Source of the DNA: Pseudidiomarina aestuarii | GTDB taxonomy: Bacteria; Pseudomonadota; Gammaproteobacteria; Enterobacterales; Alteromonadaceae | DNA: 64,000 nt | Assembly (NCBI RefSeq): GCF_003987355.1 | Contig: NZ_PIPR01000003.1 | Coordinates: 1 to 64,000 of the forward strand | Direction: 5' to 3' | Part shown: piece after piece, positions 1 to 64,000 of the stretch | Position numbering within the stretch: the first letter of the stretch is position 1 | Layout of the letters: each line of letters starts with the position of its first letter | The notes under the pieces: generated by a model | Databases searched by the model: none | Told to the model about the DNA's origin: nothing | The model's input: the letters and a program-made list of their open reading frames with translations, nothing else | Position numbers and translations under genes: made by a program

Positions 1-170
1 ACGGCGGTGAGGCAACCGGAACGCTCACGGTCAATGTCGATGCGATTGAAGTCATTCGTGTGGATGGAAAATCCAGTGGGGGTCAGTTGAGTATCTGGCT
101 CGCCCTGATGGCTCTGGGTGGCGCGCTTTGGCGTCGTCGCCCACGGGCTCAACTGAAACGCGCTGCATAA
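1..170 (+). CDS. C-terminal end of a GlyGly-CTERM surface or secreted protein (partial)
   Basis: Only the last 55 codons are present; the reading frame begins at base 3 and stops with TAA at 168-170. The tail has the three parts of a GlyGly-CTERM sorting signal: a small-residue Ser-Ser-Gly-Gly motif, a hydrophobic helix of about 15 residues (SIWLALMALGGALW), and an Arg cluster (RRRPR) close to the stop. In this family the intramembrane protease rhombosortase cuts at the Gly-Gly motif and the cargo is exported by type II secretion. The part before the tail is too short to name; its VNVDAIEVIRV stretch looks like beta-sandwich sequence. It runs off the left edge. Confidence 0.6.
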   Translation, partial: GGEATGTLTVNVDAIEVIRVDGKSSGGQLSIWLALMALGGALWRRRPRAQLKRAA

Positions 171-184
171 GCTAACGACCCAAT

Positions 185-213
185 AAAAAGGCGACCCGAA
201 GGTCGCCTTTTTT
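185..213. terminator. Bidirectional rho-independent terminator
   Basis: A GC-rich stem (GGCGACC, CGAA tetraloop, GGTCGCC) is flanked by five A on the left and six T on the right. It can end transcription of the upstream plus-strand gene and of the terC-like gene arriving from the right. Confidence 0.85.
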
Positions 214-225
214 ATTACTTTAGCC

Positions 226-966
226 CTATTCTTCGATGCGCTTTTTCAATTGCACGGGTTCACGATTCTTACGAATGCGAATGTTCAGCAGTTCGACTAA
301 CAGCGAGAATGCCATCGCAAAGTACACGTAACCTTTTGGAACGTGGAAGCCGAGACCTTCGCCCATGAGCGTGAAACCAATCAATATCAAGAAGCTCAAA
401 GCCAGCATTTTAATGGTTGGGTGCGCGTCAACAAAATCGCCAATGGCTTTAGCTGCCAACATCATAACCAACACGGCAACCACAACGGCGATAATCATGA
501 CGGCAACATAATCAACGAGGCCGACTGCTGTAATCACTGAATCGAGTGAGAAGACAATATCAACTACGGCAATTTGCGTGATGATTGCAGCAAAAGTAGC
601 TGCTTTCCCACCGCTTTTCTGTTCATGCGTGCCCTCAAGGGCATGATGTATCTCTAGTGTGCTCTTACCAAGCAGAAACAAACCACCGAAAAATAGAATG
701 AGGTCACGCCCCGAGAAGCCCATGTCGAAAACATGGAAGAGCGGTTCGGTCAGCCCCATGACCCATACAATCGAGAGCAATAGCGCGATACGCATACCCA
801 TTGCCAACATTAAGCCTATCTGTCGCGCTTTCTGCCGTTGCGACTCCGGTAGGCGTCCCACCAAAATTGAAATAAAGATGATGTTGTCGATACCTAGAAC
901 AATTTCTAGAGCGGTGAGCGTCGCCAGCGCAATCCAAGCTTCCGGCAATAAAATCCATTCAAACAT
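226..966 (-). CDS. TerC family integral membrane protein
   Basis: This 246-residue protein is a polytopic inner-membrane protein of the TerC family (the short YgdQ-like form without CBS domains). The family signature is at the start, with acidic residues inside membrane helices: ALEIVLGIDNIIF near residues 19-31, and again VDIVFSLDSVITAVG in the second half. These conserved Asp/Glu residues are thought to bind metal. Family members are linked to manganese export or tellurite resistance and some help load exported metalloenzymes; the substrate here cannot be read from sequence. It is divergent from the DUF47-Pit operon and has its own promoter candidate. Confidence 0.85.
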   Translation of the reverse strand: MFEWILLPEAWIALATLTALEIVLGIDNIIFISILVGRLPESQRQKARQIGLMLAMGMRIALLLSIVWVMGLTEPLFHVFDMGFSGRDLILFFGGLFLLGKSTLEIHHALEGTHEQKSGGKAATFAAIITQIAVVDIVFSLDSVITAVGLVDYVAVMIIAVVVAVLVMMLAAKAIGDFVDAHPTIKMLALSFLILIGFTLMGEGLGFHVPKGYVYFAMAFSLLVELLNIRIRKNREPVQLKKRIEE

Positions 967-999
967 AAAGTTCCACTTACATTGGTTTACGATTGAATT

Positions 1000-1028
1000 A
1001 CAATACGAGGGTTATTGTGACTAAACAA
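1000..1028 (-). promoter_or_regulatory. Sigma-70 promoter candidate for the TerC-family gene
   Basis: Read on the minus strand, TTGTTT (-35) and TATTGT (-10) are separated by 17 bases and lie 34 bases before the start codon. The match is partial. Confidence 0.4.
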
Positions 1029-1042
1029 GTAGCAATAAAAAA

Positions 1043-1070
1043 TTGCGTTCACAGCTATCTTTGCTAGTAT
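1043..1070 (+). promoter_or_regulatory. Sigma-70 promoter for the DUF47-Pit operon
   Basis: TTGCGT (-35) and TAGTAT (-10) are 16 bases apart, and the -10 is preceded by TGC, the extended -10 pattern. It lies about 50 bases before the start codon at 1121. Confidence 0.5.
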
Positions 1071-1120
1071 GCGCAACCCATATAAAACGTTTATTTCCGC
1101 AGCAACAAAGGCGAACTTTT

Positions 1121-1801
1121 ATGTCTGCAAATTCGTTTCTTGGTATGTTTGCCAAGTCGCCGATCAAACCAATGATCGAGCACATTGAACAGGTTCATGA
1201 CTGTGCAATGGCCCTCAAACCTTTCTTCCAAGCCGTCTATAAAGGTGACTGGAAAGAAGCTGAAACCCATCGCAAAGAAATCGTCCGCAAAGAGAAAGCT
1301 GCTGACGACCTCAAGCGTGAAATTCGACTCAATCTTCCTGGCGGCTTATTCATGCCAGTTGAGCGTACTGACTTACTCGAGTTGGTATCGCAGCAAGATC
1401 GCATCGCCAACAAAGCCAAAGATATCTCAGGATTGATCACCGGTCGGGAAATGCAAATTCCTGCGGATATGGTGGAAGGTTTTGATGCATATCTGCAGCG
1501 TTGTCTCGATGCAACTGACAAAGCGAAAGAAACCATCAGTGAATTTGATGACTTGCTGGAAGCCGGTTTCCGTGGTCGTGAGCGCAAGATTGTCGACAAC
1601 ATGATCTCTGAACTCGATGGCATCGAACAAGACACCGATGTGTTGCAGATTCAATTGCGGCGCCAGTTGCGTGCACACGAGCAAAACATGAATCCACTCG
1701 ACGCTATGTTTCTCTACCAAATTCTGGATTGGGTAGGTGACTTAGCTGACCTCGCAGAGCGCGTAGGTGCGCGTTTCGAGCTGATGCTCGCCCGCGTCTA
1801 A
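1121..1801 (+). CDS. DUF47 / TIGR00153 phosphate-transport accessory protein
   Basis: This 226-residue, all-helical cytoplasmic protein resembles PhoU and belongs to the DUF47 (TIGR00153) family, which is nearly always encoded just before a Pit-type phosphate transporter. The start is placed at MSANSFLGMF because an AAAGG ribosome site lies nine bases before it and the length then matches the family; the open frame upstream has no such support. Charged helices with E/K pairs (for example RKEIVRKEKAADDLKREIR) fit a PhoU-like bundle. It is 13 bases from the Pit gene, so the two are probably one transcript. The proposed role is to modulate the transporter. Confidence 0.88.
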   Translation: MSANSFLGMFAKSPIKPMIEHIEQVHDCAMALKPFFQAVYKGDWKEAETHRKEIVRKEKAADDLKREIRLNLPGGLFMPVERTDLLELVSQQDRIANKAKDISGLITGREMQIPADMVEGFDAYLQRCLDATDKAKETISEFDDLLEAGFRGRERKIVDNMISELDGIEQDTDVLQIQLRRQLRAHEQNMNPLDAMFLYQILDWVGDLADLAERVGARFELMLARV

Positions 1802-1814
1802 CAGGAGACTCACG

Positions 1815-3086
1815 ATGGATATTATTTCTACGTATAACCTCACGCTGATTCTGCTGGCTGCGGCATTTGCTTTCTTTATGGCATGGGGGATTGGTGCCAA
1901 CGATGTTGCCAATGCCATGGGTACATCGGTCGGCTCGAAAGCATTGACGATCAAGCAAGCCATCATCATCGCAATGATTTTTGAGTTTGCTGGAGCGTAT
2001 CTCGCTGGCGGCGAGGTCACCTCGACTATCCGTAAAGGTATTATCGACTCTGCTTACTTTGTTGATACACCGGAAATTCTAGTCTTCGGGATGATAGCAT
2101 CCTTGTTAGCAGCTGGTTTTTGGCTATTGATCGCCTCATGGCTAGGCTGGCCAGTATCTACCACACACTCGATTATTGGTGCGATTGTAGGTTTTGCTGC
2201 CGTCGGTGTGAGCGCTGACTCAGTAAATTGGAGTAGCGTAGCCGGTATTATCGGCAGTTGGGTTATTACACCGCTGATTGCGGGTTTATTGGCGTACTTC
2301 GTTTTCCTCAGTGCACAAAAATTGATTTTCGACCAAGACAACCCGTTTGCTATGGCGAAACGTTATGTGCCGGTCTATATGGTTCTGACAGGTTTTGTTA
2401 TCGCCCTGGTGACACTGACCAAAGGCCTCAAGCACGTTGGTCTTGAGTTCTCGATGTTCCAGAGCTTCTTGATAGCGCTGGTCGTCGGTGTTGTCGTTGG
2501 CATTATTGGTCGGTTTGCGATATCAAGAATTAAGTTTGACCCGACCGCAGACAAAGATATGCACTACACCAACGTCGAAAAGGTGTTCGCGATTTTGATG
2601 GTCGTTACCGCTTGTGCCATGGCATTTGCGCATGGTTCAAATGACGTCGCAAACGCTATCGGTCCGCTCGCTGCAGTCGTCAGCATTGTTGAAAGTGGCG
2701 GTGAAATTCAAAGCAAAGCGAAATTGGCGTGGTGGGTATTACCGGTTGGTGCTTTCGGTATTGTGCTGGGTCTGGCGATGTTGGGACGTCGAGTTATCGC
2801 TACCATCGGTAAAGGCATCACGCATTTAACCCCAAGTCGTGGTTTCGCGGCAGAATTAGCTGCCGCCAGTACGGTGGTGATTGCATCAGGTACCGGTTTG
2901 CCGATTTCAACGACGCAAACGTTAGTTGGCGCCGTATTGGGTGTCGGCATGGCGCGTGGTATCGCAGCATTGAACCTGGGTGTGGTTCGCAACATCGTCG
3001 TATCGTGGGTGGTCACACTACCAGCCGGTGCGATTATGTCGATCATCTTCTTCTATATTCTCAAGGCCTCTTTCGGAGTTGCATAA
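1815..3086 (+). CDS. Low-affinity inorganic phosphate transporter, PiT family
   Basis: This 423-residue polytopic inner-membrane protein belongs to the PiT (PHO4) family, which moves metal-phosphate or phosphate with protons or sodium. Both signature repeats are visible: GANDVANAMGTSVGSKAL near residues 27-44 and GSNDVANAIGPLAAV in the second half, the duplicated GANDVAN motif. It carries two sets of helices around a central loop, as expected. An AGGAG ribosome site precedes the ATG. It is the second gene of the DUF47-Pit operon and is followed directly by a terminator. Confidence 0.92.
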   Translation: MDIISTYNLTLILLAAAFAFFMAWGIGANDVANAMGTSVGSKALTIKQAIIIAMIFEFAGAYLAGGEVTSTIRKGIIDSAYFVDTPEILVFGMIASLLAAGFWLLIASWLGWPVSTTHSIIGAIVGFAAVGVSADSVNWSSVAGIIGSWVITPLIAGLLAYFVFLSAQKLIFDQDNPFAMAKRYVPVYMVLTGFVIALVTLTKGLKHVGLEFSMFQSFLIALVVGVVVGIIGRFAISRIKFDPTADKDMHYTNVEKVFAILMVVTACAMAFAHGSNDVANAIGPLAAVVSIVESGGEIQSKAKLAWWVLPVGAFGIVLGLAMLGRRVIATIGKGITHLTPSRGFAAELAAASTVVIASGTGLPISTTQTLVGAVLGVGMARGIAALNLGVVRNIVVSWVVTLPAGAIMSIIFFYILKASFGVA

Positions 3087-3111
3087 AAGCCGGTGAATAG
3101 TGAAAAGTGAC

Positions 3112-3143
3112 AAAAAAAAGAGACTTCGGTCTCTTTTTTTTTT
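3112..3143 (+). terminator. Rho-independent terminator after the Pit gene
   Basis: GAGAC, a TTCG tetraloop and GTCTC form the core stem. It is flanked by eight A before it and ten T after it, which extend the stem and supply the U-run. Confidence 0.9.
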
Positions 3144-3227
3144 GCCTGCGAAAAACTTTTTTTGATGCGGTTTCGACTACAGTATGGAAGCTAGCGGATA
3201 CGCCGCTGTGATAAAGGGAATCATTCT

Positions 3228-3770
3228 GTGTTTGCACCGTCTGATCAGCGCCTCGTCAAACGAGCGCTCGAAAATAATAAACAAGCATGGCTCGAACTCG
3301 TGAAGCGCTACGAAGGATTAGTCTACAACTATGCCTTGCGCATGGTGAGCAATCGCGACGACGCACTGGATTTGATGCAGGAAGTGTTTCTGTCGGTCTT
3401 CCGCAACTTGGCTGCTTGGCGTGGTGAAAGTTCGTTTAAGAATTGGATGATGACGATTGCGCATCATCGTTGCATCGAGCACTACCGTCGCCGGAAATCG
3501 TTTGAAGCCGACTATGACTTTGAGCAGGAAGCCTCGACCGCTGATTGGGACAGCCCTGAAGCCGTCTACTCAGGGCAACAGCAAGGCCAGCGTCTGGTTC
3601 GAGCGATGCAAGAGTTACCGATTGAACAACGTGTCGTTGTTGAATTGAAGTTTTTTCAGCATTTGAGTTTGCAAGAAATTGCTCAGCAAACTGAAGCGCC
3701 TTTAAACACCGTGAAGTCACGTTTATATGGCGCAGTGAGTAAGTTACAGGAATTGGTGGAGGTCGTATGA
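3228..3770 (+). CDS. ECF-type RNA polymerase sigma factor
   Basis: This is a 180-residue sigma-70 family protein of the extracytoplasmic-function class. It has region 2 (about residues 20-90, with DALDLMQEVFLSVFRNLAAW and WMMTIAHHRCIEHYRRRK) and region 4 (about 120-175, with the helix-turn-helix LSLQEIAQQTEAPLNTVKSR). There is no region 1.1 or 3. The start is GTG with AAAGGGA seven to ten bases before it. Its stop overlaps the next start (ATGA), so it is translationally coupled to a membrane protein with anti-sigma topology. AACTT followed about 14 bases later by TCGAC lies upstream and could be an autoregulatory promoter, but the match is weak. Confidence 0.88.
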   Translation: MFAPSDQRLVKRALENNKQAWLELVKRYEGLVYNYALRMVSNRDDALDLMQEVFLSVFRNLAAWRGESSFKNWMMTIAHHRCIEHYRRRKSFEADYDFEQEASTADWDSPEAVYSGQQQGQRLVRAMQELPIEQRVVVELKFFQHLSLQEIAQQTEAPLNTVKSRLYGAVSKLQELVEVV

Positions 3771-4354
3771 GTAAGCACCAGAATTTTGAGCAGTGGCTGC
3801 AACGCACAGCCGATGACTTGGTGAATGAGCCAGTGCCAGAGTGGCCGCGTGAGCGCACGTTTCGAACCACTGCAGTCAACACATTACGATGGTGGCAGAA
3901 GCCATGGTTGCCCATGACCTCATTAGCTGCATCGGCATTTGCCATGGTGTTGGTGATCGGCCAAGTGCAGATCCATAACACCGCCGACGGTTTCTCGGTC
4001 AGCTTTGGTGGTGGCGTTGATGAAGCTAAGTTAACTGCGATGGTAGAGCAACGGCTTAATGAATACGGTGCAGCGCAGCAACTAACGCTGGCCAACTACG
4101 CGAGCAACTTGCGCGAAGACTTTCGTGAAGATTTCCGCAGTGAGCTTGGTGCTGCCAATCAGCAACTTGTGAGCTACGTGTTGGCAACCAATCGGCAGGA
4201 ACGCCAAGACGATATGGAAGATTTAATTCGTTACGTTAATGCACAGCGCGAAGATGATCAGGTCTTTTTCGCCAACCAGTTACAACAATTTTCAGAAGAT
4301 TGGCTGCAACAAACCAGCTATCCGATGAGCCCTATGAATAGTACTCAGGAGTAA
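3767..4354 (+). CDS. Single-pass membrane protein, candidate anti-sigma factor
   Basis: This 195-residue protein overlaps the sigma factor by four bases. It has a cytoplasmic N-terminus of about 45 residues (EQWLQRTADDLVNEPVPEWPRE), one membrane helix (about 46-66, PMTSLAASAFAMVLVIGQV) and a periplasmic part rich in Glu, Gln and Arg that should form a coiled coil. That topology and position are typical of membrane anti-sigma factors, but I see no zinc-binding HxxxCxxC motif and cannot place it in a named anti-sigma family. The role is inferred from context. Confidence 0.65.
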   Translation: MSKHQNFEQWLQRTADDLVNEPVPEWPRERTFRTTAVNTLRWWQKPWLPMTSLAASAFAMVLVIGQVQIHNTADGFSVSFGGGVDEAKLTAMVEQRLNEYGAAQQLTLANYASNLREDFREDFRSELGAANQQLVSYVLATNRQERQDDMEDLIRYVNAQREDDQVFFANQLQQFSEDWLQQTSYPMSPMNSTQE

Positions 4355-4359
4355 TACTT

Positions 4360-5385
4360 ATGCGTCAATTAATGATCGCTTCAGCAGTAGCTTTAGCCGT
4401 GGGCACGGTCGCGATGACCGCTCAAGCCAACTCGGAACAACGCGCAGAATTGCGCAAGCAATTAGAAATCATGAATAGCATTTTTGAAACTTCACTCAAG
4501 CAAGAAAATTCAGGTGAGCGTCGTTTTAGTTTTGGCCGCAAACTGGAGTACAGCTACTTGGCTGGGCAGGGTGTGGTCTATCGCACTCGAGTGGGTAATG
4601 GCGGATTCCAAATGTTTTTTAGCAGTGATGGGGCACCGCATCCGCCGTCTCCTCCTTCGGTTGCAACGGTGCCATTGGTTCCGCAAGTTGAAATTATTCG
4701 TGACGATACCGATAGTGACGAGATGGTGCGGATGTACTCCAGTGATTCGTTCGAGTCATTGGAAGCACTGGAAGAGCTGGAGGCTCTCGGCGATGAAATG
4801 GAACTGATCATCGAATCACAAGAAATTGTGATTGATGGTGACTCGGTCTGGACGAGCAGCGGTGAAGCGGACGAATCGCGCGAGAAAGTGCGTGAAATTA
4901 CCCGCAACATTCGCGAATCAGGACGCGAACTTCGCGATGTCAGCCGCAAAATCCGTGATCTCGAATTTTCACGCCGCTCAGCCAATGGCGACGGACTCGT
5001 GAAAATCGAAAGTGAGCTGGAAAAAGCGCGCAAAGATATGCGGGAACTCGAGACCGAAGTGCAGCGGGAGACAGAAAAGCTCCAGGCAATCAATGCCGAA
5101 CGGCAGCAGAAAATTATGGTTCGTCGTGCGGAACGCGAACAACAGCGTGCCGAGCGTATTGCACAGTTTGAGCAAACCATGGCGCAAACCTTGTGTGACT
5201 ATGGACGGACGCTGCGGTCGTTACCGAACGGCGAGAACATTACCTTTATCCTCGAGGGTGCAGGTGACAAAGAGCAAGGTGGTGAGGACAAAATCTTCAT
5301 TTTCTCGAAGCGTAATGTCACCGAATGTTCGGGTTCTGACGGTGCCAGTGATCTACTTTCAGAGGCAGTCACGTATTCCTTTTAA
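4360..5385 (+). CDS. Periplasmic coiled-coil protein of the sigma-factor operon
   Basis: I do not recognise this 341-residue protein. It has a clear signal peptide (MRQLMIASAVALAVG to about residue 24, cleavage after AQA), a first third with a short proline-rich patch (HPPSPPSVATVP), then an acidic stretch (LEALEELEALGDEME). A long charged coiled coil spans about residues 165-270 (repeated RE, RK and EL heptads such as RELRDVSRKIRDLE). The C-terminus has two Cys, in LCDYGR and VTECSGS. It starts five bases after the preceding gene and is followed by a terminator, so it closes the three-gene operon. It could be a stress sensor or a target of the sigma factor; neither can be decided here. Confidence 0.7.
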   Translation: MRQLMIASAVALAVGTVAMTAQANSEQRAELRKQLEIMNSIFETSLKQENSGERRFSFGRKLEYSYLAGQGVVYRTRVGNGGFQMFFSSDGAPHPPSPPSVATVPLVPQVEIIRDDTDSDEMVRMYSSDSFESLEALEELEALGDEMELIIESQEIVIDGDSVWTSSGEADESREKVREITRNIRESGRELRDVSRKIRDLEFSRRSANGDGLVKIESELEKARKDMRELETEVQRETEKLQAINAERQQKIMVRRAEREQQRAERIAQFEQTMAQTLCDYGRTLRSLPNGENITFILEGAGDKEQGGEDKIFIFSKRNVTECSGSDGASDLLSEAVTYSF

Positions 5386-5414
5386 CTGGTCATAAGATCG
5401 GTTGTCATCTCTTC

Positions 5415-5444
5415 AGACGCATCCTTGTGATGCGTCTTTTTTTT
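5415..5444 (+). terminator. Rho-independent terminator after the ECF operon
   Basis: AGACGCATC and GATGCGTCT form a 9-bp stem around a CTTGT loop, followed by seven further T. Confidence 0.9.
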
Positions 5445-5501
5445 GCGCAACAAAACAGGTAAAGTACGCCTCCCGCAAGCCACATGAATGAACCGCCAGC
5501 A

Positions 5502-6557
5502 ATGAACGTTTCAGATTTTACATTCGAATTGCCAGACGAACTAATTGCCCGTTATCCGCAACCTGAACGCAGTGCCAGTCGCATGTTGTGTCTCGATGGT
5601 CCTACGGGTTCTATCACGCATAGCCAATTCACCGCTATTGTGGACCAACTCCATGCGGGTGATGTGCTGGTATTCAATGATACGCGGGTTATTCCAGCTC
5701 GATTGCTGGGGCATAAGCTCAGTCAAGAAGAGGGCGCTGGCGGTAAAGTCGAAGTGTTGGTCGAGCGCATTATGGACTCGCATCGGGTGTTGGCGCATTT
5801 GCGCAGTAACCGAGCGCCAAAAGTTGGGCAGCGTATGTTGCTTGAGAACGCTGTCGAAGTAGAAATGATCGGCCGCAAAGACGCTTTGTTTGAACTGAAA
5901 TTTCTCACTTCACAGCCGGTGCTTGAAGTCTTGGAAAAGTATGGGCATATGCCATTGCCGCCATACATTGACCGTCCCGATGAAGACAGTGACCGTGAGC
6001 GCTATCAGACCGTCTATAACAAGAAACCGGGCGCGGTGGCAGCCCCTACCGCGGGTTTGCACTTCGATGATCAGATTTTGCAGCAGCTTCGCGACAAAGG
6101 TATCGAGTTTGCCTATGTAACTCTGCACGTTGGCGCGGGCACGTTTCAGCCAGTGCGTGTCGATGTCATTGAAGAACATGTAATGCATAGCGAATATGCT
6201 GAAGTTCCAGCGGAGACGGTGGCAGCTATTCAAGCGGCTAAAGCACGTGGGAATCGTGTTGTGGCAGTCGGCACGACATCAGTGCGTTCGTTAGAAAGTG
6301 CTGCTCAGGCAGCAGGTTCAGACTTGATCGCACCATTTTTCGATGACACTTCAATATTTATTTACCCTGGTTACGACTTCAAGGTGATTGATGCAATGAT
6401 CACCAATTTTCATTTACCCGAGTCGACATTAATCATGTTGGTATCGGCGTTTGCAGGTCGTGATGCCGTATTAGCGGCCTATGCCGAGGCGGTACAAGAG
6501 CGTTATCGCTTTTTCAGTTATGGCGATGCCATGTTTGTGACGAAGCAGAACGGCTAG
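5502..6557 (+). CDS. queA: S-adenosylmethionine:tRNA ribosyltransferase-isomerase (QueA)
   Basis: QueA transfers and rearranges the ribosyl group of S-adenosylmethionine onto 7-aminomethyl-7-deazaguanine in tRNA, making epoxyqueuosine. The protein of 351 residues matches the family along its length: the start [19 protein letters not shown], the [11 protein letters not shown] motif, the [12 protein letters not shown] motif and the C-terminal [14 protein letters not shown] motif. An in-frame ATG 18 bases upstream (5484) is possible; I chose 5502 because it aligns with the usual N-terminus, although neither start has a good ribosome site. It is followed at 51 bases by tgt, the preceding enzyme of the same pathway. 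Confidence 0.95.
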
Positions 6558-6565
6558 GGTATACT
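6537..6565 (+). promoter_or_regulatory. Candidate internal promoter for tgt with GC-rich discriminator
   Basis: GTGACG and TATACT are 17 bases apart, and the -10 is followed by the GC-rich discriminator TGCGCC. The 12-mer TATACTTGCGCC recurs exactly at the tRNA-Ile2 promoter (14249-14260). The -35 lies inside the end of queA. Confidence 0.4.
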
Positions 6566-6596
6566 TGCGCCTCTCGGACTGTTTTTCCGTGTTTAA

Positions 6597-8361
<1,765 letters not shown>

Positions 8362-8373
8362 TAAAGCGCTGCG

Positions 8374-8415
8374 CTAGGGTAACGAGCTCAGCTACTGTAA
8401 CGGGATATTGTAACG
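8374..8415 (-). repeat. Three direct 11-bp repeats upstream of the MarC gene
   Basis: On the minus strand the pattern CGTTACnnTAk occurs three times (plus-strand 8405-8415, 8392-8402 and 8374-8384), with starts 13 and 18 bases apart. They sit 13-54 bases upstream of the MarC start, the place of a promoter or of regulator half-sites. Confidence 0.45.
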
Positions 8416-8491
8416 AGAATGTAGGGCAAAGCAATGCATTCACGCGAGTTGCAGAGATTGCCCGAAAGCAAAGAAAAACATGATCTCTGGC

Positions 8492-8520
8492 TTTACAAGA
8501 GGATCTGAACTCGCTACAAT
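8492..8520 (+). promoter_or_regulatory. Sigma-70 promoter of rpsU
   Basis: TTTACA (-35) and TACAAT (-10) are exactly 17 bases apart, about 80 bases upstream of the rpsU start. I saw no LexA box here, although the E. coli counterpart of this operon has one. Confidence 0.65.
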
Positions 8521-8590
8521 TCAGCACCATTTTTAATTGTCGTGGTTAAAAATTAACCAATTCGATAACCAACAACAGAATTTTCATTGA

Positions 8591-8818
<228 letters not shown>

Positions 8819-8856
8819 GACCGCGCTTGATTCTTGCCTGATCGTGTAAACGATTA

Positions 8857-8890
8857 GAAAAGCCGAATGGGGAAACTCATTCGGCTTTTT
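8857..8890 (+). terminator. Rho-independent terminator between rpsU and dnaG
   Basis: AAAAGCCGAATG and CATTCGGCTTTT make a 12-bp stem with an 8-base loop, ending in five T. Its position matches the internal terminator T1 of the E. coli macromolecular synthesis operon, which keeps DnaG far below S21 levels. Confidence 0.85.
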
Positions 8891-8975
8891 CATTGCGTGT
8901 TTGCAAGGCTTGCGTTTCACAGTAGAATCGATCGCTCAATTCAAGAGCTGTTCCGTTTCAATCAAAAGGACTTTC

Positions 8976-10721
8976 ATGGCTGGTCTCATTCCCAAAAGCT
9001 TCATTCACGATCTATTGGATCGCGCGGATGTTGTGGAAGTGGTCGATAGCCGTGTACCTCTGAAGAAAGCTGGGCGTAACTACCAAGCCTGCTGCCCATT
9101 TCATAACGAGAAGTCGCCAAGTTTCACCGTTGCACCTGACAAACAGTTTTACCACTGCTTTGGTTGTGGTGAGCACGGCAACGCCATTGACTTCCTTATG
9201 AAGTTTGATGGCCTCGAATTCCCCGAAGCGATTGAAGAGCTGGCGCGGATGATGGGGCTGGAAGTGCCGCGTGAACAAGTGGTGAATCCACAAGCCGAAG
9301 CACGCAAACGCGCTCAAGCTGCTGATGACTATCAACAAATGGAATTGGCGGCGAAGTATTTTGCGCATCAACTGCGCAAACATCCTAACTCCGCGCGCGT
9401 CATCGATTATTTGAAAGGCCGTGGTCTCAGTGGCGATATCGTCAAGAGCTTCCAGATAGGCTATGCACCGGCTGAATGGGATGGCTTGCTCAAAGCACTC
9501 GCCAAATCACAAAACGATAAGCAACAATTAGCGGAATTAAAGCTGCTGAATAACAACGATAGCGGCCGTTTCTATGACTTCTTCCGTGACCGTATTATGT
9601 TTCCGATTCGCGACCGGCGTGGTCGTGTGGTTGGTTTTGGCGGTCGTATTCTGGAAGGCGATGGTCCGAAGTACCTGAACTCACCTGAAACTCGCGTATT
9701 CCATAAAGGCCGCGAACTTTACGGTTTTTATGAAGCACGCCAAGCACATAAGAATCAGCTTGAGCAAGTCGTCATTGTCGAAGGCTATATGGATGTGGTC
9801 GCGCTGGCGCAGGCGGGTATTTCGTATGCGGTAGCGTCACTAGGCACTGCAACCACGACCGAGCAGCTGCAGATGCTGTTCCGAGCTACTAAGCAAGTGA
9901 TCTGTTGCTACGACGGTGACCGAGCGGGTCGCGACGCCGCCTGGCGCGCACTGGAGAATGCATTACCTTTGCTGACCGATGGTCTCGCAATGACCTTCTT
10001 GTTTCTGCCGGATGGCGAAGATCCGGACACCTTGGTGCGCAAGGAAGGCAAAGATGCGTTTGAACAGCGCTTAGGGCAGGCACAGAGCTTCACCGACTAT
10101 TTCTTTGAGCATCTGAGTGCCCAGTATGACCTGAGCACCGACAGTGGCCGTGGTGCGCTGCTGAGCGATGCACGCCCGCTGATCGAAAAAGTGGCGAGCG
10201 AGTTCTACCAAGAATTGCTGACCGAGCGTTTGGCTAAGCTGTTGCGTCGCGATGTGTCGCAAATTAAGAGCCATGTAAAAACGCAAAAGGCGGCCAGTAA
10301 CAAACCTTCCGAGGCGCTGAAGATGACGCCGATGCGCCGTGCCATAGGCTTACTGGTGCAACATCCATCTATTGGTAAAGAGATCCCTATTCATGATGAG
10401 TTGAAGGGACTCAAGGTTCCCGGTATTGAGCTGCTGCTGGCGCTCCATAAACAAACCCATGAACAACCGCGCACCAGTGCACAATTGCTGGAACTCTGGC
10501 GCGATTCCAAAGAAGAGAAGGCATTACGCCAGCTAGCGAGCTGGCAGCACCAACTCGATGATGAAGATGTCGAGAAAGAGTTCTACGGTATCTTTTGCTA
10601 CTTCATTGATGAGTTTGTGAAACAACGGGCTGATGAATTGATTGAGAAGGAACGCCAAAGTCCGCTGACCAAGGTAGAAAAACAAGAATATCTCACCTTG
10701 TTGAAATACCTTAAAAAATAG
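8976..10721 (+). CDS. dnaG: DNA primase (DnaG)
   Basis: DnaG makes RNA primers for replication. From the start MAGLIPKSFIHDLLDRAD the protein has 581 residues, the same as E. coli. The zinc-binding domain uses Cys40, His43, Cys61 and Cys64. The RNA polymerase core contains the TOPRIM motif VVIVEGYMDV with its catalytic Glu and the later CYDGDRAGRDAAW motif (DxD metal site). The C-terminal helicase-binding domain covers about the last 150 residues. AAAAGGA precedes the ATG; the open frame extends 75 bases upstream but overlaps the rpsU terminator region, so that extension is unlikely. Confidence 0.96.
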   Translation: MAGLIPKSFIHDLLDRADVVEVVDSRVPLKKAGRNYQACCPFHNEKSPSFTVAPDKQFYHCFGCGEHGNAIDFLMKFDGLEFPEAIEELARMMGLEVPREQVVNPQAEARKRAQAADDYQQMELAAKYFAHQLRKHPNSARVIDYLKGRGLSGDIVKSFQIGYAPAEWDGLLKALAKSQNDKQQLAELKLLNNNDSGRFYDFFRDRIMFPIRDRRGRVVGFGGRILEGDGPKYLNSPETRVFHKGRELYGFYEARQAHKNQLEQVVIVEGYMDVVALAQAGISYAVASLGTATTTEQLQMLFRATKQVICCYDGDRAGRDAAWRALENALPLLTDGLAMTFLFLPDGEDPDTLVRKEGKDAFEQRLGQAQSFTDYFFEHLSAQYDLSTDSGRGALLSDARPLIEKVASEFYQELLTERLAKLLRRDVSQIKSHVKTQKAASNKPSEALKMTPMRRAIGLLVQHPSIGKEIPIHDELKGLKVPGIELLLALHKQTHEQPRTSAQLLELWRDSKEEKALRQLASWQHQLDDEDVEKEFYGIFCYFIDEFVKQRADELIEKERQSPLTKVEKQEYLTLLKYLKK

Positions 10722-10907
10722 CTAATTTCGCTAATCCGTTGGTGAATTTCGCACTGACGTTTCCTCACGCTTTCTTGCAAACCGTTACATTTAAAGGCTT
10801 TCTCTAGTTGGCATCATGCTTGCATACTGTATCTGTCAGAAGTCGACGATACTTCGATCCGAATCATTACTAAATATCGATATGCATAATACCTATGGAG
10901 AGTACAG

Positions 10908-11294
10908 ATGCGTAAAACTCAAGTAGCAGGATTAGCCGCAGCATTGGTTGCTGCTTTAACTTTACAAGGTTGTATTGTGGTTGCTGACGGCGACGGCAGT
11001 TATAGCTATTCATCCGACGATTGGCAGAAGCAAGAGCGTGAAAATCGTAAAGTCATTGCGAGTCTCGACGAAGGCGCCACAATCAACTACATAGAAAACC
11101 GCTTGGGCACGCCGAACTTCTCTGAGTTGTGGACTGTCGATGGCGACAAGTATCGCGTTCTATACTATCGCACCCATCGTGTCGACTCAGACGGCGAAAC
11201 ATCGAAAGATGAATGCACGCCATTAGTCTTTGTGAACGGCAGTTTAGTGGGTACTGGTGAGCTAGCTGTGAGCCGAATTCCTGCTAAGAATTGA
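10908..11294 (+). CDS. DUF3192 family lipoprotein between dnaG and rpoD
   Basis: This 128-residue lipoprotein has a signal peptide ending in a lipobox (ALTLQGC, lipidated Cys at residue 22) and a soluble domain matching DUF3192. The domain includes IASLDEGATINYIENRLGTPNFSE, which resembles the SmpA/BamE-like fold that begins with a 'G..xxV...LG.P' helix-turn, and a C-terminal strand VFVNGSLVGTGE. The function is not known. It lies on the operon strand in the 713 bases between dnaG and rpoD, with a GGAG ribosome site. The same-strand position suggests co-transcription or its own promoter between 10722 and 10907. Confidence 0.8.
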   Translation: MRKTQVAGLAAALVAALTLQGCIVVADGDGSYSYSSDDWQKQERENRKVIASLDEGATINYIENRLGTPNFSELWTVDGDKYRVLYYRTHRVDSDGETSKDECTPLVFVNGSLVGTGELAVSRIPAKN

Positions 11295-11322
11295 TTAAAT
11301 TCTGGCTGAAAACTACAGAATC

Positions 11323-11331
11323 TGCTATCAT
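11323..11331 (+). promoter_or_regulatory. Extended -10 promoter candidate for rpoD
   Basis: TGCTATCAT fits the extended -10 pattern TGnTATnnT. There is no convincing -35 at 17 bases. It would start transcription at the left arm of the inverted repeat in the rpoD leader, about 100 bases upstream of the gene. Confidence 0.35.
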
Positions 11332-11333
11332 TT

Positions 11334-11390
11334 CCGGTCTTATATTTATCTCCCTTTCGAATATCGATACCGGGGATTAAGACCGGTTTT
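11334..11390 (+). promoter_or_regulatory. Inverted repeat in the rpoD leader, terminator-like
   Basis: CCGGTCTTA (11334-11342) and TAAGACCGG (11378-11386) are a perfect 9-bp inverted repeat around a 35-base loop, followed by TTTT and further T-rich sequence up to 11405. It could be an attenuator or the terminator of the preceding lipoprotein gene. Confidence 0.45.
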
Positions 11391-11434
11391 GCTTATTTAA
11401 TTTTTGCTCGTTAAATAATAGGTGGTAGATCTGT

Positions 11435-13273
11435 ATGCAGCAGAGTCGTCAATCACAACTCAGACTTCTTATTGCCAAAGGAAAAGAGCAGGGGTACCTG
11501 ACCTTTTCCGAAGTGAATGACCATTTACCTTCTGAGATTGTAGATTCTGATCAAATTGAAGACATCATCAGCATGATCAACGACATGGGCATTAAGGTGT
11601 TTGAAAACGCACCGGATGCCGATGAGCTGATGATGAGTGAAGACACCGCCGATGAAGACGCAGCTGAAGCCGCGGCGCAAGCATTAGCGAGTGTTGATGG
11701 TGAGTTAGGCCGCACCACTGACCCAGTGCGCATGTACATGCGTGAAATGGGAACTGTTGAGCTATTGACCCGTGAGGGCGAGATCGATATCGCAAAGCGT
11801 ATCGAAGAAGGCATCAACCAAGTTCAGTGTTCGGTAGCAGAATATCCAGAAGCAATTAACTTCCTGCTCGAGCAGTGGGATACCTGTGAAGCTGAAGAAA
11901 TGCGTCTGACCGACATCATTTCAGGCTTCATCGATCCTAATGAAGTAGACACTGCGCCAGTGAGCGCTACGCACATCGGTTCTGAACTTTCCAAAGAAGA
12001 ATTGGAAGACGAGGACGATGACGACAGCGATGACGACGATGACGATGATGCGAACGAGGGTGGTATTGACCCAGAGTTTGCCCGTCAGAAATTTGGCGAA
12101 TTGCGTGACCAGTACGAGAAAACTCGTACTGCCATTAGCAAGCACGGTCGCGATCACGCCAAAGCACGTGTTGAAATTGAAGCGCTGAGCGACTTGTTTA
12201 AGCAGTTCCGTCTGGTTCCGAAACAGTTCGACCGACTGGTCAAAGACATGCGCGACATGATGCATCGTGTGCGTGTGCAAGAACGTTTGATCATGAAAAT
12301 GTCAGTCGAGCAAGCGGGTATGCCGAAGCGTAATTTCATGAAGGCTTTTGCTGGTAATGAAAACAGTACGGCTTGGTTGGACGCGCAAATTGGCGCTGGT
12401 GAAAGCTACTCGGATGCTTTGAAAGAGCTGAAAACTGAGCTTGAGCGTTGCATTCACAAGCTTGCGGAAGTCGAGATCGAAACCGGTCTGACCATCGCAA
12501 AAGTGAAAGATATCAACCGTCGCATGTCAATTGGCGAAGCGAAGGCGCGTCGTGCCAAGAAGGAAATGGTCGAAGCGAACTTGCGTTTGGTTATCTCAAT
12601 TGCGAAGAAGTACACCAACCGTGGCTTACAGTTCTTGGATTTGATTCAAGAAGGTAACATCGGCTTGATGAAAGCGGTCGACAAGTTCGAATACCGTCGT
12701 GGTTATAAGTTCTCAACTTATGCGACCTGGTGGATTCGGCAGGCAATCACGCGTTCAATCGCGGACCAAGCACGTACCATTCGTATTCCAGTGCACATGA
12801 TCGAAACGATCAACAAGCTGAATCGTATCTCGCGGCAGATGCTGCAAGAGATGGGTCGTGAGCCGTCGCCAGAAGAATTGGCTGAGCGCATGGTCATGCC
12901 AGAAGATAAAATCCGTAAGGTGCTGAAAATTGCCAAAGAGCCAATCTCTATGGAGACGCCGATTGGTGATGATGAAGATTCGCATCTGGGTGACTTTATT
13001 GAAGACACCACGCTTGATTTGCCGGTGGACTCAGCAACTTCAGAAAGCTTACGCAATGCGGTACGTGAAGTCCTCGGTGGCCTCACGCAGCGCGAAGCGA
13101 AAGTGCTGCGCATGCGCTTTGGTATTGATATGAATACCGACCATACGTTGGAAGAAGTCGGCAAGCAGTTTGACGTAACTCGTGAACGGATTCGTCAGAT
13201 TGAAGCGAAGGCGCTGCGTAAGCTTCGTCATCCAAGCCGTTCTGAACAATTGAAGTCATTCCTCGACGAATAG
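11435..13273 (+). CDS. rpoD: RNA polymerase primary sigma factor RpoD (sigma-70)
   Basis: The principal sigma factor directs RNA polymerase to housekeeping promoters. The 612-residue protein is almost the same length as E. coli RpoD (613). It has region 1.1 at the N-terminus ([18 protein letters not shown]), the non-conserved region with a very acidic run near residues 190-207, then regions 2 ([32 protein letters not shown]), 3 and 4 ([20 protein letters not shown]). GGTGG lies in front of the ATG. It closes the macromolecular synthesis operon and is followed by two hairpins. Confidence 0.97.
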
Positions 13274-13281
13274 TCGCAAAC

Positions 13282-13308
13282 CAGCGTATTCGTTGAACGA
13301 ATGCGCTG
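13282..13308 (+). other. Hairpin just after rpoD
   Basis: CAGCGTATTCG and CGAATGCGCTG pair over 11 bases with one G-T wobble and a TTGAA loop. There is no U-run. It probably blocks 3' decay or works with the terminator that follows. Confidence 0.45.
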
Positions 13309-13320
13309 AATGCGAGTCAG

Positions 13321-13356
13321 AAAAAGCTCCCCATGGCGACATGTTGGAGCTTTTTT
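13321..13356 (+). terminator. Rho-independent terminator of the rpoD operon
   Basis: AAAAAGCTCC and GGAGCTTTTT form a 10-bp stem, followed by one more T; the 15-base loop can pair partly on itself. Confidence 0.8.
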
Positions 13357-13439
13357 CATACCGCGTATAAACGGGCTCGATGTGAAATTTGTGCCTAAAT
13401 GCGTTAAAGTAGTGCTAATTTCGCTGAAAAGGATGATTT

Positions 13440-14207
13440 ATGATCAACTCCCCAAAGCGTATTGTGGATGCGCACTTTCACATTTACAACAGCGCTTATC
13501 CTTTGATTGAGAATCAAGGCTTCTTACCGCCGCCATTCTCAGTTGAAGATTATCAACATCGGACCAAAGAACTGAATATTGTTGGTGGTGCGGTGGCGTC
13601 AGGCTCGGTACAGGGCTTTGACCAAAGCTATTTCAAGCCGACGCTGGATCAGCTCGGTGAGAACTTTGTGGGTGTCACCAATTTACCGAGTTCTGTTTCA
13701 GACAAACGTATTCTTGAATTGCATGAGCAGGGTGTGCGTGCCGTACGCGTGAATCTGAAGCGCGGCGTAGTAAGTGGCCTGGATAACATGGTCGACTATG
13801 GCAAGCGCATTTGGGATTTAGTCGGCTGGCATCTCGAGCTTTATGTTGATAGCCGTGAGCTGGATGACGTGGTACCGAAATTGTTAAAGCTACCGAAAGC
13901 ATCTGTGGATCATCTCGGTATGGCACGCTCAGGGTTGTCACAAGTGCTGCGACTCGCAGAAGCAGGCGTTAAAATTAAGGCAAGCGGGTTCGGTCGCACT
14001 GAAGTGAACGTGGCGCAAGCCGTGAAGAAGCTCTACGACGTGAATCCAGACTGCTTGATGTTTGGTACTGACTTACCGTCTGCACGTGCCGAACGGCCCT
14101 TCAACCTCGGTGACATTGACACCGTATACGAAGCTCTGCCGAACGAAGCAGCCATCGATAAAGTATTCGCGACCAACGCAGCCGAATTTTACGGCATTAA
14201 ACTCTAA
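13440..14207 (+). CDS. Amidohydrolase family (amidohydrolase 2) metal-dependent hydrolase
   Basis: This 255-residue cytoplasmic protein has the start of an amidohydrolase-2 TIM barrel: the metal-binding HxH motif in IVDAHFHIYNS, later DHLGMARSG (barrel His) and FGTDLPSAR with the conserved Asp near the end. Relatives hydrolyse lactones or decarboxylate aromatic acids; the substrate cannot be inferred. It is a single-gene unit between the rpoD terminator and the tRNA gene, preceded by AAAGGA. Confidence 0.8.
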   Translation: MINSPKRIVDAHFHIYNSAYPLIENQGFLPPPFSVEDYQHRTKELNIVGGAVASGSVQGFDQSYFKPTLDQLGENFVGVTNLPSSVSDKRILELHEQGVRAVRVNLKRGVVSGLDNMVDYGKRIWDLVGWHLELYVDSRELDDVVPKLLKLPKASVDHLGMARSGLSQVLRLAEAGVKIKASGFGRTEVNVAQAVKKLYDVNPDCLMFGTDLPSARAERPFNLGDIDTVYEALPNEAAIDKVFATNAAEFYGIKL

Positions 14208-14225
14208 CTTTTCGCGGCTAAGGTC

Positions 14226-14254
14226 ATGACAAGCGGGCGCAATTTTCATATACT
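14226..14254 (+). promoter_or_regulatory. Promoter of tRNA-Ile2 with GC-rich discriminator
   Basis: ATGACA and TATACT are 17 bases apart, and the -10 is followed by TGCGCCCGC. A GC-rich discriminator is typical of stable-RNA promoters under stringent control. The start would be near 14261, about 33 bases before the tRNA. The same DNA forms the hairpin at 14231-14267. Confidence 0.6.
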
Positions 14255-14267
14255 TGCGCCCGCTTTT
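14231..14267 (+). terminator. Terminator hairpin of the amidohydrolase gene, overlapping the tRNA promoter
   Basis: AAGCGGGCGCAA and TTGCGCCCGCTT form a perfect 12-bp stem with an 11-base loop, followed by TT, CG and TTTT. The tRNA promoter lies within it. Confidence 0.7.
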
Positions 14268-14293
14268 CGTTTTCTACGCAGCAATCTCCAAAT

Positions 14294-14369
14294 GGCCCCT
14301 TAGCTCAGTGGTTAGAGCACCCGACTCATAATCGGTTGGTCCCCAGTTCAAATCTGGGAGGGGCCACCA
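14294..14369 (+). tRNA. tRNA-Ile2, anticodon CAT (read as lysidine-AU)
   Basis: The 76-base gene encodes its own CCA end. The acceptor arms GGCCCCT and AGGGGCC pair, the T loop has GTTCAAATC, and the anticodon loop CTCATAA carries CAT. The body closely follows the E. coli ileX-type sequence rather than elongator or initiator tRNA-Met, so C34 should be changed to lysidine by TilS and the tRNA should read AUA as isoleucine. Confidence 0.9.
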
Positions 14370-14401
14370 TCTCGCAAGCCCTCCATGTTAAGTCGACACT
14401 G

Positions 14402-14419
14402 CACTAATTAAAATTAGTG
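14402..14419. other. AT-rich 18-bp palindrome
   Basis: CACTAATT, AA and AATTAGTG form an inverted repeat between the tRNA and the diguanylate cyclase gene. It could be an operator for the cyclase gene that starts 57 bases later, or a weak hairpin after the tRNA. Confidence 0.35.
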
Positions 14420-14475
14420 TCTGAGCAGATAATCGCCCATACTCATGTTTACCGGATAAACATAGAGTTCAAATT

Positions 14476-15429
14476 ATGCAAAAACCAGCGATCCCAGAAA
14501 ACGAAGCAGAACGCCTTCACGCACTAAAAACTCTTTGTATTTTAGATACGGGACATGAGGAGCGGTTTGATCGAGTGACACGTATGGCCAAGCGACTGTT
14601 TGGCGTTGACATAGCGTTAGTTAGCTTGATTGATGAGAATCGGCAGTGGTTCAAGTCAAATCAAGGAATGGATATTAACGAAACACCACGCGATATATCG
14701 TTCTGTGCTCATGCAATTAATGAGGATGGTTTGTTTATCATACCCAATGCCGTTGATGATGAGCGTTTTTGCGATAACCCTTTAGTAACGTCGGGACCCA
14801 AAATTCGTTTTTATGCTGGTTACCCCTTAAAGTTACGGGTGGGATTAAAAATCGGCACGCTGTGCTTGATTGATTCGACTCCTCGAGAAATGAGTGACGA
14901 GGATCGACAACTTCTCGCGGATCTTGGCGCAATGATTGAGCAGGAAGTGAAATCCATTCAGTTGGCAACTTTAGATGAGTTGACTTTGATATCGAATAGG
15001 CGCGGTTTCTTAACACTTGCTGCTTATTCTATTGGCATGTGCAGACGCCATGAGGTTCCTTTTACCTTTGTCGTTTTTGATCTGAACAAATTTAAACAAA
15101 TAAATGATAAGTATGGACACCATGAAGGTGATTACGTATTGAAAACTTTCGCGCGGCTCATGCTTGAGACGTTCCGAGAATCGGATGTTGTTGGTAGATT
15201 CGGAGGCGACGAGTTTACTTTAATGTTGTCCAATGCGGCTGGAGATCAAGTCGCGACAATACTTGCTCAGTTTGCTCAAGCCGTTCAGGAAGAAAACGAC
15301 TCGAATCAGAAACCTTTTAAAATAGAATACAGTGCCGGTATCGCTAGTTTTGCTCCAGACAATGACTTAACAATAGAGAACATGATTAAGGTAGCTGATG
15401 CAGCGATGTACGAGCATAAAAGGAGATGA
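14476..15429 (+). CDS. GAF-GGDEF diguanylate cyclase
   Basis: This 317-residue soluble protein has an N-terminal GAF sensor (about residues 20-155, with VDIALVSLIDENRQWFKS and DISFCAHAI) and a C-terminal GGDEF domain (about 165-317). The active-site motif is intact at residues 243-247 (GGDEF). The inhibitory site RESD lies five residues before it, so it should make cyclic di-GMP from GTP with product inhibition. There is no membrane segment, so the signal is cytoplasmic. It is a monocistronic gene behind the tRNA. Confidence 0.88.
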   Translation: MQKPAIPENEAERLHALKTLCILDTGHEERFDRVTRMAKRLFGVDIALVSLIDENRQWFKSNQGMDINETPRDISFCAHAINEDGLFIIPNAVDDERFCDNPLVTSGPKIRFYAGYPLKLRVGLKIGTLCLIDSTPREMSDEDRQLLADLGAMIEQEVKSIQLATLDELTLISNRRGFLTLAAYSIGMCRRHEVPFTFVVFDLNKFKQINDKYGHHEGDYVLKTFARLMLETFRESDVVGRFGGDEFTLMLSNAAGDQVATILAQFAQAVQEENDSNQKPFKIEYSAGIASFAPDNDLTIENMIKVADAAMYEHKRR

Positions 15430-15585
15430 GTGATCGTTTCGAATCAGAGATGTTGCGCTCAGCTTTTCTGGCGGGGTTAGGGCATATTCGTTTATAAGAT
15501 GCTTAAGGATCGGAAGTAGAGAACGTCGCATTGCCTTTTCTATTTGTGCTAATCTCAAACAATCGCCCAAATAGGACATAACGCA

Positions 15586-17127
15586 GTGAAACCAATAACT
15601 TCTTACCTCGTTTGTTTAGCGCTTCTTTTCTCGCTCTCGCAATCAAGCAGTGTGTCAGCGCAAGAAGCTGATCATGCGGCTGAACAAGAGCAGACAGAGC
15701 AACCGGTGCCAGAGCCAACGCGCTTTAGCTCGCAGCACAAAGGCACGTTCAACGGTGAGCGACTCAATTACACGGTGGACGCGGGTGAAACCTATCTGCG
15801 CAATGCTGAAGGCGAGCCGACCGCGGCGATTTTTTCGTTTGATTACGTGGTGGATAGCAAGCAACAGCGTCCAGTAACCTTTATTTGGAATGGTGGGCCT
15901 GGGTCGTCGTCCACTTGGTTGCACATGGGCGCTTATGGGCCGAAGCGCATTGTTGTGCCAAGTGATGCCGAACACCCAGGAGTAGCGCCTTATACGATAA
16001 AAGACGCACCTGAAACGATTCTTGATGTGACCGATATGGTGTTTGTCGATCCTGTCGGAACTGGCTTCTCACGAGCAATCGGCAAAGGCAAAAAGGAAGA
16101 CTTTTGGGGTCTGACTGAAGACGCAAACTCGATGGCTGCGTTGATTGCTGCATGGCTTACAGAAAATAATCGTTGGAATTCACCACTATTCTTATTAGGT
16201 GAGAGCTTTGGCACCACGCGAGCTGCAGCAGTGGCGAAGGTTTTGCGCGAAGACTATGTGATCAACGTCAACGGTATTGTGTTCGTTTCACAAGCACTCG
16301 ATTACCAGGGTTCGACGCCTTATGTCGACGACAACATCATTTCTTATATTACCTATATTCCAACCATGGCGGCGACTGCGTGGTATCACGGTAAAGTAGA
16401 GCAATCCGATGATTTTGAGACCTTTATTCAGGAGAGCCGCGAGTTCGCAACACAAGAACTTCTCCCAGCCCTGTTTCAAGGCAATTTACTGAGTGATGAT
16501 AGACGTGCTGAGTTAGTTAGCGAGCTGCAGCGTTTTACCGGTTTAAGTAAGGAATATATCGAGCGTGTCGATTTGCGCATCAACGCATTTCGTTTTGCCA
16601 AGGAACTCAAGCGTGAAGAGGGTATTGCAGTCGGTCTGCTCGATAGTCGTTACACGCTAGATGAGCGCGATGACGTCGCGCCACGCCCAGGCGAAGATGC
16701 GGCAGGTGCAATCTCACCAGCGTACAAAGCGTCACTAATGCACTACATGCGCAACGATTTAGGTGTAGATTGGAACCGTCCATACTTAAATCCTGCTGAT
16801 CCTGAACTGTCTGGCAAGTGGCGCTGGAGTCCTCGTCCGAAAGGTAGCTCGTGGGAACCTCATTATGTGAATACGGCCCCTGACCTAGCGGCGGTACTGC
16901 GTAGTAATCCGTCATTGAAAGTCATGGTGGGTTCGGGCTATTACGACTTAATCACGCCATTTTTCGATGCCGAGTATACGCTTAACCGCCATGGCATAGC
17001 TGCGGATGACATCATCTATCACTACTATCACGGTGGTCACATGATGTACGTCCACGAACCCGCACGCAAAGCCCTACTCGAAGACACCCGTGACTTCATC
17101 AAGGTGCAGAGTCAAAGAGTTGATTAA
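15586..17127 (+). CDS. Secreted S10 family serine carboxypeptidase
   Basis: This 513-residue protein has a signal peptide (to about residue 25, SSVSA/QEA) and belongs to peptidase family S10, which removes C-terminal residues from peptides. The oxyanion motif WNGGPGSSS is present, and the catalytic triad is Ser207 (GESFG), Asp454 (GSGYYDL) and His485 (GGHMMY). The start is GTG, with AGGA 11 bases before it. The next gene is a secreted S8 protease on the same strand, which suggests a shared role in breaking down external protein. Confidence 0.88.
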   Translation: MKPITSYLVCLALLFSLSQSSSVSAQEADHAAEQEQTEQPVPEPTRFSSQHKGTFNGERLNYTVDAGETYLRNAEGEPTAAIFSFDYVVDSKQQRPVTFIWNGGPGSSSTWLHMGAYGPKRIVVPSDAEHPGVAPYTIKDAPETILDVTDMVFVDPVGTGFSRAIGKGKKEDFWGLTEDANSMAALIAAWLTENNRWNSPLFLLGESFGTTRAAAVAKVLREDYVINVNGIVFVSQALDYQGSTPYVDDNIISYITYIPTMAATAWYHGKVEQSDDFETFIQESREFATQELLPALFQGNLLSDDRRAELVSELQRFTGLSKEYIERVDLRINAFRFAKELKREEGIAVGLLDSRYTLDERDDVAPRPGEDAAGAISPAYKASLMHYMRNDLGVDWNRPYLNPADPELSGKWRWSPRPKGSSWEPHYVNTAPDLAAVLRSNPSLKVMVGSGYYDLITPFFDAEYTLNRHGIAADDIIYHYYHGGHMMYVHEPARKALLEDTRDFIKVQSQRVD

Positions 17128-17151
17128 ATAGCCGCATCAATGCACAGCTAA

Positions 17152-17173
17152 ATATAGGGGAGATCCCTTATAT
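17152..17173. other. Inverted repeat before the S8 protease gene
   Basis: ATATAGGGG and CCCTTATAT are symmetric except for one base pair, with AGAT between them. It lies about 60 bases before the protease start and could bind a dimeric regulator. Confidence 0.3.
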
Positions 17174-17234
17174 ATCACTGTTGATTTAGATGTAACTCTG
17201 TAGAGGTCAACTATGATCTTTACGGAGAACAATA

Positions 17235-19310
17235 ATGAAAAAAACTCTTCTAACACTTGGAATTATGGCCTCAGGCCTGCTCGGTGCGACCTCAGTTCAA
17301 GCCGACGCAGTCCTAGGACCGAAGCTCACGCAAGACATACAGAATCTTGTCGGCCCATACAATGTGATTGTGTCATTTGATCAACAAAGCGATATTGACC
17401 GAATACTACCGAACTTAGGGATTCGCTATGTTGGGCTGCAGACCATGCCTATGGCCGGCGCTACGGTGACTAAGCTGCAATTGCAGGCACTCATAGAGAA
17501 TCCAGCCGTGAGCAGTATCTACGCAAATACTCCATTGGAGTACAGTAATTATACGTCTGGTGAGATCACCGGTGGTCATTATGTGCATGACTTCTATGAC
17601 GTGACTGGCCGCGGCGTCACAGTAGCTGTTCTCGACTCTGGCGTTGATGCGACGCATCCAGATCTAGAATTTCAGACCAAAACGGTCGAGAACGTAAAGA
17701 TTGTTGGCGACCTCGATTTGCTTGGTGGACGTAACGCGTTTATTGAGGGAGTTCCAAACAGCGATACTTCTTCAGGACATGGTACTCACGTTGCAGGTAC
17801 TGTTGCAGGAACCGGCATGGTGTCTGTTAACGACGAACGTCGAGCATACTACCATGATGGTATTGCCCCAGGCGCTAACATTGTTGGCCTCGGTGCCGGC
17901 GAAGGTATTTCTATCCTGTATGCGTTGTTAGGATTCGATTATGCCATTGCGAATCAAGACCGCCTTAGTATTGATATCATAACTAATAGTTGGGGTGGCG
18001 GTGATGGTGCAGAATTTGATCCGAATAATCCCATTAACAAAGCGTCTTACGAAGCTTATAGCCGGGGTATGGTGGTAAGTTTTGCGGCCTCTAACTCAGG
18101 CCCTGCTGAAGACACACTGAACCAGTACGCGGTGGCACCTTGGGTTATTAACGTCGCCGCAGGTACCAGTGAAAAACTGCTCGCCGACTTCTCCAGTCGA
18201 GGCGTAGCGGGTCACCCGTTCAAGCTGCCGGATATTACGGCGCCTGGAGAAGGTATTACTTCTACTCGCGCTCCGAATACAGCAATTGGAGCGATGGGAC
18301 CTGTAATCGATTCAAATCATCCTGAATATTATGCGTATTACCACACTATTAGCGGTACTTCGATGGCAACTCCCTTTGTAGCTGGCGTGGCTGCACTACT
18401 GTTGGAAGTTAACCCAGACCTCTCACCTGACCAAATCGAACAAATCCTGAAAGACACCGCTGAGCCGATGGATTATGCGCCACACGAAGTCGGTGCAGGT
18501 TATATCGATGTCAGAGCTGCGGTCGATCTTGCGAAAGTAACGACCGGCGAGCGCCTCGCCTTCTTGGCTGGCGATACCTTGTGGTCAAGTCAGGGTGCTT
18601 GGAATCAAGCCGATGATAGTGCTCAGCAATTCGTTTATGTGGGAAATTGGCAGAGTAAATACGATGATTCCGCGTTTGAACAAACGGTTACGATGGCTAG
18701 AAATAGCAACGCCTCTATTTTTGCGAAGGTACGTGGCGAGCGAGTGCGTCTTCACTTTTTAGCCACGAGCGATGAGCCAACATCTATTGAACTGATTGCA
18801 GATGGTCGTTCGTTGGGGACCAAAACTGTCTATGCTGCTGACGCATCAGCTGCATCGCCAAAAGATGTTGCCGTAGCTTTTGATAACCTGGGTGAAGGTA
18901 TCCATGATTTGGAAGTTCGCATTCTGAATAAACGTGTCAAGTTTGACCGCATGGATGTCGATGGTGCTCTACTAGCTCCAGATGTTAGCTTTATGACCAG
19001 TCAGCAAATCGACTCGGGTACCATGGGTGTTTCGGCTGAAAACCTAGAAGTGCAGGAATTCCCTCTGGAAATCAATCCAAATGACGTCAGTATCACTTCA
19101 ACGTTGACGTGGACTGGCGTGGCGGACCTTGATTTCTTCCTGGTAAATCCAGACGGTGTGGAAGTCGCTTCTAGTGCGTCATTAGAAAATCCAGAGGTAA
19201 TCCAGTTCTTTACGGATACAGCGGGAACTTACACGCTGCGAGTTACTGGTTATATTAGTCTGGCAACGCCATTCACTATCACGACCGACATCACATCTGA
19301 AGTGCAATAA
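17235..19310 (+). CDS. Secreted S8 family subtilisin-like serine protease
   Basis: This 691-residue protein has a signal peptide (MKKTLLTLGIMASGLLGATS, cleavage after VQA), then an inhibitor-like propeptide (about 30-105) and a subtilisin catalytic domain with Asp134 (AVLDSGVD), His182 (SGHGTHVAG) and Ser376 (SGTSMATPF). The C-terminal part is a beta-sandwich (about 440-580), followed by a pre-peptidase C-terminal-like domain (about 600-691, TWTGVADLDFFLVNPDG). The length fits an exported alkaline protease of marine bacteria. GGAG precedes the ATG, and two hairpins follow the stop. Confidence 0.9.
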   Translation: MKKTLLTLGIMASGLLGATSVQADAVLGPKLTQDIQNLVGPYNVIVSFDQQSDIDRILPNLGIRYVGLQTMPMAGATVTKLQLQALIENPAVSSIYANTPLEYSNYTSGEITGGHYVHDFYDVTGRGVTVAVLDSGVDATHPDLEFQTKTVENVKIVGDLDLLGGRNAFIEGVPNSDTSSGHGTHVAGTVAGTGMVSVNDERRAYYHDGIAPGANIVGLGAGEGISILYALLGFDYAIANQDRLSIDIITNSWGGGDGAEFDPNNPINKASYEAYSRGMVVSFAASNSGPAEDTLNQYAVAPWVINVAAGTSEKLLADFSSRGVAGHPFKLPDITAPGEGITSTRAPNTAIGAMGPVIDSNHPEYYAYYHTISGTSMATPFVAGVAALLLEVNPDLSPDQIEQILKDTAEPMDYAPHEVGAGYIDVRAAVDLAKVTTGERLAFLAGDTLWSSQGAWNQADDSAQQFVYVGNWQSKYDDSAFEQTVTMARNSNASIFAKVRGERVRLHFLATSDEPTSIELIADGRSLGTKTVYAADASAASPKDVAVAFDNLGEGIHDLEVRILNKRVKFDRMDVDGALLAPDVSFMTSQQIDSGTMGVSAENLEVQEFPLEINPNDVSITSTLTWTGVADLDFFLVNPDGVEVASSASLENPEVIQFFTDTAGTYTLRVTGYISLATPFTITTDITSEVQ

Positions 19311-19317
19311 CTTTAGC

Positions 19318-19342
19318 GCGATGCATTGAGTGTGTGCATCGC
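19318..19342 (+). other. First hairpin after the S8 protease gene
   Basis: GCGATGCA and TGCATCGC form a perfect 8-bp stem with a 9-base loop, followed by TTT. Confidence 0.5.
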
Positions 19343-19358
19343 TTTATAGTCCCAACCG

Positions 19359-19381
19359 AAAAGGCGCCATCGGCGCCTTTT
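19359..19381 (+). terminator. Rho-independent terminator after the S8 protease gene
   Basis: AAAAGGCGCC and GGCGCCTTTT form a 10-bp stem with an ATC loop. Confidence 0.8.
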
Positions 19382-19451
19382 ACTTTTGCGTCTTCCTGAG
19401 AAGCATGCTAATTAAAGTCTTAGCAACAGTTGCAATTCAGTGGAGAAGACC

Positions 19452-19823
19452 ATGAAACTTGGATGCTTTTCAGTCAGCTTATCGGTTAAGGATTTGCAGA
19501 AGTCGCGGGAGTTCTACGAAAAGTTGGGATTTACCGTGTATGCCGGTGAGGAGTCGCATCGGTTTTTGATTATGAAGAATGGCGATACCAACATTGGTTT
19601 ATTTGAAGGCATGTTCGACAAGAACATTCTGACCTTTAACCCCGGTTGGGACCAAGATGCATCACCGTTGGATTCGTTTACGGATGTAAGAGAATTGCAT
19701 GAGCAACTCAAGGCCAAAGGTCTTGAAATTCTGCATCCATCACTTGACTCAGACAACGGTCCAGCAAGCTTCTCGGTCATAGATCCAGACGGCAATCCAA
19801 TCCTTTTCGACCAACACGTATAG
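19452..19823 (+). CDS. VOC (glyoxalase/bleomycin resistance-type) family protein
   Basis: This is a 123-residue protein with the two beta-alpha-beta-beta-beta modules of the vicinal oxygen chelate fold: FSVSLSVKDLQKSREFYEKLGF at the start and the end motif FSVIDPDGNPILFDQH. Such proteins bind a metal and act as lyases, dioxygenases or resistance proteins; the substrate is unknown. I place the start at the ATG behind GGAGA rather than at a GTG 12 bases upstream. The next gene starts 29 bases on. Confidence 0.8.
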   Translation: MKLGCFSVSLSVKDLQKSREFYEKLGFTVYAGEESHRFLIMKNGDTNIGLFEGMFDKNILTFNPGWDQDASPLDSFTDVRELHEQLKAKGLEILHPSLDSDNGPASFSVIDPDGNPILFDQHV

Positions 19824-19852
19824 CGCAGTTACTGGCACGGAGGCCACAATCC

Positions 19853-20356
19853 ATGTTCGAATATGTAAGAGGACTGTTTTCTGACGACCTAGTGGTTGAG
19901 CTGAGCGAAAATCGAATAACGTTTCGCAAAATAGGCGCCTCTGAATTTATCGAAATTGAGCCTTGGATAGCGCTCCAAACACTAAATGGGAAAGTGAGCA
20001 TCAAGTCCATTGGGGCTGAGGCTAAATCACTAGCATGCGAATCCATTCAGCTTACGAACCCATTTTCTCACCCACGCTGTCTAATCGCTAATTTCGGTCT
20101 TGCTGAAAAAATACTCCAGCATGGACTTTTCAAGTTTCACAATTCAAAGTTTAGACCTGCTCCTAGAGTAGTAATGCATCAGCTAGAAAAACTAGAGGGT
20201 GGATTAACTGACATAGAAGAACGCGTATTACGCGAACTCGCGCTGGGAATGGGAGCAAGAGAAGTGTTGATTCATACGGGAGAGCGGCTCAACGTACACA
20301 AGCAGACTTTTGACACACTCATGGATATAGTTCATGAATATAAGTCAAAAAAGTGA
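19853..20356 (+). CDS. YjaA-like protein with an MreB-like N-terminus
   Basis: This 167-residue soluble protein starts like the rod-shape protein MreB (MFEYVRGLFSDDLVVEL; MreB begins with a similar basic-aromatic and SNDL motif) but has no nucleotide-binding body. From about residue 75 it resembles E. coli YjaA, a small stress-related protein: CLIANFGLAEKILQH and LEGGLTDIEERVLREL match its LIANFFVAEKVLQ and NEGGLSQVEERILHE segments as I recall them. The function is unknown. It is followed within 10 bases by a 40-codon frame with a strong ribosome site. Confidence 0.6.
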   Translation: MFEYVRGLFSDDLVVELSENRITFRKIGASEFIEIEPWIALQTLNGKVSIKSIGAEAKSLACESIQLTNPFSHPRCLIANFGLAEKILQHGLFKFHNSKFRPAPRVVMHQLEKLEGGLTDIEERVLRELALGMGAREVLIHTGERLNVHKQTFDTLMDIVHEYKSKK

Positions 20357-20366
20357 GAGAGGTGCA

Positions 20367-20489
20367 ATGAGCGCGCATCAAGAACAAGTTCGTGGGTTTG
20401 CTAAGTACAATCGTGAGTTCACCTCTCTCAGACAAGAACTCTGCGTCGCAGGCGTCACCGATTACTACGCGTATGTCAGCAGTTCATAG
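20367..20489 (+). CDS. Small 40-residue protein, unrecognised
   Basis: An ATG follows the ribosome site GAGAGAGG at five to seven bases and opens a 40-codon frame ending in TAG. The product begins MSAHQEQVRGFAKYNREF, is soluble with a helical charged start, contains one Cys and ends in YAYVSSS. It lies 10 bases after the YjaA-like gene and so may be coupled to it. I do not recognise it; support is only the ribosome site and spacing. Confidence 0.4.
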   Translation: MSAHQEQVRGFAKYNREFTSLRQELCVAGVTDYYAYVSSS

Positions 20490-20539
20490 ATACGCTGATT
20501 TATTCTAGCTAGAGGGAAATAGTACATGGAGACGTATCA

Positions 20540-20917
20540 ATGTCTGTAAAGCCTTATCGAATTATTGCTGGAGTGCTGACTATGACCCTTATCGGTTGTG
20601 CATCTGCGCCTAAAACTACCTATCAACCGCCTTGCTTCGATACAGTGGATGAGGCGAGAACATTAGGGAGTGCGATCTTCCATGATGGCTTCAACGAACG
20701 AGTCAATTATTGGCTGAATGTTGAGAGGCAGACTCCGAAATTTAGATTTGGCCTGGCGTACGATGGCTTTGATGAGACTCAATATTGCCCAAATGGTGGC
20801 TATCCAATAGTCATTATCTATGATGATGAGTTCGGTCATCACAAAGAAGAACGCGTGATGAAAACGGCACAAATGGTGTTGAAAAACATGATTCGTCAAT
20901 CAGAAAAGGAATCTTAA
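20540..20917 (+). CDS. Small lipoprotein, unrecognised
   Basis: This 125-residue protein has a signal peptide with lipobox LIGC (lipidated Cys near residue 20), so it is anchored to a membrane on the periplasmic side. The mature part has two further Cys (QPPCFD and QYCPNGG) that could form a disulfide, and an acidic His-rich strand near the end (YDDEFGHHKEERV). There is no family I can name. The next small membrane protein gene starts two bases after its stop region. Confidence 0.65.
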   Translation: MSVKPYRIIAGVLTMTLIGCASAPKTTYQPPCFDTVDEARTLGSAIFHDGFNERVNYWLNVERQTPKFRFGLAYDGFDETQYCPNGGYPIVIIYDDEFGHHKEERVMKTAQMVLKNMIRQSEKES

Positions 20918-20918
20918 A

Positions 20919-21095
20919 ATGAAAGGGTTTACCCACGGTTTGGTACTGGCACTGTTCTTAGTCGCAGCGATTGTGTGTTATGCGATTGGCCTTCCCTCTG
21001 GAGCTGCTGGTTTTGTTCTCGCCGGCATCGCATTTGAAGGCCTGTTCTGGTTTGGGATCTTAGGTCGCAAACGGAACTCTAAAGCACAGCCGTAA
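20919..21095 (+). CDS. Small two-helix membrane protein
   Basis: This 58-residue frame starts with ATG two bases after the previous stop, behind AAAAGGA at nine bases. It has two hydrophobic helices (about residues 6-26, LVLALFLVAAIVCYAIGL, and 28-48) and a basic tail RKRNSKAQP. It is probably translated with the lipoprotein before it. The function is unknown. Confidence 0.55.
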   Translation: MKGFTHGLVLALFLVAAIVCYAIGLPSGAAGFVLAGIAFEGLFWFGILGRKRNSKAQP

Positions 21096-21110
21096 TAACG
21101 CGCCGCGAAG

Positions 21111-21428
21111 TCAGAAGCCGGATAGTACAAAATCAACTGCGGCCATGATATCAGCGCGATAGCTGCTTAGGTTGAATGTCTTCGCACCAAGCTGATTACG
21201 ATCGATTCCGGCAATATCTTGCGTCATTACCGTGAAACTCTCATTTTCGATTGAAACTATTGGGTTTAATCGTGTTAGACGCATTGAAGCGACCGAATGA
21301 GTCGGTGAAAGCGGTATCACAATAGTTGTGCGTAATTCGCTCAGCAAGTCATTTTGAATATCAAGCAAATAAGGATACTGGCGCTGAGTTTGTGGATTGG
21401 GATTCTGATAAGCAAAAAATTGTCCCAT
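21111..21428 (-). CDS. ccdB: CcdB family type II toxin
   Basis: CcdB toxins poison DNA gyrase. The 105-residue protein aligns with the family through YPYLLDIQNDLLSELRTTIVIPL, the LTRLNPIVSIENESFTVMTQDIAGI block and the C-terminal helix RADIMAAVDFVLSGF. F-plasmid CcdB ends in Trp-Gly-Ile, residues needed for gyrase poisoning; here the tail is Ser-Gly-Phe, so gyrase activity is uncertain. It overlaps ccdA by one base (TAATG), the usual order of antitoxin before toxin. Confidence 0.85.
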   Translation of the reverse strand: MGQFFAYQNPNPQTQRQYPYLLDIQNDLLSELRTTIVIPLSPTHSVASMRLTRLNPIVSIENESFTVMTQDIAGIDRNQLGAKTFNLSSYRADIMAAVDFVLSGF

Positions 21429-21673
21429 TAGAACTTCCTGACGCTGTCACTGAAAGAGCCGTTACTTTCAATGAATTTATTGTAGGATGCCATCGCATCA
21501 GAATTTTCCCGTAACCATTGATCACGTTGTTCTGCGCGTAATTTCTCGACGAGGGCTTGTTCCAAAGTAGCCGATAAATTGATATTTAAAGCACGCGACT
21601 TTTCCAGCAGGTCACTATTAATGCTGACATTAGTTGGCTTTTTCAGGGCATTCATTGAGTATAGATGACTCAT
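21428..21673 (-). CDS. ccdA: CcdA family antitoxin
   Basis: This 81-residue antitoxin has a ribbon-helix-helix DNA-binding start (KKPTNVSINSDLLEKSRALN, about residues 11-30) and the CcdA C-terminus (QRDQWLRENSDAMASYNKFI) that wraps around CcdB. Together with ccdB it forms a chromosomal toxin-antitoxin operon. The promoter directly upstream has a palindrome over the -10 element, suited to autorepression by the CcdA-CcdB complex. Confidence 0.85.
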   Translation of the reverse strand: MSHLYSMNALKKPTNVSINSDLLEKSRALNINLSATLEQALVEKLRAEQRDQWLRENSDAMASYNKFIESNGSFSDSVRKF

Positions 21674-21707
21674 ATAGCGCTCCTTCTACTTTATTTGCAC
21701 ATCAGGT

Positions 21708-21728
21708 ATGCGCATAGTTTAGGCGCAT
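21708..21728 (-). promoter_or_regulatory. Palindromic operator over the ccdAB -10 element
   Basis: ATGCGC (21708-21713) and GCGCAT (21723-21728) are perfect inverted 6-mers around a 9-base centre that contains the -10 TAAACT. A bound ribbon-helix-helix dimer would block polymerase. Confidence 0.55.
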
Positions 21729-21744
21729 GTCATAGACTTTGCAA
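21716..21744 (-). promoter_or_regulatory. Sigma-70 promoter of ccdAB
   Basis: On the minus strand TTGCAA (-35, 21744-21739) and TAAACT (-10, 21721-21716) are exactly 17 bases apart, about 43 bases before the ccdA start. Confidence 0.6.
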
Positions 21745-21815
21745 ATAATCACTCTTAGGTTTCGCCTTTTTCGATTTGAAAACTAAACTACAGCGTAACC
21801 AAAAGGGGATATTTC

Positions 21816-22163
21816 ATGAGCAGTGAAAAAATTAACTACGTCGAGTTTCCAGCTACCGATATTGAGGGGACGAAAGCCTTCTTTACTAAGGCGTTTGGCT
21901 GGAACTTTGTTGACTACGGTCCCGATTATGCTTCGTTTCAAGATGCTGGTTTAGATGGCGGATTTTTTCGCTCAGAAAAGTCTGCTACAGTGGCATCTGG
22001 AAGCGCTTTGATTGTGCTCTACAGCAAAGAGTTAGAGGCATCGCAACAACGAGTTGAAGCTGCAGGTGGCACCATAGTGGTACCTATCTTCGACTTTCCC
22101 GGCGGGCGACGCTTCCATTTTAGTGACCCAAGTGGCAATGAATACGCTGTTTGGTCTGAGTAA
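21816..22163 (+). CDS. VOC family protein
   Basis: This 115-residue protein has a glyoxalase/bleomycin resistance fold: YVEFPATDIEGTKAFFTKAFGW at the start and GGRRFHFSDPSGNEYAVWSE at the end, a pattern seen in small stand-alone VOC proteins. The substrate is unknown. It is the second VOC gene in the accessory patch, but the two are not close copies. AAGGGG lies before the ATG. Confidence 0.8.
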   Translation: MSSEKINYVEFPATDIEGTKAFFTKAFGWNFVDYGPDYASFQDAGLDGGFFRSEKSATVASGSALIVLYSKELEASQQRVEAAGGTIVVPIFDFPGGRRFHFSDPSGNEYAVWSE

Positions 22164-22193
22164 TTAGGGAAAATAACAACAACAAGGACGACT

Positions 22194-22406
22194 ATGAATA
22201 TTAATATGACTTACATCGGACTGGGCATGATCCTGTTCATGATCGTTACGATTATCGTGACGTATTTATTAGGTAAGCGGAAAACGCAAAATGCCGGTTG
22301 GGCGGCATTTGTTGGATTTCTGACTGCCTTTGTACCGCCTATAGCCCTGCTATACATGATCGTACTCGTCATGAAAAAGGATGTTGACGCCGAAAGTAAG
22401 GTGTAG
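22194..22406 (+). CDS. Small two-helix membrane protein
   Basis: This 70-residue protein has two hydrophobic segments (about residues 5-25, YIGLGMILFMIVTIIVTYLL, and 35-58) separated by a basic turn (GKRKTQNAGW), and a charged tail. The ATG follows AAGGA. It may be transcribed with the VOC gene 30 bases upstream. The function is unknown. Confidence 0.6.
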   Translation: MNINMTYIGLGMILFMIVTIIVTYLLGKRKTQNAGWAAFVGFLTAFVPPIALLYMIVLVMKKDVDAESKV

Positions 22407-22529
22407 CTGTAAACATTTGGTGAATTTGGTGGTCAGACGCAAGGTTGAGCGGTAGTATTTTTTATGAGTGTTGCCTCGGGTTTTAGACGATGCGACTGAC
22501 ACCTAATCACCAAAACACTAGTGAACAGC

Positions 22530-23366
22530 ATGTTAACTGTAATTTTTTCGACCTATAACTCTCCAGGTTGGTTAGAAAAAACACTGTGGGGATTTCACTT
22601 CCAAACCTTTCAAGACTTTGAAATTATTGTCGCAGATGATGGCTCCACGCCGGAAACGCTAGCGCGCATTAAGCTGTTTGAGCAGCAAAGTGGCAGACAG
22701 GTTAAACATGTTTGGCAAGCGGACGAAGGCTTTCGAAAAACTCGCATATTAAATAAAGCACTGTTAGTCGCGGAAGGCGACTATGTTGTCTTCACGGACG
22801 GTGACTGTATTCCACGCAATGACTTCTTAGCAACGCATGTTCAATACCGCGAACCTGGGTACTTTTTGTCGGGTGGCTATTTCAAGCTCCCGCTATCTGC
22901 GAGTCGCGCCATAACTGTCGATGACATCAAAAATGGTAACGCTTTTGATGTTGAGTGGTTGGTTGAACGAGGCCTGAAGAAAACACATAAAGCACTGAAG
23001 CTCACTGCATTTGGTACGAAATCCAAACTACTGAATAGACTCACACCTACGCGAGCATCTTGGAACGGTCATAACGCGTCGGGTTGGTTGGAGGATATTA
23101 TTGCAGTGAATGGTTTTGATGAGCGCATGCGCTACGGCGGTGAGGATCGAGAACTTGGCGAGCGCTTGCTCAACAAAGGCATAAAAAGTAAGCAGATCCG
23201 ATATTCGGCCGTGTGTGTTCACCTCGAGCATGATCGTAGTTATGTTGAGCAAGAAGTTCGGCTGATAAACGCTAAAATCATCAAAAATACCAAGAAAAAT
23301 CAAATCGTCGCGACGAGCTATGGACTCGACCGACACACCTCGTTTGACTCAGCAGAGGCGGTATAG
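22530..23366 (+). CDS. Family 2 glycosyltransferase
   Basis: This protein of 278 residues starts with a GT-A fold: MLTVIFSTYNSPGWLEKTL, the FEIIVADDGSTPETL nucleotide-sugar site and the DxD-type metal motif VVFTDGDCIPR. The C-terminal part has GWLEDIIAVNGFDERMRYGGEDRELGERL, with the acceptor-side 'GGED' motif of chondroitin-synthase-like and rhamnosyl enzymes. It probably adds a sugar to a surface glycan. A GTG nine bases upstream (22521) is an alternative start; neither has a clear ribosome site. It stands alone, not in a polysaccharide cluster. Confidence 0.82.
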   Translation: MLTVIFSTYNSPGWLEKTLWGFHFQTFQDFEIIVADDGSTPETLARIKLFEQQSGRQVKHVWQADEGFRKTRILNKALLVAEGDYVVFTDGDCIPRNDFLATHVQYREPGYFLSGGYFKLPLSASRAITVDDIKNGNAFDVEWLVERGLKKTHKALKLTAFGTKSKLLNRLTPTRASWNGHNASGWLEDIIAVNGFDERMRYGGEDRELGERLLNKGIKSKQIRYSAVCVHLEHDRSYVEQEVRLINAKIIKNTKKNQIVATSYGLDRHTSFDSAEAV

Positions 23367-23399
23367 TGCAATGAGGCTCGTCACTATGATTTTCAGTGG

Positions 23400-25586
23400 C
23401 TAAGTTGTCGCTCGACTCGCACGCGCCGAATGTAATTTTTGGTAACTTTCAATCAAACGCAAATGCTTCTCGAGCCCTTCAAGCTGCATATTGGTTGCTT
23501 CTAAACCAGCAAAGCGAACACTGCCTGCAACCGAGCCAATCACTTGCTCCATCACTTCAGCACCGAACATACGCGTCAGATTGTGTCGGTAATTATCCAG
23601 TTCCAACGAATCATCCAACTCAATTTCGAGCACTGCTTGCATCGCGCGATAGAATAATTGCCTTGCAACGGTGTTGTCGTTGTACTGAAGGAATTCTTCA
23701 ACCCCTTCCAAAGCCTCTTCGTGCTGTCCAAGTGCCAAATAAATCAGCGTTTTCAGCTCGAGAATTGTCAGTTGTCCCCACACCGTATTCTCATCGAATT
23801 CGATGCCAATCAGAGTAATAATATCCATGTACGGGTCGAGCTGACTTTCTTCGAGGCGCTCTACTAAGCCACGCAATTCGTCATCACTCAAGCGATGCAA
23901 ATTAAGAATATCTTCGCGATACTGAAGCGCGACATTGGTGTTGTCCCATACCAGATCTTCAATAGGGTAGACCTCAGAGAAACCCGGGACCAAAATCCGA
24001 CATACCGGAGCACCTAGATCGTTGTGCACAGCGATATAAACTTCTTTACCGAGGTCTGCCAAGATGCCAAACAAGGTATCCGCCTCCTCTTGGTTGGTTC
24101 CGGCAAAGTCCCAATCGACGAAGCTGTAGTCACTGTGCGCACTAAAGAAACGCCATGAGACGACACCGGATGAATCAATAAAGTGCTCCACAAAGTTGTT
24201 CGGCTCCGTTAATTCCATGGAATTAAAGGTTGGAGGCGGCAAGTCGTCTAGACCTTCAAAGCTGCGGCCCTGCAGTAACTCAGTGAGGCTGCGTTCAATA
24301 GCAACCGCCATGCTTGGATGCGCTCCGAACGAAGCAAACACGCCACCGGTGCGCGGATTCATCAGCGTCACGCAAGCAACGGGGAATTGGCCACCCAGTG
24401 ATGCGTCTTTCACCAAAACTGGAAAACCTTGTGCTTCCAGCGCTTCAATACCTTCTACTAAGTGCGGATAGCGTGCGAGAACCTCGGCAGGTACATCCGG
24501 AAGTGCCAATTCTTGTTCGAGGATCTGCTTTTTCACCGCCCGCTCAAAAATCTCCGATAAGCACTGTACTTGCGCTTCAGGCAAGGTATTGCCAGCACTC
24601 ATGCCGTTACTTAAGTACAAGTTCTCAATCAAATTCGACGGGAAATAAACGGTCTCGCCATCCGAGTGACGCACAAACGGCAACGCACAAATACCGCGAT
24701 CAATTCGACCAGAATTGGTATCTACTAAATGGGAACCACACAACTCAGCATCAGGGTTATAGATTTCTAAGCAGTAGTCATCTAACAAACCGTCAGGCAA
24801 AGAATCGTCGACGGTGAGAGCGAACCACTTTTCATTGGGGTAATGCACAAACTCGCTCTTGGCGATGGCTTCACCGAAATACTGGTCGTTGTAGAAGAAA
24901 TTACAACTCAGACGCTCAATAAACTCACCCAAAGCCGAGGCCAGAGCGGCTTCTTTGGTGGCGCCTTTGCCGTTGGTAAAGCACATAGGGGATGCGGCAT
25001 CACGAATATGCAACGACCACACATGCGGTACAATATTGCGCCAAGAAGCGATTTCAATCTTCATGCCCAAGTTCGCCAAAATAGCGGTCATGTTGGCGAT
25101 GGTATCTTCGAGTGGTAAGTCTTTACCTTCAATATAGGTACGCGAGCCGCCAGTCGGGCTGCCCATCAACAAGGCTTGTGCATCTTCGTCGAGGTTTTCT
25201 ACCACTTCAATTTGGAACTCAGGACCCGTTTGAACCACCTTTTTCACAGTGCAACGTTCAATGGAGCGCAAAATTCCTTCGCGGTCCTTGTCAGAAATAT
25301 CTTCTGGCAGTTCTACCTGAATTTTGAAAATTTGGTTGTAGCGATTTTCGGGATCCACAATGTTATTTTGCGATAACCGAATGTTGTCGGTCGGGATATC
25401 ACGAGCCACACAATAGACTTTGACAAAATAGGCGGCACACAGCGCTGATGATGCGAGGAAGTAGTCAAATGGACTCGGCGCCGAACCGTCGCCTTTGTAG
25501 CGAATCGGTTGGTCCGTAATGACTGTGAAGTCATCGAACTTAGCTTCGAGTCGAAGGTTGTCGAGAAAATTGACTTTGATTTCCAT
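23400..25586 (-). CDS. OsmC-YcaO fusion protein
   Basis: This 728-residue cytoplasmic protein joins an N-terminal OsmC-like domain (about residues 1-145; Cys in SSALCAAYF and RCTVKKV at the peroxidase-type positions) to a YcaO ATP-dependent cyclodehydratase-type domain. The YcaO part has KEAALASALGEFIERLSCN (the ATP-binding ExxxE helix) and CLSEIFERAVKKQILE, followed by a C-terminal TPR-like extension. E. coli YcaO (586 residues, no OsmC) helps RimO methylthiolate ribosomal protein S12. This fused form is known in several gammaproteobacteria, but its reaction is not settled. It is transcribed alone. Confidence 0.88.
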   Translation of the reverse strand: MEIKVNFLDNLRLEAKFDDFTVITDQPIRYKGDGSAPSPFDYFLASSALCAAYFVKVYCVARDIPTDNIRLSQNNIVDPENRYNQIFKIQVELPEDISDKDREGILRSIERCTVKKVVQTGPEFQIEVVENLDEDAQALLMGSPTGGSRTYIEGKDLPLEDTIANMTAILANLGMKIEIASWRNIVPHVWSLHIRDAASPMCFTNGKGATKEAALASALGEFIERLSCNFFYNDQYFGEAIAKSEFVHYPNEKWFALTVDDSLPDGLLDDYCLEIYNPDAELCGSHLVDTNSGRIDRGICALPFVRHSDGETVYFPSNLIENLYLSNGMSAGNTLPEAQVQCLSEIFERAVKKQILEQELALPDVPAEVLARYPHLVEGIEALEAQGFPVLVKDASLGGQFPVACVTLMNPRTGGVFASFGAHPSMAVAIERSLTELLQGRSFEGLDDLPPPTFNSMELTEPNNFVEHFIDSSGVVSWRFFSAHSDYSFVDWDFAGTNQEEADTLFGILADLGKEVYIAVHNDLGAPVCRILVPGFSEVYPIEDLVWDNTNVALQYREDILNLHRLSDDELRGLVERLEESQLDPYMDIITLIGIEFDENTVWGQLTILELKTLIYLALGQHEEALEGVEEFLQYNDNTVARQLFYRAMQAVLEIELDDSLELDNYRHNLTRMFGAEVMEQVIGSVAGSVRFAGLEATNMQLEGLEKHLRLIESYQKLHSARASRATT

Positions 25587-25667
25587 GAATAGCGTACCAG
25601 CGTTGGTGGGTGTGACATCATTACGTTGTGGTCGCTATTATCGCTTTTTTGCGCCAAATAGTCTTGC

Positions 25668-26228
25668 CTAATTGACTGTACCCTCCTCATTGTCCGCGTC
25701 ATTGTCAGCATAGCCACTGCCAATCGCGCTAAACGGTAGCTCTAGTTCCAATTCTGGAATTTGCAGCGCAATCCAAGCAGGGAAGGTGTTGCTATTCGGA
25801 CCGGGTACGGCGGTATATTCATTAGCCCAAGGATATCGTTCGGCAGCAGCTTCAATTTCAGGAATCAGCGCTGCTGCGCGTTCACCGTGTAGCGAATAAA
25901 TTTTTTCGGGCTCAGCACCATACCAGAATCGATCTGGAGTAGCGGTTTGATAGACGCGCAACGCAGGCTGGCCGTTTTCTACTCGCCAACCGACCACTTC
26001 ATAGACCGTATATTCAGACGCGTTTTCAGGTTTGACAGCAATCCACGTATGCACGGCAAACCAACCCCGCCAGCCGAACGCATCGGCTGCGTACGCTTCA
26101 ATCACTGCATCGGTTGTCACAGCAGGATTGGCCGCAATACCGGCAGGATCACGCGACGCGGAGCGCCAATCATTGCTTGAGCAACCAATCAACCACAAAG
26201 CCACAAAGCCGACTAAAATACGTTTCAC
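25668..26228 (-). CDS. DUF3750 family lipoprotein
   Basis: This 186-residue protein has a lipoprotein signal peptide (MKRILVGFVALWLIGC, Cys16). The body fits DUF3750: WFAVHTWIAVKPENASEYTVYEVVGW, then ALIPEIEAAAERYPWANEYTAVPGPNSNTFPAWI, a pattern with conserved His, Trp and Asn that suggests an enzyme, although none is assigned. It lies upstream of the OsmC-YcaO gene on the same strand, 81 bases away. Confidence 0.78.
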   Translation of the reverse strand: MKRILVGFVALWLIGCSSNDWRSASRDPAGIAANPAVTTDAVIEAYAADAFGWRGWFAVHTWIAVKPENASEYTVYEVVGWRVENGQPALRVYQTATPDRFWYGAEPEKIYSLHGERAAALIPEIEAAAERYPWANEYTAVPGPNSNTFPAWIALQIPELELELPFSAIGSGYADNDADNEEGTVN

Positions 26229-26346
26229 AAATCACCTTTGATTCATTCAGATTCTATTACTAGCTATTAACGCAGGAAATTTTAAAAAGATCGCTTACAA
26301 TCGACTCCTTACACTATTTTTAAGATAGTCAACCGTGGAGCCCGCT

Positions 26347-26643
26347 ATGCATTTTGTCTTGGTATATGAAGTTGCAGAAGATTATTTAGAACGCCGTGGT
26401 CAGTACCGCGAGGAACACTTGAAATTAGGTTGGCAGGCAGCCGATCGCGGTGAGTTAGTACTTGGCGGTGCCGTTGGGGATCCTATTGATCGCGCTCATT
26501 TGGTCTTCAATGTCGATTCCGCCGCTGTGGTCGAAGCGTTCGCAAAAGCAGACCCTTACGTCAGGAATGGCTTGATCAAACGCTATCAGATTATGCCGTG
26601 GCATACCGTTATTGGTGAATTAGCGACGCAACCAACCCGTTAA
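26347..26643 (+). CDS. YciI family protein
   Basis: This 98-residue protein has the YCII ferredoxin-like fold: MHFVLVYEVAEDYLERRGQYREEHLK with the conserved His, then AADRGELVLGGAVGDPI and FAKADPYVRNGLIKRYQIMPWHTV. The His-Asp pair is the proposed active site of the family; the reaction is unknown. The start is the ATG that begins this conserved block; a GTG 12 bases upstream is in frame but not conserved. Confidence 0.85.
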   Translation: MHFVLVYEVAEDYLERRGQYREEHLKLGWQAADRGELVLGGAVGDPIDRAHLVFNVDSAAVVEAFAKADPYVRNGLIKRYQIMPWHTVIGELATQPTR

Positions 26644-26735
26644 TAGAAATGTTGAGGAAGTGACGATACGGAATAGCTATAAGTCTGCTTTTTGCGTTAT
26701 GCTTCAAAAACTATGCGAAAAATCATAATCAACTT

Positions 26736-28106
26736 ATGTACATAGCCGAATTCGTAGAAACCAAGAAATCATACTGGGGCGGCGCCTTGTTTGGGGTTCT
26801 TATCTACTGCGCCGTCATGGTCTTCGTGGTTGAAGAGCTCTCAGGAAGCATCATCGCTGATGCGGAGAGACTGGAACGTAATGACGTTGAGGACGAGGCT
26901 GAAGCGATAAAGGCGCGTCTTGAACTCTTCATCTTTTCTGATATCTACACGGCCAATAGCATTGCGACGCTGTTATCCGTCGATCAAGACTTTGTAACCA
27001 AACGTTTTGACGAATTAGCGGCAAATGCTATTCGGCGCGGCCATTTTATTCGCAATATCGGTTTAGCGCCGAACAATGTCATTGAGCGCGTGTACCCTTT
27101 AGCGAGCAATGAACGCGCAGTCGGGTTGAACTTTAATGACTACCCTGATCAATTGCGTACCGTAGAACAAGCGAGACAACAGCAATCTGTGTTTTTGGCT
27201 GGTCCCTTAGAATTGGTCCAAGGTGGGATGGGGATTGTCGCGCGATTTCCTATCTTCGTGGATTTCCCGATCAACGAACAATATTGGGGCACTGTAAGCG
27301 TTGTTATCAATGCTATACCGCTGCTCAAGGCGAGTGAGCTTATCCAGTTCTCAAGTCAACATCAGGTTGCTCTGCGAGGTGTGGATGGACGGGGCGAAGA
27401 CGGCGCCGTTTTTTGGGGAGATCAGGAGGTTTTTACCGAGCCAGACTTTACCCAACGCATAGAATTACCCAGCGGTACCTGGCAAATGGCGGTAAAAGTG
27501 GGCTCGGATCTCACCGTCAATTGGTGGCAAAAGCAGTCTATTACCCGTGCTGTCGGCTATACAATCGGCATCTTTATCCTTCTCCTCATCATTGCATTGG
27601 TTCGCTCGTTTCGGATTGCTCGAGCCAACTCATACATTGATGCTTTGACGGGGCTTCCTAATCGTCGCTACGCAATACGTAGGTTAAACCGGATTGTTCA
27701 TTCAATGGCTACAGGTAAAAGCTGCGCCGTGTTACTTATGGATTTGAACGGCTTTAAAGCGGTAAATGACCTACACGGACATGAAGCGGGAGATGAACTA
27801 CTGCGAGGTGTAGCGCTAACGATGCGCGCTGCGTTGGATGATAAAAACTCGCTAGCGCGTCTGGGTGGAGACGAATATCTCGTAATCGTTCCTGATACCA
27901 CCGCCAAAAAGGCAGGTCTCATTGCCAAATCCCTGTTGGATACGATTGAGCATTACTATTTGAACTACCAAGGGGTCGAGCTCCATGTTGGCTTAAGTAT
28001 TGGACTCGCAATGTGCCCGAAAGACGCAACGACTGTGTCAGACCTCCTGAAAGTGGCGGATGAACGCATGTATGCTGACAAAAAGCGGCGAAAAACGACC
28101 ATCTGA
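26736..28106 (+). CDS. CHASE-GGDEF membrane diguanylate cyclase
   Basis: This 456-residue protein has one membrane helix near residues 17-33, a periplasmic CHASE sensor (about 45-255, SVFLAGPLELVQGGMGIVAR and FPIFVDFPI), a second helix (about 272-290, TIGIFILLLIIALV) and a cytoplasmic GGDEF domain. The active-site motif is GGDEY (377-381), a variant seen in some active enzymes. The inhibitory RxxD site is absent (the position reads DDKN). It should raise cyclic di-GMP in response to a periplasmic small molecule. It is monocistronic. Confidence 0.88.
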   Translation: MYIAEFVETKKSYWGGALFGVLIYCAVMVFVVEELSGSIIADAERLERNDVEDEAEAIKARLELFIFSDIYTANSIATLLSVDQDFVTKRFDELAANAIRRGHFIRNIGLAPNNVIERVYPLASNERAVGLNFNDYPDQLRTVEQARQQQSVFLAGPLELVQGGMGIVARFPIFVDFPINEQYWGTVSVVINAIPLLKASELIQFSSQHQVALRGVDGRGEDGAVFWGDQEVFTEPDFTQRIELPSGTWQMAVKVGSDLTVNWWQKQSITRAVGYTIGIFILLLIIALVRSFRIARANSYIDALTGLPNRRYAIRRLNRIVHSMATGKSCAVLLMDLNGFKAVNDLHGHEAGDELLRGVALTMRAALDDKNSLARLGGDEYLVIVPDTTAKKAGLIAKSLLDTIEHYYLNYQGVELHVGLSIGLAMCPKDATTVSDLLKVADERMYADKKRRKTTI

Positions 28107-28220
28107 CTGCAGTTTGTCGATAGAATTGGACTGACCTTCCGTTTAGGGATTGCATTTTGATGCTGAATTCCTCTACAGTGCTGCATCATTAAAAAATATA
28201 ACAACAACGAGAGAAGTGTT

Positions 28221-29567
28221 ATGACGGTTGCAACCGATACTCGAGGTGCCTGGGGCTCCAAGATTGGCTTCATCTTAGCGGCAGCAGGTTCTGCTGTTGG
28301 TCTTGGTGCAATTTGGAAGTTCCCTTACATCGCTGGTCAAAATGGTGGCGGTGTATTCCTACTGGTTTACTTGGCTTGTGTATTCACAGTTGGTGTCGTG
28401 ATGATGCTATCTGAAATGATGATTGGTCGCCGCGCAAAGAAATCAGCGACCTCCGCATATCGTGCCTTGGGTGGCGGTAAGTGGCATTATGCTGGCTGGA
28501 TATCGGTACTTTGCGTTTTCCTCATTCTTGGCTTCTATTCCGTGGTCGGTGGCTGGACCATTGCGTATATCTTTGAAGCGGTGCGCGGTGATGTTCTCAC
28601 GACGGATGGCGCTGAACTCGAAGCGGCATTCGCTAGCTTCATTGGAGACCCGCTTGCTGCATTGATTTACACCTCAATTTTTGCGTTTATCACGGCATCG
28701 ATTGTTATCGCCGGTGTGCAAAAAGGTATTGAGCGTATTTGTAAGATCTTGATGCCAACGTTGTTTGCTTTGCTGATTTTCTTGGTGATCCGCAGTCTGA
28801 CGCTGCCGGGTGCAATTGATGGTTTAATCTATCTCGTGACGCCTGATTGGAGCAAACTATCGGTCCGAATGGTTCTCGACGCTTTGGGCTTAGCTGTGTT
28901 CTCACTATCAGTGGGTGCCGGTTTAATGATTGCGTACGGCTCGTATCTCTCAAAAGAAGAGAAAGTGGTTAACGCGGGTTTGTGGATAGCATTCTTGGCT
29001 ATTTTGGCCTCGGTGTTGGCAGGTTTGATGATACTTCCTGCGGTATTCGCGTTTGGTGTTGACCCTGCGGCGGGTCCAGGTCTGACATTTATCACCATGC
29101 CAGCCTTGTTCGCGCAAATGACCGGCGGTCAGTACCTTGCGATTCTTTTCTTCTGCTTGCTGTTATTTGCAGCAATTACATCAGCGATTTCGATTCTCGA
29201 ACCGGCTGTCGCGTTCTTGATTGATGAATATGATGTGCCGCGCAAAAAGGCTACGCTTATTGTTGCCATCAGTAACTATGTGATCTTGAGTGTGCCGGCG
29301 GCGCTATCGTTTGGTACTTTAGCTGGCGACTTGATGATTTTTGGTAAGACGCCGTTTGATTTGATGGACTTCATTGCTTCCAACGTATTGATGCCAATTG
29401 GCGGTATGTTAGCCGCGGTGTTTGTAGGCTGGCGCGTATGGCCGGAAATCAAAACGGTGTTGGTGAAAGAAATGCCGGAGTGGTGTACTTACGTGTTCCG
29501 TTTTGTAGCGGGTGTGTTGTCACCTGTTCTTATCGGAGCGGTGGCCTACTTCCTGATTTTCGGCTAG
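28221..29567 (+). CDS. Sodium-dependent transporter, neurotransmitter:sodium symporter family
   Basis: This 448-residue protein has the LeuT fold. The signature WGSKIGFILAAAGSAVGLGAIWKF at the start carries the sodium and substrate site of TM1, and GQNGGGVFLLVYL follows. The family imports amino acids or similar solutes with sodium, which suits a marine cell. The substrate is not readable. It has its own terminator, shared with the convergent gene. Confidence 0.9.
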   Translation: MTVATDTRGAWGSKIGFILAAAGSAVGLGAIWKFPYIAGQNGGGVFLLVYLACVFTVGVVMMLSEMMIGRRAKKSATSAYRALGGGKWHYAGWISVLCVFLILGFYSVVGGWTIAYIFEAVRGDVLTTDGAELEAAFASFIGDPLAALIYTSIFAFITASIVIAGVQKGIERICKILMPTLFALLIFLVIRSLTLPGAIDGLIYLVTPDWSKLSVRMVLDALGLAVFSLSVGAGLMIAYGSYLSKEEKVVNAGLWIAFLAILASVLAGLMILPAVFAFGVDPAAGPGLTFITMPALFAQMTGGQYLAILFFCLLLFAAITSAISILEPAVAFLIDEYDVPRKKATLIVAISNYVILSVPAALSFGTLAGDLMIFGKTPFDLMDFIASNVLMPIGGMLAAVFVGWRVWPEIKTVLVKEMPEWCTYVFRFVAGVLSPVLIGAVAYFLIFG

Positions 29568-29583
29568 ACAGTTCTGTCGATAC

Positions 29584-29620
29584 AAAAAAACCGCACGTGG
29601 TCACACAGTGCGGTTTTTTT
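29584..29620. terminator. Bidirectional terminator between convergent genes
   Basis: Seven A plus CCGCAC pair with GTGCGG plus seven T around an 11-base loop, giving U-runs on both strands. Confidence 0.9.
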
Positions 29621-29641
29621 ATGCAGATTACCGAAGGCTTG

Positions 29642-30547
29642 TTAGTTACCGCCACTCAGTAATTCATTCAGTGAACTTGCTCGCCCATCCGGTCGAGTAA
29701 CCGCACAAGCACTGCCTGAATCTGCGCAGCTTTTGCCACGGATGCGCGAGCCAATCGAGCGACTATCGTACATGCCAGAAGTCTCTAACCTGTCGACTAA
29801 GCCCTGAATTTGCGTTTGGTACAAGCTGGCATCAGCAGTGACTTGAATGCGTTCCACATTCTCAGCAGCACTCATCCGCGCTCGCAAGCGCTCGTCAACC
29901 TCAACCGAGTCAGCATCAATACTGCGAGAGACCTCGCGGAGGTATTGTTTGGCTGGACTAAAGCCAGCAATTGTCAGTCGACTGTACAAGTCACCAGCAC
30001 CAACTAAGTCTTGTTCGATCACCGTGCCTGTTTGTTTTAACCGAGCTAAGGCAAACATAGCACTCACCAGATTTTGCTCGGCGGCCGCTTCAATCAGCGA
30101 GAGCGCTTCGTTGGTGGCTGCTTCGTTACCGGATTCCAGTAATAACACTGCCTTCTTGTATTGTGCCGGGGCATAGTCGAGCTTAACGGCTTCATCTAAA
30201 AGGTCATTCGCTTCGGTAGTATCTTGCTCGACCACGGTACCCGTACGATACCAATCAGACAGCAAATACATGGCCAACGCACTGCGATAACGAACGCCCT
30301 GGCGAGCAAAGTCGTAAGCCAGTTCCTGATCTTTTTCGAGTCCGTCACCACTTGCATAAGCCATTGCGACTACTGCCGCAGCGTCACCGCTGCCGTTACG
30401 CGCAAGCTTCACCAGTCGGCGCATCTCACCTTGGCAATCGCCGCTTGGACACACTTCAATATGGCTGGTACTGGATGCTTCAGTTGCGACTGCTGGGGTC
30501 ACGCTGAGCGCGGCGGCAACGAATAGTGCGGGGATGGATAAACGCAT
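29642..30547 (-). CDS. Secreted Sel1-like repeat protein
   Basis: This protein of 301 residues has a signal peptide (MRLSIPALFVAAALSVTPAVAT, cleavage near residue 20) and then Sel1-like (SLR/TPR) repeats: AAVVAMAYASGDGLEKDQELAYDFARQG, AMYLLSDWYRTGTVVEQDT and AMFALARLKQTGTVIEQDL. Such helical solenoids bind proteins. The tail has a Cys pair (KSCADSGSACAV). A strong GAGGAG ribosome site fixes the start here rather than further upstream. The function is unknown. Confidence 0.8.
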   Translation of the reverse strand: MRLSIPALFVAAALSVTPAVATEASSTSHIEVCPSGDCQGEMRRLVKLARNGSGDAAAVVAMAYASGDGLEKDQELAYDFARQGVRYRSALAMYLLSDWYRTGTVVEQDTTEANDLLDEAVKLDYAPAQYKKAVLLLESGNEAATNEALSLIEAAAEQNLVSAMFALARLKQTGTVIEQDLVGAGDLYSRLTIAGFSPAKQYLREVSRSIDADSVEVDERLRARMSAAENVERIQVTADASLYQTQIQGLVDRLETSGMYDSRSIGSRIRGKSCADSGSACAVTRPDGRASSLNELLSGGN

Positions 30548-30684
30548 GACAAACTCCTCGATGAATGACGCGCATACTATCAATGCAGGACAATACGAGG
30601 TCAATGAGGGATTTGTTCAAAAGTGCAACCAAATGCTAATGACATCGACAAATCATTAACATTTGGAGCGGAGAGTATTACCGG

Positions 30685-31935
30685 TTAGGTCACAGCGTTA
30701 CGCTGCTGCCAGCGCGGATCCAAGTGATCTTCGGTGGCAATAACGTCACGAATTATTTGTACCGCCAACCAAATTTCATGGTAGCTGGTGTAAAGCGGAG
30801 TAAAGCCAAATCGAATGTAGTTAGGTGCTCTGAAATCCGCAATAACACCGCGTTCAATAAGCGCTTGGCACAAGCCATAAGCATGCTCAAACGCATAAGC
30901 CAGTTGACTGCCGCGCTGAGCTTCTTGCTCGGGTGCAATACACTGCAGCATTTGAGTCAGGCCGGCATCGTGCAAAAGGTCATGGAAGAGTCGAGCCAGC
31001 CGTAATGATTTATCACGAACATCTTTCAGATCGACGTGATCAAATGCGGTCAACGCACCTTCGACTGCAACCATGGCGGTGACGGGTGGAGTACCCGCTA
31101 AGAACTGCCGAATGCCGGCAGCGGGTTGATAGTCGTTGCTAAATTCGAAAGGCTTAGCGTGTCCCATCCAGCCCCGCAGAGGCTGCTGCATGGTCGCATG
31201 ATGGCGTTCGGCGGCATAGACGAATGCAGGTGCTCCAGGTCCACCATTGAGATATTTATAGGTACAACCCACTGCAAAATCTACTTGCCACTCGTCCAAG
31301 CATACTGGCATCGCACCCGCGCTGTGCGCTAAGTCAACGATGACCAAAATATTGTTTTCGTGTGCAAGTCGAGTCAGCTCGGCAATTGGCAAGCGACGCC
31401 CGGTACGGAAATTGACTTCAGTCACCATCAGAATGGACACATCATCAGTCAAGGTTGAATTGAGTTCTTTCTCTTCGACTAACTGCAACTCGCAATTACC
31501 TTTGCCGAGAAGATCTTGCAGGCCTTGAACCATATACAAATCGGTCGGGAAATTATCAACGGTTGAGATCACTTTATGGCGACGTTGACCGCGCGCGGTT
31601 TGCACTGACAATGCAGCAACCAGCGCTTTGGTTAAATTCACTGAAATCGAGTCGCAGCAGACTACTTGTCCGGTTGCTGCGCCAATCAGTTGACCAATTC
31701 GGTCACCGACTCGAAGCGGCAAATCGATCCATTGATGGGCATTCCAGCTGGTGATGAGATCTTGCCCCCATTCTTGCGTAACGGTTTGTTGGACGCGTTC
31801 TTGGGCGGCATGAGTGAGTAGTCCGAGGGAGTTGCCATCAAGGTAAATAGTCCCGTCAGGAATCACAAAGCGTTCGCGCACGTGCGCTAAAACATCTTCT
31901 GAATCGAGCTTGCGCGCGGCCGCTTCATTAATCAT
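30685..31935 (-). CDS. kynU: Kynureninase
   Basis: Kynureninase splits kynurenine to anthranilate and alanine, or 3-hydroxykynurenine to 3-hydroxyanthranilate, with pyridoxal phosphate. The protein of 416 residues has the family start (YLDGNSLGLLTHAAQERV), the DNFPTDLYMVQG motif, the Asp of VDLAHSAGA and the pyridoxal Lys227 in GCTYKYLNGGPGAP. The start is the ATG behind GAGG; an in-frame ATG 12 bases upstream is less likely. It overlaps the end of the upstream hydrolase gene by 8 bases, so the two are translationally coupled. Confidence 0.93.
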   Translation of the reverse strand: MINEAAARKLDSEDVLAHVRERFVIPDGTIYLDGNSLGLLTHAAQERVQQTVTQEWGQDLITSWNAHQWIDLPLRVGDRIGQLIGAATGQVVCCDSISVNLTKALVAALSVQTARGQRRHKVISTVDNFPTDLYMVQGLQDLLGKGNCELQLVEEKELNSTLTDDVSILMVTEVNFRTGRRLPIAELTRLAHENNILVIVDLAHSAGAMPVCLDEWQVDFAVGCTYKYLNGGPGAPAFVYAAERHHATMQQPLRGWMGHAKPFEFSNDYQPAAGIRQFLAGTPPVTAMVAVEGALTAFDHVDLKDVRDKSLRLARLFHDLLHDAGLTQMLQCIAPEQEAQRGSQLAYAFEHAYGLCQALIERGVIADFRAPNYIRFGFTPLYTSYHEIWLAVQIIRDVIATEDHLDPRWQQRNAVT

Positions 31936-32797
31936 GGAATACCTCATCAAGCAGACTGACAAACTCAGCAAAGGCCGGTGTACCCGGGTGCACAAAGTCG
32001 AAGTGTCCAGCGTCGGGGACTTTAATTTTCCGCACTTTCGGTAAAGCGTCGGCTTGCGCGACCGGTACAATCGAATCGGCATCACTGTAGAGCAAAACCG
32101 TATTATCTACCACTTCATGTTTGGACGGGCTAGCCACCATATATTCCACCGGCAGTTCGTCGGGTTTACCTCCCATAAAGGCTGCGGCTGCTTGTTCACA
32201 GCCACTCTCTCCAGCACCATAGGCGGCCATATCCGTGATGGCGGCTAAACCAATGACTGCGCGCAAGTCGAGCTCAGTCTCTTGAGCGGCGAGCAATGCC
32301 AAGTGGCCGCCAGCGGAATGCCCAGCGAGTGCCACCTTAGAACGATCTAACTCAGCGGGAGCTGCAGAATTTAAGGCTTTTAAGCCAGCTTGAATGTCCA
32401 GCATTGAATAAGGCCAGCCACCACCGGTCTCGCCGGTTCGACGATATTCAATCGACCAGACGGCATACCCTTCTTGGGTTAATGCTGTCGCGAGGGCATG
32501 GGTGTGCTTGCTGTCATAAGATGAGAGCCAGCAGCCGCCGTGGACAAATGCCACAACTGGAACCGGTGATTCGGGCGTCGCTTCGCGTGGTAGCCACAGT
32601 TCGGCAAACTGAAAGGGAGACTCACCATAAGCGAACGTATCTAGGGGCGATCCTGTGGCTAGTTCGGTGACCGCGGTGTAGGAGACTTGCGGCTCTGTTG
32701 CGGGATATTCCTGAGCGCTTGCAGGTTGCGCCAAAGCTCCGCCAGCAAACGCGACAAAAGCGGAAAAAATTGCTGAAATGGTTGAGTCTGTGCGCAT
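31928..32797 (-). CDS. Periplasmic alpha/beta hydrolase with HGGxW motif, coupled to kynU
   Basis: This protein of 289 residues has a signal peptide (about 1-28, FSAFVAFAGGALAQPASA) and an esterase/lipase alpha/beta-hydrolase fold. The oxyanion motif is HGGCW at residues 86-90, the nucleophile is Ser161 in GHSAGG, and the Asp and His are near the end (LLYSDADSIVPV and PDAGHFDF). HGGxW is the motif of eukaryote-type kynurenine formamidase (AFMID). Its gene overlaps kynU, so a role in N-formylkynurenine cleavage is attractive, but the signal peptide places it outside the cytoplasm. The ribosome site AGAGG supports this start. Confidence 0.72.
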   Translation of the reverse strand: MRTDSTISAIFSAFVAFAGGALAQPASAQEYPATEPQVSYTAVTELATGSPLDTFAYGESPFQFAELWLPREATPESPVPVVAFVHGGCWLSSYDSKHTHALATALTQEGYAVWSIEYRRTGETGGGWPYSMLDIQAGLKALNSAAPAELDRSKVALAGHSAGGHLALLAAQETELDLRAVIGLAAITDMAAYGAGESGCEQAAAAFMGGKPDELPVEYMVASPSKHEVVDNTVLLYSDADSIVPVAQADALPKVRKIKVPDAGHFDFVHPGTPAFAEFVSLLDEVFHD

Positions 32798-32962
32798 GTG
32801 TACTACCTCTGAATCAATGCTTTGGTGTAGTGCATCTGAATGCTGAAAAATCAGGGAAAAACCATACAAGTTATCCCCTGTAAAGACAATAAAATCTTCG
32901 GAAAATCCATCTGAAGAGGCGTACAATAGTGGCACTTATTCGAGTATCTGCAAGGATTTCGC

Positions 32963-34258
32963 ATGACTCATCAGCATATTGTTGTGGTTGGGGGTGGCGC
33001 TGGCGGTCTAGAGTTAGTTACGCGCCTCGGTAAACACTATCGAAAGGACTCTCAGGTTCGGGTGACTCTAGTCGATAGAAACCTAACTCATGTCTGGAAA
33101 CCCTTGTTGCATGAGGTCGCTGCTGGTGCTTTAGATGCTGATCTTGATGGTGTTGATTATCGGGTACAAGCGGCAGTAGCAGGGTTTCATTTTCAGCCTG
33201 GCGAACTCACGGCTGTCGACCGTGCGCAACAGCGTATTACCTTAGCACCCATCTGCAATGACCAAGGCGAAGCGGTCGTTGCGAGTCGGACCATCGAGTA
33301 CACTAAGCTCGTGCTGGCGGTAGGTTCAGTCACCAATGACTTTGGTACCGAAGGCGCTGCTGAGCATTGCTATTTCCTCGATAGCGTCAAACAGGCGACT
33401 CGCTTCCATCACACCCTGATGAATACCTTTCTCTCGTTGCAGTCACAGCGATACCCACAGCCCCTGCAAGTCGCGATTGTGGGCGGTGGTGCCACCGGTG
33501 TTGAGCTCGCCGCTGAATTGCACAAATCTGCGGAATTGATCCGTGCTTATGGATTTGAAGATTTTGAGCTCACACAATTGCAAATCACCTTGATTGAAGC
33601 CGGACCGAGAATTTTGCCCGCGTTACCAGAGCGCCTCGCTTTGGCGGCGCAGCATGAACTCGAGCAATTAGGCGTGAAGGTATTAGTCGATACCGCGGTC
33701 ACTCGAGTCACGGCGCAAGCTTTTGAGACTAAATCTGGAACCAGTATCACCGCGCCCCTCAAAATCTGGGCAGCCGGTGTTAAAGCGCCAAACTTCCTCA
33801 GTGCTATTGAGGGACTTGAATTCAATCGCGCCAATCAAGTGGTCGTGCGGGAAACGCTGCAAGCTAGCACTGACGACAATTTGTATGTAATTGGCGATTG
33901 TGCGGCATTTACTCAGCCGGATGGGAGTCGTGTACCGCCGCGGGCGCAATCGGCGCATCAAATGGCAACCGTCTGTGGTCGCAATATCATTCGTCAGTTA
34001 AGTGGTAAGAAGCTACAACCTTTTGTTTACCGCGATCGCGGCTCGTTGGTGTCACTGAGCAGCTACTCTGCAGTCGGCAGTCTGATGGGGAATTTAACGC
34101 GTGGTGCCATGATGGTCGAAGGCTGGCTGGCCCGCATCATGTACAAGTCACTGTATCGCATGCATCAAGTTGCCGTGCATGGCTACTTTAAAACATTTCT
34201 TTTTATGCTCGTGCAAGGCATCAACCGTCGCCTGCGACCAAAACTGAAACTTCATTAA
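32963..34258 (+). CDS. ndh: Type II NADH dehydrogenase (NDH-2)
   Basis: This 431-residue flavoprotein passes electrons from NADH to quinone without pumping ions. It has two Rossmann dinucleotide folds: IVVVGGGAGGLELVTRLG at the start (FAD) and VAIVGGGATGVELAAELH mid-chain (NADH). A third FAD-binding block follows, DNLYVIGDCAAF. The C-terminal amphipathic helix region anchors it to the membrane. Its 3' end overlaps the convergent response regulator gene by four bases. Confidence 0.92.
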   Translation: MTHQHIVVVGGGAGGLELVTRLGKHYRKDSQVRVTLVDRNLTHVWKPLLHEVAAGALDADLDGVDYRVQAAVAGFHFQPGELTAVDRAQQRITLAPICNDQGEAVVASRTIEYTKLVLAVGSVTNDFGTEGAAEHCYFLDSVKQATRFHHTLMNTFLSLQSQRYPQPLQVAIVGGGATGVELAAELHKSAELIRAYGFEDFELTQLQITLIEAGPRILPALPERLALAAQHELEQLGVKVLVDTAVTRVTAQAFETKSGTSITAPLKIWAAGVKAPNFLSAIEGLEFNRANQVVVRETLQASTDDNLYVIGDCAAFTQPDGSRVPPRAQSAHQMATVCGRNIIRQLSGKKLQPFVYRDRGSLVSLSSYSAVGSLMGNLTRGAMMVEGWLARIMYKSLYRMHQVAVHGYFKTFLFMLVQGINRRLRPKLKLH

Positions 34259-34899
34259 ATCAAGCCGGATTCGATGGCTTTGATAACGGCTCGGGTACGG
34301 TCGCGTACCCCGAGCTTGGCTAAAATCGTTGAGACTTGATTCTTCACCGTGCCTTCAGATTTGAACAGGGCTTCCGCGATTTCACGATTGCTACAGCCCG
34401 CGGCGAGCAAGCGTAAGATTTCAATTTCTTTGCTACTTAGCGGCTCCACTAGCGGTTCGTCCTGATGTTGCCCTCGCAGACCTTGCAAGCCGGATAGAAT
34501 TCGTTCTGTAACAGTTGGATGGATCAAAGTTTCGCCGTTCGCAACGGCTAAAATGCCGTTGATCAGAATATCAAGCGAAACATCTTTCAGTAAGTAGCCT
34601 TTGGCGCCTGCTTCAAGCGCTTTGAGAATGAGTTGGTGGTCATCAAAGGTGGTCAGCATGATCACCGGACATTTGAATCCCTGTTGTTTCATTGCTTCAA
34701 CCGTAGCAATGCCGTCACGACCCGGCATGCGGATATCCATCAATACGACATCAGGCTGGCAGGTTGCCATTGCCGTCAGTGCCGCATCACCACTCGCTGC
34801 TTCGCCGATAACTTGCACCCGGTCATCCAACTGCAACAAACTAATAATACCTTGCCGAACCAGGTTCTGGTCATCTACCACCAACACGCTAACGGTCAT
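34255..34899 (-). CDS. NarL/DesR-type response regulator
   Basis: This 214-residue regulator has a receiver domain with phosphoacceptor Asp55 (VVLMDIRMPG) and Asp9-Asp10, and a C-terminal LuxR-type helix-turn-helix (LSSKEIEILRLLAAGCSNREIAEAL). Its start overlaps the stop of the histidine kinase gene (ATGA, four bases), so it is the cognate partner. The DesR-like arrangement suggests control of membrane-related genes. The 34-base inverted repeat at 36076-36109 is a plausible target. Confidence 0.9.
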   Translation of the reverse strand: MTVSVLVVDDQNLVRQGIISLLQLDDRVQVIGEAASGDAALTAMATCQPDVVLMDIRMPGRDGIATVEAMKQQGFKCPVIMLTTFDDHQLILKALEAGAKGYLLKDVSLDILINGILAVANGETLIHPTVTERILSGLQGLRGQHQDEPLVEPLSSKEIEILRLLAAGCSNREIAEALFKSEGTVKNQVSTILAKLGVRDRTRAVIKAIESGLI

Positions 34900-36038
34900 G
34901 AGTCGATCCTCGCTTGCGCTTGAATGCGAACAAAGCCGCCTTGAGTATTAATCTGACAATTGCCTCCAAGAGCATGCCAACGCTCGCACATACCGGTTAA
35001 GCCGTTCCCGTGAGTAAGGGTGGCGTCGGCTTTGCCATTATCAGCGATATCTAACAACACTAAACCTTGGTCTTGTTGCAGGGTGATAGTCATCTGCGTG
35101 GCGTAACTGTGCTTCAGCGTATTCGTTATGGCTTCTTGAGCTGTTCGCAGCACCGCCTCAGCAAGGCGTAGGTCGGTGACTTGAATGGGCTCATCACAAA
35201 CCACGTGCACTTGTACTGGAGTGACCGTGGTCGCGAGCTGTTGCAGTGACTCACAGAGCTTTAAATGGCCAGAGTCACGCATTTCCGAGACGGCCTCGCG
35301 AACATCGGCAAGTAGCAACTTCGCGATAGCATGACAGCGCTCAACCTGCTCACGCGCTTCGCCAGTGGTTTTGTGGCTGGCAATTTGCAGATTGATAGTC
35401 AGTGCGGTCAAGTGATGGCCGAGTAGGTCATGAATATTGCGAGAAATCCGCAGCCGTTCATCTTGTTTGCTTGCAGCCGCCAGTAACGCCTGGGTTGACC
35501 GTAACTCACGGTTAACGGCTTCAACTTCAGTGCGCGCTTTACGTTCGGTTAGTTGGGCCTGCATGGTCATCATGGCGAATAAATTAAAGGTCCAGAACAG
35601 TACAGCAGTCAGCAAACTACCAGACGCGTCCCAGTAGTAGCCGTAAATCAACCATAGTGGAATCGTCCACACAACCGATAGAGCGACAGCCCGATTAAAG
35701 GGCATGAAATAAGGAATTTGCGCGGACCAAATAACCGCGTAAATCGCGACGTAGTTAAAGGGCACAAGAAAATAACAGGCAATAATAATGCCGTACTGAC
35801 CAAGCACGGCCCACACGCGTTGACGCACAGTTCGGGTTGGATGGTCATCGGTAGTGGCATATTCAAACAACCCAAAAAACAGCAGCATCAGCGCAGCGGT
35901 GCCGACCACATGCAACCAACCAAACCCTTTGATGGCAAGCAACCAACAGGCGCTCGCGCTCACCAACAGCCAAGTAATAAGAGCCGCAAAGCGATCGAGT
36001 CCGAAGTATTGATGAAACTTTTGAAGCCATGTTTTCAT
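34896..36038 (-). CDS. DesK-type membrane sensor histidine kinase
   Basis: This protein of 380 residues has about five membrane helices in the first 150 residues and no large periplasmic loop. A coiled linker is followed by a HisKA_3 dimerisation domain with His203 (SRNIHDLLGHHLTALTINL) and a short HATPase domain (DNGKADATLTHGNGLTG). This is the layout of DesK, the membrane-thickness and temperature sensor of Bacillus, and of related LiaS/YxjM kinases. The start MKTWLQKFHQ was chosen over an upstream Met because the upstream residues are not membrane-like or conserved. Confidence 0.87.
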   Translation of the reverse strand: MKTWLQKFHQYFGLDRFAALITWLLVSASACWLLAIKGFGWLHVVGTAALMLLFFGLFEYATTDDHPTRTVRQRVWAVLGQYGIIIACYFLVPFNYVAIYAVIWSAQIPYFMPFNRAVALSVVWTIPLWLIYGYYWDASGSLLTAVLFWTFNLFAMMTMQAQLTERKARTEVEAVNRELRSTQALLAAASKQDERLRISRNIHDLLGHHLTALTINLQIASHKTTGEAREQVERCHAIAKLLLADVREAVSEMRDSGHLKLCESLQQLATTVTPVQVHVVCDEPIQVTDLRLAEAVLRTAQEAITNTLKHSYATQMTITLQQDQGLVLLDIADNGKADATLTHGNGLTGMCERWHALGGNCQINTQGGFVRIQAQARIDS

Positions 36039-36075
36039 GTCAGCAGTATTGCATGTTGGAGTTCCGAGGCAATAG

Positions 36076-36109
36076 GCCAAAAGTCATTTTTCACGTTGTG
36101 ACTTGTGGC
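36076..36109. promoter_or_regulatory. 34-bp inverted repeat, candidate response-regulator site
   Basis: GCCAAAAGTCA (36076-36086) and TGACTTGTGGC (36099-36109) match as an inverted repeat at 10 of 11 positions, with a 12-base gap. It lies between the kinase gene and the divergent seven-helix membrane protein gene, so a phosphorylated dimer could control both. Confidence 0.55.
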
Positions 36110-36174
36110 ACTGCACGAAGCCCTCACGCACGCCTAAAGTGGATCCTAGCTAATTAGGGCTGAGGAGGCTCACT

Positions 36175-36927
36175 ATGGTCATGTTACATCAATCACTTTT
36201 TTGGCTGCACATTGTCTTTGGCACCATGGCACTGATTTTGTTTTGGGTTCCAGTATTGACTCGAAAAGGTGGACTTAACCACGTTCGCTTTGGTCGCTAT
36301 TATTCATGGGTTATGTATACCGTGTCTTACTCGGCCATTATTATGGCGCTGATGGTTCTGGTGAACCCCGAGGCCGTAAAGCCGGGTATGCTCACCAATG
36401 CGACAAATCCCGAGCAAGTACTGTTGTTCGTGCGCAACTTTTGGGCGTTGTTACTCTTCCTGGGTGTGTTGGTATTGACGGGTATTTGGTATGGCAATCT
36501 TGTGATGCAGTGTAAGGCTGACCGTGAGCCTTTGCGTACCTGGTATCATTTGGCACTGCACCTCAGTCTTTTTATCGGCAGTCTTTGGTTGCTGTACATC
36601 TACTTCTTCAATCAAGGCATCATTCTCCATCTGATATTTGGTGGCTTGGGCGCGGTGAGCGTAGTGCAAACCTTTCGCTATATATTTGCTGAAGAGGTGA
36701 CTCTGGCTGCAGTGTGGAAAGAGCATATGGGAGCGATGGTTGGAACCGGGATCGGTGCTTATACAGCCTTCCTGACTTTCGGTACGCGTCGCATATTCAG
36801 TGAAATGGGTGATTGGCAATGGTTGTTCTGGATCATCCCTGGAATCGTTGGTGCAACGGCAATTACGCTGCTTTCGAAACAATATGAAACGAAATTTAAG
36901 GGTAAAATGGCGCCAAAATCACGATAA
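36175..36927 (+). CDS. Seven-helix membrane protein next to the DesK/DesR-like system
   Basis: I do not recognise this 250-residue protein. It has seven predicted membrane helices (near residues 8-28, 43-63, 85-110, 122-145, 148-170, 184-204 and 214-234), with His and Trp residues in or near several (FWLHIVFG, WYHLALHLS, ILHLIFGG). Such His patterns can hold heme or metal, but no cytochrome motif is clear. It starts behind a strong GAGGAGG site and is divergent from the sensor kinase, with the inverted repeat between. It is a likely target of that system. Confidence 0.7.
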   Translation: MVMLHQSLFWLHIVFGTMALILFWVPVLTRKGGLNHVRFGRYYSWVMYTVSYSAIIMALMVLVNPEAVKPGMLTNATNPEQVLLFVRNFWALLLFLGVLVLTGIWYGNLVMQCKADREPLRTWYHLALHLSLFIGSLWLLYIYFFNQGIILHLIFGGLGAVSVVQTFRYIFAEEVTLAAVWKEHMGAMVGTGIGAYTAFLTFGTRRIFSEMGDWQWLFWIIPGIVGATAITLLSKQYETKFKGKMAPKSR

Positions 36928-37004
36928 AATGCGCCAGCCGCGTAAACTTTTCTGACGTTGAACTATACTTAAAGACAGGCAAACCAGTGCGTAAGGAGGT
37001 TACC

Positions 37005-37211
37005 ATGCGTCTAATCATTGCCTGTCTTGCTGCTGTAGTCGTGGTGGGGTGCTCACAAACCCCAACTGCGAGCATGAAACAACGCGTCGTTGATGAAAAT
37101 TACGTAGCTATGGTGGAAAATGCTGCGCAGAGCAATTCATCACGCGTGGAAGTGATCTGGATTAACCCACCTACTCAAGTTGTGGCTCAAACCGACAACA
37201 TGAAGCCCTAG
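37005..37211 (+). CDS. Small lipoprotein
   Basis: This is a 68-residue protein with a lipoprotein signal peptide ending in VVVVGC (Cys18). The perfect ribosome site AAGGAGGT fixes the start. The mature 50 residues end with VIWINPPTQVVAQTDNMKP; there is no known domain. It is a monocistronic gene ending at a short hairpin. Confidence 0.7.
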   Translation: MRLIIACLAAVVVVGCSQTPTASMKQRVVDENYVAMVENAAQSNSSRVEVIWINPPTQVVAQTDNMKP

Positions 37212-37223
37212 GGTTAATCCATT

Positions 37224-37241
37224 AAAGACAGGGATGTCTTT
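37224..37241. terminator. Hairpin between convergent genes
   Basis: AAAGACA and TGTCTTT form a 7-bp stem around GGGA, with a weak T/A flank on each side. Confidence 0.5.
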
Positions 37242-37739
37242 CTATTCCTGTTGAAACCGAGCTTCAATAGCTTGGTGGAGTTGCTTTTTCCCACCCAGCA
37301 TAAATATCACTTCAGCAACAACAAATAATGGACCAATGGCTAAACCCATAATGTCGTCTACGAATGCGGGTTTTTTTCCTTCAAAGTAGTGGCCAATAAA
37401 TTGAAACACCCAGCCCACTACAAACATTCCAATCCCTGCCGTTAGCCAGGCCGCGGTGCCGAGTTCGGCGATGCTGGCGCCAAACCAGACTGCTAAACCG
37501 AGCAATACTGTCATCAAAATGCCCAAAGCGACATCTAAATAAAGATAAAATAAAGCAGCGGCAATGCTCACAAGAATGGCCGGTGATAAGGCTATGTCCG
37601 CAATCATAAAGCTGGGCCGAGCAAGCAGTGTTTCTATACCTAACACTATTAATGGAATGCCAAATAAATGCGTGATGATATTGCGTTGATCTCTATGATA
37701 CGCGGCGTATCCAGCCAGATGATCTGTTATTGTTTTCAT
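37242..37739 (-). CDS. Mpo1-like (DUF962) membrane protein
   Basis: This 165-residue protein has four hydrophobic helices and belongs to the DUF962/Mpo1 family. The diagnostic His residues are present in YAAYHRDQRNIITHLFGIP near the N-terminus and FQFIGHYFEGKKPAF in the second half. Yeast Mpo1 is an iron-dependent dioxygenase that removes one carbon from 2-hydroxy fatty acids; the bacterial proteins are unstudied. The gene lies near cfa and the DesK-like system, in a region rich in membrane-lipid functions. Confidence 0.85.
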   Translation of the reverse strand: MKTITDHLAGYAAYHRDQRNIITHLFGIPLIVLGIETLLARPSFMIADIALSPAILVSIAAALFYLYLDVALGILMTVLLGLAVWFGASIAELGTAAWLTAGIGMFVVGWVFQFIGHYFEGKKPAFVDDIMGLAIGPLFVVAEVIFMLGGKKQLHQAIEARFQQE

Positions 37740-37805
37740 TGTTGCTCACCTCTCATGAAGCTGTCAGTATAAAAACATTATCACAACGTACAGGGATTGC
37801 TAGCT

Positions 37806-38849
37806 ATGCGTGAACAATTGGAACGCCGCGCATTTTTACTTTTACTCGCCGCCGTCACCATTGCTTTTGGATTTATATTAGAGCCGTTCTGGGGAGCTAT
37901 TTTTTGGGCTTGCGCCGTTGCTGTTATTTTTGCTCCGTTACAAGCACTGCTGATGCGAAAGATTGGCGATAAGCCGAATACGGTGGCACTACTCACCTTA
38001 ATGATTTGCATGACTATTGTCGTCATTCCAGTCATCTTTCTGTCGGTTGCATTTGTGCAGGAGGGGGTGCAATTTTATCAGCGTTTGAATTCTGGCGAGA
38101 TCGATCCGAAGCAAATTCTGACCCAACTCCGTGATGCATTCCCGCTATTTGATCGTGCGCTTATTGAGCTAGGAATCGATACCGAGGGGCTGCGTGACCG
38201 CATTGCGAGTGCGGCCCTAGAGGTCAGCCGTTTCTTGGCTCGTGAGACTTTCACTATTGGTCAGAGTACCTTTAGCTTTTTGATTAGCCTCGCGTTAATG
38301 ATGTATTTGGCGTTTTTCCTGCTCCGCGATGGCTCAAAGTTAGTCAAACTAATGATTCGTGCGTTGCCACTCGGGGATGAACGCGAACATGCACTCTTCC
38401 AAAAATTTGCTGAGGTGACCCGCGCCACGGTAAAGGGGAACCTCGTGGTTGCTTTGGTACAGGGTGCCTTGGGTGGATTTATCTTCTGGATCCTCGATAT
38501 TCCAGGACCGCTGTTATGGGGCGTCGTGATGGCATTCTTGTCGTTGATCCCTGCCGTTGGCGCGGCGATTATCTGGTTTCCTGTTGGTCTTTATTTATAC
38601 GCCACAGGCGATTGGATCAGTGCGACAGTGTTGATGGCCTATGGGGCAATAGTGATTGGATTAGCGGACAACGTATTACGTCCTATATTGGTCGGACGTG
38701 ACACCAAGTTACCCGACTATGTCGTGTTATTTTCAACCATCGGCGGTATTGCGCTATTCGGTATTAATGGCTTTGTCATTGGTCCGCTGGTGGCCGCATT
38801 GTTTATGGCGACGTGGCAGATTTTCATGACCGAGTTCAATGCCGAGTAA
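37806..38849 (+). CDS. AI-2E family transporter
   Basis: This protein of 347 residues has about eight membrane helices and the AI-2 exporter superfamily (TqsA/PerM) pattern: a helix pair at the start, a long soluble segment (FVQEGVQFYQRLNSGEIDPKQ), and the C-terminal repeats LIPAVGAAIIWFPVGLYL and DNVLRPILVGRDTKLPD. The family exports autoinducer-2 or acts as an ion-coupled exchanger. The start is the ATG behind CAGGGA; a TTG nine bases upstream is less likely. Confidence 0.87.
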   Translation: MREQLERRAFLLLLAAVTIAFGFILEPFWGAIFWACAVAVIFAPLQALLMRKIGDKPNTVALLTLMICMTIVVIPVIFLSVAFVQEGVQFYQRLNSGEIDPKQILTQLRDAFPLFDRALIELGIDTEGLRDRIASAALEVSRFLARETFTIGQSTFSFLISLALMMYLAFFLLRDGSKLVKLMIRALPLGDEREHALFQKFAEVTRATVKGNLVVALVQGALGGFIFWILDIPGPLLWGVVMAFLSLIPAVGAAIIWFPVGLYLYATGDWISATVLMAYGAIVIGLADNVLRPILVGRDTKLPDYVVLFSTIGGIALFGINGFVIGPLVAALFMATWQIFMTEFNAE

Positions 38850-38860
38850 GCACTGCTAGA

Positions 38861-40006
38861 TTAGAGCGCCTGTGCATCAGCAGCATCGCTGCTGAGCACG
38901 GGACGCTGATAGCCGCCACTGACGCCATGATGGCTAAATACCCATTGCCAAACCTGCAAGTCTCGCGCTCGAAACGCCCCAGCGCAGCTTAATAAGTAAT
39001 AGCGCCACATGCGCACAAAAGTGTCCCCCTTATCGGCTCGTATTTCATCCTCATGCTGAGCGAAATTGTGATACCACGCCATTAATGTCGGGTCATAATC
39101 GGCGCCAAAATTGTGAATATCCTCAGCGCAAAAGAGGTCGCGTGAGGCCTCGTCAATATGCGCCAAGCAGGGCAACTCGCCGTTGGGAAAGATATACTTG
39201 GTAATCCATGGGTCGGTGCCTTTGCGGTCCCTATTACGGCCGATCGTGTGCATTAAAAAGAGTCCGTTGGGCGCCAAGCAGCGCTTCGCAGCTTGCATAT
39301 AGGTTCGATAATTGCGTTGCCCCACATGCTCGAACATACCCAGACTGACTATGGCATCAAATGATTCATTCAACTCCCGATAATCTTGCAGGCGAAACTC
39401 AATGGGGAGTCCTTGGCAGCGCTGGCGCCCGAGCTCAGTTTGCTCCTTTGATACGGTAATGCCGACACATTCAACGCCGTAACGCTCGGCGGCGTACTGC
39501 ATAAACGATCCCCAACCGCAGCCGATATCGAGAACACGCATACCGGGTTGTAGCTGTAGTTTTTGGCAAACCAATTCAAGTTTATGTTCTTGTGCTTGTT
39601 CCAGTGAATGCGCGTGATGCCAATAGCCGCAGGTGTAAACCATTCTTGAGTCAAGCATGGCTTGGTAAAGTGGGTTGCCGATATCGTAGTGTCGTTGTCC
39701 GACTTCAAAAGCACGGCTTTTGCTTTGCAGATTAAAGAGGCGACTCTTGAGGTGATGCCAGAGCAATCGTGACGGGCGAATTTGTTCATGTAACTTGGCT
39801 CTGATGAGCCGATGAAACAATTCATCCAGTTGGGTGCAATCCCAAGCACCCGCCATGTAGCTTTCGCCAAGTCCTAAATTCCCGCGGGCGAGAATATCGG
39901 TAAACATCGACTCATCATGCACCTGAAGGTCCCAGGGGCGAGATCCGTTGATGGCGATATCTGCTTGTTCCAAGAGTTCGGTAACGAACGTTCTGGAGTT
40001 AGTCAT
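38861..40006 (-). CDS. cfa: Cyclopropane-fatty-acyl-phospholipid synthase
   Basis: Cfa adds a methylene from S-adenosylmethionine to double bonds of membrane phospholipid acyl chains. The 381-residue protein (E. coli 382) has an N-terminal lipid-binding domain and a methyltransferase domain with motif I at residues 158-166 (VLDIGCGWG), SLGMFEHVGQRNY, and HTIGRNRD with WITKYIFPNGELP. A GGAGGG ribosome site lies before the start, favouring it over a Met five codons upstream. Its 3' end faces the AI-2E gene, 11 bases away. Confidence 0.93.
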   Translation of the reverse strand: MTNSRTFVTELLEQADIAINGSRPWDLQVHDESMFTDILARGNLGLGESYMAGAWDCTQLDELFHRLIRAKLHEQIRPSRLLWHHLKSRLFNLQSKSRAFEVGQRHYDIGNPLYQAMLDSRMVYTCGYWHHAHSLEQAQEHKLELVCQKLQLQPGMRVLDIGCGWGSFMQYAAERYGVECVGITVSKEQTELGRQRCQGLPIEFRLQDYRELNESFDAIVSLGMFEHVGQRNYRTYMQAAKRCLAPNGLFLMHTIGRNRDRKGTDPWITKYIFPNGELPCLAHIDEASRDLFCAEDIHNFGADYDPTLMAWYHNFAQHEDEIRADKGDTFVRMWRYYLLSCAGAFRARDLQVWQWVFSHHGVSGGYQRPVLSSDAADAQAL

Positions 40007-40086
40007 GAATCCCTCCGACACAGAACACCTTCCGACTCATTGTAGTCGAAATCAGTGATATTTCCTGTGTCGGAGAGCGGTGTCCG

Positions 40087-41259
40087 TTAACGCGACTTCG
40101 CCGAGACGAACTCGGGATATGCCTCGACGCCACATTCGCTGATGTCGGCACCGTCATACTCAGCTTCTGCACTGACACGAATGCCAATGGTCATGCGTAG
40201 TACCCACCAGACAACTAAACTTGAGGCGAACACCCAACCAAAAATCACGCCAATGCCATAGAGTTGAGCCGTCAATGTGGCTTCTGGGTGCGTGAATGTG
40301 ACCAATAACAAGCCATAGATACCGCAAACACCATGCACCGAAATGGCACCCACCGGATCATCGATACGAATACGGTCGACTGCAATAATAGAGACAACCA
40401 CCAGCAAACCAGCGCCGACACCAATCAAGGTTGCGACCAGGTGAGTGGGGGCCGCAGGCTCTGCGGTAATGGCGACGAGTCCAGCGAGCGCGCCGTTAAG
40501 AATCATCGTCAAATCAGCCTTCCGCCAAATCAAGAAGGTGAGTACATAGGCAGCAATCGCTCCTGCGGCAGCTGCCATATTGGTATTGACGAAGATAGTC
40601 GCAACCGCGTTGGCATTATCAATGCTCGACAGTGCAAGTTGTGAGCCACCATTGAAGCCGAACCAGCCCAGCCACAATATCAACGTACCCAGGGCGGCCA
40701 AGGGCATGTTGGCGCCAGGAATAGCGTAGATACGGCCGCTGTGTCCATATTTCCCTCTGCGCGGACCAAGCAGTAGCACACCGGCCAGCGCTGCTGCTGC
40801 GCCAGCCATATGGACAATGCCCGAGCCGGCAAAATCGATGAAGCCTGCCTGTGAGAGGAAACCGCCGCCCCAAGTCCAACTGCCTTCAATGGGGTAAATC
40901 ACTGCAGTCATGACCACCGTGAACAGCAGAAAGCTGGTCAATTTCATCCGTTCTGCCACGGCGCCGGAGACAATGGACATAGCCGTTGCGACAAACACAA
41001 CCTGAAAGAAAAAGTTTGCGGCGGGTGCGTAGCTCTCGGTAGTTACGGGACCATACATCCACTCATAACCGACCAGTAAATAGCAAACGCACGCAAGCGC
41101 ATATAACAGAATATTCTTAACCAATATTTCCGTCGTATTTTTGCTGCGCACGAGCCCAGCTTCAAGCATGCTAAATCCAGCAGCCATCCACATCACAAGC
41201 GCTGCGCTAATGAGCAGATAAAACGTGTCTAGCGCGTAGGCAATAGATTCAATAGTCAT
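40087..41259 (-). CDS. amtB: Ammonium transporter (AmtB)
   Basis: This 390-residue channel-type transporter has 11 membrane helices. The family signatures are present: FSMLEAGLVRSKNTTEIL in helix 1, GSWTWGGGFLSQAGFIDFAGSGIVHM mid-protein in two adjacent blocks, and the pore His segment AISVHGVCGIYGLL. It takes up ammonium when nitrogen is scarce. It follows glnK by 11 bases and shares its sigma-54 promoter; GlnK closes the channel when ammonium rises. Confidence 0.95.
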   Translation of the reverse strand: MTIESIAYALDTFYLLISAALVMWMAAGFSMLEAGLVRSKNTTEILVKNILLYALACVCYLLVGYEWMYGPVTTESYAPAANFFFQVVFVATAMSIVSGAVAERMKLTSFLLFTVVMTAVIYPIEGSWTWGGGFLSQAGFIDFAGSGIVHMAGAAAALAGVLLLGPRRGKYGHSGRIYAIPGANMPLAALGTLILWLGWFGFNGGSQLALSSIDNANAVATIFVNTNMAAAAGAIAAYVLTFLIWRKADLTMILNGALAGLVAITAEPAAPTHLVATLIGVGAGLLVVVSIIAVDRIRIDDPVGAISVHGVCGIYGLLLVTFTHPEATLTAQLYGIGVIFGWVFASSLVVWWVLRMTIGIRVSAEAEYDGADISECGVEAYPEFVSAKSR

Positions 41260-41270
41260 GATGCTCTCCT

Positions 41271-41609
41271 TTAAATGGCTTCCGCGTCAATTTCGCCAGT
41301 TCGAATGCGAACGACTTGAGTGAGTGGCATCACGAAAATTTTTCCGTCGCCTGTATTACCCGTGTGACTGGACTCCTGAATGGTCTCGACTACGCTCTCC
41401 AGTTGTTCTTCTGTGACCGCAATATCGATGCGAATTTTCGGCAGAAAATCGATTCGATATTCGGCTCCACGATACAACTCGGTGTGACCTTTCTGGCGTC
41501 CGAATCCGCGCACTTCGGTAATCGTCATACCGTTGCAGCCAATTGCCGCGAGTGCTTCGCGCACATCGCTCAACTTGGCAGGTTTGATGATGGCTATAAC
41601 TAGATGCAT
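41271..41609 (-). CDS. glnK: PII nitrogen regulatory protein (GlnK/GlnB type)
   Basis: This 112-residue trimeric signal protein reads 2-oxoglutarate and ATP/ADP. The T-loop with the uridylylation site Tyr51 (TELYRGAEYRIDFLPK) is intact, and the C-terminal GKIFVMPLTQVVRIRTGE is standard. The position before amtB marks it as the GlnK-type paralogue that binds AmtB. An open frame extends upstream by 100 codons but has no homology, and the promoter lies inside it, so the ATG at the conserved N-terminus is used. Confidence 0.95.
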   Translation of the reverse strand: MHLVIAIIKPAKLSDVREALAAIGCNGMTITEVRGFGRQKGHTELYRGAEYRIDFLPKIRIDIAVTEEQLESVVETIQESSHTGNTGDGKIFVMPLTQVVRIRTGEIDAEAI

Positions 41610-41664
41610 GGCATGTCCTTTTATAATGTTGTTAGTGAGGTACCGCTTATCGCAGTCTGAACAT

Positions 41665-41680
41665 TGCAAAGTCGATGCCA
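41665..41680 (-). promoter_or_regulatory. Sigma-54 promoter of glnK-amtB
   Basis: Read on the minus strand, TGGCATC, four bases and TTGCA match the -24/-12 consensus (TGGCAYRNNNNTTGCW), with GG and GC at the required spacing. Transcription would start about 45 bases before the glnK ATG. Confidence 0.85.
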
Positions 41681-41731
41681 ACTCGAGATCTGCGTTACTT
41701 GTGGGTTTTGGGCGCGAAATAGACAGGAAGT

Positions 41732-41748
41732 TGCACCATTTTGGTGCG
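41732..41748. promoter_or_regulatory. NtrC binding site upstream of glnK
   Basis: TGCACC, five bases and GGTGCG are one base from the perfect NtrC palindrome (TGCACC-N5-GGTGCA). Its centre is about 87 bases upstream of the expected sigma-54 start, a normal enhancer distance. Confidence 0.8.
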
Positions 41749-41868
41749 ATGTTGATTAGATTTGCGTCAACATGAAGCGCATCCCACTCCGGAATGGCAA
41801 CAAACTGGACAAGTGAAGGGGGAACTCGTAATGTTTTGACTCTTGATGTTGACGAAAGAGGTGTTGTG

Positions 41869-42243
41869 ATGAGCGTAACTCGAATAACCTCAAATCTTAT
41901 TCTTATCATGTTGCTCGTTGGGTGTCAGACAGCACCAACCCAGCGCTATAGCGATGCCCAACTTGCGCAATTGGATACCGTGAGCTTTATTCGCCCTTAT
42001 GAGTTGTCTCGCAATGATGTGAGCTTTTCACCGTTGGGTGAAGTAACTGGGGAAAGTTGTCAAACGAGTTTGATGCAAGCGCCGGCTACCGAAGAAGATG
42101 CGTTGTTAGCCCTCAAATTAGCAGCAGCGGAGCGTGGCGCGAATGTGCTCGTTTTGCGACAATGCGAGGCAGTAGAAATTGATGGCTGTAGCTCGGCTTG
42201 GATGTGTATCGGTGATGCGCATCAAATGCAGCCGCTCCAGTAA
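41869..42243 (+). CDS. rcsF: RcsF-like outer-membrane stress lipoprotein
   Basis: This protein of 124 residues has a lipoprotein signal peptide (LLVGC, Cys19) and a soluble domain resembling RcsF, the outer-membrane sensor of the Rcs envelope-stress phosphorelay. The match runs through SPLGEVTGESCQ, then LKLAAAERGANVLVLRQCE and GCSSAWMCIGDA, including four Cys that form the two disulfides of RcsF. No Rcs kinase or regulator gene lies in this window. The start follows GTGATG behind AAGAGG. It is divergent from glnK. Confidence 0.75.
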   Translation: MSVTRITSNLILIMLLVGCQTAPTQRYSDAQLAQLDTVSFIRPYELSRNDVSFSPLGEVTGESCQTSLMQAPATEEDALLALKLAAAERGANVLVLRQCEAVEIDGCSSAWMCIGDAHQMQPLQ

Positions 42244-42269
42244 TAACTCGTCAGAACAAGGAATAATCC

Positions 42270-43313
42270 ATGCAAGTAGCACAGCGTCCGGCTGATCTGA
42301 TTGGCCAAACGGATCTGCTCCGACTGCGGTCGTTATCTGAACTGACAGGTTGCGACATCTACGTCAAACTTGAATCACAAAATCCCGGCGGTTCGATAAA
42401 AGATCGTGCCGCCTTGCAAATGATCAAAGATGGTTTTGATCGCGGCGAATTGAAGCCGGGCATGACCGTGGTCGAAGGGACTGCCGGGAATACGGGTATT
42501 GGTTTAGCTCTCGTAGCGCGGTCTTTCGGCTTGAACATGTTAGCGGTGATGCCGAACGATCAAACCAAAGAAAAAGAACGCATGATAACGCTACACGGTG
42601 CTGAGCTGAAAACAGTGCCGCCAGTGCCATTTCGAGATGAAAACCACTTTTATCACACCGCGCGGCGGCTGGCTGAAAGTCGTGATGATTGTTGGTGGGC
42701 CAATCAGTTTGAAAATACCAGTAACGCCCGCGCGCACTACCTCAATACCGGTCCTGAAATTTGGCAGCAAACGCAGGGTAAGATCGATATATTAGTCTCC
42801 GTTGCTGGCACCGGTGGGACGATTGCGGGCAACTCGATGTATCTCAAGGAACAGAACCCAGATATTCAAGTGTGGCTTACCGACCCCGACGGCTCTGGTA
42901 TTTATAGTTACTTAAAAACCGGTGAGTATGTCTCCAAAGGTGGTTCCATGACCGAAGGGATCGGAATTATGCGATTGGTCGCGAATTTCCGCCAAGCGCA
43001 AATTGATGCCGCGGTGAATTTACCTGATCAAGATTTGCTGACCATCTCGCGGTATGTCCGCGACCATGATGGGTTAGTGTTGGGCAGTAGCTCTGCATTG
43101 AACGTTGCTGGCGCCCTGTGCGCAGCAGCCTTGCATGGCCCCGGCAAAACCATTGTCACTTTTGCCTGTGACTTGGGTGAACGTTCCGCCAGTAAGCTCT
43201 ATAACCCTGAGTATTTGCAGCAGCGCGATTTAAGTTTGGACTTAGAGCCAATGGAATCGATGCTCGCTCGTTATGCTCAGAAACACACTGAGGTGTGGTA
43301 TCGCCATGGCTAA
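42270..43313 (+). CDS. PLP-dependent cysteine synthase family protein
   Basis: This 347-residue fold-type II pyridoxal-phosphate enzyme has the internal aldimine Lys44 (NPGGSIKDRAA), the substrate loop EGTAGNTGIGLA (most cysteine synthases have TSGNTG) and the phosphate site GTGGTIAG. It belongs to the cysteine synthase/cystathionine beta-synthase-like group that makes cysteine or cystathionine from an activated serine or homoserine. The exact substrate is open. An 8-base overlap couples it to the GlpQ gene. Confidence 0.82.
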   Translation: MQVAQRPADLIGQTDLLRLRSLSELTGCDIYVKLESQNPGGSIKDRAALQMIKDGFDRGELKPGMTVVEGTAGNTGIGLALVARSFGLNMLAVMPNDQTKEKERMITLHGAELKTVPPVPFRDENHFYHTARRLAESRDDCWWANQFENTSNARAHYLNTGPEIWQQTQGKIDILVSVAGTGGTIAGNSMYLKEQNPDIQVWLTDPDGSGIYSYLKTGEYVSKGGSMTEGIGIMRLVANFRQAQIDAAVNLPDQDLLTISRYVRDHDGLVLGSSSALNVAGALCAAALHGPGKTIVTFACDLGERSASKLYNPEYLQQRDLSLDLEPMESMLARYAQKHTEVWYRHG

Positions 43314-44367
43314 ATGGGTTGTCATTGGTTACACACTGCTGCTCATGCTGACGGAAGTTGCAGCCGCTCAGCAGTTGCAACCGTTGATGATTGCCCATCG
43401 TGGTGCATCAGGGTATGCCCCTGAACATACCGCGACCGCAGTTACGCTCGCGCATGGCATGAATGCCGATTATATCGAACAGGATGTTGTACTCAGCCGT
43501 GATCATGTGCCCGTTGTGTTACATGATCTGAAGCTCGATGCGGTCTCCAATGTCGCCACCGTATTCCCAGATCGTAAACGCCCCGATGGGAGCTATTACG
43601 TGTTGGATTTCACATTTGCCGAGTTACAGCAATTAACGGTGAAAGAGCGCTTTGACCCAACTACTCAGCAGCGTGTGTATCCACAGCGATTTCCGCATAG
43701 CTATGCGAGTCATCGTATTATGAGTTTGGCACAGCAGTTGGAACTCATTCGTGGCTTAAACGTCAGCCGCAACAAGAATATTGGCGTCTATATCGAAACG
43801 AAGGCGAGTCGCTGGCATCGGCAACAGAACTATGATGTGGTCGCGGCGGTGGTCAAAGTCTTGAACAAATACGGTTATCTCGAACCGGTACCGCCAACGC
43901 CAATATACTTGCAAAGCTTTGAGCCGGAAGATCTGCGCCGACTGCAACGTGAGTTTTATGTGGAGTTGCCGCTGGTTCAGCTGGTCGCCGAGAATAGCTG
44001 GAACGAGAGCCCGACCGATTATGCTCCCATGCGCACGGCAGCTGGTCTTGAATCGTTATCGACACATATCGATGGCGTTGGCGTATGGCTAGGACATTTG
44101 GTGAAAGGCGTAACCGAAGAGGGAGTGATTGAACTCACTGATCTGATTCAAGATGCGCATTCTGCAGACCTCAAAATACACGTCTATACCTTGCGCCGCG
44201 ATGCACTTCCTAAAGGAGTGACGGATTATCAGTTGCTCTTAGATACCCTAGCAGCTGCTGGAGTCGACGGGCTATTTAGTGATTTCCCGGACTTGCGTCC
44301 GTCCATGACAAGCGCATCCGATACCCATCTGTCCCGTCATCGTAGTATTCCGGCAGCAGATCAGTAA
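43306..44367 (+). CDS. glpQ: Periplasmic glycerophosphodiester phosphodiesterase
   Basis: This protein of 353 residues has a signal peptide (MAKWVVIGYTLLLMLTEVAA, cleavage near residue 21) and a GDPD TIM barrel. The catalytic His pair is in IAHRGASGYAPEHT and VVLHDLKLD, and the metal ligands are in DYIEQDVVLSRD. It cleaves glycerophosphodiesters to glycerol-3-phosphate and an alcohol. The calcium-dependent GlpQ-type length fits (about 350). It overlaps the preceding gene by 8 bases. The 3' end overlaps the convergent GNAT gene by about 90 bases. Confidence 0.9.
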   Translation: MAKWVVIGYTLLLMLTEVAAAQQLQPLMIAHRGASGYAPEHTATAVTLAHGMNADYIEQDVVLSRDHVPVVLHDLKLDAVSNVATVFPDRKRPDGSYYVLDFTFAELQQLTVKERFDPTTQQRVYPQRFPHSYASHRIMSLAQQLELIRGLNVSRNKNIGVYIETKASRWHRQQNYDVVAAVVKVLNKYGYLEPVPPTPIYLQSFEPEDLRRLQREFYVELPLVQLVAENSWNESPTDYAPMRTAAGLESLSTHIDGVGVWLGHLVKGVTEEGVIELTDLIQDAHSADLKIHVYTLRRDALPKGVTDYQLLLDTLAAAGVDGLFSDFPDLRPSMTSASDTHLSRHRSIPAADQ

Positions 44368-44767
44368 CCGCGAAGTCGAGTTTTTCATAGAGCGCGATTG
44401 CTCCAGCATTATCGACTTTAACTTCGAGTGATAAAGCACGCGCACCATGTTCGCGAGCCATGTTAATGGCTGCTTCCAATAACGCTCGGCCGAGTCCAGT
44501 TCCACGTGCTTCAGGCGCTGTGGCAATCGAATAGAGACGCCACACCTGACTATTACGACGGGTCAGCAGCAGGGTATAACCCACTAATTCCTGCGTAGGA
44601 ACCAAGCGCGCTATGGTGAAATGTCCTGAAGAACCGCGAATGAGTCGCTGAAAACTACGGCGACCCATGCGGCTATAATCAAAGCAGCGGGCTTCAAGTG
44701 CGACCAGGTCATCCACATCGGCAAGGGTTGCCGATTGGATGACCCAAGTAGACGGATTACTTTTCAT
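44276..44767 (-). CDS. GNAT family N-acetyltransferase
   Basis: This protein of 163 residues has an acetyl-CoA binding motif A (ATAPEARGTGLGRALLEAAI) and motif B (LEVKVDNAGAIALYEKLDF). It resembles RimI-type protein acetyltransferases. Its start overlaps the end of the RimK-like gene by 11 bases, so the two are coupled and probably work on one product. The C-terminal codons overlap the end of glpQ on the other strand by about 90 bases, an unusually long convergent overlap. Confidence 0.8.
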   Translation of the reverse strand: MKSNPSTWVIQSATLADVDDLVALEARCFDYSRMGRRSFQRLIRGSSGHFTIARLVPTQELVGYTLLLTRRNSQVWRLYSIATAPEARGTGLGRALLEAAINMAREHGARALSLEVKVDNAGAIALYEKLDFAVTDLLPEYYDDGTDGYRMRLSWTDASPGNH

Positions 44768-46223
44768 CGAGACGACGGAAGAAATCTCGCATGATGATGT
44801 GATAAAGCTCATCACCCAGCAATTGGTCCTCAACCCCTGAGTCAATCGACGGATTGTCGTTGATCTCGATAATCACTGGGCCTTTGTCGGTAACCTTCAT
44901 GTCTACACCGTACAAACCATCGCCAATTAAGCGAGTAGCCTGCAAAGCTGTTTTGACGACCTCTTTCGGTACCTGATGCACACCAACCGTTTCAAAACCA
45001 CCCGACTTCGTGCGACCGCCGGTAGGGCTGCCGTGGTTGTAAATTTGCCAATGATTCCGTGCCATAAAATACTTACAGGCATAAATCGGGCGATTGTTCA
45101 GGATACCAATGCGCCAGTCGTAATCAGTACGCACAAACTCTTGTGCGAGCAAAATAGTCGATTTGGCAAACAGCTCTTTGGCGACGCGACGGAATTCTTC
45201 GACGTTCTCGGCTTTTTCGACACCAATGGAAAATGAGCCATCTGGAATCTTCAACACGACTGGATAACCTAGGCGTTCGCCTATGGCTTCGTAATCGATG
45301 TCTTGCTGACTTAACAATAGCTCGGTGCGTGGCGTCGGAATACCGTGCTTGTCGAGCAGCTCTTTCAAGAACACTTTATTCGCGCACTGTAGAATAGAGT
45401 TTGGTGCGTCAATCACCACCATCCCATTGGCTTCGGCTTTCTTCGCGAAGTGATAGGTGTAGTGGTTGATTCGCGTTGTTTCGCGAATAAACAGTGCGTC
45501 AAATTCGAGCAATCGGTTGTAGTCATCGGCGGTGATTAGCTCAGCATCAATATCCGCTTCCTTCGCAGCTTTGATAAAGCGTTGTAGCGCTTTTTTGTCG
45601 CTCGTCGGAATCGGCTCCTCAGGGTCGTGCAGTATCGCGAGATCATAACGATATTCTTTTGGCGCACGCGCTTTCCGCCACACGCGCTTGCTAAAGCTAT
45701 CGAGGGCGTTGCCAAAGAAAGTTTGCTGGGCATCGTCAAGCTCTGACAGTTTCTCTGCTTGTAGCTTGCTGATAAACCAACGACCTTGATAGCTAAACTC
45801 AACCGACAAAAGAGGGGTTGGATAGCGGTCAAAAATTTGTCGGGCAAAATTCGCCAACAACGGATTCTCAGTCTGCCCAAAGCAAATCAAGATGTGTAAT
45901 GGCTGAGATTGATCCGAGCTATTCAATACCTTGAGCAATTGTTTGTCGGTATTCGCGAGTAACAATTGATAGTGCGAAAAGTTCGCCAAATCATTGATGG
46001 TCGATACCGATGGCAAGACGCGCTGTCCGCGTGCCTCTGCGAGCAAACTGACATAATAGCCAGTCGATAAATAGCTCAAATCACCACAAAGATTGAGCAG
46101 TTGCGTTCGTGTTTTAGACGACTGCTGCTGCAGAAATTCGCTGGCGGTGATAATAGATTGGCTCGGATAATAAGGTTGCCAATCGGTAATGTCTTCCAAA
46201 ATGATGAGCGCAGAGTTTTGCAT
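44757..46223 (-). CDS. RimK-like ATP-grasp ligase with RLAN domain
   Basis: This 488-residue protein has an N-terminal RimK-like ATP-grasp N-terminal (RLAN) domain (about residues 1-160) and a C-terminal ATP-grasp domain. The ATP-grasp part has NSILQCANKVFLKELLDKHGIPTPRT, YPVVLKIPDGSFSIGVEKAENVEEF, and the magnesium site GVDMKVTDKGPVIIEINDNPS. RimK proper is about 300 residues and adds glutamate to ribosomal protein S6; this longer form has no assigned product and may ligate amino acids to a peptide or protein. It is coupled to a GNAT gene. Confidence 0.85.
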   Translation of the reverse strand: MQNSALIILEDITDWQPYYPSQSIITASEFLQQQSSKTRTQLLNLCGDLSYLSTGYYVSLLAEARGQRVLPSVSTINDLANFSHYQLLLANTDKQLLKVLNSSDQSQPLHILICFGQTENPLLANFARQIFDRYPTPLLSVEFSYQGRWFISKLQAEKLSELDDAQQTFFGNALDSFSKRVWRKARAPKEYRYDLAILHDPEEPIPTSDKKALQRFIKAAKEADIDAELITADDYNRLLEFDALFIRETTRINHYTYHFAKKAEANGMVVIDAPNSILQCANKVFLKELLDKHGIPTPRTELLLSQQDIDYEAIGERLGYPVVLKIPDGSFSIGVEKAENVEEFRRVAKELFAKSTILLAQEFVRTDYDWRIGILNNRPIYACKYFMARNHWQIYNHGSPTGGRTKSGGFETVGVHQVPKEVVKTALQATRLIGDGLYGVDMKVTDKGPVIIEINDNPSIDSGVEDQLLGDELYHIIMRDFFRRLDEK

Positions 46224-46381
46224 AGTTGCTCCGTGTGAGTGTGCGGCGCATTTGTAAGGCTATTCAGCCTAAAACACAAGCAAATAATAGTCTAATTTCA
46301 CGTAAATTTTTCGTTCATTGTCGGAATGTACGCTATTCTTTGAAGTCATAGAAAGCAGTAACTTGATAGGAGTCAAATGGA

Positions 46382-46888
46382 ATGCTGACTTTGCTTGCTC
46401 GTTTCCTCAAAGCATTAAATTCCGAAACCGGCGCTTGGGCACTCGCGTTTGCGTTTGTGCTCGGGATGATCATGGGCTTCACACCGCTTTTTCGAGTCCA
46501 TAACCTTGCCATTTTGCTCATCGCATTATTGTTTCGCATCAATCTCTCTGGCTTTTTGGTCAGTTGGATGATTTGCTCAGGTATTGCTTACCTGCTGGAC
46601 CCTTGGTTCCACTCGATTGGTAGTGCCGTGTTGCAAGCAGAGTCATGGCAACCGGTCTGGCAAGCAATGTACGAATCAGCCTGGTGGCGCGTACTGCAAT
46701 ATCACCACTCTATCACTATGGGCAGTATTATTGTGAGTCTGTGCTTCGCACCCTTTCTCGCTATTATTAGCTACTTCTTGGTTACCCAATACCGATTGCG
46801 TATTCAACGATGGTTCTTGAAGTTACGACTTGTGCAAGCGCTGCGCGCGAACAAGTTTTGGGCTATCTACTCAGATTTGCGGGGGTAA
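46382..46888 (+). CDS. TIGR03546 family membrane protein
   Basis: This 168-residue protein has three or four membrane helices and the DUF2062-like pattern of TIGR03546 (AWALAFAFVLGMIMGFTPLF, then FRINLSGFLVSWMICSGIAYLLDP). It is always found with a TIGR03545 partner, as here, where the partner starts five bases after its stop. AGGAG precedes the ATG at nine bases. The pair has no assigned function; it is probably tied to the cell envelope. Confidence 0.85.
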   Translation: MLTLLARFLKALNSETGAWALAFAFVLGMIMGFTPLFRVHNLAILLIALLFRINLSGFLVSWMICSGIAYLLDPWFHSIGSAVLQAESWQPVWQAMYESAWWRVLQYHHSITMGSIIVSLCFAPFLAIISYFLVTQYRLRIQRWFLKLRLVQALRANKFWAIYSDLRG

Positions 46889-46893
46889 CTGAT

Positions 46894-48666
46894 ATGACTA
46901 CCAATATTCGTCAAAGCGCTATTCGCTGGCCAGGACTCGCAGCTTTCTTGATTATTGTGGGGCTGTTAGTTGCCTTCAGTTGGTTGTTACTAGATACCAT
47001 TATTAAGTGGTCTCTTGAGCGTTCTCTGGGCACGTTAAATGGTGCCGAGGTCAATATTGAGCGTGTTGAGCATACTTGGGTACCGCTGGGCGTTCGAATC
47101 GAACGCATTCAAGTAACCGACCCGCTCACACCGACCATGAATCGTGTCGTGATTGGCGCTGTAGAGGGGACGATGAACGTCGAGCAACTCCTGCTCGGCC
47201 GCTTACATTTTGAAAATGTAGTGAGCACCGGTATTCGCGTGCAACAGCCTCGCGAGAGCGAAGGTGAGGTCTATCAAGTTCCCAATCGTGAGGATATTGA
47301 AGGGTGGGCGAAGCAGGGCTTAGCCGCATTAAATTTAGAAGTACCCAGCACGGATAAAATACTCGAGCGGATGGAGCTCAAAACTCCTGCTGCAATAAGC
47401 GCTGCGGAAGAGGCTTTTGCAACGCAGAAAGAACGAGTCAACGAGGCGCGTTCGCAACTTCCGAGCGAGGAAAAGATAAAAGCGTATGAGGCTAAGGTCA
47501 AAGCTCTGACTGAATCTGACATCAAAACGCCACAAGAATTGGTCGCCAAGCGCGAGGAGTTTGCGGCACTGAAGGAAGAGTTCGAAAAAGATAAGAAGGC
47601 GTTGCTGAGCTTTAAGGAAACAGTCACCGACGCTGTTGAACAACTCCAAACGCAGTTTGCGGCAGTCAAAGATGCACCGGCTCAAGATATGGCGCGCGTG
47701 CGGGAATTGATGCAACTCAATAGTGCTGGGCTAACCGAAATTACGGCACTGCTATTTGGTGATCAGGCACGCGTGTGGAGTAACTATATGTTGCTTGCTT
47801 ACGAGCAACTGGCGCCAATGTTGGCTCGCTCAGCCGATGCTGCTGCTATCAAACCACAGCGCGGTGAAGGCGTTTGGTTTTCCTTTACCGGCGCCAATGC
47901 ACCGCCTGATTTCCTGATCAAGCTTGCGGACACTGAGTTTGCGTTTGGTGAAACCATTTTGGATGTGCAGTGGAACAACATCACCCATCAACATGAACAG
48001 TTGGGGCAACCGACAACATTCCGGGCGCGCGCTGACAACACACAGTTGTGGAGTTCGTTCAACTTGAATGGTGAGCTGGCGCTGGGCGCTGAAGGTGTTG
48101 ATGCGCGGCAACAGTGGCAGCTCAAAGGTGTGAAGCTCGACAATTTGGCATTGAGCGAAAGCGCAGAGTTTGCAGCCAATATCGTCGCTGCTTTGCTGGA
48201 TAGCGAAGGTTCTGTTGCGCTGCGCGACAGTGCCCTAGATGGCAATGCAACGATACGGCTAGCCGATATGCAAGTGACAGCTAATGCCGAAAATCGTTGG
48301 GCTCAAGTGGTCGCTTCAGCGTTACAAAGCCTCACTCGCTTGGATATACAGACATCGATTGCGGGCAGTATGACTCAACCGACGTTTAACTTACGCTCTG
48401 ACCTAGACCGTCAACTAGGCAGCGCATTGAAGTCGGCTGCATTGCAAGAAGTCGAGCCAGAATTGGCGAGCTTACGGGCGAAACTGCAAGAGCAAACGGG
48501 TGGCTTCTTGGGTGAAAACGAGGAAGAACTGAGCGAGTTGGTGGGGCTACTCACAACGGCTGAAAATCGCGAAGCGCGGTTGCAAGAACTGCTCGAAGCG
48601 AAAATTCAAAACAAACTTGAAGATCAAGTCAAAGACCGCCTCAAGGGACTCCTCAACGGCGGTTAA
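46894..48666 (+). CDS. TIGR03545 family AsmA-like protein
   Basis: This protein of 590 residues has one N-terminal membrane helix (about 14-35, GLAAFLIIVGLLVAFSWLLL), then an AsmA/TamB-like beta region (ERVEHTWVPLGVRIERIQVTDP). A central helical coiled-coil part (about 165-265, many E/K/A heptads) and a C-terminal beta-rich region follow. TIGR03545 proteins accompany TIGR03546; by analogy with AsmA-like proteins they may move lipids between membranes. The start is the ATG after the TIGR03546 stop, not the overlapping one upstream. Confidence 0.85.
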   Translation: MTTNIRQSAIRWPGLAAFLIIVGLLVAFSWLLLDTIIKWSLERSLGTLNGAEVNIERVEHTWVPLGVRIERIQVTDPLTPTMNRVVIGAVEGTMNVEQLLLGRLHFENVVSTGIRVQQPRESEGEVYQVPNREDIEGWAKQGLAALNLEVPSTDKILERMELKTPAAISAAEEAFATQKERVNEARSQLPSEEKIKAYEAKVKALTESDIKTPQELVAKREEFAALKEEFEKDKKALLSFKETVTDAVEQLQTQFAAVKDAPAQDMARVRELMQLNSAGLTEITALLFGDQARVWSNYMLLAYEQLAPMLARSADAAAIKPQRGEGVWFSFTGANAPPDFLIKLADTEFAFGETILDVQWNNITHQHEQLGQPTTFRARADNTQLWSSFNLNGELALGAEGVDARQQWQLKGVKLDNLALSESAEFAANIVAALLDSEGSVALRDSALDGNATIRLADMQVTANAENRWAQVVASALQSLTRLDIQTSIAGSMTQPTFNLRSDLDRQLGSALKSAALQEVEPELASLRAKLQEQTGGFLGENEEELSELVGLLTTAENREARLQELLEAKIQNKLEDQVKDRLKGLLNGG

Positions 48667-48670
48667 ATAA

Positions 48671-48702
48671 AAAAGCGAATAGCATGACGCTATTCGCTTT
48701 TT
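48671..48702 (+). terminator. Rho-independent terminator after TIGR03545
   Basis: AAAAGCGAATAGC and GCTATTCGCTTTT form a 13-bp stem with an ATGAC loop, followed by one more T. The arm sequence CTATTCG also occurs in the tandem array that follows. Confidence 0.85.
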
Positions 48703-48729
48703 GGCTACTTGCTCTAGTTATTAGCTACT

Positions 48730-48829
48730 CGTTATTCGTTATTCGCTATTCGCTATTCGCTATTCGTTATTCGTTATTCGCTTTTCGCTAGTAACTAGTA
48801 ACTAGTAACTAGTAACTTGTAGCTAGTCA
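48730..48829. repeat. Two adjacent 7-bp tandem repeat arrays
   Basis: The first array (48730-48785) has eight units of CGYTATT: CGTTATT twice, CGCTATT three times, CGTTATT twice and a variant CGCTTTT. The second (48788-48829) has four exact CTAGTAA units and two variants, and its last unit contains the stop codon of the hydrolase gene to the right. The variation in unit sequence suggests replication slippage. Confidence 0.85.
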
Positions 48830-49998
48830 CTTTCTATGAACGCCTTCAGTGTTTCCGCTTTCGTTGGGATGCTGAAGATACCATCCAGATGTCCCCAGAT
48901 ACCCTGAATTTCTTCATACTGCGGTGCTTTGCCTTGTTCTTCCAGAATCGCGACGGTTTGCTTCGCGAGATAGGGTTGCAGCAGCAAGTCATTGGTGGCC
49001 GGCAAAAACAGCGTTTTCGCGGTGATGTTACTCAAGCCTTTGGCCAGACTTTCATCGTGACCTGCAACGAACAGCTGGTTGGCGCGAACTAAGTACAACA
49101 AGTGATTGGCATCGGCCAGTGGTGCGCGACCCGCCGCTGCGCCAAACAAGTAGCTGACGGCTGGAAGGTCGGTCATGACGCTATCCAATCCAGCATCTGG
49201 CAGCACATCTTGCTTGGGTGCTTGCATGTTCATGATGGTTGGATGCATCGCTTGCTGAGTGATCATAGCTAGCGTGCTAGTGACGCCAGTCAGCGGGGCT
49301 TCACCGCTGTAGTAATCACCTTGGTTCCAATTTGGGTCCGCTTTAATTGGCCGCGCCCAGTGCTCCAGTGCCATGATAGTCCATGCGTCCATGGCTCCGG
49401 TGCCAATCACCGACACCATACGTTCAACCGAATCCGGATATGCAGCAGCCCATTCGATAGCTTGGAGCGAGCCCATCGAAGCACCGACCACCGCGTGCAA
49501 TTTCTCAATGCCTAGACTCTCAAGCAACGCCTTTTGCACGTTCACAAAGTCGCGAATCGTGACCACTGGGAAGTCAAGGCCATAAGGCTTACCAGTTGCC
49601 GGGTTGATAGACTTAGGACCTGTAGTGATAACATTTGGATCGCCTGGGAAGGCGTTAACGAGTGTATCTGAGCTCACCACATAGTACTTGTTGGTATCGA
49701 TGGCTTTACCCGGACCGATAATACTGTCCCAGTAGCCTGGTAGCGGATCAGTCTCAGCATATTTACCTGCCGCGTGACTGTTACCCGAGAAAAAGTGGGT
49801 GATTAGAATCACGTTATCTTTGGTTTCATTGAGCTCGCCATAAGCTTCCCAACCAACCGTCACTTCTGGAATTGTCTCGCCGCCAACCGTCACATAATCA
49901 GCCATAGTGAAAGCTTGCTTCTTGACGATGAGCTCGGCGTGAGCTGAGTTCATACTTAATAGCAGCACCGCCGCAATCCAATAAATACGCATTTTCAT
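48823..49998 (-). CDS. Secreted MetX-like alpha/beta hydrolase
   Basis: This 391-residue protein has a signal peptide (MKMRIYWIAAVLLLSMNSAHA, cleavage after residue 21) and the fold of homoserine O-acetyltransferase (MetX). The catalytic triad is visible: Ser174 (GASMGS), Asp337 (PATNDLL) and His370 (GIWGHLDG). The MetX-type acyltransfer segment is present (THFFSGNSHAAGKY; GPGKAIDTNKYYVVSSD). True MetX is cytoplasmic, so this exported form is more likely an esterase or amidase. It overlaps the ligase gene upstream by four bases (ATGA), and its stop is in the heptamer array. Confidence 0.8.
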   Translation of the reverse strand: MKMRIYWIAAVLLLSMNSAHAELIVKKQAFTMADYVTVGGETIPEVTVGWEAYGELNETKDNVILITHFFSGNSHAAGKYAETDPLPGYWDSIIGPGKAIDTNKYYVVSSDTLVNAFPGDPNVITTGPKSINPATGKPYGLDFPVVTIRDFVNVQKALLESLGIEKLHAVVGASMGSLQAIEWAAAYPDSVERMVSVIGTGAMDAWTIMALEHWARPIKADPNWNQGDYYSGEAPLTGVTSTLAMITQQAMHPTIMNMQAPKQDVLPDAGLDSVMTDLPAVSYLFGAAAGRAPLADANHLLYLVRANQLFVAGHDESLAKGLSNITAKTLFLPATNDLLLQPYLAKQTVAILEEQGKAPQYEEIQGIWGHLDGIFSIPTKAETLKAFIESD

Positions 49999-51665
49999 GA
50001 GTGTTGCTCCAGTAGGTAATTCGCATACTGCTTGCGCAGTTCATTCTTGATTAACTTGCCAGTGCCCGTATGGGGGAGTTCGTCGACAACAATGACGTCG
50101 TCGGGCATCCACCATTTGGCAATTTTGTCCTGCAGGAATTCTAGGACTATCTCTTTACTCACTGTCATGCGCGGATTTGCTACCACGAATAACAATGGAC
50201 GTTCATCCCACTTCTCGTGTTTGACACCAATCACGCAGCTTTCGTTAACCGCAGGGTGTTGGCTACAGATATTTTCGATTTCGAGTGAACTAATCCATTC
50301 GCCGCCACTTTTGATGACGTCCTTTTTGCGATCGACCACTTTCATGTAACCATCGGCATCAATCACCGCAATGTCACCGGTAGCGAGCCAACCATCGGCA
50401 AAAGTGTCGGCATCATCGCGTCGATAGTAGCTGCTCGCAATCCATGGGCCACGCACTCGCAATTCTCCACTGGTGACACCGTCATGCGGTAAGGCTTGAC
50501 CATTAGCGTCGACAATTTGCATATCGACTCCGAAACAGGCTCGCCCTGCTGTGGTTTGAATGGCGTATCGCTCGGCTGCAGGCCGCTCCAGCAAGCTGGG
50601 TTCAGGCGGCGCTGAACAGGCTAGCGGACCCGTTTCGGTCATGCCCCAAATAGGTTGCCAATACACGTTGTAGAGTGTGTCGTAGGTTTGCACTAATCCG
50701 AGTGGTGACGCAGCTCCACCGACACAGACACGCTCGAGTGATTCCATAGTTTCACCCGAAGTGCGCAAGTAATTATGCAAAGTCAGCCAAATAGTCGGAA
50801 CACCTAATCCAACTGTCACCTGTTCCTGTGTGATGAGCTCAAACATCGCAGGTCCATTCATACCCGCGCCGGGCAACACCAACTTACAGCCCGATAAAGG
50901 TGCGGCATAAGGGGCTCCCCAAGCACCTGCATGATACATAGCGACCATAGGCATTAACACGGTGTCTTGGCGAAGGTCGAGCAGTTCGCTGCTGACCGTA
51001 GCTTGGGCGTGAAGCACCATGGCTCGGTGAGAACTCAACACACCTTTTGGATTGCCCGTTGTTCCTGAGGTATAACAAAGCAGCGCACCACTGTCTTCGT
51101 GAATGGTCGGCCAAGCAAAGGTATCAGGCTGATCCCGCAGTAGCGCCTCGTAGCAATAAACAGGTAGTGGGAGACTTTCGGCTTGTGCCGGCAAGTGCTC
51201 TTCATCGCACAGAAAGATAATGCCTTTTACGGTAGTGAGCTGATCGGAAAATTCACTGACTAAGTCAGCGAAACCGATGTCCACAAAGAGCCACGTATCT
51301 GCGGCATCTTCAATGATCCACTGAATTTGGTCGGCAAAGAGACGCGGATTCACCGTATGCAGGATGGCACCGGAACCACTGACAGCATAGTAAAGCTCCA
51401 AATGCCGATAGGTATTCCAAGCCAAGGTAGCGACTCGCTCGCCTTCTTGCATTCCCAGCGCCTGCAATGCGTGGGCAAGTTGATTCGTGCGTGCATAGCA
51501 GTCTTGATAGGTGTAGCGATGAATATCTCCTTCCAGCCGACGGCTCACCACTTGTTGGTGTGGATGCCGCCGCACCGCATGCCGGAGTAGATCAATAATC
51601 AATAATTGGCTCGATTGCATTGCCCCAGGTACAGTTGGGACAGACTGAGTCGTTGATTCAAACAT
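49995..51665 (-). CDS. AMP-dependent fatty acyl-CoA / carboxylate-CoA ligase
   Basis: This 556-residue adenylate-forming ligase has the P-loop-like motif CYTSGTTGNPKGVLSSH, the A5 motif WGMTETGP, the A7 motif ATGDIAVIDADGY and the A10 Lys in PHTGTGKLIKNEL. It activates a carboxylic acid with ATP and CoA; sequence class suggests a medium- to long-chain or aryl acid, but this is not certain. It lies between the GntP permease (12 bases) and the exported hydrolase (overlap), in one operon. Confidence 0.87.
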   Translation of the reverse strand: MFESTTQSVPTVPGAMQSSQLLIIDLLRHAVRRHPHQQVVSRRLEGDIHRYTYQDCYARTNQLAHALQALGMQEGERVATLAWNTYRHLELYYAVSGSGAILHTVNPRLFADQIQWIIEDAADTWLFVDIGFADLVSEFSDQLTTVKGIIFLCDEEHLPAQAESLPLPVYCYEALLRDQPDTFAWPTIHEDSGALLCYTSGTTGNPKGVLSSHRAMVLHAQATVSSELLDLRQDTVLMPMVAMYHAGAWGAPYAAPLSGCKLVLPGAGMNGPAMFELITQEQVTVGLGVPTIWLTLHNYLRTSGETMESLERVCVGGAASPLGLVQTYDTLYNVYWQPIWGMTETGPLACSAPPEPSLLERPAAERYAIQTTAGRACFGVDMQIVDANGQALPHDGVTSGELRVRGPWIASSYYRRDDADTFADGWLATGDIAVIDADGYMKVVDRKKDVIKSGGEWISSLEIENICSQHPAVNESCVIGVKHEKWDERPLLFVVANPRMTVSKEIVLEFLQDKIAKWWMPDDVIVVDELPHTGTGKLIKNELRKQYANYLLEQHS

Positions 51666-51676
51666 AACGGGTTACC

Positions 51677-52972
51677 CTACCACCAAATGAATAAGCCGAT
51701 TGCCATCGCAAGCCCAATAAAGGGTACGACAACAGTGACTGCTGCGACAGGCCAGTAAGCAGCCTGATGGGTTTCACGACAAATTGCGCGAATGGTGGTC
51801 ACGACATAACCATTGTGTGGCAATGAATCGAGAGCACCAGATGAAATAGCCACAATTCGATGGAGTTGGTCCGGGTTTACGCCAGCATCGATGTAATGCG
51901 GTCCCAACACCGGTAGCGCAATGGCTTGACCGCCTGATGCGGAGCCGGTTAAACCTGCAATAACACTGACCGCAACGGCCGCGCCCACCAATTCATTACC
52001 TGGCAGGCTAGTCATAAAGGCAACCGCTTCACCAAACGCGGGGGTAATTTTGGCGATACTACCAAAACCAACAACAGCGGCTGTGTTGCCAATAGCAATC
52101 AGCGCCCCAGTGGAAGCCTCCGCAATAGCAGAAGACACGTTGATAAAGTAACGATAGTTGATGATAGCAATTGCCAGTACACCACCAGTGAGTGCGATGA
52201 TCAGAGCATTTTGCTTGAGTTCGTCGTGGAATAAAAAGCTTAAGGTCAGCACCACCATTAACGGCACCAAACCACTGACAGGGTGAGGTAGCTTACGATC
52301 AGCTATTTCAGGGTCACCCTCACGCGTTTCGAATCGCTCACCGTTAGCGACGGCTTTGTTGATGAGCTTACGTAACCACCAATAGCCGAAAATTGCCATG
52401 AAGACGGCAACCACAAGGCTGACCTCCCATGCTGCATAAGGCGAGGTGCCCAAGTATTGAATAGGAATCCAGTTCTGAATTTCCGGTGAGCCAGCGGAGG
52501 TCATCGTGAACGTGACCGAGCCAAAGGCAAGTGCTGCGGGAATAAAGCGGCGCGGTAAGTCGGCGTCTTTAAATAATGAGAGGGCCATGGGATAGACCGA
52601 GAAGGCCACCACAAATACGCTGACACCACCGTAGGTTAAAATGGCACAAGCCAAAACCACTGCTAATACAGCCTGCTGCCGTCCAAGTTTGCCGATAATC
52701 CAGCGTGCCACCGAATCCGCTGCGCCCGTATCTTCCATGAACTTACCGAATAAAGAGCCGAGCAAAAACATAAAGAACCAAGCCGCGACGAAACTGGCGA
52801 AGCCATCCATATATGCGCTTACAAAATTTACATCGCCGGTGAATAGCGGAACGTTGCTGCACAAAGCTACAATGACCGCGCACAATGGAGCGCTGATGAA
52901 TAGATTCATACCGCGCAGCGTCAGGACGATGAGCAGGGCAAGCCCGCCAACCAAGCCAATCATGCTTAACAT
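51677..52972 (-). CDS. GntP family carboxylate permease
   Basis: This 431-residue protein has about 12 membrane helices and GntP-family features, with blocks FFMFLLGSLFGKFMEDTGAA and GLTGSASGGQAIALPVLGP and the C-terminal ISSGALDSLPHNGYVV. Members import gluconate, hydroxybutyrate or other short carboxylates with protons. It is the first gene of the minus-strand operon whose next gene activates a carboxylate, so import of an organic acid is likely. The start is divergent from the TonB-dependent receptor gene. Confidence 0.87.
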   Translation of the reverse strand: MLSMIGLVGGLALLIVLTLRGMNLFISAPLCAVIVALCSNVPLFTGDVNFVSAYMDGFASFVAAWFFMFLLGSLFGKFMEDTGAADSVARWIIGKLGRQQAVLAVVLACAILTYGGVSVFVVAFSVYPMALSLFKDADLPRRFIPAALAFGSVTFTMTSAGSPEIQNWIPIQYLGTSPYAAWEVSLVVAVFMAIFGYWWLRKLINKAVANGERFETREGDPEIADRKLPHPVSGLVPLMVVLTLSFLFHDELKQNALIIALTGGVLAIAIINYRYFINVSSAIAEASTGALIAIGNTAAVVGFGSIAKITPAFGEAVAFMTSLPGNELVGAAVAVSVIAGLTGSASGGQAIALPVLGPHYIDAGVNPDQLHRIVAISSGALDSLPHNGYVVTTIRAICRETHQAAYWPVAAVTVVVPFIGLAMAIGLFIWW

Positions 52973-53056
52973 GCACTACCTCGTTATCATTTTTATGTGT
53001 ATCAGGTATGCCACGACCCGTACGACGTTGCTCACTATGCGCGAGGGCCGCACAAT

Positions 53057-53086
53057 TTTACATAGTACTAACGTACAGAATACAAC
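53057..53086 (+). promoter_or_regulatory. Weak promoter candidate for the TonB-dependent receptor
   Basis: TTTACA and TACAAC are 18 bases apart, about 115 bases before the receptor start. Both elements are imperfect. Confidence 0.3.
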
Positions 53087-53202
53087 GTGAATACTTTGCG
53101 CTAGGGTAAGCATGCCATGACCATTAGGATGTGCCAAACGGCACTCAGAACAACATAACAACCCATATGAAAACAACAACTCGAATTCGGGAGAACGAGA
53201 CC

Positions 53203-55473
53203 ATGAGTCAGCCCAAGCACACACAAACATTTCGGCATTCGCTCGTAGCAATGGCTATTGCATCGGTGGTTGCGATGCCGGCAGTTGCGCAAGAAGCCAA
53301 TGCTGATAACGCGCAAGCGAGCGACGATTACAAAGGTTTAGAGCGTATTGAAGTCACTGCGCGTCGCCGTACAGAGAGTATTCAGGAAGTTCCAGTTTCT
53401 GTTTCTTCGTTCAGTGCGGGTGACCTTGCTGAAATTGGTGCGGAAGACATTACCGAACTGCAACAACGCATTCCAAATACCACATTGCAAGTCAGCCGTG
53501 GTACTAACTCAACACTAACCGCGTACATTCGTGGTGTGGGCCAACAAGATCCACTGTGGGGTTTTGAGCCTGGCGTTGGTATTTATATTGATGATGTGTA
53601 TATCGCCCGGCCACAAGGTGCGGTGCTCGAAGTTCTGGACTTAGAGCGTATCGAAGTATTGCGAGGCCCGCAGGGCACACTTTACGGCAAAAACACCATC
53701 GGTGGTGCTCTGAAGTATGTCACCAAAGAACTGACCGGCTATGATGAATTTAGCGTGCAAGGTACGGTGGGTACCTATGGACAGAAAGACCTGAAAGTAT
53801 CTGGTCAGACGGCTTTATCTGACAGTTTCTTTGTAGGTGGCGCATTAGCGACACTGAACCGTGATGGTTTTGGTGAGTTCGTAAATACGGGTGATGAGAA
53901 CTACAACAAAGAGTTAATGACCGGTCGGGTGAGCGCGAAATGGTTGGTTTCTGACGACGTCAGCGCCAAGTTCATGTACGACAAAACCAAAGACGACTCG
54001 AACTCGAAGGGTGGCTATCGTCTAACCTCATCGCAGTTGACTGGACAAGAACCGTATCAAAGCGTGTATGACTCCAACACTGCAATGCCAGTCGACAACC
54101 TTGTCGAAACGGAAGGCTATTCACTGACCATCGATTGGGACATCAACGAGAATTGGGCATTTAAATCGGTAACCGCCGCTCGCGAAGGTTACACCATGAC
54201 CAATATCGATTTCGATTCTACAGGTGCTGGCGCGTTATTAGTTCCTGCAGACTACGAAGATGAACAAACCACCCAAGAGTTCCAGTTAAGTTACGCGAAA
54301 GACCGCACCACATTTGTGGGTGGTGTCTATTACTACGACGGCGAAGCGTGCGGTATTTTCGGTACGGTGTTGCCACAATTATTGGGCGTTGGCCTAACCA
54401 TTGATAATGGCGGTTGTGTTGATACCAAGAGCACGGCTTTGTACGGTCAAATTAACTATGACATGACCGATAATTTCTCGTTCACGGTCGGTGGTCGTTA
54501 TACCGAAGATGAGAAGTCAGCGAACGTACTGCGCCAGACTTTCTTGGGCGTGAAATTCCTTGATCGTTCAGGTTCAGCAACTTTGTTGTCGACCAACTCT
54601 GACTTTAGTGCTGAAGAAAAGTGGACTCATTTCTCGCCACACGCCAGCATGCGTTACCGTATCACCGATGACACTATGGTCTACGGTAGTTATAGCAACG
54701 GCTTTAAGTCGGGTGGTGTAGACATGCGTGCAGACGCCACGTTGAACCCCGATGCTGTGATTCCATACGACCCAGAGATTGTTGATACTTATGAAGCGGG
54801 TATTAAAACTGAATTCTGGGATGACCGCATTCGCTTAAATGCAGCTTGGTTCTTGTCGAACTACTCCGATATGCAGGTCACTGTGCAACGTGCAGTGCCA
54901 GCAGGCGTAGCTTCACAAGTATTGAACGCTGCTGAAGCAACGGTTTACGGATTTGAAATTGAAGCTGTGGCCGCTGTTACCGACAGCCTGAACGTCACCG
55001 CCATGATGGGTAACGTGAACGCAGCATTTGATTCTGTTCGGTTCTTCGACCCTGTCGCACAGGAAACAACGGACGTTTCTGACATTTGGTCCTTTGCGAA
55101 TACGCCAGAATTGGTTGCAAACTTAGGGTTCAACCAGAGCCTTGAGAATGAGTATGGTCAATGGGTTTGGTCAGGCAACATGGCTTATCGCAGCGAAACT
55201 CAAATCTTTGAAGTGCCATCGATGTTGGATATGGGCGGCTATAGCCTCTTCAATACCAGCTTGATGTGGTACTCCAATGACGGCAACTGGTCTGCTGGCT
55301 TGCATGTGAAAAACATCGGCAACAAAGTATATCGGTTAGCTGGTTATAACTTCGCAGCACCTCGTGACGCGAACGGTAATCGCACTGGCCCAGGTTTGGG
55401 TGGTGAAGATACTATCGTTGGTTACTACGGCGACCCGCGTACTGTCTCCCTGACTGTGGGGTATCGTTTCTAA
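53203..55473 (+). CDS. TonB-dependent outer-membrane receptor
   Basis: This protein of 756 residues has a signal peptide (to about residue 32, VVAMPAVAQEA), a TonB box and plug domain (about 45-165: IEVTARRRTESIQEVPVSV, LRGPQGTLYGKNTIGGAL) and a 22-strand beta barrel ending in the C-terminal aromatic TVGYRF. It imports a ligand too large or scarce for porins, driven by TonB. It is divergent from a permease-ligase-hydrolase operon and next to the CrbR-type regulator, which suggests a carbon-source rather than a siderophore ligand. The start follows GGGAG at nine bases. Confidence 0.88.
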   Translation: MSQPKHTQTFRHSLVAMAIASVVAMPAVAQEANADNAQASDDYKGLERIEVTARRRTESIQEVPVSVSSFSAGDLAEIGAEDITELQQRIPNTTLQVSRGTNSTLTAYIRGVGQQDPLWGFEPGVGIYIDDVYIARPQGAVLEVLDLERIEVLRGPQGTLYGKNTIGGALKYVTKELTGYDEFSVQGTVGTYGQKDLKVSGQTALSDSFFVGGALATLNRDGFGEFVNTGDENYNKELMTGRVSAKWLVSDDVSAKFMYDKTKDDSNSKGGYRLTSSQLTGQEPYQSVYDSNTAMPVDNLVETEGYSLTIDWDINENWAFKSVTAAREGYTMTNIDFDSTGAGALLVPADYEDEQTTQEFQLSYAKDRTTFVGGVYYYDGEACGIFGTVLPQLLGVGLTIDNGGCVDTKSTALYGQINYDMTDNFSFTVGGRYTEDEKSANVLRQTFLGVKFLDRSGSATLLSTNSDFSAEEKWTHFSPHASMRYRITDDTMVYGSYSNGFKSGGVDMRADATLNPDAVIPYDPEIVDTYEAGIKTEFWDDRIRLNAAWFLSNYSDMQVTVQRAVPAGVASQVLNAAEATVYGFEIEAVAAVTDSLNVTAMMGNVNAAFDSVRFFDPVAQETTDVSDIWSFANTPELVANLGFNQSLENEYGQWVWSGNMAYRSETQIFEVPSMLDMGGYSLFNTSLMWYSNDGNWSAGLHVKNIGNKVYRLAGYNFAAPRDANGNRTGPGLGGEDTIVGYYGDPRTVSLTVGYRF

Positions 55474-55486
55474 CCCCGCACAGTTG

Positions 55487-55511
55487 TTGCCGGGGCATTT
55501 TGCTCCGGCAA
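55487..55511 (+). other. Hairpin between the receptor and the CrbR-type gene
   Basis: TTGCCGGGGC and GCTCCGGCAA pair over ten bases (one G-T wobble). A T-run is missing, so it is a weak terminator or an mRNA-stabilising hairpin. Confidence 0.5.
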
Positions 55512-55577
55512 TGACTGACTTTTACATTCGGACACGCTAGCATGGGGTATCCTTTTTCCAACGATCAAACCAATAAC

Positions 55578-56246
55578 ATGGCCCGTGCAATTATTGCCGA
55601 CGATCATCCTTTATTCCGAGCTGCCCTCCGTCAAGCTTTGACGGAAACATTGGCAACCGACATTAAAGAGGCAGCAACCTTTCATCAATTGTTGTCCATG
55701 TTACAAGCCGAACCTCAAATTGAACTTATCTTGCTGGATTTATCCATGCCAGGGAATCGAGGTTTGACGGGACTGACGTCGTTACGCAGCCGCTATCCAG
55801 ATATTCTGGTGGTGATTGTATCTGCCAATGAACATCCACAAGTCATCCGGCAAGCAATGGCGTATGGCGCCAGTGCCTACATTCCAAAGTCTATGCCACT
55901 GAATGAGCTGCAACATGCCGTCGAAACCGTATTAGCCGGTGACACTTGGTTACCTGAACACTTGGTCGGTGAATTAGCGTTAGCAGAAAACGACCCGTCG
56001 GTTGAATTTGCACGCCGTTTGGAGCAGTTAACGCCGCAACAATTCCGTGTGCTGGAGTGTTTAGCGGATGGTCTGTTGAATAAGCAAATTGCTTATGAAT
56101 TAAACGTGCAAGAGACGACGATTAAACAACATGTCTCTGCCATTCTGCGGAAATTAAATGTCATCAACCGCACGCAAGCGGGCGTGGTCTTCAAGCAAAT
56201 GTTGAACGCCACCGACAGCAATACCGACAATCAATCACTTCAATAA
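55578..56246 (+). CDS. crbR: CrbR/ErdR-type LuxR response regulator
   Basis: This protein of 222 residues has a receiver domain (Asp54 in LILLDLSMPGNRG, acidic pair Asp8-Asp9) and a C-terminal LuxR-type helix-turn-helix (LTPQQFRVLECLADGLLNKQIAYEL). Its convergent neighbour is a histidine kinase with a sodium-solute-symporter-like sensor, the pairing of CrbR/CrbS in Vibrio and ErdR/MxtR in Pseudomonas, which switch on acetyl-CoA synthetase. An in-frame ATG 36 bases upstream is possible, but the domain begins here. The 3' end overlaps the kinase gene by 12 bases. Confidence 0.85.
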   Translation: MARAIIADDHPLFRAALRQALTETLATDIKEAATFHQLLSMLQAEPQIELILLDLSMPGNRGLTGLTSLRSRYPDILVVIVSANEHPQVIRQAMAYGASAYIPKSMPLNELQHAVETVLAGDTWLPEHLVGELALAENDPSVEFARRLEQLTPQQFRVLECLADGLLNKQIAYELNVQETTIKQHVSAILRKLNVINRTQAGVVFKQMLNATDSNTDNQSLQ

Positions 56247-59200
56247 TTGCTTCAACAAGCGTTTCAATGCCACCGTCTTGATGGGTTTTGGAATAAAGGC
56301 TGCGCGTTCGGCAATGGCTTGCTCACGCACTTGTTCATCTGGATCCGCTGAGTTGATGATAGCGGGCAATGAAGGGTTGTTGAGCTGTGTGCGAATCGCC
56401 TGCAGCACTTGAATCCCAGTTTCGCCATGGTCGAGGTGATAATCCAAAATCAAACCATCCGGCAAAGTGCTTGGCTCGTCCGGTAGCTCGAAAGCACCAC
56501 CTGCCGTCAATACCCTGGCTCCCCAGCTGGTCAGCAATTGCTCCATAGCGACAAGAACGCGAGAATCATTGTCGACCACCCAGAGAGTTTTCCCGTGCAA
56601 GAAGTTATCGTTGGTGGCGCGACTTAAGGCTGGCGCGCGGCGCTTTTGCTTCTGCCAACGGGCCACGGGTAAGCGCAACACGAAACTTGTGCCGCGATTG
56701 ACCTCAGAGTGAAATTCCAACGGGATATCCAGCAATCTACACATACGCTCAACTATGGCGAGGCCCAAACCGATGCCTGGGTTATCGCCTTTTTGATCCA
56801 ATTGGTGAAATTCGCGGAAAATGTTCTCGCGCTGGTCCGCAGGAATGCCACGACCGGTATCAATAATGTGGAGGTCAACAGCGTTACCGCGCCGTCGCGT
56901 GCCAATGACAATGCGTCCCGTATCCGTGTAACGAATGGCATTCGACAGCAGGTTTTGAACAATTCTCGATAGCAGCTTACGATCGGTATCGACCCATGCG
57001 CTGGAACCTATGTAGCGAATTTTAATGTGCTTATCAGCGGCGATGACTTGTTGCGTTTCCACCAGTGGCAGCAGGATATCGTTGAGTGCGGTCACTTGCC
57101 TATTGACCGGCAGGTTACCGGCCTCTAAACGAGTCATCTCAAGCAGCATCGTCAATAGTTCTTCGGCATTTTGTAGCGATTGTTGCAGTTGTCGCGCCAG
57201 TGCTCCGGTCTCACCTTGTAAGCGTTGTTGTAACATATCGCAGAACAGCGTGGCGGCATTGAAAGGCTGCATCAAGTCGTGACTAACCGCCGCAAAAAAA
57301 CGCGATTTACTCTGATGTGCGCGTTCTTCGGCTTGTTTGGCGTTGAGAAGCTCTTGGGTCCGTTCAAGAACTCGTTGCTCAAGCTCTGCGTTAATGCGTT
57401 CGAGTTCCCGCTGCGCCTGCACCAACTCGGTAATATCTGTGTAGGTGGTTACAAAGCCACCATCTGGCATGGGTGCGCCTTGCAGCTCAATCACATGCTC
57501 ACCTTGCTGGCGTTGGTAACGATAAGCGCTACCGGCCCGCAAGTACTGCAAACGTTTGTCGATTTCGGCGTCAATATCGGCGTGCACACCGTCGCCTAGC
57601 AGACCTCTGTTAGCGTTATAGCGCAGCAAGTCAGCTACGGGCATACCTGCTTGCACAAACCCTTGCGGGTACTGAAATACCTCCAGGTAGCGACGGTTCC
57701 ATGCTACTAAACGGAGCTCTTGGTCTACCACGCTGATACCCTGTGGTATGTTTTCCACCGACGCTTGCAGTAATTCCCGATTAAATTTGTAAAGCTGCGA
57801 CGCTTGCGTTGCCCAAGTCACCACTTGCGAAATCGGTACACCCGGTTGTTGGGTGATCGCATCGAGCAGGATTCGACTGGCAGCACTACCAATCACCGCA
57901 GCAAGCTCGCGCTCCACTCGCGCAAGTATAGGTGCCGGCACAAAATCATCAGTGGGCGCACTGTTCAGATCGATTTGTAATCGTTCCGCTAAGCGATCCA
58001 GTTCGACCGTATCAAAAAACCGAGCCAGTACTTGGCGCAGCCGTCCCCAGTTAATAGGTTGATGCTGATACAGCTCTGGGTGCCCACCTGTGGGGTCAAC
58101 GAATAGTTTCGTTTGCCGCTTTTCTATGGAGTTACTGCGAAATAACAACGAACCCAGAATGAAGAGCGCGATATTACAGCCCAGACTCAACAAGATGCCA
58201 TTACTCATGGCAACGTCAGTGAGCTCACGTTGACTGTGAATAGCCGGAGTTAGCAGAAAAATCACCCACAAGGTTGTGCCAATGATGATACCTGCTGCAG
58301 CCCCTGCTTTGTTTGCTCGCGACCAAATCAAGCCGCCTAACATAGCTGGTGCCAGTTGCGCCAGCAGCGCAAGTGACAACAGACCGGCATTCACCAGTGG
58401 CATGTTGGCTTCGGTGAGCTTATGAAAACCAAATGACAAGCCAATAATCACAATAATTGTGGAGCGACGAATACCGAGGATCCGCGCCGGGCTGAAAGTG
58501 AATTTACGCAGCCGTTGGTCGGTGAGGCGCAGCCACAACGGCATAATCACGTCGTTCGACATCATGATACTCAGTGCCAACGTAGCGATGATCACCATGC
58601 TGGTGGCTGACGCTAAGCCACCTATAAACGCCACCAGCGTCATTATTGGTTGTTCAGCATGCAACAGTAAGCTCAGCATAAACGTGTCGCTGCGGGCTGC
58701 CTCGGGAACCAGAATCAAGCCTGCTAGGGCAATCGGGAGAATGAAGAAGTTAATCGCGAATAAGTACAGCGGGAAAGCCCACCGCGCCGTCCGTAGCTCT
58801 TCGGGATCGTTATTCTCTATGTAGGACACATGAAATTGTCGCGGCAACACGAACATCGAAATTGCCCCGAGCAAAATATGAGTCACATACACAAACCCAC
58901 CACTGGGCAACCCTGCCATGACTTCGGCAACGCGGGGTTCTTGAGCCGCTCGCACAAACAAGTCGCCAATGCCATCGAACAACCCGTAGGTCACGAAGAT
59001 ACCCACAGTCATAAACGCACCGAGCTTGACGACCGATTCAAAGGCGACTGCGTCCATCAATCCATTGTGTTGTTCAGCGAGGCTCAAGCGTCGTGTTCCG
59101 AACAAAATCGCAAATCCCATCATGGCTAAGGCAACCAGCGCTGCAACGTCACCAAACCAGGGTAGCGGCTGCGAATCAAAGCCTGTCACCATGGCAAAAC

Positions 59201-59612
59201 TGCCAGTTACTGCTCGTAACTGCAGCGCAATGTAGGGGACAATACCTACCAGCGCTATTAACGCAACGACGACAGATAGTGTCGCGTTCTTGCCGTAGCG
59301 ACTACCAATCATGTCGGCGATAGAAGTCAGGTTTTGTTGCTTACAGGCGTGCAATAGCCGCATTTGCAGTGAGTGCAAAAAGATAAAGACGATGATGGCG
59401 CCGACATAGGTCGGAGCCATGGCCCACCCATAATACGCTGACTGCGTAATAGTGCCGTAGAAGGCCCAGGTCGTGCAGTGAATGCCTTGTGCCAGTGCGT
59501 AACGATAGGGTTTGACTTGATTGGCCGGTCGCCGGTCGCCGCGGTAAGCAATAGAATAGAGAATGGCAATGTAGCCAACCGCAACAAGAACCGTGAGCCA
59601 GATGGAGAGCAT
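56235..59612 (-). CDS. crbS: CrbS/CbrA-type hybrid histidine kinase with symporter domain
   Basis: This 1125-residue protein begins with a sodium:solute symporter-like domain of about 13 helices (residues 1-480). It is followed by a PAS domain (near 620-730, VENIPQGISVVDQELRLVAWN), a coiled coil, HisKA with His778 (AAVSHDLMQPFNAATLF), HATPase and a C-terminal receiver with Asp1057 (GLILDYHLDHGE). The layout matches CrbS and CbrA, kinases that sense carbon state. The receiver could act as a phosphorelay or sink. Its start overlaps the TRIC gene by one base. Confidence 0.9.
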   Translation of the reverse strand: MLSIWLTVLVAVGYIAILYSIAYRGDRRPANQVKPYRYALAQGIHCTTWAFYGTITQSAYYGWAMAPTYVGAIIVFIFLHSLQMRLLHACKQQNLTSIADMIGSRYGKNATLSVVVALIALVGIVPYIALQLRAVTGSFAMVTGFDSQPLPWFGDVAALVALAMMGFAILFGTRRLSLAEQHNGLMDAVAFESVVKLGAFMTVGIFVTYGLFDGIGDLFVRAAQEPRVAEVMAGLPSGGFVYVTHILLGAISMFVLPRQFHVSYIENNDPEELRTARWAFPLYLFAINFFILPIALAGLILVPEAARSDTFMLSLLLHAEQPIMTLVAFIGGLASATSMVIIATLALSIMMSNDVIMPLWLRLTDQRLRKFTFSPARILGIRRSTIIVIIGLSFGFHKLTEANMPLVNAGLLSLALLAQLAPAMLGGLIWSRANKAGAAAGIIIGTTLWVIFLLTPAIHSQRELTDVAMSNGILLSLGCNIALFILGSLLFRSNSIEKRQTKLFVDPTGGHPELYQHQPINWGRLRQVLARFFDTVELDRLAERLQIDLNSAPTDDFVPAPILARVERELAAVIGSAASRILLDAITQQPGVPISQVVTWATQASQLYKFNRELLQASVENIPQGISVVDQELRLVAWNRRYLEVFQYPQGFVQAGMPVADLLRYNANRGLLGDGVHADIDAEIDKRLQYLRAGSAYRYQRQQGEHVIELQGAPMPDGGFVTTYTDITELVQAQRELERINAELEQRVLERTQELLNAKQAEERAHQSKSRFFAAVSHDLMQPFNAATLFCDMLQQRLQGETGALARQLQQSLQNAEELLTMLLEMTRLEAGNLPVNRQVTALNDILLPLVETQQVIAADKHIKIRYIGSSAWVDTDRKLLSRIVQNLLSNAIRYTDTGRIVIGTRRRGNAVDLHIIDTGRGIPADQRENIFREFHQLDQKGDNPGIGLGLAIVERMCRLLDIPLEFHSEVNRGTSFVLRLPVARWQKQKRRAPALSRATNDNFLHGKTLWVVDNDSRVLVAMEQLLTSWGARVLTAGGAFELPDEPSTLPDGLILDYHLDHGETGIQVLQAIRTQLNNPSLPAIINSADPDEQVREQAIAERAAFIPKPIKTVALKRLLKQLLK

Positions 59613-60235
59613 CAGCGCGGTCCACCGTGTTCATGAAATACCGTGAGTGTCCATTGCCAACGAATGGCACCGAGTCGCATGAGTAAGGTTGTAAGTCCGC
59701 CAACTAACAGGGCCAAAGCTGGCGTAAACTCAACCATGACCACGTACACCGAACCACCGACTAAACAGGTGGTCGCATAGAGCTCCCCTTTTAACACCAT
59801 GGGAATGTCGCGAACCAACACATCACGCAGCATACCGCCAAAACAAGCGCTCATGGTGCCCATAATCACGCAAATCAGTGGCGAGAATCCCGCCATCATT
59901 GCCTTCTGCGCGCCCATCACAGTGAAAAATGCCACCCCAACCGCATCGGCGACCAACAGAGTGGTTTGATGAATGTAATCGCGGAGTCGGAGCCATAAAA
60001 TAGTGAGCACAGCAGCCGCGGCAATGGTGTACAGGTAAATTGGGTCATGCACCCAAAATACCGGCAAGTCGAGCATCAAATCGCGCAGGGTACCACCACC
60101 AATAGCCGTCACCGCAGCTAATACAATCACACCGAAGCCATCCAAATTTTTGCGAAACGCCAACAAGGTGCCCGCTACCGCAAAAACAGCGACGCCAAGG
60201 TGATCAACAATGTAGAGCAGAAGTTCCATGTCCAT
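59612..60235 (-). CDS. TRIC-type (UPF0126) membrane protein
   Basis: This 207-residue protein has seven helices and two repeated GGGxLRD-type motifs: AIGGGTLRDLMLD near residue 45 and CFGGMLRDVLVRDIP near residue 131. The glycine-rich turns are those of bacterial trimeric intracellular cation channels (YicG/YadS). It may conduct potassium or act in glycine transport, as proposed for E. coli YicG. Met1 or Met3 are both possible starts. It is upstream of and overlaps the crbS-type gene by one base. Confidence 0.85.
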   Translation of the reverse strand: MDMELLLYIVDHLGVAVFAVAGTLLAFRKNLDGFGVIVLAAVTAIGGGTLRDLMLDLPVFWVHDPIYLYTIAAAAVLTILWLRLRDYIHQTTLLVADAVGVAFFTVMGAQKAMMAGFSPLICVIMGTMSACFGGMLRDVLVRDIPMVLKGELYATTCLVGGSVYVVMVEFTPALALLVGGLTTLLMRLGAIRWQWTLTVFHEHGGPR

Positions 60236-60280
60236 GCGCGAATCCAGATTAGCTTAGTTGTGTAAACACTCCCTATTTAA

Positions 60281-60321
60281 CCAGTTTTTCGTTAGAATGC
60301 CCGACTATTCGCAAAAACTGG
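60281..60321 (+). promoter_or_regulatory. Inverted repeat and -10 element in the yajC leader
   Basis: CCAGTTTTT (60281-60289) and AAAAACTGG (60313-60321) form a 9-bp inverted repeat. Between them TAGAAT (60293-60298) is followed by the GC-rich TGCCCGAC, a -10 with a stringent-type discriminator. A -35 at normal spacing is not clear. Confidence 0.4.
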
Positions 60322-60392
60322 TCGATAGGGCTTGTTTACTTTAAAGTGAGCCCCATCTCTATCCAAACTATTTTTATAAAAAGGGGACTTTC

Positions 60393-60728
60393 ATGGACTT
60401 TTTAATCGGTACAGCCTACGCGCAAGACGCGGGTGCACAGCAAGGTGGCGGCATGGAACTTATTTTCATGTTGGTCATGTTTGGTTTGATTTTCTATTTC
60501 ATGATTTATCGTCCGCAAGCGAAACGCGTCAAGCAACATAAAGAATTGATTGCCAGCGTCAGCAAAGGTGACGAAGTATTAATGAATGGTGGCATGGTTG
60601 GCCGCATCACGAAATTAAGCGAAGACAAAGATTTTATGGTCATCGCATTATCTGAAGGCGTTGAAGTGACGGTACAAAAATCAGCAGTCACTGCAGTACT
60701 GCCGAAAGGAACCATGAAGTCTCTGTAA
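60393..60728 (+). CDS. yajC: Preprotein translocase subunit YajC
   Basis: YajC is a small subunit of the SecDF-YajC complex. The 111-residue protein has one membrane helix (about residues 20-38, MELIFMLVMFGLIFYFMIY) and the conserved RPQAKRVKQHKELIASVSKGDEV block after it, followed by a cytoplasmic beta domain. AAAAGGGG lies before the ATG. It is 19 bases from secD. It normally follows tgt; here it opens its own operon, so it needs its own promoter. Confidence 0.96.
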   Translation: MDFLIGTAYAQDAGAQQGGGMELIFMLVMFGLIFYFMIYRPQAKRVKQHKELIASVSKGDEVLMNGGMVGRITKLSEDKDFMVIALSEGVEVTVQKSAVTAVLPKGTMKSL

Positions 60729-60747
60729 TAAGAGCTAAGGATCTGTT

Positions 60748-62595
60748 GTGTTGAATAAGTTTCCGCTCTGGAAAAACCTGATGGTGGTGTTCATCGTCGC
60801 GTTCGCAGCGCTGTATGCGCTGCCGAACCTGTATGGTGAAGACTACGCAGTGCAAGTATCGGCTGGACGCACAGTAACCGTAAATACGGAGACTTTGGGT
60901 CGAGTGGAGTCAGCGCTGCAAGCAGCCGACATCGAAATGAAAGGTATCGCATTGGAGGACGAGCAGGTGCTCGTGCGGCTGAACAGCGATAGCGATCAAT
61001 TACAAGCGCGCGATGTTATTTTGCGCGAGTTAGGTACCGATTACTTCGTTGCGCTCAACCTTGCGGCAGCGACGCCTGATTGGCTGGAAAGCTTGGGTGC
61101 CTCGCCAATGAAGTTAGGCTTGGATTTGCGTGGTGGTGTGCACTTTCTCATGGAAGTCGACATGGGTGAGGCAATGCGCAAAATTCTTGACCAGATGCGC
61201 GATACGGTTCGCACTGATCTACGTGAAGAGCGGATTCGTTACAGCGGTGTCAATCGTGACGGCAATGACGTTGTGATTGAACTGCGCTCTGCAGAAGATT
61301 ACGCAGCGGCGGAATCGTTTCTGAATAATCAGTATCAAGGCTACACCTTGATCGATGATGAGGCGACGCAAACCATTCGTTTGCGTATGACCGAAGACAA
61401 AATTCGTGAAACGCAAGATTATGCCATTTCACAAAACGTCACCATTTTGCGCAACCGGGTGAATGAACTCGGTGTTGCTGAGCCTGTTGTTCAGCGCCAA
61501 GGTGCTGATCGGATTGTGGTGCAATTGCCAGGCGTTCAAGATACCGCACGTGCTAAAGAAATTCTTGGTGCGACTGCAACGCTCGAGTTTCGCTTCCAAG
61601 ACACCGAAAACAGCGTGTTTGATGCTGAGGCGGGACGCGTCCCATTCGGTAGTGAGCTGTATCCGAACCGCAATGGCGGCAACGTGCTGTTGAAGCAAGA
61701 TGTGATTCTGACCGGTGACCACATCGTCAATGCTTCATCAAGCTTTGATGAGAATCAACGTCCTCAAGTCAATATCACTTTAGATGGCGCTGGTGGTGAC
61801 AAAATGTCATTAGCCACTCGGGATAATATTGGCCGCCCCATGGCAACCTTGTTTATCGAGTTTAAGGCCACTGGTGAGCGTGATGAGGAAGGTAAAATCA
61901 TCTTTGAGCGCCAAGAAGAGGTTATCAACGTCGCAACCATTCAGGCGCGGCTTGGTAGTGCTTTCCGCATCACAGGCATTGGCTCTCAGCAAGAAGCACA
62001 GAACCTTGCATTATTGCTCCGTGCAGGTGCCTTGATTGCGCCGATTCAAATTGTTGAAGAGCGCACCATTGGTCCGAGCCTTGGAGCCGAAAACGTCCAA
62101 ATGGGTATTCAGGCTATCGTTGCGGGCTTCATCATGGTGATCATCTTTATGGTGATTTACTACCGTAAGTTTGGTCTGGTGGCGAATCTGGCTTTATGCG
62201 CCAACGTGGTACTCATTGTCGGTGTGATGTCGATGATCCCCGGCGCGACTCTGACTTTACCGGGTATGGCAGGTATCGTTCTGACCGTCGGTATGGCGGT
62301 GGATGCCAACGTACTTATTTTTGAGCGAATACGCGAGGAAATTAAAGCGAAGCGTAGTCCTCAACAAGCGATTCACCATGGCTATGATAGTGCATTATCG
62401 ACTATTGCGGATGCCAACATTACTACGCTGATTGCAGCCATTATATTGTTCGCTGTGGGCACCGGACCGGTGAAAGGTTTCGCGGTCACGCTGGCGATTG
62501 GTATTTTGACCTCAATGTTCACCTCCATTATCGGAACGCGTGCAGTGATTAACGCAATCTGGGGTGGCAAACGAATCGACAAGTTGTCGGTGTAG
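60748..62595 (+). CDS. secD: Protein translocase subunit SecD
   Basis: SecD uses the proton or sodium gradient to help complete protein export at SecYEG. The 615-residue protein has a first helix (near 10-28), the [15 protein letters not shown] motif at the start of the large periplasmic region (about 125-440) and six C-terminal helices with [24 protein letters not shown]. The start is GTG behind TAAGGA. The length agrees with the E. coli protein (615). It is followed nine bases later by secF. Confidence 0.97.
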
Positions 62596-62604
62596 GAGAA
62601 GCAG

Positions 62605-63552
62605 ATGCGTGAATTAGTCAAAACGGAAAATGCTCTGCCATTCATGAAGTACCGCTTCGTGTCGTGGATATTCAGTGCAATTTTATTGGTTGGTTCGATA
62701 GCTTCTTTAAGTATCAACCAATTGAACTGGGGCCTCGATTTTACCGGTGGTACTGTTATTGAAGTTGGCTACGATCGTCCGGCCGATTTATCAGCAGTTC
62801 GAGCCGTTTTAACCGAGCGTGGTTTTGGTGATGCCGTAGTGCAAAACTTCGGTACTCAAGAGGACGTGCTGATTCGATTGGAGCCACGCGAGGGCTTGAA
62901 AGCCCAAGAGTTGGGCGATCAAATTTTGCGTGCCTTGCAAGAATCGAGCGATGGCACCATCGACATGCGACGGATTGAATTCGTTGGTCCGCAAGTGGGT
63001 GATGAATTAACTGAGCAGGGTGGCTTAGCCATGCTGACCGCTTTGATCTGTATTTTGTTGTACATTGCAGTGCGGTTCGAGTGGCGTTTGGCGCTGGGCG
63101 CAGTCGGTGCTTTGGCACATGATGTCATTATTACGCTGGGCTTATTTTCGGTCTTGGGGCTGGAGTTTGACCTGACTGTATTGGCAGCGTTGCTCGCGGT
63201 TATCGGTTATTCCATTAACGATACCGTGGTGGTTTGTGACCGAATTCGGGAAAACTTCCGTAAGTATCGTAAAGGTACACCAGAAGAAATTATTGACGGA
63301 GCGATTACTGATACGCTGAGTCGGACCGTTATTACGTCCTTGACCACAGTGCTCGTATTGCTGGCGTTATTCTTTCTGGGCGGCCAATTGATTCACGGCT
63401 TCGCAACAGCGTTGTTGTTCGGTATCTTTATCGGTACATACTCGTCCATATTCATTGCGAGCGGTTTAGCGCACGCGTTGGGTATCAGCCGCGAAGACCT
63501 GATGCCACCTGAGGTGGAAAAAGAGGGCGAAGACCTCGAGCCGATGCCATAG
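62605..63552 (+). CDS. secF: Protein translocase subunit SecF
   Basis: SecF pairs with SecD. The 315-residue protein has the LNWGLDFTGGTVIEVGYD motif at the beginning of its periplasmic domain and six helices, ending with the paired motif ALLAVIGYSINDTVVVCDRIRENFRKY. A short acidic tail follows. GTAGGAG precedes the ATG. It is the last gene before the operon terminator. Confidence 0.97.
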   Translation: MRELVKTENALPFMKYRFVSWIFSAILLVGSIASLSINQLNWGLDFTGGTVIEVGYDRPADLSAVRAVLTERGFGDAVVQNFGTQEDVLIRLEPREGLKAQELGDQILRALQESSDGTIDMRRIEFVGPQVGDELTEQGGLAMLTALICILLYIAVRFEWRLALGAVGALAHDVIITLGLFSVLGLEFDLTVLAALLAVIGYSINDTVVVCDRIRENFRKYRKGTPEEIIDGAITDTLSRTVITSLTTVLVLLALFFLGGQLIHGFATALLFGIFIGTYSSIFIASGLAHALGISREDLMPPEVEKEGEDLEPMP

Positions 63553-63574
63553 GCGAAGCGACAAGTTTATCTAG

Positions 63575-63604
63575 TATGGCCTTCATTGAAGGCCATATTT
63601 ATTT
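63575..63604 (+). terminator. Terminator after secF
   Basis: TATGGCCTTC and GAAGGCCATA form a 10-bp stem around ATT, followed by TTTATTTT. Confidence 0.75.
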
Positions 63605-63625
63605 TAACGATAAGGAGAGAATCGG

Positions 63626-64000
63626 ATGTTAGCAGTTATTTCTCCAGCCAAGAATTTGGACTATGAGAGTGAGCTCCCTACGAAAGAGTTTACCCAACCA
63701 CGATTACTCGATGATGCCACCGCGTTAGTTGATGTCGCGCGCGAGTTGTCACCGCAACAGCTCGGTAGTTTGATGTCGATTAGTGACAAACTGGCAGGGT
63801 TGAATGCTGCTCGGTTTGCAGAGTGGCAGACGCCATTTGACCTTAACAATGCACGGCAGGCCATTTACGCCTTTGACGGGGATGTCTACGCGGGGTTGTC
63901 GGCAGAGAAGCTCGATGCCGAAGCAATTGCATATGCTCAGGAACATTTGCGCATCTTGTCGGGTCTATATGGTGTATTGCGGCCATTAGACTTGATGCAA
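63626..64000 (+). CDS. yaaA: Peroxide stress protein YaaA (N-terminal part, cut by the window edge)
   Basis: The first 125 codons of the YaaA/DUF328 family are present, in frame to the last base. The start [15 protein letters not shown] is the family signature (ISPAK), and [19 protein letters not shown] and [18 protein letters not shown] follow. In E. coli YaaA lowers free iron during hydrogen peroxide stress and binds DNA. The ribosome site AAGGAG lies 13 bases before the ATG. The full protein is about 255 residues. Confidence 0.95.

Follow-up and report, generated by a model that had tools for sequence, protein, structure and literature searches.

Comparison across related genomes points to a single regulatory circuit, reasonably probable as a whole, in which a DesK-type kinase and its response regulator would act through one mirrored operator and two divergent promoters, with a seven-helix membrane protein as the main output. 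Because the kinase, the regulator, and the seven-helix gene share one conserved DNA switch, the main job of the sensor is suggested to be switching the seven-helix protein on. The genes and predicted control elements lie in a 64-kb stretch of Pseudidiomarina aestuarii DNA, all of which was analyzed (the window), and are collected in Table 1.

Table 1. Genes and predicted control elements of the kinase–seven-helix locus, in window coordinates.
Feature	Position	Strand	Basis or remark
Response regulator gene	34255..34899	-	Receiver plus LuxR/GerE helix-turn-helix (NarL/FixJ type); presumed recognition helix FKSEGTVKNQVS
Sensor histidine kinase gene, DesK-type core	34896..36038	-	HisKA_3, profile search, predicted model
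Predicted -10 box of kinase promoter, AATACT	36045..36050	-	36 bases from left arm
AATAGG, conserved extension of left (kinase) arm	36071..36076	+	Column constancy
Complete inverted repeat, predicted operator for regulator dimer	36076..36109	.	Found in 101/108 distinct upstream regions
Left arm, half-site TGACTTTTGGC read towards kinase	36076..36086	-	Conservation; GCCAAAAGTCA on forward strand
Right arm, half-site TGACTTGTGGC read towards seven-helix gene, then conserved ACT	36099..36109	+	Conservation
Predicted -10 box of seven-helix gene, TAAAGT	36135..36140	+	36 bases from start of right arm
Shine-Dalgarno-like GAGGAGG of seven-helix gene	36162..36168	+	Sequence
Seven-helix membrane protein gene, 250 aa	36175..36927	+	Open frame, alignment, AlphaFold2 model

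A DesK-type kinase and its regulator diverge from a seven-helix gene

The kinase and regulator genes overlap by four bases and the seven-helix gene diverges from them, with coordinates that agree with an initial annotation of this DNA. We placed the kinase start at the ATG at 36038; a TTG at 36080 is an upstream alternative which opens a longer frame. The kinase matches HisKA_3 in Pfam (5.5e-13), and both a profile search against solved structures, in which DesK was best (2.3e-29) and VraS among the nearest, and a fold search headed by the DesK core (E 5.4e-8) support the DesK-type core that had been proposed. A five-helix sensor had been proposed with it; the predicted kinase model shows six membrane-type helices, one of them only 16 residues long, and no soluble sensor domain. 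Our kinase alignment (A2) covers 39 of the 57 kinases. The regulator matches Response_reg (4.9e-28) and GerE (4.5e-16), and its nearest solved structures are VraR, DesR, ChrA, DevR, and NarL, with VraR (8.1e-41) ahead of DesR (4ldz, E 9.9e-35).

Seven-helix homologues were found beside similar kinases, as the initial annotation had suggested looking for: at 57 of the 61 family loci opened, counting that of the window, the opposite strand carries the kinase, which points away from the seven-helix gene. The distance between the two genes is no more than 300 bases in 56 of those 57 loci and 1,030 bases in the remaining one (L081).

The inverted repeat is conserved among relatives

The previously noted 34-base repeat is present at 36076–36109, its arms (GCCAAAAGTCA and TGACTTGTGGC) matching at 10 of 11 positions across a 12-base gap. 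Within this single sequence it is unremarkable: when the intergenic region was dinucleotide-shuffled 2000 times, an equal repeat arose 19 times, making it only mildly unusual by chance, and the 64-kb window holds 48 equal repeats (overlapping registers counted) versus 9 to 17 in six shuffles. Conservation across relatives settles the matter and rules out chance. The 101 regions upstream of the seven-helix gene which carry the repeat all outscore every one of 540 shuffles, and they include regions from Pseudohongiella MAGs, outside the family. In these 101 regions, the final five of the six columns of the AATAGG extension are 95 to 100% constant. The 108 distinct regions were obtained from 139 by merging those identical throughout or over their last 70 bases, and they retain sister-species copies, some of which are not independent; fragments L118 and L119 were excluded, and the regions of L081 and L208 were trimmed to the last 250 bases. 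The scoring consensus was derived from the same 108 regions and applied equally to their shuffles.

Absence of the repeat despite the same gene order would have spoken against its being the regulator's site. Among 97 distinct loci having a kinase on the opposite strand, 95 carry the repeat and the other two carry a different dyad at the same place. The repeat is also retained at six loci where the kinase has been relocated elsewhere in the genome (E 1.7e-103 or better), at one of which (L232) the regulator still adjoins the seven-helix gene. Seven repeat-bearing regions are without an intact adjacent kinase, one of them having a kinase split by an insertion, and a kinase gene, either whole or split, is present in each of the seven genomes. 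Three genomes have the seven-helix gene without the repeat and without a close kinase, with no kinase match within E 1e-30 or just a partial one at 2.6e-31. At L113 a perfect right arm is kept, yet the genome (G064) gives just a distant kinase match (2.2e-32).

Some sites depart from the complete repeat. At four loci the arms are 22 to 59 bases apart, which is hard to fit with one rigid dimer. Among nine kinase genes without a seven-helix neighbor, six keep one arm alone and three keep none, and such genes therefore do not in every case require a complete dimer site. As the arms survive singly or at altered spacing, a mere hairpin is not supported. Family genomes G009, G041, and G043 have such kinases (8.0e-85 or better) but lack a seven-helix gene, and the seven-helix protein therefore need not be the sole output.

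Regulators at diverged dyads differ in the presumed recognition helix

We examined FKSEGTVKNQVS, which we take to be the recognition helix of the regulator, across the loci. All 87 operator-positive loci that were readable have its S and K, and A and R replace them in both loci having the different dyad, at positions which are otherwise constant. The count reads helices of the form [KRN][SA]xGTx[KR]N..S, which made 89 of the 108 loci readable, and the diverged sample is two loci, possibly with one common ancestor. Binding of the 34-base repeat by a regulator dimer is strongly supported as a prediction from these comparisons.

Each arm is placed at a fixed distance from its own predicted promoter

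On the seven-helix side, 87 of 101 regions have TANNNT at +36 counted from the right arm, and no other offset in the range 14 to 45 has it in more than four. No -35 element of the seven-helix promoter is conserved, the columns between the right arm and the -10 box being nearly information-free in the 101 regions. On the kinase side, 85 of 94 loci have xANNNT at +36 or +37 counted from the left arm, whereas the maximum for the other pairs of adjacent offsets from 8 to 69 is 26 of 94; L081, with its kinase 1,030 bases away, was retained in these 94-locus counts. This kinase-side -10 box is weak, the full TANNNT standing at +36/+37 in just 14 of 94 loci. The fixed arm-to--10 distance is preserved in the diverged dyads and in the single-arm sites.

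The predicted operator reads as two mirrored half-promoters, each arm having a -10-like box 36 to 37 bases away and no -35, since six of the nine kinase genes without a seven-helix neighbor keep one arm alone. The earlier proposal that the repeat is the regulator's site is upheld by comparison. We conclude from the comparison that the regulator would activate the seven-helix gene, the target that had been suggested for it, and it probably also activates its own kinase–regulator operon.

A Shine-Dalgarno-like sequence precedes 82 of 94 seven-helix starts, including that of the window. The kinase start falls at +47 to +50 of the arm in 37 of 94 loci, only one of which has such a sequence, and the kinase mRNA is probably leaderless, with the predicted transcription start at or next to the ATG. 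Because just 14 of the 57 kinase starts outside this group have a Shine-Dalgarno-like sequence, many of them are probably wrong; the starts were picked by a script biased towards that of the window, and the leaderless count is approximate.

Further copies of the site are rare

Allowing up to three mismatches, we found no second operator site in the window's genome. Half-sites there were no commoner than in a reversed control (66 versus 66), and a large regulon in this genome is not supported. In relatives, rare satellite sites, few and spread over different genomes, precede other genes, including enzymes and an exporter; among them are an HlyD-ABC-FtsX exporter operon and a TPR gene with an Rce1-like protease gene. 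Nine satellite sites, picked by low mismatch or by eye, were opened from a longer list of matches. The arm-to--10 distance is preserved at six of the nine. Two of the six good sites, L257 and L258, represent a single locus found in related genomes. The initial annotation had proposed looking for further repeats at fatty-acid genes, and no such gene lay beside these nine sites.

The seven-helix protein is a putative distant relative of DUF2306

An AlphaFold2 model with a mean pLDDT of 94.2 bears out the seven helices ascribed to the divergent protein. Of its histidines, which had been noted near helices, H12, H36, and H184 are invariant in 57 aligned sequences (window's included), the other invariant residues including G16, P26, K31, G32, G40, T197, A198, G203, W219, and G226. 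The protein had been called unrecognised; it matches no Pfam or NCBIfam family and no clear solved fold. A search of contigs with the single window protein as query found no relative, and a profile search of PDB sequences found no match. With the model as query, Foldseek reached E 0.16 at best in the PDB and E 0.06 at best against viral models, and the best VIA-align Z was 8.3, inside the background for helical bundles. The cytochrome b561-like structures 4o7g and 4o6y scored Z 7.0 and 6.9 over residues 1–148, tied, middling, and inside the same background.

In place of 'unrecognised', a distant link to DUF2306 (PF10067) emerged, though a weak one. The window protein has no PF10067 match among those listed up to E 10. 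Of 23 relatives from the genomes searched, three match PF10067 below the gathering cut-off of 31.6 bits (G028, 27.3; G035, 24.1; G026, 20.5; E 6.4e-6 to 7.0e-4) and the other 20 do not. An hhalign comparison of the two family profiles gave E 4.8e-5 with a probability of 68%, pairing H12, H36, and G40 with H52, H79, and G83 of 16 DUF2306 proteins. The third invariant DUF2306 histidine, H140 in the HRQW region, faces PLRTW in the seven-helix protein, where there is no invariant histidine. We read the protein as a putative distant DUF2306 relative below the Pfam cut-off. Distant relatives of the seven-helix protein adjoin a LytTR-domain regulator in two genomes, the only two with matches when we checked the neighbors at 30 DUF2306 loci and 11 distant-relative loci with phmmer.

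Discussion

In the circuit we propose, the membrane-helix-bundle sensor would detect either membrane state or a compound present there, and the kinase, judging by its family, would phosphorylate the NarL/FixJ-type regulator encoded alongside. A regulator dimer would then occupy the 34-base repeat and, consistent with the observed geometry, could recruit RNA polymerase in opposite directions, serving both the seven-helix gene and the kinase–regulator operon. In the least certain step, the seven-helix protein would probably act on hydrophobic membrane molecules, as an enzyme or an enzyme's helper, closing a feedback loop. A lipid-modifying enzyme, as first suggested, is possible. The fuller version, in which the protein represents a new DUF2306-related class of membrane enzyme oxidizing or epoxidizing a membrane lipid or isoprenoid, within a DesK-type circuit of marine gammaproteobacteria whose one mirrored operator drives two -35-less promoters and whose kinase mRNA is leaderless, is a long shot.

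The seven-helix protein is probably an effector, not an obligate co-sensor. Accessory membrane proteins do occur in other cell-envelope two-component systems, such as LiaF with LiaS, and a protein that senses together with the kinase or inhibits it, kept in proportion to its partner by the shared operator, would fit the tight pairing (57 of 61 loci), the common operator, and the LytTR-adjoining distant relatives. We nevertheless regard this reading, and with it the earlier suggestion of a partner for the sensor, as unlikely, since each gene occurs without the other: the seven-helix gene lacks both close kinase and operator in three genomes, and kinases lack a seven-helix gene in three family genomes. 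Kinase and seven-helix gene also lie apart in the genome at six loci, and satellite operator copies stand before enzyme and exporter genes. Those same satellite sites, before the exporter operon and the TPR and protease genes, favor a transporter or immunity-type protein that would remove or resist a membrane-active compound, the circuit then being a detoxification response, and PMC7726353 likewise places Gram-positive DesK/DesR relatives with ABC transporter genes. To this possibility we give only a modest chance: no Pfam or NCBIfam family or clear solved fold fits the protein, and the satellite sites are few and in different genomes.

Two further alternatives concern the operator. Were the regulator, bound to the repeat, to repress either gene or both until a signal lifts repression, it would do so from a site covering the -35 place of both promoters, where repressors can also act, and the poor conservation of the kinase-side -10 box at its first letter fits this as well. 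The seven-helix promoter, however, is without a conserved -35, like activator-dependent promoters, and the arm-to--10 distance is constant in diverged dyads, single-arm sites, and six of nine satellite sites, which makes repression quite improbable. That the repeat belongs to another, unlinked regulator, its neighboring kinase–regulator pair being coincidental, might be suspected from the seven repeat-bearing regions without an intact adjacent kinase; but none of these seven genomes lacks a whole or split kinase gene, the three repeat-less genomes are without a close one, and the recognition-helix residues change along with the dyad, so we hold this to be extremely improbable. Activation through the mirrored operator, with the seven-helix protein as effector, is the reading we retain.

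Among the closest known systems is DesK-DesR-des of Bacillus subtilis, with its relatives YvfTU, BA5598/97, and SA1313/14, as described in PMC7726353 and PMC3996569. Here too the kinase core is closest to DesK among solved structures, a NarL/FixJ-type regulator gene overlaps the kinase gene, the target adjoins the pair (there des, or ABC transporter genes in the relatives), and the target promoter contains an inverted repeat. The DesK sensor lacks an extracytoplasmic domain. Its membrane helices number five according to PMC8301901, whereas our sensor model has six membrane-type helices and its host is a Gram-negative marine bacterium. The promoters of target and kinase also differ in being divergent here, with one mirrored site common to both, and the adjacent target is a DUF2306-like seven-helix protein instead of a desaturase or ABC transporter. 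Because the adjacent conserved gene encodes the seven-helix protein, we file the system as DesK-like, not as DesK/DesR. Sensing of membrane thickness or order is a further mark of DesK/DesR systems. VraS/VraR and LiaS/LiaR, which are cell-envelope stress systems, likewise combine a HisKA_3-type kinase with a NarL-type regulator, and VraR is the solved structure nearest to the regulator here, but their operator and target differ and no LiaF-like partner was recognised at this locus.

With DUF2306, the seven-helix family shares a multi-helix membrane architecture and a helix 1–2 motif in which a histidine in helix 1, another at the start of helix 2, and the glycine that follows never vary in either set. 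It differs in scoring below the Pfam cut-off, in having its own H184 and no counterpart of the third DUF2306 histidine, and in being under putative two-component control. The one experimentally reported DUF2306 function that we found (PMC12895699) is that of a fungal protein, PraC of pramanicin biosynthesis. We found no published account of this circuit in the open-licence literature on DUF2306, on DesK/DesR in Idiomarina, Alteromonas, or Gammaproteobacteria, or on the arm sequences, judged by titles and abstract openings.

The locus would offer a complete testable circuit, comprising a sensor, a regulator, an exact predicted operator, two promoters, and a main target, around an unstudied membrane protein, and it brings a DesK-core system into view in Gram-negative marine bacteria. 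Its relatives may supply a natural set of operator–regulator pairs with altered specificity, and the circuit may help to establish what proteins near DUF2306 do.

A conserved divergent module

The three genes of the module recur together across the family Alteromonadaceae, where homologues of the seven-helix membrane protein occur in 60 of 147 genomes and homologues of the kinase in 74 (E up to 1e-25). In a first set, consisting of the 60 membrane-gene loci and the window, 57 of 61 loci have the kinase on the other strand and pointing away, at a distance of at most 300 bases in all of these except L081 (1,030 bases); the other four are two fragment copies (L118 and L119) and two loci without a kinase (L090 and L113). 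A second set, whose genomes are partly common to the first, was reduced from 190 relatives to 80 named loci in genera including Idiomarina, Pseudidiomarina, Alteromonas, Glaciecola, Bowmanella, Colwellia, Pseudoalteromonas, and Pseudohongiella; 71 of the 80 have an opposite-strand kinase, 69 of them within 300 bases. Two of the genomes searched, G026 and G131, are of the same genus as the window's. Beyond the family the membrane gene is rare, matching in nine of 369 class genomes (E up to 1e-15), three of which are family members. Comparison of these loci shows that the three-gene module is conserved.

Features of the module in the window and predicted operator copies elsewhere (satellite sites)
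Feature	Position	Strand	Description or basis
Response regulator	34255-34899	-	Receiver and LuxR-type domains
Histidine kinase	34896-36038	-	HisKA_3 domain
Membrane-type helices of kinase	residues 2-36, 41-62, 71-91, 95-110, 114-135, 141 onwards		Model
-10-like box of kinase, AATACT	36050-36045	-	Offset pattern
Inverted repeat GCCAAAAGTCA-N12-TGACTTGTGGC	36076-36109	both arms	Sequence
-10-like box of membrane gene, TAAAGT	36135-36140	+	Offset pattern
Membrane protein gene, divergent from kinase	36175-36927	+	Without Pfam or NCBIfam match
Satellite site	L256 (G126)		Precedes TPR gene, then Rce1-like protease gene; TANNNT at +36
Satellite sites	L257, L258 (two related genomes)		Precede DUF2141 and RPE65-type gene; TANNNT at +36
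Satellite site	L259		Precedes alpha/beta hydrolase; TANNNT at +36
Satellite site	L260		Precedes paralogous kinase; TANNNT at +36
Satellite site	L263		Precedes HlyD-ABC-FtsX exporter operon; TANNNT at +36

The predicted operator and its mirrored promoters

Judged on the window sequence by itself, the repeat is only mildly unusual: of 2000 shuffled versions of the intergenic region, 19 hold an equally good one, so the case for it rests on the relatives. From the two sets together, 139 upstream regions of the membrane gene were collected; the 108 that remained once duplicates were removed were scored against AATAGGCCAAAAGTCA-N-TGACTTTTGGCACT with 540 shuffles as the control. The best control was exceeded by 101 of the 108 distinct regions. 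Those below it were L113, which has the right arm (towards the membrane gene) alone with 14 of 14 letters, L094 and L116, which carry a different dyad, and L090, L202, L211, and L219, where consensus scoring found nothing resembling the repeat. A perfect palindrome, GAAAGTGACTTAAGTCACTTTC, stands upstream of the membrane gene in the operator-less L090. The gap between the arms is 12 bases in 79 of the 101 regions and 13 in 18; both arms are also intact in the four outliers, with gaps of 59 (L083), 32 (L086), 22 (L088), and 25 bases (L102). The repeat is present in 95 of 97 distinct loci with an opposite-strand kinase, among them L167, whose kinase is split by an insertion. With a strict pattern, 25 of the 147 genomes gave a single site each, always at the three-gene locus.

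With offsets measured from each arm's inner end (the T of TGAC), TANNNT occurs at +36 on the membrane-gene side in 87 of 101 regions; no other offset between 14 and 45 has it in more than four. Almost no information is carried by the columns separating the right arm from this box, so no -35 is conserved on this side. On the kinase side, xANNNT lies at +37 in 65 of 94 loci and at +36 in a further 20, a total of 85, and no other adjacent pair of offsets exceeds 26 of 94; its first T is rarely conserved (full TANNNT in 14 of 94), and the boxes are typically CATACT, CATAAT, or AATACT. Comparison shows that the predicted operator is conserved and that its promoter geometry is mirrored. In 37 of 94 loci, the window among them, the start codon of the kinase is at +47 to +50, where transcription should start, and only one of these 37 starts has a Shine-Dalgarno-like sequence; therefore, the window's kinase mRNA is probably leaderless. 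Such sequences precede 82 of 94 membrane-gene starts; among the 57 other kinase starts, many of them probably misplaced by the script choosing starts, 14 have one.

Covariation of operator and regulator, and loci without an adjacent partner

In the first set, the 55 operator-positive regulators all have the recognition helix [KR]-S-x-G-T-x-K-N, and A and R replace S and K in L094 and L116. Across both sets, S and K are found in 87 of 87 readable operator-positive loci, and A and R in both diverged ones. The diverged dyads have TGACA-type arms in the same place as the usual operator. Their arms are still spaced as usual (11 and 13), and the right arm is still followed by a -10 at +36; for the left arm, a -10-like box lies at +37 in L116, and there is none at 36-37 in L094. 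Within this small sample, comparison shows that operator and regulator covary.

Ten second-set loci are without an intact kinase beside the membrane gene. The repeat is kept in seven (L157, L161, L183, L195, L199, L232, where the regulator still adjoins the membrane gene, and L167, with its split kinase) and missing in three (L202, L211, and L219). When these ten genomes were searched with a profile, the kinase turned up elsewhere in six and in split form in one; of the three repeat-less genomes, two gave no kinase match at E up to 1e-30, and G154 gave a partial one (2.6e-31) next to a regulator with A and R in its recognition helix. In the first set, the genome of L090 (G076) has neither kinase nor repeat, and that of L113 (G064) keeps the perfect right arm, yet its kinase match is distant (2.2e-32). 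From the sequence letters, a transposase-like frame ends just 5' of the membrane gene in L219, and in Paraglaciecola sp. MB-3u-78 (L167/L241/L238) an inserted element splits the kinase gene, leaving the operator intact.

Nine kinase loci have no adjoining membrane gene. Six of them (L034, L045, L233, L234, L235, and L236) retain one arm, in each case followed at +36 to +38 by a -10-like box, so each arm with its -10 can form a self-contained unit; at the membrane gene both arms are usually retained. L055, L237, and L239 have no arm.

The membrane protein and the kinase

The AlphaFold2 model of the 250-residue membrane protein (mean pLDDT 94.2) has seven membrane-length helices and no clear match among solved folds. 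Residues invariant in 57 aligned membrane proteins include H12, K31, G32, H36, and H184. DUF2306 matches were found in three of 23 relatives from the genomes searched, each under Pfam's cut-off, and a profile comparison of the family with 16 DUF2306 proteins gave E 4.8e-5 (probability 68%), aligning H12 and H36 with two histidines that are invariant in DUF2306. The protein appears to be a distant relative of DUF2306 and not a member. One experimental report describes the fungal DUF2306 protein PraC as needed for an epoxidation whose mechanism is not established (PMC12895699). Distant relatives of the membrane protein adjoin a LytTR-domain protein with a hydrophobic N-terminal half at L250:2331-3236 and L251:265-1167. 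The kinase core is closest to DesK, both by sequence and by model (mean pLDDT 88.2; six membrane-type helices).

Other possible targets and overall reading

In the window's genome, we found no second site within three mismatches and no half-site excess (66 versus 66 in the reversed control). Allowing up to three mismatches, the pattern matches in 61 of 147 genomes. Of nine sites opened outside the three-gene locus, six show TANNNT at +36 on one or both sides; L261, L262, and L264 have it on neither. The RPE65 type, represented at L257 and L258, is that of carotenoid oxygenases. In 25 of 108 loci (e.g., L095:3473-4393), the membrane gene is followed directly, on the same strand, by a member of the TPR family of L256, and in G041 the same type of TPR gene and a Rce1-like protease gene lie upstream of the kinase. 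The TPR-like protein 3' of the membrane gene has a signal-peptide-like start, and in G126 its gene has its own operator copy. No TPR-family gene follows the membrane gene in the window; a small open frame for a lipoprotein-like peptide without a Pfam match does (37005-37208), and Mpo1-like and cyclopropane fatty acid synthase genes (37242-40021), which are not among the recurrent neighbor families listed, lie nearby.

We infer that the kinase senses the membrane and that the regulator binds the repeat and activates from it; the kinase-regulator pair would be autoregulated. The seven-helix protein could be a co-sensor or an effector. We prefer the effector reading, since the kinase and the membrane gene can each be found without its counterpart, and since satellite sites lie before enzyme genes and an exporter.
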